Of a DNA stretch of 25,460 nucleotides, positions 1 to 25,460 are shown one piece after another (positions within the stretch are counted from its first letter, which is position 1; each line of letters opens with the position of its first letter). The DNA is taken from assembly GCA_002841685.1 (NCBI GenBank), contig PHAM01000026.1, positions 1-25,460 of the forward strand, written 5' to 3'. This stretch comes from Elusimicrobia bacterium HGW-Elusimicrobia-2 (GTDB lineage Bacteria > CG03). The notes under the pieces were generated by a model, which worked only from the letters and a program-made list of their open reading frames with translations, did not search any database and had not been told where the DNA came from. Position numbers and translations under genes: made by a program.

Positions 1-480
1 ATCCATTTCTTCTTCAAGAGCTTCCGCCATTTTCTTTATATCAGCGTGTGAGAGTATCTTTTTATCGCCGAAAAGCCTTAACCTTAACATCCCGTGCGGG
101 ACAAGATGGATGACATTCGTTCCGAAATTATTTTTCCGGACCCAGCCGAGCCATTTCGCTGTGCCGCTCTCGCCGAGGCCGCAGTTTCCCGTGACGACAG
201 TTGTGACGCCCTGACGGAGATAACAGAGATTGGATTTTACGGACTCCTCAGCGGATGAACGTTCCTCTCCTATAAGATCCATCACCGCGAGGTCACAGTG
301 AGTGTGAACATCAATAAAGCCCGGGCTGACTATGCATCCCGAGGCATCTATAATTTTTTCCGCGCCGGCGTCTATGTCCCCCACAGCCGCTATCTTCCCG
401 TCTTTCAAAGCCACATCGGCTTTTGAAAATGCCCTGCCGTCAAAAACATCTCCGCCTTTTATCAGATAATCAAATATCAT
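1..480 (-). CDS. N-acyl-D-amino-acid deacylase-type amidohydrolase, 5' part (truncated by window edge)
   Basis: The reading frame starts at an ATG at 480 and stays open to base 1, so 160 N-terminal residues are present and the C-terminus lies outside the window. The N-terminus has the small beta-sandwich typical of amidohydrolases (MIFDYLIKGGDVFDG, then KDGKIAAVG). The metal-binding signature GFIDVHTHCD follows at about residues 54-63, with H59 and H61. GVTTVVTGNCG at about 91-101 matches the D-aminoacylase subgroup, where the Cys after Asn is a metal ligand. Members of this family hydrolyse N-acyl-D-amino acids or related cyclic amides in the cytoplasm; the exact substrate cannot be read here. 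An AAGGCGA stretch about 9 nt upstream could serve as ribosome binding site. The gene lies 56 bp downstream of the PorV/CsgG-like gene on the same strand, so it may be co-transcribed. Family is confident, substrate is not. Confidence 0.85.
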   Translation of the reverse strand, partial: MIFDYLIKGGDVFDGRAFSKADVALKDGKIAAVGDIDAGAEKIIDASGCIVSPGFIDVHTHCDLAVMDLIGEERSSAEESVKSNLCYLRQGVTTVVTGNCGLGESGTAKWLGWVRKNNFGTNVIHLVPHGMLRLRLFGDKKILSHADIKKMAEALEEEMD

Positions 481-536
481 TTTTTAATATCGCCTTGAGC
501 GTCCGGGCTTGTCTCAAAAAAGCAGCCTGCCCCCTT

Positions 537-2588
537 TTATTGAAATTTGTTCTTTATTTTTTCCGCGATTCTACTCGCCATTTTTTCAATTTCTCTTTCA
601 GAATAACAATCCTCATTGGCGGAAAAAACAATTTGACCGCTTTCAACATCCACCACATTCACCGTCAGAATAAATCTTGAAAGCAGCTTACCGCAGCTGC
701 CGATGGTTATATAATGCACATTGAGCAGTTTGCCCATCTGAACCGCGCAGTTTTCCGTTGTGCAGCCCATCTGCTGAAAACCCTGCTCCGCCAATATTTT
801 ATCCATATTATTTCTGTCAACAACATTGAAAAATCCAATCTCCACCACGGCAGATCGGAAAAAATCAGTAATAAACGCTGATTCGGAAGCGGAAAGCGGA
901 GCCCTCGCCTCAAAATTGGATACAGCCATATTCTTGCCTGTTTTTTTCACACTCTCCTTATCGGCAATGCCTTCTATCTCTTTCAGCCTTTCCTTTGTTC
1001 TCCCGGAGACAGCGCTCTTCATATCATCGGCCTTCACTTTTGAGAGTTTGTAATTGCCGTCTTTAAATAATGTTTTCATCTCCGCTATTTTCTTCTTCGA
1101 ACCCGCTATTGATATGCCGTGCCCCGCGGCTTTGATTATCATATCTTCAACTTCCTCAATAGCTTTTGCCGACTGAATCTTATAGCTCTCTTCAATTGTT
1201 TTCCAGAATAAATTCACTTTATCCTGAGCTGACTTATAATCCTGCCGCTGGTATGCGTCCATGGATTGTGAATATATATCCTTCTGTTTTCTGACATCAA
1301 ATCCTATTTCCCCTGCGGCAATCAACTCGTTTTCAGTTTCAGTGATCCTCTTTCTCACGCTTTCCGGGAACAAACTCTTGAGCGTTTGAATCTTCTTGTC
1401 AGCGTCTTTATAGCCTTTAATAGACTCATTCGCTTTTTCATAATTTTCAAGAGCGTCTTTGTAATTCCCCGCCTTATAAAACCTCTCGCCCTGTTTGTAG
1501 AATTTTTCAGCGGCCATATATCTTCTTGCCGCGTTAATCCCCTCCCGCGCTTTTTTATAACCAGGACTTACTTCCGGCGCTTTTGACCACGCATCAATAG
1601 CGTTTTTAAACATTTCCCTGTTAAAATAACTCTCTCCGGAGCCATAAGACGACATATCCCCGAATTTCATCCTCATAGAAACAATTTGAGAACTCTCAAA
1701 ATCGCCGCGGTGAACAAAAGCGTAATCAATCCCGAGCCCCTTAACATTTATGCCGAAGCCCGCGGTAAATGTGTCAAGTTCATAGCCGAATCTGTAACCT
1801 CCCCTCAAAGCGAATCTGTCCCGCCACAAGTATTCAAAACCCAAATTAGTGTTGCCCTCCTCATTCTGGACATAATCGCACATAAGGGAAAGCTTTCTTG
1901 CATTTGTGTTGAACAGAAGAATTGATACTCCTCCGACAAACTCTTGTTGCAAAGGATCTTCAACGGAAATATATTTTAATCCGCTTCCGAAGTTGCGTGC
2001 GGAAAAGCCAAAAAGCACGCGGCCGCCTACGGGCCGGATTAACAAAGCGATATCTTCCGCATAAGCCGTCGCCTTGTATTGTTCCGCCAAAGCGCTTTGG
2101 AGCAGTTTCGCGTTTATCCCGAAAGACAGATCTTCCGACAATAATTGCGAATAAGTCAACACCGCCAAATAATCAATTCCAGCCCTCACCATCTTCGTCT
2201 CCTTGAATGAACCGTCGGGATTCGTTAAATTAAGTTCAATGTTTTCATCCTGTAATGTCGCCACGCTGCAGGCGAAGGCCGCGCGATAGGCGGGAAAAGG
2301 CCTGGCGAAACCTATAATCGCGTATTGAGAATTAAAAAGACTTTGATTATACGAGCTAAAAAAATCTGGATTTGTTAAGTACGAAAGCCCTGCCGGATTT
2401 GTCTGTACCGCGCTCAGCGAATCAAAGAAACAGGCCGACGCCCCGCCCGCACCCATTGCTCTTGCGCCGAGATTCGCGTTCAGAATTTCATTTCCCGCCG
2501 ATTCACCGACACCCGCGCGTAAAAACGAGCATTGAAAAAGCAACAGAGCAAGCAACAGAGAGTACGGCTTTTTAATCCTAAGACTCAT
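537..2588 (-). CDS. PorV/PorQ-like outer-membrane barrel fused to TPR-like region and CsgG-like C-terminal domain
   Basis: The frame is open from 2624, but I choose the ATG at 2588 (683 aa): it follows a GGAG about 8 nt upstream, gives a normal signal peptide (MSLRIKKPYSLLLALLLFQC) and overlaps the upstream stop as ATGA. After the signal peptide, about residues 30-330 resemble PorV/PorQ-type barrels: the opening GARAMGAGGASACFFDSLSA and NPAGLSYL, then alternating strands. Residues about 335-560 are helical with TPR-like repeats (FYKQGERFYKAGNYKDALEN). The last ~120 residues match the CsgG/FlgO-like domain: MAVSNFEARAPLSASES, VVDRNNMDKILAEQGFQ, GCTTENCAVQMGKLLNVHYI and a closing VDVESGQIVFSA. 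Location is probably outer membrane with a periplasmic tail. PorV proteins carry type IX secretion cargo in Bacteroidetes; here the role is inferred only. This barrel-TPR-CsgG fusion is unusual. It is a relative of the barrel protein at 20710-22167. Confidence 0.8.
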   Translation of the reverse strand: MSLRIKKPYSLLLALLLFQCSFLRAGVGESAGNEILNANLGARAMGAGGASACFFDSLSAVQTNPAGLSYLTNPDFFSSYNQSLFNSQYAIIGFARPFPAYRAAFACSVATLQDENIELNLTNPDGSFKETKMVRAGIDYLAVLTYSQLLSEDLSFGINAKLLQSALAEQYKATAYAEDIALLIRPVGGRVLFGFSARNFGSGLKYISVEDPLQQEFVGGVSILLFNTNARKLSLMCDYVQNEEGNTNLGFEYLWRDRFALRGGYRFGYELDTFTAGFGINVKGLGIDYAFVHRGDFESSQIVSMRMKFGDMSSYGSGESYFNREMFKNAIDAWSKAPEVSPGYKKAREGINAARRYMAAEKFYKQGERFYKAGNYKDALENYEKANESIKGYKDADKKIQTLKSLFPESVRKRITETENELIAAGEIGFDVRKQKDIYSQSMDAYQRQDYKSAQDKVNLFWKTIEESYKIQSAKAIEEVEDMIIKAAGHGISIAGSKKKIAEMKTLFKDGNYKLSKVKADDMKSAVSGRTKERLKEIEGIADKESVKKTGKNMAVSNFEARAPLSASESAFITDFFRSAVVEIGFFNVVDRNNMDKILAEQGFQQMGCTTENCAVQMGKLLNVHYITIGSCGKLLSRFILTVNVVDVESGQIVFSANEDCYSEREIEKMASRIAEKIKNKFQ

Positions 2589-3988
2589 CCCTTTCTCTCC
2601 CGCGTTTTTTCTATAACTTCCCAATGACCGTTCCTCGCTAACCCTATCCTTTTTATCACATCCAAATTTTTCAATGCAGCAAGATGTTTTTGTATCGCGG
2701 ATGGATTAATGTTTAATATTTCGGATAATTTTTTCCGCGATATTTTTGGGTTTCCGAGGATTAATTTCAAAATCTCAATTTGCCTTTTGGAGAGTTGTTC
2801 TGACCACCTATCTGACCACTTATCTGACCACCTATCCCCCAACCTATCACCCAACTTATCACCCAACCTGTCAGGGGAAGTTGCAACTTCCCTTCTATGC
2901 ATTTCAACAATAAAGCCGGACAGGTCATACTTATATTCCGGAACAGGCATTTTAGCTTTAACGCACTCGCTAATGATTTTTAAAGTCCCCCTGCCCCACG
3001 CTTCTATTAAACCGGCGCGAAAAAATGTGTTGGCGATATTGGGATTATACGGAATTGACGGATGTTTCCGGACGAGTTTTTTTACAGTCCAATTTTCCGG
3101 CAATTGCCCTTCATTCCAAAAAATAATTTTATTGCTGTAAACGCTGATTTGAACAGGCACGCCGCCGCTGTAGTCCTTATGAGTAACAGCATTTATAAAA
3201 GCTTCCCTCAAGGCCGCTTCCGGAAAAGGGTATTCCTCCACCCTGTTCACTCCTTCATAACTGATATTTGCCTTGAGATATTTTGTCAATAATAAATCAA
3301 GCCCCTTCTCTATCTGTTCAAACAGGCTGCCGTGAATCTCATCCTGAAAAAGCAAATCATCATCCGTTTTAAAATAACCTATCTTCACATAAGCGCCGGT
3401 AATAAATTTCTCCGGGTCGGGATGGAACAACAACACGGCCGCGCGCTTAAGATAATCCCCCTCCGCTAAATGCAGATTTTCAAGCAGGACATTATCGCTT
3501 GCCCGTATATCTTCTTCGCTCAATCTCTTGCTTTTAACAGCCCTTTTACGGAAACTATTAAAGGCGGCCTTGTCCAGGTCTTTCGCAAACACCTTAGGCA
3601 CAGGAACGCCGTCCCATCTTTTACCCTGTTTACCGAGCAGAAATTTATCCAGCACCGCGCCTTTTAGTTCCTGTTTGGTGCTCCCGCTGCGGTAATGATA
3701 TTTTCCTTTGTAGCTGATGGGATAGGGATACGGTTCAACAGCTATTTCTAAAACATCCTTGCCCTTTATCGACACAAGATTGACATCTATCATAATGCCT
3801 AAAATATCCCTGACCTTATTGGGGATATCTTCCAAAAGTTTCTTCGCGTTAGCAATACCGGTCACCAGGCCTTTGTCATTTTTGCCGATGAAAAGCTTTC
3901 CGCCCTGAGCGTTGGCAAACCCGCATATCCATTTCAGATAATCATCTTGCCAATTTTGTTTATATTCAATGTTCTGCTTTTCTTTCAT
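2585..3988 (-). CDS. AlbA_2 / HATPase / winged-helix transcriptional regulator-like protein (COG2865 type)
   Basis: This 467-aa protein has the layout of COG2865 'predicted transcriptional regulator / ATP-dependent helicase-like' proteins. An AlbA_2 (Schlafen AlbA_2) domain covers about residues 5-110 (EYKQNWQDDYLKWICGFANA, GGKLFIGKNDKG). A GHKL-type ATPase-like domain covers about 250-350 (EAALREAFINAVTHKDYSGG, then GLIEAWGRGTLKI). A C-terminal winged helix (about 405-460) contains QIEILKLILGNPKISRKKLSE and INPSAIQKHLAALKNLDVI. Between the ATPase and HTH lies a linker of six four-residue repeats (see the repeat at 2801-2872). A DNA-binding regulatory role is inferred from the family; targets are unknown. 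The stop overlaps the start of the PorV-like gene as ATGA, so translation of the two is probably coupled. The start at 3988 has only a weak GAG upstream. The gene lies 40 bp after the broken surface-protein gene. Confidence 0.85.
   Translation of the reverse strand: MKEKQNIEYKQNWQDDYLKWICGFANAQGGKLFIGKNDKGLVTGIANAKKLLEDIPNKVRDILGIMIDVNLVSIKGKDVLEIAVEPYPYPISYKGKYHYRSGSTKQELKGAVLDKFLLGKQGKRWDGVPVPKVFAKDLDKAAFNSFRKRAVKSKRLSEEDIRASDNVLLENLHLAEGDYLKRAAVLLFHPDPEKFITGAYVKIGYFKTDDDLLFQDEIHGSLFEQIEKGLDLLLTKYLKANISYEGVNRVEEYPFPEAALREAFINAVTHKDYSGGVPVQISVYSNKIIFWNEGQLPENWTVKKLVRKHPSIPYNPNIANTFFRAGLIEAWGRGTLKIISECVKAKMPVPEYKYDLSGFIVEMHRREVATSPDRLGDKLGDRLGDRWSDKWSDRWSEQLSKRQIEILKLILGNPKISRKKLSEILNINPSAIQKHLAALKNLDVIKRIGLARNGHWEVIEKTRERKG
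2801..2872 (-). repeat. 12-bp minisatellite, six units, inside the AlbA_2/HTH gene
   Basis: Six consecutive 12-bp units begin at 2801, 2813, 2825, 2837, 2849 and 2861. The first three read TGACCA(C)CTATC-like and the last three (A/C)CCCAACCTATC-like. On the coding strand they give, in protein order, DRLG DKLG DRLG DRWS DKWS DRWS. The R-K-R order is kept in both halves, so the array also reads as a duplicated 36-bp block whose two halves later diverged (LG versus WS). The length is a multiple of three, so gain or loss of units keeps the frame. Confidence 0.9.
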
Positions 3989-4028
3989 TTCGTCTCAGGC
4001 TTAATCATAATTATGCCCGCGCCGGGAA

Positions 4029-4769
4029 TCATTTCACCACCACCGCTTTCAGAATCTTGTCGTAAAAAGCTGTCTTGATATGAATAACATAAATTCCGCT
4101 GGCGACAGTATTGCCCCCCGTATTTTTACCCAGCCAGTCGGCGGTATAAACCCCCGCTCCCATTGACTGATTATCAATAATTTTTTTAATCAACGCCCCG
4201 CTGCGGCTATAAACCTCAATTGTCACATTTGACGCGGATGGGAGCTCATACCGGATTGTCATCGGCCTGCCGTCGGCAGGATTAAATAAATTGTCATAAA
4301 GTTTCACTTCCGCCGCCACCGCCTTAAAAACAACAAAAGAGGAACTTGCCGACGCCGACTTATGCCCCGCAGGGTCAATTAAAGTCACCTCAACCTGAAC
4401 CTTTGTCGCCAAAGGATAATTTTTTGTGATTGCACCCAGCGCAACCTGAGCACCAATCAGCCCATCCTGCCCTACGCTTAAATTCGCGAAAGTAATCCCC
4501 GTCGTGAGCGTCTGACCATTCTGATCCTTGATAACGATTTCGCAAGTTGTCCCCGCTTCCGCCGTCCCGGTTATATTCAATGTTTCATTGTCCGTTATTT
4601 CCGTGTCTGCCGACACTAAAGAAATATCTATATTTGCGGGCTCTTCCGAAGCCGTGAGCCAGACCTTTATCCCGTCGCTCCAGTCCGACCATTCAGAATA
4701 CAAACCCGCTCCGTTTACCACCCGAACTCTCGCATAATATGTCTTTTTATCCTCGCAATCGGTTACAGT
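4029..4769 (-). pseudogene. C-terminal part of the interrupted surface protein: FN3 end, Ig-like domain and FlgD-Ig/T9SS-type C-terminal domain
   Basis: This stretch continues the 4770-6590 gene in the same frame after a single TAA at 4770-4772. The 16 codons just after the stop (TVTDCEDKKTYYARVR) complete the fibronectin-type-III domain begun before it, and the next residues VVNGAGLYSEWSDWSDG finish it. An Ig-like module follows (DISLVSADTEITDNETLNI to SSSFVVFK). The last ~90 residues are a FlgD-Ig-like C-terminal domain: LYDNLFNPADGRPMTIRYEL, IEVYSRSGALIKKI, TVASGIYVIHIKT and terminal VVVK. In Bacteroidetes similar tails are type IX sorting domains. A GTG at 4721 could restart translation, but it lies mid-domain with no clear ribosome binding site, so I treat this as a fragment unless the stop is read through or is a sequencing error. 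Confidence 0.7.
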
Positions 4770-6590
4770 TTATTCCAAAACATCACCCATATTACCATTA
4801 TATTTGTAGTTGCCCGATTCATCGGGCGAAGTTGAAACCTGAAGCCAGTATCCGCCAATTCCGCTTTCAGCATCGGCAACGGTTCCCACCGCCCAAGTAA
4901 ATTTAATCGATGACGAATCGGCATCCGCTCCTATATCCGCCGGTATTCCCGATTTTCCTGTCGGCGATGACAAATCAACCATAAACTTTGTTTCCTCGCT
5001 CCACTCAGACCAGCAATTATCAAATCCGGAATTATCTTTGACTTTCACTCGCCAATAATAAGTGCTCCCCGATGTTAAATTCCAATCTGTCGGGGTCCAT
5101 GTATTTGTTGAGCTTAACATCTCGCCGGTGTCCTTAGCATTTCCATCGCCATAAGTTCCCGTTGAATATCTTAATTGAACTTGCAAAGCTGTTTGCGTAT
5201 CTCCGTCAACATCATAAAACTCCGCCCATAAAAAAACAAGATTAGTTGCGGCAATCCATTCTTCCTGCGGAGAAACAATAGCAAAAGTGGAAGGAGAACA
5301 ATTATAAGTTATTGAAAAGTCATAAAGACTGGGCGTCTGTGTGGAAATTGTAGTTATAAAGTTTACTTTGCACTGAATATATCGTGCAGAAAGTGAAGTA
5401 ATTGTATCTCCAGAAACGGTATAACTTGATGACCAACTTGACCAATAATCATCAGGAGTTAATGTGTTTCCTGTTCTGCTTTGTAAAGTTATGTCTGTTC
5501 CTGCAGGCAAACTGCTTGACCAATAAATATTTCCCCAATCTGCGATACTTCCTGCATTTTTAATTCGAGAGAGAAAATACCCCTGAGAAAAGCCAGTCCA
5601 CTGAAAATACCTAATATAATACCTGCTAATATCACCCTGCTCAGCAATATGTGGTTTATTATTACCATCTAAACAAAAAGAAACGTAATTATATTCATAG
5701 GCTGTTGAAATCTTTATTGACTCTTGGCCAGTACCGTCAGCATCAACCCATGAACTTCCATCCCATTTCAGATAACAAATTTCACAATTACCTGAACTTA
5801 TTTTTGACCACGCAATATGAGGATTCCCACTACCATCTAAAAATAAAGATGGATTAATGGCAGGGATATTTATAGATTCCTGGCCAGTACCGTCAACATC
5901 AACCCACGAACTACCATTCCATTTCAGATAACTTGCATACCCCGTAATATGCGGGTTCCCACTGCTGTCCAAACAAAGAGCAGGTTCGCACAAAAAAGAA
6001 TGACCTTCTAAAATACTTGTTGCTTCCTGACCAGTGCCATCAGCATCAACCCAGGATGAGCCGTTCCAATAAAGATAAGAAATCCCATAATTATTAGACG
6101 CTATAACACCGCACCATGCAAGATGGGGATTCCCGCTGTTGTCCAAACGAAGTGAGGGATAATATCCATTATTATTGGAAATACTTATTGATTCCTGTCC
6201 TACGCCATCCGCATCAACCCAGGATGAGCCGTTCCAATAAAGATAATAAATCTTATAATCGCCCATCCAAGCAATATGCGGATTCCCACTGCTGTCCAAA
6301 CAAAGCGAAGGACTCGTAAAATAAGCATCCCCGCTGGAAATAATTATTGATTCCTGTCCTACACCATCAGCATCAGTCCACTCTCCTATTAAGTGCATTT
6401 CATTGTTTCCAACAGCAACACTTGATAATGTCCCTGCATTAAAATCTTCATCTGATGTCTGCAACCAAGTAGCCGCATAGCAAAGAGAAGAAATAAAACA
6501 CAAAAATATATTTACGGTTAAAAACGGAATAAAAAGAGTTATTATTTTTTCCTGCTTAATATTTCTATAAAAGGCTTTGCCTGTATTCAT
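4770..6590 (-). CDS. Secreted repeat/FN3 surface protein, N-terminal part, ended early by an in-frame TAA
   Basis: This 606-aa frame starts at ATG 6590, only 6 nt after the stop of the SIR2-like gene, and without a strong ribosome binding site. Residues about 15-40 form a signal peptide (IITLFIPFLTVNIFLCFISS, then LCYA/A). Residues about 60-330 hold five copies of a ~45-56-residue module with WVDADGTGQESI, LCLDSSGNPHIAW and YLYWNGSSW as landmarks, reminiscent of beta-propeller blades. Next comes a ~110-residue beta-rich domain with many Trp, then FN3-like modules (WRVKVKDNSGFDNCWSEWSE). The frame ends in the middle of the last FN3 domain at ...GNMGDVLE. The in-frame continuation at 4029-4769 carries the expected end, so the intact protein would be about 853 aa. 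The likely location is the cell surface or outside the cell; function is unknown. Confidence 0.8.
   Translation of the reverse strand: MNTGKAFYRNIKQEKIITLFIPFLTVNIFLCFISSLCYAATWLQTSDEDFNAGTLSSVAVGNNEMHLIGEWTDADGVGQESIIISSGDAYFTSPSLCLDSSGNPHIAWMGDYKIYYLYWNGSSWVDADGVGQESISISNNNGYYPSLRLDNSGNPHLAWCGVIASNNYGISYLYWNGSSWVDADGTGQEATSILEGHSFLCEPALCLDSSGNPHITGYASYLKWNGSSWVDVDGTGQESINIPAINPSLFLDGSGNPHIAWSKISSGNCEICYLKWDGSSWVDADGTGQESIKISTAYEYNYVSFCLDGNNKPHIAEQGDISRYYIRYFQWTGFSQGYFLSRIKNAGSIADWGNIYWSSSLPAGTDITLQSRTGNTLTPDDYWSSWSSSYTVSGDTITSLSARYIQCKVNFITTISTQTPSLYDFSITYNCSPSTFAIVSPQEEWIAATNLVFLWAEFYDVDGDTQTALQVQLRYSTGTYGDGNAKDTGEMLSSTNTWTPTDWNLTSGSTYYWRVKVKDNSGFDNCWSEWSEETKFMVDLSSPTGKSGIPADIGADADSSSIKFTWAVGTVADAESGIGGYWLQVSTSPDESGNYKYNGNMGDVLE
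5600..6383 (-). repeat. Five-copy ~140-170-bp coding repeat (WxDxDGxGQE modules) in the surface-protein gene
   Basis: Five modules, each opened by W-(T/V)-D-(A/V)-D-G-(V/T)-G-Q-E, can be read on the minus strand. Some copies are nearly identical in DNA: 6043-6078 and 6211-6246 are the same over 36 bases and lie 168 bp apart. The segments around 5948 and 6277 also share most bases. DNA-level identity, not only protein similarity, points to recent duplication or gene conversion within the gene. Confidence 0.85.
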
Positions 6591-6596
6591 GTTTTT

Positions 6597-7640
6597 TTAT
6601 TCACTTTTAAGAATCATTTTCAGTTCGTCTATCGATTCATCATTTAATTTTTTACTGATTTTAATAAAATTGTCGGGTGTAAAAAAATCCCAAATCATAC
6701 TACCAAAATGTTTTTCAATACGTTCGCCAATAAAATTAGCTTCTGGGTCAACAATTGTAATTTTCTTTTCCATACTTCTGGTATACACTTTTTTAAAAAA
6801 GCTTGATAACATAAGCCATAAAACGCTATCCTCCGGCCGTAATCCGCAACCAATTATTATGAGATTTTTAGCAATATCCATTTTTTCAATTGTATCGATA
6901 ATTAAACGTTCAATTTGTTCATGCGGAATTTTGATATAACTTGGCGCAATTACATAAGGTTTAGCATGTAGCCCTTCATCATACGCCCCATATCGTTGTG
7001 AAGTTTTAGGACAAAATTTAGAATTAATTTCAACACCAATATATGTTTCCGAAGACTTGAGATAATTGCATAATCTAAAATTTTCGCATCCATGTATTTT
7101 GTGCAATAAAATATTTTTTATATCTTCGTTTTTATGGATTTTATCTCTACATTTGATTGCGGTGTTACCAATAAATTCTGAATAACCGCCATTAGGTGAC
7201 CACACCTCATAATAATCCAATAAAGCCGCCGTAAAGGTTGTATAGTTTAAATCTACTATAACATTATTTTGCGCCAATATATGAGTAACAAATCTGCCTA
7301 ACCAAGATTTTTCTTTTACAATACTTTCATTAAATCTAAATTGGGCAAAATATTCCGCAATCAATGAATTGAATTTTTCGCGAAATAGTTTAATTTCATC
7401 CTTATCTTTTCCATTTTCCCTGAGAATTTGAATATCTAAACAAGTGAGAAATTCTTCAATATTTTCTGTTCGATATTTTGTTAAGTATTCGTTAAATTTG
7501 TCCGAGACAATTTTATTCTTTGCAAATTTTTTTAATTTATCTAATAATTTGTTATTCAGTGGAGCTTTCTCGTCGAACACGGCTCTATCAAAACCAGCAC
7601 CTAACAAATAAACATTGTTTACTTTTGCTTCGCTCGTCAT
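6597..7640 (-). CDS. SIR2-like domain protein (possible NADase/defence-type)
   Basis: The 347-aa product shows the landmarks of bacterial SIR2-like Rossmann proteins: VYLLGAGFDRAV at about 10-21 (nucleotide-binding Gly motif), VIVDLNYTTF at about 127-136 with N132, LLHKIHGC at about 178-185 with H183, NLIIIGCGLRPEDSVLW at about 259-275, and ITIVDPE at about 294-300. In related proteins the Asn and His take part in NAD+ cleavage, and many such proteins are anti-phage effectors; that role is inference here. The gene is visibly more AT-rich than the thi/tkt operon and has no strong Shine-Dalgarno, which suggests transfer. Neighbours are an RHH antitoxin-like gene 137 bp upstream and the broken surface-protein gene 6 bp downstream. 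I saw no additional transmembrane, TIR or STALD segment. Confidence 0.72.
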   Translation of the reverse strand: MTSEAKVNNVYLLGAGFDRAVFDEKAPLNNKLLDKLKKFAKNKIVSDKFNEYLTKYRTENIEEFLTCLDIQILRENGKDKDEIKLFREKFNSLIAEYFAQFRFNESIVKEKSWLGRFVTHILAQNNVIVDLNYTTFTAALLDYYEVWSPNGGYSEFIGNTAIKCRDKIHKNEDIKNILLHKIHGCENFRLCNYLKSSETYIGVEINSKFCPKTSQRYGAYDEGLHAKPYVIAPSYIKIPHEQIERLIIDTIEKMDIAKNLIIIGCGLRPEDSVLWLMLSSFFKKVYTRSMEKKITIVDPEANFIGERIEKHFGSMIWDFFTPDNFIKISKKLNDESIDELKMILKSE

Positions 7641-7684
7641 TTTGGTTTTAATGAGTTTAGTGTCGAACTTACGACGCTCACGCT

Positions 7685-7713
7685 TTTATAGCCGTATATC
7701 TGTGATATTGCCA
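7685..7713 (-). promoter_or_regulatory. Candidate sigma70-type promoter for the SIR2-like gene
   Basis: On the minus strand TATAAA (7690-7685) is preceded, after 17 bp, by TGGCAA (7713-7708). The -10 matches the consensus in five of six positions; the -35 is weak. It would give a leader of about 40 nt before the ATG at 7640. The -35 lies inside the imperfect palindrome at 7707-7722. Confidence 0.35.
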
Positions 7714-7753
7714 TATTGCAATGTTATCAAATACCCCCGCGAATTGCCATATT
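7707..7753. repeat. Two copies of ATTGCCATATT, one inside an imperfect palindrome
   Basis: ATTGCCATATT occurs at 7707-7717 and again at 7743-7753, 36 bp apart on the same strand. The first copy extends to ATTGCCATATTGCAAT (7707-7722), an inverted repeat of ATTGC arms around six bases. The element sits between the RHH gene and the SIR2-like gene and overlaps a candidate -35 box, so it could be an operator. It could equally be a remnant of an intergenic repeat. Confidence 0.5.
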
Positions 7754-7777
7754 ATTGCCTACGTTTGTAATCCCTGT

Positions 7778-8032
7778 TCATTTCAGCTTTTTAGAGGGCC
7801 GGGCGCGCTTGTTTCTCGCCGCGGTTAAAATTTCATCGGCGGAAATAAAAGACACTTTGCCGCGCTGTTCCTGTTTCTCAAATTTACTGATGGCTTCTCT
7901 GTCTTTCAAATCTTCAAATTTCTCTATAAGCGAATTTTTAATTAACGCGGATCTGTCATCACCGTAATAATCGGTCAAAAAATTCAGCATTTTTTCCTCT
8001 TTTTTATTCAATCTTACCGAGATCACTCCCAT
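7778..8032 (-). CDS. Ribbon-helix-helix antitoxin-like protein (DUF6290/RelB-like), no toxin seen
   Basis: The 84-aa product begins MGVISVRLNKKEEKMLNFLT, a typical RHH strand plus first helix, continues with DRSALIKNSLIEKFEDLKDR, and ends in a basic tail (ARNKRARPSKKLK). This fits antitoxin-like RHH proteins that bind DNA as dimers and cap a RelE-type toxin. The start at 8032 is firm: GGAGGAGGTG lies about 8 nt upstream. Its TGA overlaps an ATG (7781), the usual place for a toxin start, but that frame closes after nine codons (7752-7781), so no toxin gene is present. The gene lies 61 bp downstream of the patatin gene on the same strand and could be the last gene of that operon or stand alone. 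Confidence 0.7.
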   Translation of the reverse strand: MGVISVRLNKKEEKMLNFLTDYYGDDRSALIKNSLIEKFEDLKDREAISKFEKQEQRGKVSFISADEILTAARNKRARPSKKLK

Positions 8033-8093
8033 TTTTTATACACCTCCTCCCGTTTATCTATCGCTATAACGACGGAGAGGGCAAGCCTCGCCG

Positions 8094-9227
8094 CTATTTA
8101 ATATTTTTCAGGACTTTCATGGCGGCTTTGTAGCCGGCATCAATCGCTTCCGCGCCGCGGTAAAATTCAAGAAGGCCGATGAAACTTGTGTCGGGTGATA
8201 TGAGCACATCAGCCCCGTCGGCATTCTCCTTCGCCGAGGCGTACTCCAGAATATATACGGCATTCAGTATCGTCTCAAAAATACCGGGCATATCGGGCAG
8301 GTCATTCAAAACATTCTTGTAGAATTTCTTTTTCAGTTTTTCAGTGTATTCCACGGCGGAAGAGATGATATCTCTGTTTTCCTCTGCCAGTTTTTCCACG
8401 GCTTTTTCCAGAGCCGTCAGAACCGGCCTCGCATCCGACGGCCTGCGAACAGCCGTTTTTTTGAGCGTCCGTGAGTGAAGTTTTTTAGAGGGGTCGCAAA
8501 TGACATTGGAAGCGATGACGCGCCCCGCGCCCATCCTGCGGGCGGTGGCAACCGGCACAGGCTCAATAATTCCGCCGTCAACAAAAAAACTTGCGCCGAG
8601 GGGAACGGGTGTGAATATACCGGGAATGGATATACTCGCCCTCACCGCTTCAACAACGGAACCCTTGTTTATAACCTTTCTCGCGCCTTTTTTAATATCG
8701 CAGGTCACCACGGACAAAGGTATTTTTAGATCGGAGAATGAAACATCTCCTATGCAGACTTTAAGGAATTCTTTCACTTTTTCACCGTGTATAACGCCCT
8801 TGTTCAGCATAAAAAAATGAGGGTCGGCCAACCCCACGAGTTTCTTCCAGTCAAGGTGACGGGCTATATGCTCCAGGTCATCTATGCGGCCTTCTCTGGC
8901 GAAAGCCGCCCCAACGAGAGCGCCCAGGCTGGAGCCCGCGATCATATCTATTTTAACGCCCTTCTCAAGAATGGCTTTTATAACGCCTATGTGCGCGATA
9001 CCCCGGGCGGAGCCGGAACCCAGCGCCAGAGCCGTCTTAGCCGGGTCATTTCGAAGCGCTGCGTCCGCCGTAGCGGGATCGCAGCAATGAGAAATCTTTT
9101 TATTATCAGCATTTAAGATTTCTCCCGGATCCTGTCCCGAACAAGATTCCTCAGTCGCTTTACTCCTTCGGAATGACAAGTGAGGAAGTCGAAATGACAA
9201 TGATTGAGTTTTTTGGAGTAAACTCAT
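8094..9227 (-). CDS. Patatin-like phospholipase (RssA type) with repeat-derived N-terminal extension
   Basis: This is a predicted cytoplasmic serine lipid acyl hydrolase of the patatin family. The catalytic core begins near residue 64: KTALALGSGSARGIAHIGVI (oxyanion loop G-x-G-x-x-R-G, with Ser in place of the usual Gly), nucleophile elbow AGSSLGA with S100, and the catalytic Asp in FVDGGIIEPVP (D217). Residues about 10-61 are not family-like; they are the translation of a palindromic repeat (see 9045-9198) inserted in frame. The start at 9227 is supported by GGAGG 5 nt upstream and by the ATGA overlap with the transketolase stop, so the extension is probably translated. Length (377 aa) exceeds the ~300 aa usual for RssA-like proteins by about the size of the insert plus a C-terminal segment. 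The lipid substrate is unknown. Confidence 0.88.
   Translation of the reverse strand: MSLLQKTQSLSFRLPHLSFRRSKATEESCSGQDPGEILNADNKKISHCCDPATADAALRNDPAKTALALGSGSARGIAHIGVIKAILEKGVKIDMIAGSSLGALVGAAFAREGRIDDLEHIARHLDWKKLVGLADPHFFMLNKGVIHGEKVKEFLKVCIGDVSFSDLKIPLSVVTCDIKKGARKVINKGSVVEAVRASISIPGIFTPVPLGASFFVDGGIIEPVPVATARRMGAGRVIASNVICDPSKKLHSRTLKKTAVRRPSDARPVLTALEKAVEKLAEENRDIISSAVEYTEKLKKKFYKNVLNDLPDMPGIFETILNAVYILEYASAKENADGADVLISPDTSFIGLLEFYRGAEAIDAGYKAAMKVLKNIK
9045..9198. repeat. Palindromic interspersed repeat element inside the patatin reading frame
   Basis: The inner element is bounded by GTCATTTCGAAG (9045-9056) and CTTCGGAATGAC (9166-9177), inverted repeats matching in 11 of 12 bases. 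Internal arms of the TGAG(G/A)AATCTT type also pair. A further end-like GTCGAAATGAC follows at 9188-9198. Such 'TCATTCCGAA...' elements are familiar as multi-copy intergenic repeats in bacterial genomes; other copies are not visible in this window. Here the element is read in frame without stops and encodes about residues 10-61 of the patatin-like protein. Confidence 0.75.
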
Positions 9228-11101
9228 AATTCCTCCAGAAGTTTTTTTATGGATCTCACGTCGAGCGAGAATTCTTTAAAGAGACAGCTTTTGTCTCTCG
9301 CCGAAAATGTGAAACCGTCAGCGCCTCGTCTGATAACTCGCGTATTCAAACCCGCTTTTAAAACATGTTTGCTTATCTCATCGGCGAGGCCGCCGGATGT
9401 AACGCCCTCTTCCAAAACAATGATTTTTTTAAAAGGCCTGAGCATCGCAAGCGTTTTTTTGTGGTCAAGATAATTCTGGGCGCTGAACGCCGCAACCGCC
9501 GCCGTTGATGATAATTCGGCCGCGGCTCTCAGCGCGTAAGAAGCCAGATGAGGCCCGGAAACAACAACGCAGATTTTCTTCCCTTCTTTCAGCATGACCC
9601 CGCTGTCGATTGAGAACTTTCCGGCGGGCTCCTTAAAAGGAAAATCCGTCGGGCTTCGCCGCAGCTTGATATAAACGGGATAATTCCATGATTTTTTCAC
9701 GCCGCTCAGATAATATCTCAGCAATTTCCTTGTTTCAGACGCGGAGAAAGGGTCATAAACCCTCATGGAATGTATTGACCGCATCATGGGAATGTCCCCC
9801 GTCATCTGATGGGTTTTCCCGTCGCTGGCATAGCACAAACCGGAATAACTCCCCGCGTAAATGACAGGCGTCTTCTCAGTGGCGTTGACATAAATCTGTT
9901 CAAAGCATCTCCTAAAAAAAGTCGCGTAGGTATTCACAACAGGAATAAAGCCGGAAAGCGCGACCCCCCCTGCCGTTGACGCCATATCCTGCTCGGCTAT
10001 TCCTGATTCCACAAATCTTTCTCCATATTTTTCCGCTATGGGCGTAAGCTTCATGGATTTTTCAAGATCGGCGTCAAGAACAATTATCTTTTTGTTTTTT
10101 TTCATAAGAGAAAAAAGCTCGCCGGCAAAAGCGTCTCTGGTTGAAATTCCGCCGCGGGCGACACTTACGGATAAACGCGCGGCGCGGGGATAAGAAATTT
10201 TCCAATCTTCCAAAGCTTTTCTTATGCATCCGGCGCCGGATGCCCCCGCAAGCTCATCCAGTATTTGTATATATTCATCCGCCGACGGCACTTTTGAATG
10301 CCATACAGCTTTTCTTCTCGAGGGGCTTTTCATAGCCGTAAGCGCTGAGCCCGCGCCTTTGACGGTGTCGGCTATAATAACGCAGTTATTATTTTTATCC
10401 ACCGCGCCGAAAGCTTTTTCTAAACTCTTCATTTCATTGCCTTGCGCGGAAATAATTTTAAAGCCGAAACCCGATAGTGTTTTCTCAATATTGTCTATGG
10501 CTTTTATATCCCTCACAGCGCTGTCGGTCTGGAGATTATTCCTGTCAATTATCGGGACGAGTTCCGTCAGATGATGTTTTTTGATACTCATCAACGCCTC
10601 AAAATTCTGGCCCTCCTGAAGCTCGCCGTCGCCGAGAATTACAAAAGCTCTCCTTCTTTCTTTTTTGAGACGGGAGGCCATTAGCATTCCGGCGGCCTTT
10701 GAGAGAGACTGCCCCAGTGAGCCCGTGTTTGAAACAATCCCCGGCGTGCTCATATCCGTGTGCGCCTGCAGGCCGAGGGGTGTTTTGTAAGAAAGAAGCT
10801 TCTCAAAAGCTATAATACCCTTGGCCGCGAGAGCGGCGTACTGCGCGGGCGCGGCGTGGCCTTTGCTGAGTATAAGAAAATCCCCATTCCGCATTTCTCT
10901 GAAATAAAGATACGTCACAATATCATTGCAGGAAAAAGTGGCGCCGAGCCAGCCGTGTTCCGCGGATTTTATCGCCGCGAGCGCGTTTATTCTGTTAACA
11001 GCGGCTATACGCTCAAGCGCGCTTATCCTGAGCTTTCCATGTAAATCCCCGAAAGCTTTTTGAAAAAGTTTTTTGTTTACAAGAAAGATTTTTTGCGTCA
11101 C
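9224..11101 (-). CDS. tkt: Transketolase (full-length, thiamine-diphosphate dependent)
   Basis: The 625-aa protein holds both halves of transketolase, which moves two-carbon ketol units between sugar phosphates in the non-oxidative pentose phosphate pathway. The N-terminal ThDP-binding half shows LSKGHAAPAQYAALA (78-92), NTGSLGQSLSKAAGM (125-139) and the Mg/ThDP motif ILGDGELQEGQNFEAL (155-170) with IDRNNLQ. The pyrimidine-binding half starts near 320 and shows FVESGIAEQDMASTAGG (363-379), where E370 should activate the cofactor, and GKTHQ (H431). The C-terminal domain ends with VLEEGVTSGGL. The start is GTG at 11101, 10 nt after the kinase gene stop, with only a weak GAG upstream; no ATG lies near. 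It sits in the thiM-thiE operon, upstream of the patatin gene with an ATGA overlap. DXP synthase was considered, but the pattern and length fit transketolase better. Confidence 0.9.
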   Translation of the reverse strand: MTQKIFLVNKKLFQKAFGDLHGKLRISALERIAAVNRINALAAIKSAEHGWLGATFSCNDIVTYLYFREMRNGDFLILSKGHAAPAQYAALAAKGIIAFEKLLSYKTPLGLQAHTDMSTPGIVSNTGSLGQSLSKAAGMLMASRLKKERRRAFVILGDGELQEGQNFEALMSIKKHHLTELVPIIDRNNLQTDSAVRDIKAIDNIEKTLSGFGFKIISAQGNEMKSLEKAFGAVDKNNNCVIIADTVKGAGSALTAMKSPSRRKAVWHSKVPSADEYIQILDELAGASGAGCIRKALEDWKISYPRAARLSVSVARGGISTRDAFAGELFSLMKKNKKIIVLDADLEKSMKLTPIAEKYGERFVESGIAEQDMASTAGGVALSGFIPVVNTYATFFRRCFEQIYVNATEKTPVIYAGSYSGLCYASDGKTHQMTGDIPMMRSIHSMRVYDPFSASETRKLLRYYLSGVKKSWNYPVYIKLRRSPTDFPFKEPAGKFSIDSGVMLKEGKKICVVVSGPHLASYALRAAAELSSTAAVAAFSAQNYLDHKKTLAMLRPFKKIIVLEEGVTSGGLADEISKHVLKAGLNTRVIRRGADGFTFSARDKSCLFKEFSLDVRSIKKLLEEL

Positions 11102-11111
11102 TGAAAATTTC

Positions 11112-12626
11112 TCAATAATGGAAGGTGCTCTCGCCTATAAATTCCCTGAGAATGGAATTAGGCGGAACTCTCTTCGGCTGAATAGCCAGAAAAAAACGCA
11201 AAAAATACAAAAGCCTGCGCGCTTCAAAATAAGCGCCGTCCGTTTTTTTCACATTTTTAAGAAGTTTCTCAACCATGGGTTTAATAACAGCCTGTTCATA
11301 TATCAGAGAGGAATTAAAAAACACATCGCACGTCCCCTGAAAAGGAAAAATATATTTATCTTCTCCTTCCCGCACTTTCGGGAAACGTTTTATTGAATCG
11401 GACGCGGAGTATCCCCTGAATTTATTATCCCTGACAATACGCCTTATAAGACGCGAATCCGACGTGAAAATCCTGTTATCATTGTCAATTCCTAATTGAG
11501 TAAGGGCGCTCACGAAAATTTTAAAAAAAATGCTTTTTGGCACATCCGGAAGGAGCGCGGGATTGAGCGCGTGAATTCCTTCTATGAGCGCGACGGAATC
11601 CTTTTCAAGACGCAAATTGTGTCCGGAGTACTTGCGGCGGCCGAGTTTAAAATCATATTCCTGAATGCGTATTTCTCTTCCCTCAAGAAGCTCTTTCATC
11701 TGGCGTGTGAGAAATTTTAAATCAAGCGCGCGTACAGATTCAAAATCATAATCCCCGTCGAGCGTGCGCGGCGTTTTTTTACGGGACAGAAAATAATTAT
11801 CAAGCGATATTTCCACGGATTTGAGTCCGTCTGCCCGTAACTGAATGCCCAGCCTTTTTATAAAAGTAGTTTTGCCGGACGAAGAGGGCCCTGCCACACA
11901 TATTATTCTCTTGCGGGGGAATGACGCTTTTATCATGTTCGCTATTTCAACAATTTTACGTTCGTGAAAAGCCTCCTGCACATTTATCAAAGTGCGTATG
12001 GTACCGTCCGCGACCGCGCGGTTTAGGTCCCCCGCGTTTTGTATTCCCAGAATACGATTCCACTCCTTAGTTTCCATATAGACATTGTAAAGCTTTTTCT
12101 GCCTGTCTTTTGTTACGGGAAGTTTTTCTATGTCTCCCCTGACGGGGAACTGCATTATAAAGCCGTGATTATATTTTACAAGACGAAAAGTTTTAAGGCT
12201 TCCCGCCGAAAAAACCGTTTCAGCGAGCATAAAATCAAAATAGCGGCGCAATAAAACAATCTCTATTTCCGCATCCGGAAGATAACGCACGGCGTTGTAC
12301 TTATCCTCCCGTCCGTATTTCCGGCAAAGGTGCAGGACTTTCTCTTTTTTCATTTTGACATTTTTAAATTTTTCGTCCGCTGAAACTGTTTCCCTCATAC
12401 GACGAGTGACCTTGTTTATAAAAGAAGATGTGATACGCTCGCCATCGTTAATCTCATAGAAATAACCCTTCATCAGAGTCTGCCCGACATGAAGCGACAC
12501 ATCAGGATAAAGTTCGTGTATGGCGCACTCAAGCAGTATTGAAAGACTGCGGCGGTAAATCTCAGCGCCGTGCTTTGTGTTAAAACTGACACGTCCGCGC
12601 CCAATTGCCATAAAAAAAGAGTTCAA
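11112..12626 (-). CDS. Nucleoside/uridine-kinase-like P-loop protein with ThrRS-type N-terminal domain
   Basis: The 504-aa protein belongs to the PRK/uridine-kinase superfamily variant with an extra N-terminal domain like the second additional domain of threonyl-tRNA synthetase (HELYPDVSLHVGQTLMKGYF at about 37-56, then the helical region with KYGREDKYNAVRYLP). The kinase part carries the P-loop AGPSSSGKTTF (245-255), SLDNYFLSRKKTP with the acidic residue typical of uridine kinases, a DFES segment, and ALIEGIHALNPAL. A TGS domain, often found in front in longer relatives, is not visible. The true substrate of this variant is uncertain. The start is TTG at 12626, overlapping the thiE stop as TTGA, with AAGGGG upstream; ATG at 12611 is the alternative but has no ribosome binding site. 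Co-occurrence with transketolase would suit pentose or nucleoside salvage. Confidence 0.82.
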   Translation of the reverse strand: MNSFFMAIGRGRVSFNTKHGAEIYRRSLSILLECAIHELYPDVSLHVGQTLMKGYFYEINDGERITSSFINKVTRRMRETVSADEKFKNVKMKKEKVLHLCRKYGREDKYNAVRYLPDAEIEIVLLRRYFDFMLAETVFSAGSLKTFRLVKYNHGFIMQFPVRGDIEKLPVTKDRQKKLYNVYMETKEWNRILGIQNAGDLNRAVADGTIRTLINVQEAFHERKIVEIANMIKASFPRKRIICVAGPSSSGKTTFIKRLGIQLRADGLKSVEISLDNYFLSRKKTPRTLDGDYDFESVRALDLKFLTRQMKELLEGREIRIQEYDFKLGRRKYSGHNLRLEKDSVALIEGIHALNPALLPDVPKSIFFKIFVSALTQLGIDNDNRIFTSDSRLIRRIVRDNKFRGYSASDSIKRFPKVREGEDKYIFPFQGTCDVFFNSSLIYEQAVIKPMVEKLLKNVKKTDGAYFEARRLLYFLRFFLAIQPKRVPPNSILREFIGESTFHY

Positions 12627-12654
12627 GACCTGACCCCTTTCTTGACCCCTTTCT
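12621..12654. repeat. Tandem TGACCCCTTTCT repeat at the thiE/kinase junction
   Basis: TGACCCCTTTCT occurs twice in tandem (12631-12642 and 12643-12654), directly next to TTCAAGACC (12622-12630). On the coding strand it gives the C-terminal ThiE residues QKGVKKGVRS, the thiE stop and the TTG start of the kinase gene. From memory, GGGGTCAGGTCTTGAA resembles termini of repeats mobilised by REP-associated tyrosine transposases; that link is inference and no such transposase is in the window. Confidence 0.55.
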
Positions 12655-13255
12655 GGAAGAGCTTCTGAAATTGTTTGATTACCCCGGCGGGATCGGATGA
12701 TGCGGCAACAGCCGATATGGCGCAGAGAGCGTCGGCTCCGGCTGATATGACTTCGCGGGCGTTTTCAAAATTTATTCCGCCAATCGCAACGAGCGGCAGT
12801 TTTGAAAAAGATTTTATCTTTCTTAACATCTGCGTCCCGCAGGCTCGCCCGGCGTCTTTTTTTGTGAGGGTTGCAAATATGGGGCTTACACCAAGGTAAT
12901 CCGCTCCGAGCCGAGACGCTTCGCGGGCTTCCTCTTCGTTATGCACGGTGACGCCTATTATTTTGTCTTTTCCCAAAAGCCTCCTCGCCGAAGCGACCGG
13001 CATATCATCGGCGCCTATATGAACACCGTCCGCCGCCGCCGCAAGCGCTACGTCTATTCTGTCGTTTATTATGAGGATAGCCCCGCGGCAGATTTTTCTC
13101 AGTTGCGAAGCTTCTTCAAAAAGGACTTTTGTTGACAAGTTTTTTGCTCTGTACTGAATAACTCCGACGCCGCATTTCACGGCAAGTAAAACGTCATTCA
13201 TTATTCCCGCGCGGCTTAAAGCGGCGTCTGTTATAAAATAATAGTCCTTTATCAA
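12623..13255 (-). CDS. thiE: Thiamine-phosphate synthase ThiE
   Basis: ThiE joins hydroxymethylpyrimidine diphosphate and thiazole phosphate to thiamine monophosphate in the cytoplasm. The 210-aa TIM-barrel protein shows the family signature in order: YYFITDAAL (5-13), GVIQYRAKNLS, LIINDRIDVALAAAADGVHI, VTVHNEEEA, ADYLGVSPIFATLTKKDAG (trapped-phosphate loop) and PLVAIGGINFENA. The start is TTG at 13255, overlapping the thiM TGA as TTGA; AAGGGG about 10 nt upstream supports it, and family conservation begins right there. The C-terminal KGVKKGVRS comes from a 12-bp tandem repeat and is not part of the fold. It follows thiM directly and gets its thiazole phosphate from it; ThiD, which makes the pyrimidine partner, is not in the window. 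Confidence 0.95.
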   Translation of the reverse strand: MIKDYYFITDAALSRAGIMNDVLLAVKCGVGVIQYRAKNLSTKVLFEEASQLRKICRGAILIINDRIDVALAAAADGVHIGADDMPVASARRLLGKDKIIGVTVHNEEEAREASRLGADYLGVSPIFATLTKKDAGRACGTQMLRKIKSFSKLPLVAIGGINFENAREVISAGADALCAISAVAASSDPAGVIKQFQKLFQKGVKKGVRS

Positions 13256-14058
13256 GCTAACTTTCCCCTTAGGGAGGATATGCGCTCCATCGATTCAATC
13301 TGTTCCCTGTTTAAGTTATAGACGCAATCAAACATATCTTCTTTAAAACTTCCGGTGCCTGTGGAAATTTCTGAAGCTATTTCAGCGGCTATACCGAAAC
13401 AAACCAATGCCCCTGCAGCTGCCCGCGCAAGGTCTTTCTCAACCCCCGCGAATGTGCCGATTACGGATGCCGCCATACATCCGGTGCCCACAATTTTTCC
13501 CATCATGTCCGTGCCGTTTGACACCTTATAAACCGCGGACCCGTCGGATATAATATCCTCTTTTCCCGTAATAACAACTGTGCACTCTTTTTTCACGGCA
13601 AGCTGCTTAGCCATTTTTGAAAGATCCCCGTCAACCTTTCCGCTGTCAACGCCTTTCGTCTTCACTTCCATTCCCGCCACACGCGCTATTTCCGAGGCAT
13701 TCCCTTTTATGATATTTATTTTTACCTCAGTTAGAAGCTCCGCGACTTTTTCATCCCTGAAACGCGTCGCTCCCGCCCCGCAAACATCCAGCACGACGGG
13801 AATGCCCTTTTTGTTGGCACTGGCGGCGGCAAGTTTCATGGATTCGATCAGTTCGCTTGTCAGCGTCCCTATATTGAGCACCAGCGCCGAGGCGAGAGAA
13901 GCCATGTCCGCGGCTTCCTCTTTCGCGTGGGCCATGACGGGGCTCGCGCCGAAAGATTTGACAATATTGGCGCAATCGTAAATCGTCACCCAGTTGGTTA
14001 TGTGATGTACCAGCGGTTTTTCCTTTCGCACTTTTTCCAGCAATTCCCATGTGCTCAT
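13252..14058 (-). CDS. thiM: Hydroxyethylthiazole kinase ThiM
   Basis: ThiM phosphorylates 4-methyl-5-hydroxyethylthiazole, a salvage step feeding ThiE. The 268-aa ribokinase-like protein has the family marks HHITNWVTIYDCAN (18-31), SPVMAHAKEEA (39-49), VVLDVCGAGATRFR (88-101), IIKGNASEIA (116-125) and the catalytic loop IVGTGCMAASVIG (189-201) with C194. Length is normal for the family. The start at 14058 is firm, with GGAGG 6 nt upstream. It is the first gene of a minus-strand operon with thiE, the kinase, tkt and patatin genes. A sigma70-like promoter lies at 14102-14130. I looked for a TPP riboswitch in the short leader and saw none. Confidence 0.96.
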   Translation of the reverse strand: MSTWELLEKVRKEKPLVHHITNWVTIYDCANIVKSFGASPVMAHAKEEAADMASLASALVLNIGTLTSELIESMKLAAASANKKGIPVVLDVCGAGATRFRDEKVAELLTEVKINIIKGNASEIARVAGMEVKTKGVDSGKVDGDLSKMAKQLAVKKECTVVITGKEDIISDGSAVYKVSNGTDMMGKIVGTGCMAASVIGTFAGVEKDLARAAAGALVCFGIAAEIASEISTGTGSFKEDMFDCVYNLNREQIESMERISSLRGKLA

Positions 14059-14101
14059 TAAATCCTCCCGTTATACCCTTCTCTCTGATCAATACAGCCG
14101 A

Positions 14102-14130
14102 ATTCTATAACTCTTCGCGATTTCAGTCAA
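14102..14130 (-). promoter_or_regulatory. Sigma70-type promoter of the thiM-thiE-kinase-tkt-patatin operon
   Basis: On the minus strand TTGACT (14130-14125) and TAGAAT (14107-14102) are separated by exactly 17 bp, each matching the consensus in five of six positions. Transcription would start near 14095, giving a leader of about 37 nt that contains the GGAGG of thiM. That leader is too short for a TPP riboswitch. Confidence 0.7.
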
Positions 14131-14163
14131 CACAGACAGCCGCCGACACACAGACAGCCGCCG
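14131..14163. repeat. 18-bp-spaced direct repeat between the divergent thiM and PFOR genes
   Basis: CACAGACAGCCGCCG is present at 14131-14145 and again, identical, at 14149-14163; the start-to-start distance is 18 bp. The pair lies immediately upstream of the thiM -35 box and just upstream of the candidate PFOR promoter. This is a natural position for a factor controlling both directions. Chance tandem slippage is the alternative. Confidence 0.7.
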
Positions 14164-14167
14164 CTAT

Positions 14168-14196
14168 TTGTTTTTTTTTGGCGAATTATATAAGAT
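14168..14196 (+). promoter_or_regulatory. Weak candidate promoter of the PFOR gene
   Basis: TTGTTT (14168-14173) and TAAGAT (14191-14196) are 17 bp apart, within an AT-rich stretch with a nine-T run; TATAAG at 14189-14194 is an alternative -10. The match to consensus is modest. The position, about 40 nt before the ribosome binding site, is reasonable. Confidence 0.35.
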
Positions 14197-14242
14197 TTTA
14201 CCGTAATGATTTGGAAAACTTACAAAATCAGGGGGAAATAAC

Positions 14243-17200
14243 ATGAGTGAAATCAAAAAAAACATGCAGGCGATTGACGGAAACACAGCGGCGGCACACG
14301 TCGCCTACGCTTTCAGCGAAGTGGCGACGATATATCCCATAACACCCAGCACGACTATGGGTGAGCTGGCCGAACAGTGGTCAGCGCAGGGCCGCAAAAA
14401 TCTTTTCGGTGAAAAGCTAAATGTCGTTGAGATGCAGGCCGAATCAGGGGCCGCCGGCGCCGTCCACGGATCATTATCCGCAGGCGCTTTGACAACAACT
14501 TTCACCGCCTCCCAGGGGCTCATGCTCATGCTCCCCAACATGCACAAAATCGCGGGTGAGCTCCTGCCTACTGTCTTTCATGTTTCCGCCCGATCGCTCG
14601 CCTGCCAGTCGCTCTCAATATTCGGCGACCATTCCGATGTGACGTCGGCGAGAAACACCGGCTTTGCCATGCTTGCGTCCTCATCCATACAGGAAGTGAT
14701 GGATCTTGCCATCGTGTGCCATCTGGCAACTCTGGAATCAAGCATTCCCTTCATGCACTTCTTTGACGGCTTCAGGACCTCTAACGAAATACAAAAAGTG
14801 GAAATACTCCCCTACGAACTGATGGCGGAACTGCTGGACATGCGATATATTGAAAAATTCCGCGCGAGATGTATGAATCCCAACCGGCCATACGCCAAGG
14901 TGGGAGCGGAAAACCCCGATGTCTATTTTCAGGGGAGAGAAACGGTCAACCGTTATTACGACGCTACCCCGGAAATCGTAAAAAAATACATGGCAGCGGT
15001 CGGGAAGAAAATCGGCAGAGATTACAAATTGTTTGAATACACAGGGGCGCCGGACGCCGACAAAATAATAATCGCCATGGGCTCGGGCTGCGAAACAATA
15101 GAAGAGACCGCGGAATACCTGAACAAGCGCGGGGAAAAAGTCGGCGCCGTCAAGGTGCGCCTATACAGGCCGTTCTCCGTGAAGGATTTTGTCTCCGTCA
15201 TCCCGAAGTCAGTAAAAAAAATCGCCGTCCTCGACAGAACCAAAGAACCGGGTTCCATAGGCGAGCCCCTTTACCTGGACACCGTGGCCGCCCTCTGCGG
15301 CAGGGACATAAAGATAATCGGAGGCCGTTACGGGTTGTCCTCAAAAGAATTCACGCCGGGAATGGTGAAAGCCGTTTATGAGCACCTGGGCAAAAACGGC
15401 GCTCACGGATTTACGGTGGGAATAACGGACGATGTGACAAAACTTTCCGTCACCGTGGAAGAAAACATAATAGCCGAACCCGCCAGCACAATAAAAAGCA
15501 AATTCTGGGGTTACGGTTCCGACGGCACGGTCGGTGCCTGCAAAAACGCCATCAAAATAATCGGCGACAACACGGATATGAACGCGCAGGGATACTTTGT
15601 TTACGATTCTAAAAAATCAGGCGGCATCACGATCTCTTATCTGCGATTCGGCAAAGAAAAAATACGCTCGCCCTACCTGCCGATAGAGTTTGATTTCGTG
15701 GCGCTCCACAAACCGGAATATATAGGCCGCTATGACATCCTGGACGGCATAAAAGAAGGAGGTGTCTTTCTTATCAATTCCCCTGAGAAGACATCGGATA
15801 TTTTCTCAAGCCTCACTGAAAAAATGCAGAAAACGCTGAGAGACAATAAAATAAAATTCTATGCCATTGACGCTCTCAAGATAGCCGGAGAAGTCGGACT
15901 GGGGCTCCGTATAAACACGGTGATGCTCGCCGCTTTCTTCAAGATATCCGGCGTGCTCCCGGAAAAAGAGGCGATAGAACTCCTGAAAAAAGCCATCAAA
16001 AAAACATACGGTCTCAAAGGTGACAAAATCGTTAACATGAACTGGGCGGCGGTTGACAAAACAGCCGAGGCCCTCGCAAAGCTTGAAATACCCTCCGCCA
16101 GCGGCGGGCACGCGGAAATAAAAAAACTTATACCCGAAAACGCGGGAGTTTTTGAAAAAACGATCATTGAGCCCGTGATGAGGCTCAAGGGCGATAACAT
16201 AAGCGTTTCGCAGATGACCAATGACGGCGTGGTTCCGACAGCCACCGCACGGCTTGAAAAAAGAGGGATCGCCCCGATGGTCCCCCGCTGGCTCAGCGAT
16301 AAATGCATACAGTGCAATCAGTGCTCATTCGTCTGCCCGCACTCTGTTGTAAGAGCCAAGCAGATAGCTCCCGGAGATTTGAAAAATGCCCCCGAAAATT
16401 TTAAAACCGTGGGATCCAAGATAAAAAATGAAAAAGATCTCAAATACCGGCTGCAAATTTATGCCGAGGACTGTACGGGCTGCGGCAACTGTGTCAACAC
16501 CTGCCCCGTCCAGGCGCTCGAGTTTCATCCGATAGAGGAAGAGCGGTCGGCGGGATCCTCGGCAAACACGGCATTTTTTGACAATCTCCCCGACGATATA
16601 ACTGACGGCGTAAAAGAAACAACCGTCAAAGGCAGCCAGTTCCGGAGGCCCCTGTTTGAATTCCCCGGCGCCTGCGCGGGCTGCGGTGAATCGGCTTACA
16701 TAAAAAATCTCACACAGCTCTTCGGAAAAAGGATGATAATCGCAAATGCCACCGGATGCTCGTCAATATACGGCGGCACCTTCCCAACGATCCCTTATTG
16801 TCAGACAAAAGAAGGGACAGGCCCGGCTTGGGCAAACTCGCTGTTTGAAGACAACGCGGAATATGGTTTCGGTATGAGGCTGGCCGTTGATTCCAACAGG
16901 CAGCAATTGCTTTCAAATGTTAAAACTCTCATTGAAAAGAATATCTCGCCGGAGCTGACGCGATCTCTGAAAAAAAATGTTGAACTGTGGAAAAATGTTG
17001 ACGCTGAAGCCAAGGCTGCGGCGGGTTCTACAAGATCCATCCTCAAAGACGCTCTTAAAAAAGCTTCAGGCGGAGATAAGAAAATTATAAGCAAGATAAT
17101 TGAGCTTCAGGATTATTTTGTGGATAAAAGCGTCTGGTGCATCGGGGGTGACGGCTGGGCTTATGACATCGGCTACGGCGGGCTGGACCATGTCCTTGCC

Positions 17201-17767
17201 TCAAAGAAGAATATCAATGTCCTTGTGCTGGATACAGAAGTCTATTCCAACACGGGCGGACAGTCGTCAAAAGCCACACAGCTGGGCGCCTCGGCAAAAT
17301 TCGCCATATCGGGAAAAGAAATAAAGAAAAAAGACCTCGGCCTCATAGCCATGTCATACGACTATATCTATGTGGCGAGCTGTTCCATGGGAGCCAACAA
17401 ACAGCAGTTCCTTAACGCTATCAGCGAAGCGGAATCCTACGACGGGCCTTCGCTGATAATCTGCTATTCGCCCTGCATAAATCACGGCCTGGATATGTCA
17501 AAATCGGTTGAAGAAGAAAAGCTTGCCGTGGAATGCGGTTACTGGCCGCTCTACCGTTTCAACCCGCTTATGGCCGACGAGGGAAAAAATCCTTTTAAAC
17601 TGGAATCAAAAGAACCGAACGGGAAATTCCAGGAATTCATACAGAGCGAAGTGCGGTTCAGTTCTGTTAAAAAACTCTTCCCCGACAGAGCCGAAGAGCT
17701 TTTCGCGAAAGCGGAGAAAGCGATGCTGAAACGCTACGCCCATTACAAAAAACTCGCTGAAGTTTAA
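14243..17767 (+). CDS. nifJ: Pyruvate:ferredoxin (flavodoxin) oxidoreductase, homodimeric NifJ type
   Basis: This 1174-aa enzyme oxidises pyruvate with CoA to acetyl-CoA and CO2, passing electrons to ferredoxin; it is a hallmark of anaerobic metabolism. All domains are fused in one chain, as in NifJ/Por: domain I with YPITPSTTMGELAEQW; a CoA/transketolase-C-like domain (about 260-400); a gamma domain (about 420-640); a two-cluster ferredoxin domain with C688/691/694/698 (CIQCNQCSFVCP) and C744/747/750/754 (CTGCGNCVNTCP); and the ThDP domain. The third cluster ligands are C811, C814, C839 and C1078, equivalent to the known Desulfovibrio set. ThDP binding is shown by GGDGWAYDIGYGGLDH and VYSNTGGQ. 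The ATG at 14243 follows GGGGG. It is divergent from the thiamine operon and convergent with the dihydrouridine synthase gene, whose stop codon nests in this one. No terminator is seen at its end. Confidence 0.97.
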   Translation: MSEIKKNMQAIDGNTAAAHVAYAFSEVATIYPITPSTTMGELAEQWSAQGRKNLFGEKLNVVEMQAESGAAGAVHGSLSAGALTTTFTASQGLMLMLPNMHKIAGELLPTVFHVSARSLACQSLSIFGDHSDVTSARNTGFAMLASSSIQEVMDLAIVCHLATLESSIPFMHFFDGFRTSNEIQKVEILPYELMAELLDMRYIEKFRARCMNPNRPYAKVGAENPDVYFQGRETVNRYYDATPEIVKKYMAAVGKKIGRDYKLFEYTGAPDADKIIIAMGSGCETIEETAEYLNKRGEKVGAVKVRLYRPFSVKDFVSVIPKSVKKIAVLDRTKEPGSIGEPLYLDTVAALCGRDIKIIGGRYGLSSKEFTPGMVKAVYEHLGKNGAHGFTVGITDDVTKLSVTVEENIIAEPASTIKSKFWGYGSDGTVGACKNAIKIIGDNTDMNAQGYFVYDSKKSGGITISYLRFGKEKIRSPYLPIEFDFVALHKPEYIGRYDILDGIKEGGVFLINSPEKTSDIFSSLTEKMQKTLRDNKIKFYAIDALKIAGEVGLGLRINTVMLAAFFKISGVLPEKEAIELLKKAIKKTYGLKGDKIVNMNWAAVDKTAEALAKLEIPSASGGHAEIKKLIPENAGVFEKTIIEPVMRLKGDNISVSQMTNDGVVPTATARLEKRGIAPMVPRWLSDKCIQCNQCSFVCPHSVVRAKQIAPGDLKNAPENFKTVGSKIKNEKDLKYRLQIYAEDCTGCGNCVNTCPVQALEFHPIEEERSAGSSANTAFFDNLPDDITDGVKETTVKGSQFRRPLFEFPGACAGCGESAYIKNLTQLFGKRMIIANATGCSSIYGGTFPTIPYCQTKEGTGPAWANSLFEDNAEYGFGMRLAVDSNRQQLLSNVKTLIEKNISPELTRSLKKNVELWKNVDAEAKAAAGSTRSILKDALKKASGGDKKIISKIIELQDYFVDKSVWCIGGDGWAYDIGYGGLDHVLASKKNINVLVLDTEVYSNTGGQSSKATQLGASAKFAISGKEIKKKDLGLIAMSYDYIYVASCSMGANKQQFLNAISEAESYDGPSLIICYSPCINHGLDMSKSVEEEKLAVECGYWPLYRFNPLMADEGKNPFKLESKEPNGKFQEFIQSEVRFSSVKKLFPDRAEELFAKAEKAMLKRYAHYKKLAEV

Positions 17768-18735
17768 ATTCGCAATTTATCCAGAACCTTAAGCAGTTCC
17801 TCATAATTTTGAGAGGCCGTCACCTTCCCGCGGGCGGCGGCGGCGGATGCAAAATCTTTCAAATACCACAGGGCCGCCTTTCTCATCAGCCCTATCACTG
17901 ATGAATCGGGGAGATCCGCATATATCCTTATGTACGAAAGATGTTTTTTCAGAGTTTCTATGCGCTGTTTTTTGTCCGGTTTTGCAGAGATCTGCCCGCT
18001 TTTAAGAAAACCGTTGATGTCTTTGAATATCCATGGGTTTCCCATGGCCCCGCGTGCGACGATAATACCGTCGCAGTCCGTCTCTTCAAACATCTTCTTC
18101 GCCAGAGGCGCGGATAGGATATTGCCGGAAGCGAACAAGGGGATATTCAGGTTTTCTTTCGCCTTTTTTATGGCCCCATAATCCACATCGCCGGCGTACA
18201 TCTGAGCGCGCGTGCGGCCGTGCAGAAATATGGCAGATACCCCGGCATCCTCACAGCCTCTCACGATATTAACGAGCGCTTTTGTGTCACTTTCGTCAAA
18301 ACCCGTCCTGAGCTTCACAGTAATCGGGAGCCCTGATTTCAGCGCAAGGATTTTTATTATAGCGGAAAGTTTTTCCGGCGTTTTGAAAAGCGCGGCCCCC
18401 TGACCGTTTACCACAACTTTTCTCACCGGGCACGCGGCGTTTATGTCTATAAACTCAACATCCGCGTGCTCTTTCATCTTCAGCGCGGCATCAAGCATGA
18501 GATAGGCATCGGAACCGAGAAGCTGTCCCGCCACAGGACTGTCCGCCGGGATGCTTTTTAGCATATTCAGCGTCTTTTCTCTTGCCCTGACGAAAGCGTC
18601 GGAGGATATCATCTCGAAAAAAGCCATTTGCGCGCCGTGTTCCCTGCATATCAGCCGGAAAGGCAGATCCGAGCAGCCGGCAAGCGGCGCCAAAAACACA
18701 TTCGTTTGAAAAACTTTGTCTCCAATTCTTATCAT
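17764..18735 (-). CDS. dus: tRNA-dihydrouridine synthase (Dus family)
   Basis: This FMN enzyme reduces uridines in the tRNA D-loop. The 323-aa protein has the usual order: LAPLAGCSDLPFRLICREHG at about 15-34, EMISSDAF, GQLLGSD, the catalytic-cysteine segment FIDINAACPVRKVVVNGQGA (C102, the general acid), PITVKLRTGFDE, IFLHGRTRAQMYAGDVDY, PLFASGNI and the FMN phosphate loop IVARGAMGNPWIFKDI. NAACP replaces the more common N-(M/F/W)-GCP, a mild deviation with the Cys kept. The bacterial DusB group is the best guess. The start at 18735 has no Shine-Dalgarno. A TAAAAT lies 5 bp upstream of the ATG, so the message may be nearly leaderless. The stop overlaps that of PFOR by 3 bp (17764-17767). Confidence 0.93.
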   Translation of the reverse strand: MIRIGDKVFQTNVFLAPLAGCSDLPFRLICREHGAQMAFFEMISSDAFVRAREKTLNMLKSIPADSPVAGQLLGSDAYLMLDAALKMKEHADVEFIDINAACPVRKVVVNGQGAALFKTPEKLSAIIKILALKSGLPITVKLRTGFDESDTKALVNIVRGCEDAGVSAIFLHGRTRAQMYAGDVDYGAIKKAKENLNIPLFASGNILSAPLAKKMFEETDCDGIIVARGAMGNPWIFKDINGFLKSGQISAKPDKKQRIETLKKHLSYIRIYADLPDSSVIGLMRKAALWYLKDFASAAAARGKVTASQNYEELLKVLDKLRI

Positions 18736-18803
18736 GGGCTATTTTAATTTATTAAGCGTGAATATAAAAGCGCGCCGGGGGCCAGCGGAGCGGTTCCTGA
18801 TTC

Positions 18804-18831
18804 GCGGCAATAGCAACTGCCGCCGTTTTTT
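18804..18831 (+). terminator. Terminator-like hairpin ahead of the YchF-like gene
   Basis: GCGGCA (18804-18809) and TGCCGC (18818-18823) form a perfect 6-bp GC-rich stem with an 8-nt loop, followed by CG and six T (18826-18831). The T-run makes it strand-specific for plus-strand transcription. It is the first terminator-like structure downstream of PFOR on that strand, about 1 kb after the PFOR stop, and lies directly before the -10 of the next gene. Confidence 0.45.
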
Positions 18832-18839
18832 AGTATAAT
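18811..18839 (+). promoter_or_regulatory. Promoter with perfect TATAAT, likely giving a leaderless YchF-like mRNA
   Basis: TATAAT at 18834-18839 is a perfect -10 box. A poor -35 (TAGCAA, 18811-18816) lies 17 bp upstream. The ATG begins at 18846, the position where transcription is expected to start, and no Shine-Dalgarno lies between. A leaderless transcript is therefore likely. Confidence 0.55.
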
Positions 18840-18845
18840 ATCCCT

Positions 18846-19535
18846 ATGAAAATATATTTGAGCGGATTGGCTTTTAACGATGGGAAAGTAAAATACAATG
18901 ACGAACGCCTGATAAAGCTAAGCGACAAATTCAAGCCGAAAAAAGTCGCGCCATTTTTCGCGGAATTCACAACGGTTGATCCCGAACAGGCGGACGCGCT
19001 CGCCGTGATGAAAGAGACTCTCCTTGATTTGCTGATCCCCGACATGGAAAAACTGGAAGGGCGCCTGGCGAGGAGCGAAAGTCAGGATGAAAAAAAACTT
19101 CTCGTAAAATGCATCCGGGCCATGGAAGAAGAAAAAGTCCTCTGCGATCTGGAATTGAGCGGCGATGAAAAAAACATTCTCAAAGCCCTCGCGCCTTTAA
19201 CCTTTAAACCCACAGTGGTTCTCGCCGGAGAAATCACGACAGATGAACTCATTTCGCGCGCGCTGAAAAAAGCCGGGATCATATTCTTCTACACGGCAGG
19301 GAAAGACGAATGTAAGGCCTGGCCGGTGGAAAAGAATTCTAACGCCCTCACCTGCGCGGGAAAAATACACAGCGACCTCGCGCGCGGTTTTATACGCGCG
19401 GATGTGGTGCCCTTCGACGGCATGATGGGTGTTTTCAACATGCACGAGGCCAAAGAAAAAGGTCTGGTCAAAACCGTGGAAAAGAACCACATCATTGAAG
19501 ACGGGGACATAATAGAGATAAAATTCAACGTCTGA
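18846..19535 (+). CDS. YchF/OLA1-like protein lacking the GTPase P-loop (DUF933/TGS C-terminus)
   Basis: The 229-aa product resembles the later parts of the translation-associated ATPase YchF. Residues 13-45 (GKVKYNDERLIKLSDKFKPK, then PFFAEFTTVDP) look like the segment after switch I joined directly to the start of the helical insertion. Residues 46-115 form the coiled-coil arm (ADALAVMKETLLDLLIPDME, CIRAMEEEKVLCDLELSGDE). Residues 120-128 (FKPTVVLAGE) match the strand after the arm. Residues 146-229 are the DUF933/TGS-like end: FFYTAGKDECKAWPVEK, GKIHSDLARGFIRADVV, EAKEKGLVKT and DGDIIEIKFNV. There is no GLPNVGKST P-loop, no DIAG and no NKxD; full YchF is about 360 aa. A nucleotide-free RNA- or ribosome-binding role is inference. 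It starts with no leader and its 3' end overlaps the convergent HEAT-protein gene by 11 bp. Confidence 0.8.
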   Translation: MKIYLSGLAFNDGKVKYNDERLIKLSDKFKPKKVAPFFAEFTTVDPEQADALAVMKETLLDLLIPDMEKLEGRLARSESQDEKKLLVKCIRAMEEEKVLCDLELSGDEKNILKALAPLTFKPTVVLAGEITTDELISRALKKAGIIFFYTAGKDECKAWPVEKNSNALTCAGKIHSDLARGFIRADVVPFDGMMGVFNMHEAKEKGLVKTVEKNHIIEDGDIIEIKFNV

Positions 19536-20697
19536 ATTCTTTCAGTATTTCGGCCGCCCTGCCTTTAAGACTTTCGGAGACATCCGGCCTTTCCATTAAC
19601 CTCTTCAGCGACGCTTTGATCTGTTCGAGAACGCATATATGTTTATCGTCTTTGAGCACCGCGACCAGCGCTACCGTCTCTTCTTCGGCCAGTTCCGCCA
19701 GAGCCCACACGGCGCTGGACCTCATCCATTCGTTCGGGCTCGAAATCATATCTTTGAATGTGGCTGTGGCGAGCTTTCTGTTATGACGGTAAAGGGCTTT
19801 CGCGGCATTAGCGCGCACCCGGTTGCTGACATCATCAAGGTAGGGCAAAAAGAAAGTCGTCGCTATATTCGGGTCTTTTTCAGTTTTCAGTTCTTCCTCG
19901 ATAAATTCTATTCTCCTGGCCTTCTCCCTGACTATCGGGTCTATGTCCGTTATTGTCTCGTGCGTGGAATTCCTCATGAGCGGAGGAAGCGACGAATGCC
20001 GGGAAAAGCCGCGCATCTCGTCCATGATTTTTTTCTGATGCTCCAGCGTAACGATCTCCCTTTTCTCAACAAATCTGCTCATGATAGCATGCATTAAATA
20101 AAAGGCCGCCAAAAGGATCAGGGCAAAAAGCGCTATGCCTGCCAGGATCATCTCATTCATTCTGGCCCTATCGGCTTCGCGCGCGGATGAGATCTCCAAG
20201 AGAAGTTTCTCCCTTTCTTTTTCGCTTTGTTTCAGCAGGCTGTTTATCGTTTCCAGGCCGTAGTTGAAATTCGCGGAAAATTTGTCTTTCTGTTGTTTGA
20301 ATTCTTTGATCAGCGCGTTGAGTTCTTCCTCTTTCGCGGCGGAAGATTCCGCCACCAGGCCCCTCTCGGACATCCGGCGGCACAAAAGAAGCATCTTCCT
20401 GATCTCCTGATTGTCAGGATCCATATTCCCGGCCTTTGTCAGATATGCCTGAGCGGAAACATAGTCATCAGCCAGAAAGCTCTCGGAACCGTATTCCGTG
20501 AGCATCTTCACAAAAAACTCCTTCATCTCGCCGTTTTTGCCGTCCAGGCTCAAAGCTGTTTCCATCAGCGCCATGCTCTCCCGCTTCTCTCCTTTGATAT
20601 ACTCAGCCACGGCCCTGTTAAAAACATCTTTTGCCGTCTCTGCGGAAAGATTCTGGAAAACAGCCAGAAAAATAATAAGCAATAATTGTTTTTTCAT
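19525..20697 (-). CDS. Membrane protein with signal peptide, TPR-like repeats, coiled coil, one TM helix and HEAT repeats
   Basis: No named family is recognised for the 390-aa protein. Residues 1-19 are a signal peptide (MKKQLLLIIFLAVFQNLSA). Residues 20-115 are TPR-like (VFNRAVAEYIKGEKRESMAL, YVSAQAYLTKAGNMDPDNQE). Residues 120-180 are a charged coiled coil. Residues about 183-205 form one transmembrane helix (MILAGIALFALILLAAFYLM). Residues 255-385 are HEAT-like (VSNRVRANAAKALYRHN, EWMRSSAVWALAELAEEE). TPR and coiled coil should therefore face the periplasm and HEAT the cytoplasm, suggesting an inner-membrane scaffold. The start at 20697 has AAAGGAG and AGG upstream. It lies 12 bp after the PorV-like gene and is the last gene of the operon from 25319. 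A role in assembly or signalling for the surface proteins is inference from this context. Confidence 0.75.
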   Translation of the reverse strand: MKKQLLLIIFLAVFQNLSAETAKDVFNRAVAEYIKGEKRESMALMETALSLDGKNGEMKEFFVKMLTEYGSESFLADDYVSAQAYLTKAGNMDPDNQEIRKMLLLCRRMSERGLVAESSAAKEEELNALIKEFKQQKDKFSANFNYGLETINSLLKQSEKEREKLLLEISSAREADRARMNEMILAGIALFALILLAAFYLMHAIMSRFVEKREIVTLEHQKKIMDEMRGFSRHSSLPPLMRNSTHETITDIDPIVREKARRIEFIEEELKTEKDPNIATTFFLPYLDDVSNRVRANAAKALYRHNRKLATATFKDMISSPNEWMRSSAVWALAELAEEETVALVAVLKDDKHICVLEQIKASLKRLMERPDVSESLKGRAAEILKEFRR

Positions 20698-20709
20698 TTC
20701 CTATCTCCT

Positions 20710-22167
20710 TTATTTCGGATCTTCCCCGGCGCCGTGCTCGCCCAAAAATTTTCTGAGCCGCTGCAGCAGTTTTAAAACACCCGTATCGGCCGGCGACAGC
20801 TTCAAAGCGTCCTCTAAAAACTTCTTCGCCTCCAAATACTCTCCCTTGTTGAGCGCCTTATACGCAAGGCATCTGCTCTGCAGAAGCGCGGCGCTCTTAT
20901 TCGCCGGATCTAAATTCAGGATCTCATCCACGGTTTTCAGACAAGTGTCAAAGTCGGATTTGCGCAGCTGCTCCCGCGCGGCCGTGAACAAATCCCTGCT
21001 CTTCTGTTTTTGGGCTTTTTCTTCAATCTTCATCTCAATGTTAAAGAGCGCTTCCAGATCCTCGGCGGTATCGGATTCTATCATGGCGATCTCTCTGAAT
21101 TCCGCCCTGGCCAGTTCATATTTGTCGTTCAGGAAATATTCTATGGCCGTATTTGTCAGTTTGTCATATACCTGTTTCGCTTTCCGGAGTTCATCGCCCC
21201 GCCGTTCAAGTTCCTTACGGCTGCTGTAATACAATTTGGCCTCTTCGGCCGCATCCGTGTCAAAGTAAAATGTTACGCTCAACATGTGTTTAATTCCGAG
21301 CTCATGGAACACAAGAGCGTAATCCACTGAACAGCGCTCAGTGGTGACGGCAAAACCCGCGCTCAATTCCTTATAGTTCAATCCCGCGGCCAGCGCGAAA
21401 ACCGGCGAGATCATATAAGAGCAGCCCGCCTTCCACAGCGTGCCGGAGCCGGCGCCGGGACGGATGAGGTCCAGAGAAGGCTTTATTTTTCCTCCGGGCA
21501 ATTCTCCCGCCGCGCCGAAGATCAGATTACTGGAATAATCATCAGCACTATCTTTTAATTTCAATGAGGGGCTGATGAAATTTTGAACACAGAAAGACAC
21601 ATCAGCGTATTTCCAGGAAGATATAATGCCCAGGTCCGCGCCGACGGAGCTGGCGCGGTAAGTGTCCATACTCTGCGACAGCAGTTTGATATTCGTTCCA
21701 GCCGCGAGCTTATCTTTCACCGGATAGGCGAATGAAAAAATAAAAGATTGTTCTTTAGCGTCAAAACTTCCAATACTCTCTCTCAGAAGAGATGTTTTTT
21801 CAGCCATCGCCGATTCCACCCCGGCGAATGAAACACCCATATAGGAAGATTTCGGAAGGAAGGTAACGGGCCCGAATTTATGCCCGCCGCCGATAAAATA
21901 ATAATTTCCGCCGTCAAACATGGGCCTGTAAAAAAAGGACAACTCGTCTCTTTCCAGATCACAGAGTGATGCGGGGTTAAGATACACGCCCGCGAGATTC
22001 CCCCTGAGCGCCGAGCCGCTGCCGCCCCTGGCGGCCTGCGCGGCGTCGCCGGAGAGGACAAGAAGATAATCGCCCGGCCTGCCTCCGGATGCGTCTCCGG
22101 AATAATAAGCTCCGGCGGCTGAGGCAAAGCCCGCCGCTATACAGAAGACGAATATCCGCGCAGTCAT
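20710..22167 (-). CDS. PorV/PorQ-like outer-membrane barrel protein with C-terminal TPRs
   Basis: The 485-aa protein has a signal peptide (MTARIFVFCIAAGFASAAGA). A PorV/PorQ-like barrel covers about residues 25-310: SGDAAQAARGGSGSAL, GVYLNPASLCDLERDELSFF, MGVSFAGVESAM and final strands ending in MLSVTFYF. A linker with coiled-coil character follows (about 315-350), then TPR-like repeats (YFLNDKYELARAEFREIAMI, REQLRKSDFDTCLKTVDEIL, ALNKGEYLEAKKFLEDALKL). Barrel plus periplasmic TPR tail is the expected location. It shares the barrel and TPR plan with the protein at 537-2588 but lacks the CsgG-like end. Its ATG overlaps the stop of the FN3/FlgD-Ig gene as ATGA, so the two are probably translated together. 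PorV homologues deliver proteins with C-terminal sorting domains to the surface in type IX secretion, which suits the neighbour; no PorU, Sov or GldKLMN is in the window. Confidence 0.82.
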   Translation of the reverse strand: MTARIFVFCIAAGFASAAGAYYSGDASGGRPGDYLLVLSGDAAQAARGGSGSALRGNLAGVYLNPASLCDLERDELSFFYRPMFDGGNYYFIGGGHKFGPVTFLPKSSYMGVSFAGVESAMAEKTSLLRESIGSFDAKEQSFIFSFAYPVKDKLAAGTNIKLLSQSMDTYRASSVGADLGIISSWKYADVSFCVQNFISPSLKLKDSADDYSSNLIFGAAGELPGGKIKPSLDLIRPGAGSGTLWKAGCSYMISPVFALAAGLNYKELSAGFAVTTERCSVDYALVFHELGIKHMLSVTFYFDTDAAEEAKLYYSSRKELERRGDELRKAKQVYDKLTNTAIEYFLNDKYELARAEFREIAMIESDTAEDLEALFNIEMKIEEKAQKQKSRDLFTAAREQLRKSDFDTCLKTVDEILNLDPANKSAALLQSRCLAYKALNKGEYLEAKKFLEDALKLSPADTGVLKLLQRLRKFLGEHGAGEDPK

Positions 22168-25100
22168 TTAAGCACTCCTATCAGCCTGCGCCGGCTCTGC
22201 TCGCCCCCGGAAGATGGATGAACAGTAAGATTCAGGATATATACGCCGTTTGCGACAACCGAGCCATGGCCGTTTCTTCCGTCCCATGTGATGATATTCG
22301 TCGTTCCCGTCGGAGTCCCCGCTCCCGAAGCGCTGAATTTTTTAACAAGCTCTCCGAACGGGCTGTAGATCTCAAATTCCAGCACGGAATCTTCGGTTAA
22401 AACGCATTCTATTTCCGTATTTTCAATCAGGGGGCTAAAGGGGTACGGGTAATTTTTCACATCGCCGGAGACAGAAGCCGGAGCGGCGTAATTGAGAATC
22501 CTGAAATAAGACAGATCACGCACCTTTGCCGTCACCTGTCTGGCCTGGATGTCGATCTGCTGATCGTTCACGACGGCCCATTTTCCATTCGCCTCGTCAA
22601 GAACAAACAATTTTGTTGTTGAAGGCGCGACAACATCAAGGCCGTCATAGTCAAAAACCAGATTGAAGGTATAAGCGGACGCGTCCGCGACGGCTCCGTT
22701 CAGAGAATTCTTCAATTCGATCTTATAGCTCGGCCCTCCGGGGATTGTCATGATGGGCGAGACTGACGCCGCTTCATCAGCCAGGGAGGTGAGGGAATCG
22801 CTCACTTCCGCCGCATCAATATAAGCGGTCGGGGGAAGATCCGGCGATTGAACGCTCAAACGCCCGCATAATATTTGAGACCATTTCACATAAAAAGAAA
22901 ATGTCTCACCGCTCATCCTCTCCCCGCCCTGAGAATCTTCCGCGAACACCTGCCAGAAATAAGTGGTGAAATCCGACAGAATGGATGTGTTGCTGATTGC
23001 GTAGGTATTTGTGGAAACAGGGAAAACCTCCAATAGAACAGTCTCCGGAAAAGTGGAGGAATAGACGAGAAAGCGATAATTGACCGAGTCACCGCTCGGA
23101 AGGTCAGGATCTCCATTGCCCTGCCATACAAATTCGGGAGTGAGCATGGATACCTCTCCTGAATCCTCCGGAGACAGCAAAGAGAAAGGCAGCGGGGAAT
23201 GATTGACATTCCAGACGCTGAATTTCCCCGAAACGGCCGATGACACCAGCACGCCGTCCGACACCTCCACTATTATCTCATAATCACCGCCGTCAGAATA
23301 AAGGCTCGTGTCCAGAATATATGACGTGGTCCCCTTCCTTAAACCTTCTGCGAAATAAAGTTTTTCCTCAATAAGCTGCGGAGACGCGGAGGGCCCTGTT
23401 GAAATAAAGAGATTGAAATAAACCCTGTCATAGAAATTGATGTCTTCAAAATCCCATTCTATGAGCATCAGCCCTGTCTCAATATTTCCCGCCTGCGGTT
23501 TTTTGACGCTGGCCGTCGGAGCATTATCGTTATTGTTTATGCTGAAATCTCCGGTTTCCGCGCTTGTTCCGGATAATCCGCCGCTGTCAGATGCGCTTAT
23601 TTTAAGCCGGAAAAATGCGCCGTTGCCCGATAAAGCGCTGTTCCATGTCCAGCGGTCCACCGACACATCAGAAAGCTCATGAAGGAGCGTATAAGTTATC
23701 CCCCCGTCATTGGATAAAAAGATCCTTATATCGTGAAACGCGTCTCCCGAATTGGGATCCGAGACCTGCCAGACGATATCGCTGTTTCCCGATACGGTGT
23801 CACCTTCAAAAGGGGCGATCACAGTAACTGCCGGCGCAGCGTTTGTCAGGGCCGAGGCGAAATTTGACACTGGGGAAATGTTGCCGGCCGTGTCGCGCGA
23901 ACGGACGGTAAAAAAATATTCCGCGTTATTCTGGAGCCCGGGGATTGTCAAATTCTCAAGATTACCCGGCGATTGCGGTGACGGCCCGGGTATAGAATTC
24001 ACCGAAGCGATATCTGCTTCTGTAAAACTGAAACTGGCATAAAAAACCTCATAGCCCGCGAGATTGTCAAACGGGGGATCGGAAGGGCTCATCCACAGCA
24101 ATTGGATCTCCCCGTTGGCGGAGCCTGTAATAGCATCCAGATCCCCTATTTGCAGCGGAGGAGAGAGATCAACAAAAAATGTGAAGGTTTCCGACCATTC
24201 CGATTCATCGCTATAACCGTCTCTGGCCTTCAACCTCCAGAACCAGGTCTTCTGGGAAAGACCGGATGACGGCAAAGAAAGAGCGTCAATACCGGAACTG
24301 TCTATGAGCGGCGAGACAAAAGCGCTGTTGTCAGCCAGCTGCAGACGGTAAAGAATATTTTCGCTGTCGGGATCATACGCTTCGTTCCAGAACAGGGTCG
24401 GAGTGGTGTAATTTATATAAAATTCCTCGGGCGGCGACGCCGGAACAGCCGGTTCCGGAAAAGAATTGCTGTTGATGGTGATAAGCGACAACTCAGGCGT
24501 CTTAGACGGGTCAGGCGAAGTTAATATCGCTCTCCAGCGGACATATCTGTAGGAAACATAATCGCCTATATCTGTCAGCCAGCCGAACCATACAATAGAA
24601 TTTGTTGAAAAGCTGAACTCATAATTGATTGTTCCCGAGCTGATCTCATGGTTTACAGAATAAGACAGATATCTCGCCCGGCTCGTGCCCGAATCATAGC
24701 CGTTGGATCTCCCTTCAGCGTATGTCTGATAATTTGTCCTGAAGAGGATATCCGGCACACCGGTGATAACGCCGGTTGAAATGTCCGGGAAACCGTCAGT
24801 CCCCGAAGAAACGCAGGCGGAACTGAGTTTAATATAGTCATTTTCATACGGGATGGGCAGAGAAAACACGGCGCCGTCTGAAACCACGACAGACACCCTG
24901 TAAAACGACGAGGTTGAAAGCCGCACCGGCTCTATCTCCGTCCATGCCCAGCCGGTGGTGCCGGAAACAAGAGCCGTGGCAAGGCAGTCACCCTCGTCAG
25001 ACCATAGATTGAGCGTGTAGGTTTCCAGATCGCTCGAGGGCAGATACCTGCCCAGGCCTATTATGGCTCCCGGAACGGCAACTCTGAATCTCCAGCCCGC

Positions 25101-25319
25101 CTCCCTGTTGACGGGTATCATGTCATCTGAATTCTCGTTCTCAAAAAGTTTGCTCCGCGTTGAGGGAAGCCTTAGAACGCCGTCGCCTGTGTCCCAGTCG
25201 GCGTTTGTGCCTATGGAATCCCTATGGACGGCGGTCGCGAAATCTTCGCTCACCGTCATCGCGCTGGAAGACGCGCAGACGCCTGCGGCAAAACAAAAAA
25301 GGATAAGAATTTTTTTCAT
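22164..25319 (-). CDS. Large secreted multi-Ig/FN3 surface protein with FlgD-Ig (T9SS-type) C-terminal domain
   Basis: The frame is open from 25334, but I choose ATG 25319 (1051 aa), which follows AAGGGA about 5 nt upstream and begins with a clean signal peptide (MKKILILFCFAAGVCASSSA). After a jelly-roll-like N-terminal part come several FN3/Ig-like modules, recognisable by YTTPTLFWNEAYDPDSENIL, WFWRLKARDGYSDESEWSE, GYEVFYASFSFTEAD, YFFTVRSRDTAGNISPVSNF, APAVTVIAPFEGDTVSGNSD, LLSPEDSGEVSMLTPEFVW and TTYFWQVFAEDSQGG. The last ~85 residues form a FlgD-Ig-like tail: VKNYPYPFSPLIENTEIECV, LEFEIYSPFGELVKKF, ITWDGRNGHGSVVANGVYIL and terminal RRLIGVLK. The protein is probably exported and surface-bound; no enzymatic motif is visible. 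It is the first gene of a three-gene operon with a PorV-like barrel and a TPR/HEAT membrane protein. The tail and FN3 content make it a distant relative of the broken protein at 4029-6590. Confidence 0.85.
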   Translation of the reverse strand: MKKILILFCFAAGVCASSSAMTVSEDFATAVHRDSIGTNADWDTGDGVLRLPSTRSKLFENENSDDMIPVNREAGWRFRVAVPGAIIGLGRYLPSSDLETYTLNLWSDEGDCLATALVSGTTGWAWTEIEPVRLSTSSFYRVSVVVSDGAVFSLPIPYENDYIKLSSACVSSGTDGFPDISTGVITGVPDILFRTNYQTYAEGRSNGYDSGTSRARYLSYSVNHEISSGTINYEFSFSTNSIVWFGWLTDIGDYVSYRYVRWRAILTSPDPSKTPELSLITINSNSFPEPAVPASPPEEFYINYTTPTLFWNEAYDPDSENILYRLQLADNSAFVSPLIDSSGIDALSLPSSGLSQKTWFWRLKARDGYSDESEWSETFTFFVDLSPPLQIGDLDAITGSANGEIQLLWMSPSDPPFDNLAGYEVFYASFSFTEADIASVNSIPGPSPQSPGNLENLTIPGLQNNAEYFFTVRSRDTAGNISPVSNFASALTNAAPAVTVIAPFEGDTVSGNSDIVWQVSDPNSGDAFHDIRIFLSNDGGITYTLLHELSDVSVDRWTWNSALSGNGAFFRLKISASDSGGLSGTSAETGDFSINNNDNAPTASVKKPQAGNIETGLMLIEWDFEDINFYDRVYFNLFISTGPSASPQLIEEKLYFAEGLRKGTTSYILDTSLYSDGGDYEIIVEVSDGVLVSSAVSGKFSVWNVNHSPLPFSLLSPEDSGEVSMLTPEFVWQGNGDPDLPSGDSVNYRFLVYSSTFPETVLLEVFPVSTNTYAISNTSILSDFTTYFWQVFAEDSQGGERMSGETFSFYVKWSQILCGRLSVQSPDLPPTAYIDAAEVSDSLTSLADEAASVSPIMTIPGGPSYKIELKNSLNGAVADASAYTFNLVFDYDGLDVVAPSTTKLFVLDEANGKWAVVNDQQIDIQARQVTAKVRDLSYFRILNYAAPASVSGDVKNYPYPFSPLIENTEIECVLTEDSVLEFEIYSPFGELVKKFSASGAGTPTGTTNIITWDGRNGHGSVVANGVYILNLTVHPSSGGEQSRRRLIGVLK

Positions 25320-25332
25320 TATTCCCTTGTGC

Positions 25333-25361
25333 ATTTTATCTTATTTTCGCTTTTTTGTCAC
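25333..25361 (-). promoter_or_regulatory. Candidate promoter of the FN3 - PorV - HEAT operon
   Basis: On the minus strand GTGACA (25361-25356) and TAAAAT (25338-25333) are 17 bp apart and each matches the consensus in five of six positions. The predicted start near 25326 leaves a very short leader that would cut into the AAGGGA ribosome binding site. A second, weaker pair (TTGCTT with TACGAT, 17 bp spacing) lies further upstream near 25389-25417. Nothing else was recognised from 25362 to the window end. Confidence 0.4.
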
Positions 25362-25460
25362 AAAAGGGAACGGCAAATACATCGTAACCCCTTTTATTTG
25401 AAAAAGCAATTTTTTTCTTAAGCAAAGAACAAAGATCAACAGGCGGGATCATAGCAATGT

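What the first reader, a model, noticed from the sequence alone, without database searches (positions are those of the whole stretch)
20710..25319. Surface protein with FlgD-Ig/T9SS-type tail paired with a PorV-like barrel-TPR protein, found twice in 25 kb
At 22164-25319 / 20710-22167 and again at 4029-6590 / 537-2588, an exported FN3/Ig protein ending in a FlgD-Ig-like C-terminal domain lies upstream of a PorV/PorQ-like barrel that carries periplasmic TPRs. In type IX secretion PorV is the shuttle for proteins with C-terminal sorting domains. The repeated pairing suggests cargo-plus-dedicated-barrel modules, perhaps a lineage-specific variant in which each barrel has its own TPR or CsgG-like tail. 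The domain reading is from sequence; the secretion role is inference.
Basis: partly seen in the sequence, partly recalled or inferred. Interest (0 to 1): 0.68.

Follow-up and report, generated by a model that had tools for sequence, protein, structure and literature searches.

The report
Surface proteins paired with dedicated carriers
Uncultured bacteria labelled Elusimicrobia carry dozens of gene pairs, each coding for an exported surface protein with a type 9 secretion tail and, overlapping it by four bases, its own PorV-like outer-membrane barrel, which suggests a version of type 9 secretion in which each cargo has a private carrier and which lies outside the bacterial group it is usually said to be confined to.

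Summary
The pairing is real and genome-wide. In the window's genome (an NCBI-labelled Elusimicrobia lineage) 29 genes end in a type 9-like Ig tail and 29 encode PorV-like barrels. 18 tail genes are followed at once by a barrel gene, 16 with an exact 4-nt overlap; about 0.5 would be expected. Across 11 genomes of the phylum there are 286 tails and 281 barrels (r = 0.87). Predicted structures match the PorU tail and Flavobacterium PorV. An SprA/Sov translocon homologue occurs in 11 of 11 genomes. Best reading: a type 9-like system with one dedicated PorV-type carrier and anchor per cargo, about half of the barrels carrying a recognised periplasmic domain (TPR, CsgG-like, OmpA). In Flavobacterium, dedicated carriers are known for type B cargo (SprF/PorP), while type A tails share one PorV. 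C25 peptidase occurs in 5 of 11 genomes, all one family. PorK and PorM were not found in this genome, nor PorL in the phylum, but without a positive control. Function is inferred, not shown.

The parts
22164..25334 (-). Cargo B: 1056-aa exported protein with signal peptide, DUF4082, FN3/Ig domains and C-terminal type 9-like Ig tail
   Evidence: Pfam hits; tail hit E 1.9e-22 ending at the stop codon; orthologues 93% and 74% identical in two same-genus genomes
22167..22463 (-). C-terminal domain of cargo B, a 7-strand Ig-like sandwich
   Evidence: Model pLDDT 95.4; best PDB match is the P. gingivalis PorU C-terminal domain, Foldseek E 4.6e-5, VIA Z 11.7, rmsd 2.5 over 96 residues
20710..22167 (-). 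PorV-like barrel (about residues 28-303) with C-terminal helical/TPR extension; overlaps cargo B by 4 nt
   Evidence: PorV_fam E 8.9e-16 (below curated cut-off); own-lineage model E 8e-73; structure pLDDT 85.8; Foldseek top F. johnsoniae PorV 8gl6_F E 4.5e-10; VIA Z 30.3 to 6h3i_F, tied with FadL
19525..20697 (-). TPR - transmembrane helix - HEAT-repeat protein, 12 nt downstream of the barrel gene; possible inner-membrane partner
   Evidence: Pfam TPR_2 and HEAT; same order in G003, 91% identical; partner role is inference
4770..6590 (-). N-terminal part of cargo A (signal peptide, BNR-like and Ig domains), ended by in-frame TAA at 4770-4772
4029..4721 (-). C-terminal part of cargo A, same frame, with FlgD_ig / T9SS type A tail (CTD at 4032-4310)
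   Evidence: FlgD_ig E 1.2e-11; TIGR04183 25.0 bits against cut-off 23; CTD E 2.5e-26
2585..3988 (-). AlbA_2 (Schlafen-type) / HATPase_c_4 / HTH gene lying between cargo A and its barrel; apparently an insertion
   Evidence: absent from the homologous locus in G002 (L100)
537..2588 (-). PorV-like barrel with TPR and CsgG-like C-terminal tail
   Evidence: PorV_fam 110.7 bits (cut-off 90), CsgG 27.8 bits (cut-off 20.8)

Best explanation
Each pair is one unit of a type 9-like secretion system. The cargo is exported by Sec, then crosses the outer membrane through the SprA/Sov homologue, recognised by its C-terminal Ig tail. At the translocon the tail is taken up by the PorV-type barrel encoded just downstream, in overlapping reading frames, so that cargo and carrier are made together in near 1:1 amounts. 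Because most cargoes have their own barrel, and most genomes lack a PorU-type peptidase, the cargo most likely stays bound to its barrel, which then acts as its outer-membrane anchor. The periplasmic tail of about half the barrels (TPR, CsgG-like, OmpA) would tie the complex to peptidoglycan or to envelope partners. Shown here: the gene pairing, the folds, the SprA homologue and the numbers. Inferred: export through SprA, tail-barrel binding, permanence of the anchoring, and the role of the periplasmic tails.
For: 29 C-terminal tails, each ending within 3 residues of a stop codon; 18 followed immediately by a PorV gene, 16 with exact 4-nt overlap. 286 tails and 281 PorV hits over 11 genomes, r = 0.87. 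In 30 stretches from ten relatives, 20 of 36 tail genes have PorV as next gene and 30 of 36 within three same-strand genes; 15 of 20 gaps are -4. Tail fold matches PorU, PorZ and a T9SS-bound substrate CTD. Barrel fold matches PorV. SprA homologue, TIGR04189 E 8.5e-44 to 5.4e-59, in 11 of 11 genomes. Cognate tail and barrel distances correlate after removing recent duplicates (Mantel r 0.28, p 0.001). In F. johnsoniae, dedicated carriers beside type B cargo are required for its secretion and anchor it (PMC12618676, PMC9143113, PMC12635249).
Against: No binding or secretion shown. PorV_fam score of the window barrel at 20710-22167 and all SprA scores lie below the curated cut-offs. FadL and BamG are the same fold, so the fold alone does not make a carrier (PMC12611786). 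PorK and PorM not found in this genome and PorL not in the phylum. A few tails (C65, C74, C52, C48) have no barrel gene nearby. Co-duplication of neighbours could produce the Mantel signal without binding specificity.
Confidence: 0.72

Rival explanations
1. Shared-carrier model: this is ordinary type A secretion, with several redundant PorV copies that take any tail and then release it; adjacency only coordinates expression.
For: The tails are type A-like: one window tail passes TIGR04183's cut-off and they match the PorU and PorZ tails. Some tails have no barrel nearby. Several cargo genes can precede one barrel gene (L103, L104, L106).
Against: Near 1:1 numbers over 11 genomes, 4-nt overlaps and co-varying tail/barrel distances are not expected if a single recycled carrier suffices, as described for F. 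johnsoniae PorV (PMC12618676). Most genomes lack a C25 peptidase to release the cargo.
Confidence: 0.15
2. The barrels are not carriers but structural or uptake outer-membrane proteins (FadL/BamG-like), and the Ig tails dock cargo on them after export by another route.
For: FadL and PorV match the barrel equally well by VIA Z (30.6 and 30.3); BamG is a FadL-family barrel that anchors a surface lipoprotein (PMC12611786).
Against: PorV_fam/PorQ models hit the window barrels best; PorV is Foldseek's best match; SprA is present in 11 of 11 genomes; the tail sits at the extreme C-terminus in 29 cases.
Confidence: 0.1
3. The FlgD-Ig tails are generic Ig domains with no sorting role, and the neighbourhood reflects co-inherited surface gene clusters.
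For: FlgD_ig is a promiscuous domain and the fold also matches FlgD, glycosidase and streptococcal peptidase Ig domains.
Against: 29 end at the stop codon, follow varied N-terminal parts, and 18 are directly followed by PorV genes, as also seen in other families of the phylum.
Confidence: 0.03

Closest known systems
Type 9 secretion system, type B CTD with PorP/SprF-like dedicated carriers (Flavobacterium johnsoniae)
   Same: Carrier gene next to its cargo gene; many cargo/carrier pairs per genome (9 of 12 adjacent in F. johnsoniae); carrier anchors the cargo; outer-membrane barrel carrier with a periplasmic C-tail
   Different: Here the carriers are PorV-family rather than PorP/SprF-family, the tails are type A-like Ig domains rather than type B, many periplasmic tails are full TPR/CsgG/OmpA domains, and the lineage is outside Bacteroidota
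Type 9 secretion system, type A CTD with the single PorV shuttle
   Same: Ig-like 7-strand C-terminal domain, PorV-like barrel, SprA/Sov translocon homologue
   Different: One PorV serves all type A cargo in F. johnsoniae (PMC12618676); here there are 9-35 PorV-family hits per genome, mostly placed beside the cargo, PorU-type peptidase is patchy, and PorK/PorM/PorL homologues were not detected where searched
PorP-PorE-like anchoring complexes
   Same: Outer-membrane carrier tied to the cell wall is the proposed fate of non-mobile type B cargo (PMC9143113)
   Different: Here the wall-binding type of domain (OmpA) is fused to the barrel itself in some copies (C72, L100)

Membership tests
Type 9 secretion system | SprA/Sov translocon | tested here: met
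   TIGR04189 E 8.5e-44, several stretches, 1713 aa; 11 of 11 genomes; scores 149-199.6 bits, under the 200-bit cut-off. A homologue, shorter than the 2319-position model
Type 9 secretion system | C-terminal sorting domain at the extreme C-terminus of Sec-exported cargo | tested here: met
   29 tails ending within 3 residues of the stop codon; fold matches PorU, PorZ and a translocon-bound substrate CTD
Type 9 secretion system | PorV-type carrier | tested here: met
   NF033709 hits in 11 of 11 genomes, over the cut-off in each; model matches PorV
Type 9 secretion system | PorL/PorM motor and PorK ring protein (GldL, GldM, GldK) | tested here: inconclusive
   GldM and GldK: no hit up to E 10 in G000. 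GldL: no hit over cut-off in 11 genomes. No control genome rang for SprA, so none is a known T9SS user and the sensitivity for distant forms is unknown; GldN not searched
Type 9 secretion system | PorU C25 sortase | tested here: inconclusive
   C25 protein in 5 of 11 genomes, all in one family, with the tail in three of them; absent from the other families. It could be a sortase or a cargo
PorV family | FadL-like barrel with PorV-family sequence | tested here: met
   NF033709 E 8.9e-16 (58 bits, under cut-off 90) for 20710-22167 and E 1e-31 (110.7 bits, over) for 537-2588; structure
PorV family | Binds cargo CTD at the SprA lateral gate | not testable with these tools
   No complex prediction available
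T9SS type A CTD (TIGR04183) | Score above the model's cut-off | tested here: inconclusive
   Met for window 4029-4721 (25.0 bits, cut-off 23) and for the C25 protein of G005 (30.6); not listed for 22164-25334

The most novel reading that the evidence does not exclude
A type 9-like secretion system outside the Fibrobacterota-Chlorobiota-Bacteroidota group that works without the PorK-L-M-N energy chain: PorV-type carriers bring their own periplasmic handles (TPR, CsgG-like or OmpA), through which the loaded carrier is pulled off the SprA homologue and fixed to the wall, so that carrier specialisation replaces the shared ring and motor.
Probability: 0.25. Interest if true: 0.82.

Novelty: new variant of a known kind. 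Interest (0 to 1): 0.62.

Why it matters
SprA was called specific to the FCB group as late as 2025 (PMC12611786), and type A cargo is held to share one PorV (PMC12618676). Here another phylum has an SprA homologue, a near 1:1 set of type A-like cargo and PorV-family carriers, and gene overlaps that point to the partner of each. If confirmed, it shows that dedicated carriers are not a peculiarity of type B cargo and SprF, gives a few hundred natural cargo-carrier pairs for working out recognition rules, and asks how the translocon is energised where PorK, PorL and PorM cannot be found.

Tried and rejected
MotB-like gene near SprA (C93:782-1579) as an alternative motor: rejected as a lead, since that neighbourhood is kept only within the genus, while SprA-ComF recurs across much of the phylum. 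ExbB-ExbD-TonB downstream of the C78 cargo-PorV cluster: kept in G001, not in G005, so no general link. phmmer of SprA-like and C25 proteins against PDB sequences: nothing at the thresholds used. Pfam SprA_N in G000 alone: E 1.1, uninformative; better in relatives. FlgD_ig hits in C69 and C12 are internal or weak and were not counted as tails. Literature searches for T9SS with Elusimicrobia or other candidate phyla gave no report of this arrangement in the held library, which lacks many subscription papers.

Full report
What was claimed.

Check of the window. Pair 2 holds: 22164-25334(-) encodes a 1056-aa protein with DUF4082, Ig and FN3 domains and a FlgD_ig tail, and 20710-22167(-) encodes a 485-aa PorV_fam barrel with TPRs; the genes overlap by 4 nt. 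A third gene, 19525-20697, with TPR, a hydrophobic transmembrane-like stretch and HEAT repeats, follows after 12 nt. The same three genes in the same order occur in a same-genus genome (G003, L087), with 93, 95 and 91% identity; G001 (L088) has the first two, and its contig ends about 560 nt beyond the barrel gene, so the third cannot be judged there. Pair 1 is damaged: the cargo frame 6590-4029 is cut by one TAA at 4770-4772, and an AlbA_2/HATPase gene lies between it and the PorV-TPR-CsgG gene 537-2588. In G002 (L100) the homologous cargo is one ORF and overlaps its barrel gene by 4 nt with no gene between, so the window shows a decayed or disrupted copy of the same arrangement (or, for the stop, an assembly error).

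Where it comes from. The window is a whole contig of a 1.78-Mb, 96%-complete genome. Its SprA-like protein is 82% identical to that of 'Elusimicrobia bacterium CG03_land_8_20_14_0_80_50_18'. Eleven genomes of at least 85% completeness are held for its phylum; the GTDB phylum name is not shown by the tools.

The genome-wide test. PorV_fam finds 25 hits in the genome; a model built from these recognises 29 PorV-like genes in the stretches read. FlgD_ig finds 15 places. A model of 20 tails (A1; invariant G, W and Y) finds 33 places, of which 29 end within three residues of a stop codon. Of these 29, 18 are followed directly by a PorV-like gene; 16 of the 18 overlap it by exactly 4 nt once start codons are placed. 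One more (C67) follows after 360 nt and three more after one or two inserted genes (C13, C66 pair 1, C27). In C77 the PorV gene lies directly upstream. C71, C74, C48, C65, C52 and a second C27 tail have no adjacent barrel gene. With 29 PorV genes among an assumed 1,700 genes, about 0.5 adjacencies are expected; the binomial probability of 19 or more is about 4e-27.

The phylum. Tail hits per genome are 30, 11, 34, 28, 24, 23, 35, 14, 20, 31, 36 and PorV hits 25, 9, 31, 28, 22, 19, 35, 21, 26, 34, 31: totals 286 and 281, Pearson r 0.87. Among the listed hits of the ten other genomes, 56 of 129 tails have a listed PorV within 1.2 kb downstream on the same strand; both lists were cut, so this is a lower bound, against about one expected. 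In 30 stretches from those genomes, 20 of 36 tail genes have PorV as next gene and 30 of 36 within three same-strand genes; 15 of the 20 gaps are exactly -4. The first twenty stretches were chosen mainly by tail score, the last ten mostly for their PorV hits, so the second set is biased towards pairs. Several cargo genes can precede one barrel gene (L103, L104, L106).

Structure. The cargo B tail models as a seven-strand sandwich, pLDDT 95.4. Its best PDB match is the C-terminal domain of P. gingivalis PorU (Foldseek E 4.6e-5; VIA Z 11.7, 96 residues, rmsd 2.5), with PorZ and a translocon-bound T9SS substrate also listed; other Ig domains score nearly as well, so the fold alone is not specific. 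The barrel models at pLDDT 85.8 with an N-terminal helical segment, a beta barrel and a helical C-terminal part. Foldseek's best match is F. johnsoniae PorV in the substrate-bound translocon (8gl6_F, E 4.5e-10); VIA gives PorV Z 30.3 and FadL Z 30.6, a tie. Sequence profiles favour PorV_fam.

Machinery. An SprA/Sov homologue of about 1,650-1,730 aa is found in 11 of 11 genomes (TIGR04189; whole-protein E 8.5e-44 in G000, up to 5.4e-59 in relatives, 149-199.6 bits against a cut-off of 200). It is followed by a ComF-like gene in most of the stretches read. Peptidase C25 is found in 5 of 11 genomes, all in the window's own family; three of these proteins end in the same kind of tail. GldM and GldK gave nothing in G000 up to E 10, and GldL nothing over cut-off in the phylum. 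None of the control genomes rang for SprA, so none is a known T9SS user and these absences are weak evidence.

Periplasmic tails. 16 of the 29 barrels carry a Pfam-recognised domain after the barrel: mostly TPR, five CsgG-like, one OmpA, one HhH with TPR. The others stop near the end of the barrel, have an unrecognised extension, or were not scanned because they are barrel-sized. So 'each barrel has its own tail' is too strong.

Cognate signal. For 22 pairs the distance matrices of tails and barrels correlate (Mantel r 0.65; r 0.28, p 0.001 after dropping two recent duplicates). This fits joint inheritance or co-evolution and cannot tell them apart.

Mechanism. In F. johnsoniae the substrate is recognised by its carrier within SprA, and energy is needed to pull the loaded carrier off (PMC10994853). 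Type A tails use one PorV; type B cargo each uses a dedicated PorP/SprF-like carrier, often encoded next door, to which it stays bound (PMC12618676, PMC9143113, PMC12635249). The present genomes combine the type B logic (private, adjacent carrier) with type A-like parts (Ig tail, PorV-family barrel). The scarcity of C25 peptidase suggests that cargo is not cut from its tail and stays on its barrel. The fused periplasmic domains would then be the anchor to wall or envelope partners. These last steps are inference.

Standing. The arrangement is best filed as a new variant of type 9 secretion, in a lineage outside the FCB group to which SprA was described as specific (PMC12611786). I could not test whether other phyla share it, nor exclude that subscription papers report it. 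An earlier survey found T9SS only in Bacteroidetes using models that required several components (PMC4793230).

Noticed in passing
window 4770-4772: Single in-frame TAA splits cargo A; a same-genus homologue (L100) is one ORF. Could be a pseudogene or an assembly error.
   Followed up: partly
window 2585-3988: Schlafen AlbA_2 / HATPase_c_4 / HTH gene between cargo A and its barrel, absent at the homologous locus of G002; its stop overlaps the barrel gene's start by 4 nt.
   Followed up: partly
L031 3447-4119 and L051 3517-4199 (G000 C13, C27): Small gene pairs resembling a nucleotidyltransferase and its HEPN-like partner lie between cargo and barrel genes.
   Followed up: no
L034 1328-3038 (G000 C78 6327-8037) and L126 8373-10083: ExbB-ExbD-TonB-like genes downstream of a cargo-PorV cluster, kept in one same-genus genome but not in G005.
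   Followed up: partly
L038 5243-6667 (G000 C14): A PorV-like barrel with a helix-hairpin-helix (HHH_3) domain in its C-terminal extension, an odd combination.
   Followed up: no
L117 859-3240, L118 838-3252: C25 (gingipain/PorU-type) peptidases that themselves end in the sorting tail, found only in the window's own family.
   Followed up: partly
L059 (G000 C69): A 6,219-aa open frame with an internal FlgD_ig-like domain.
   Followed up: no
window 6597-7640: 347-aa ORF directly upstream of cargo A with no Pfam match at E 1.
   Followed up: no
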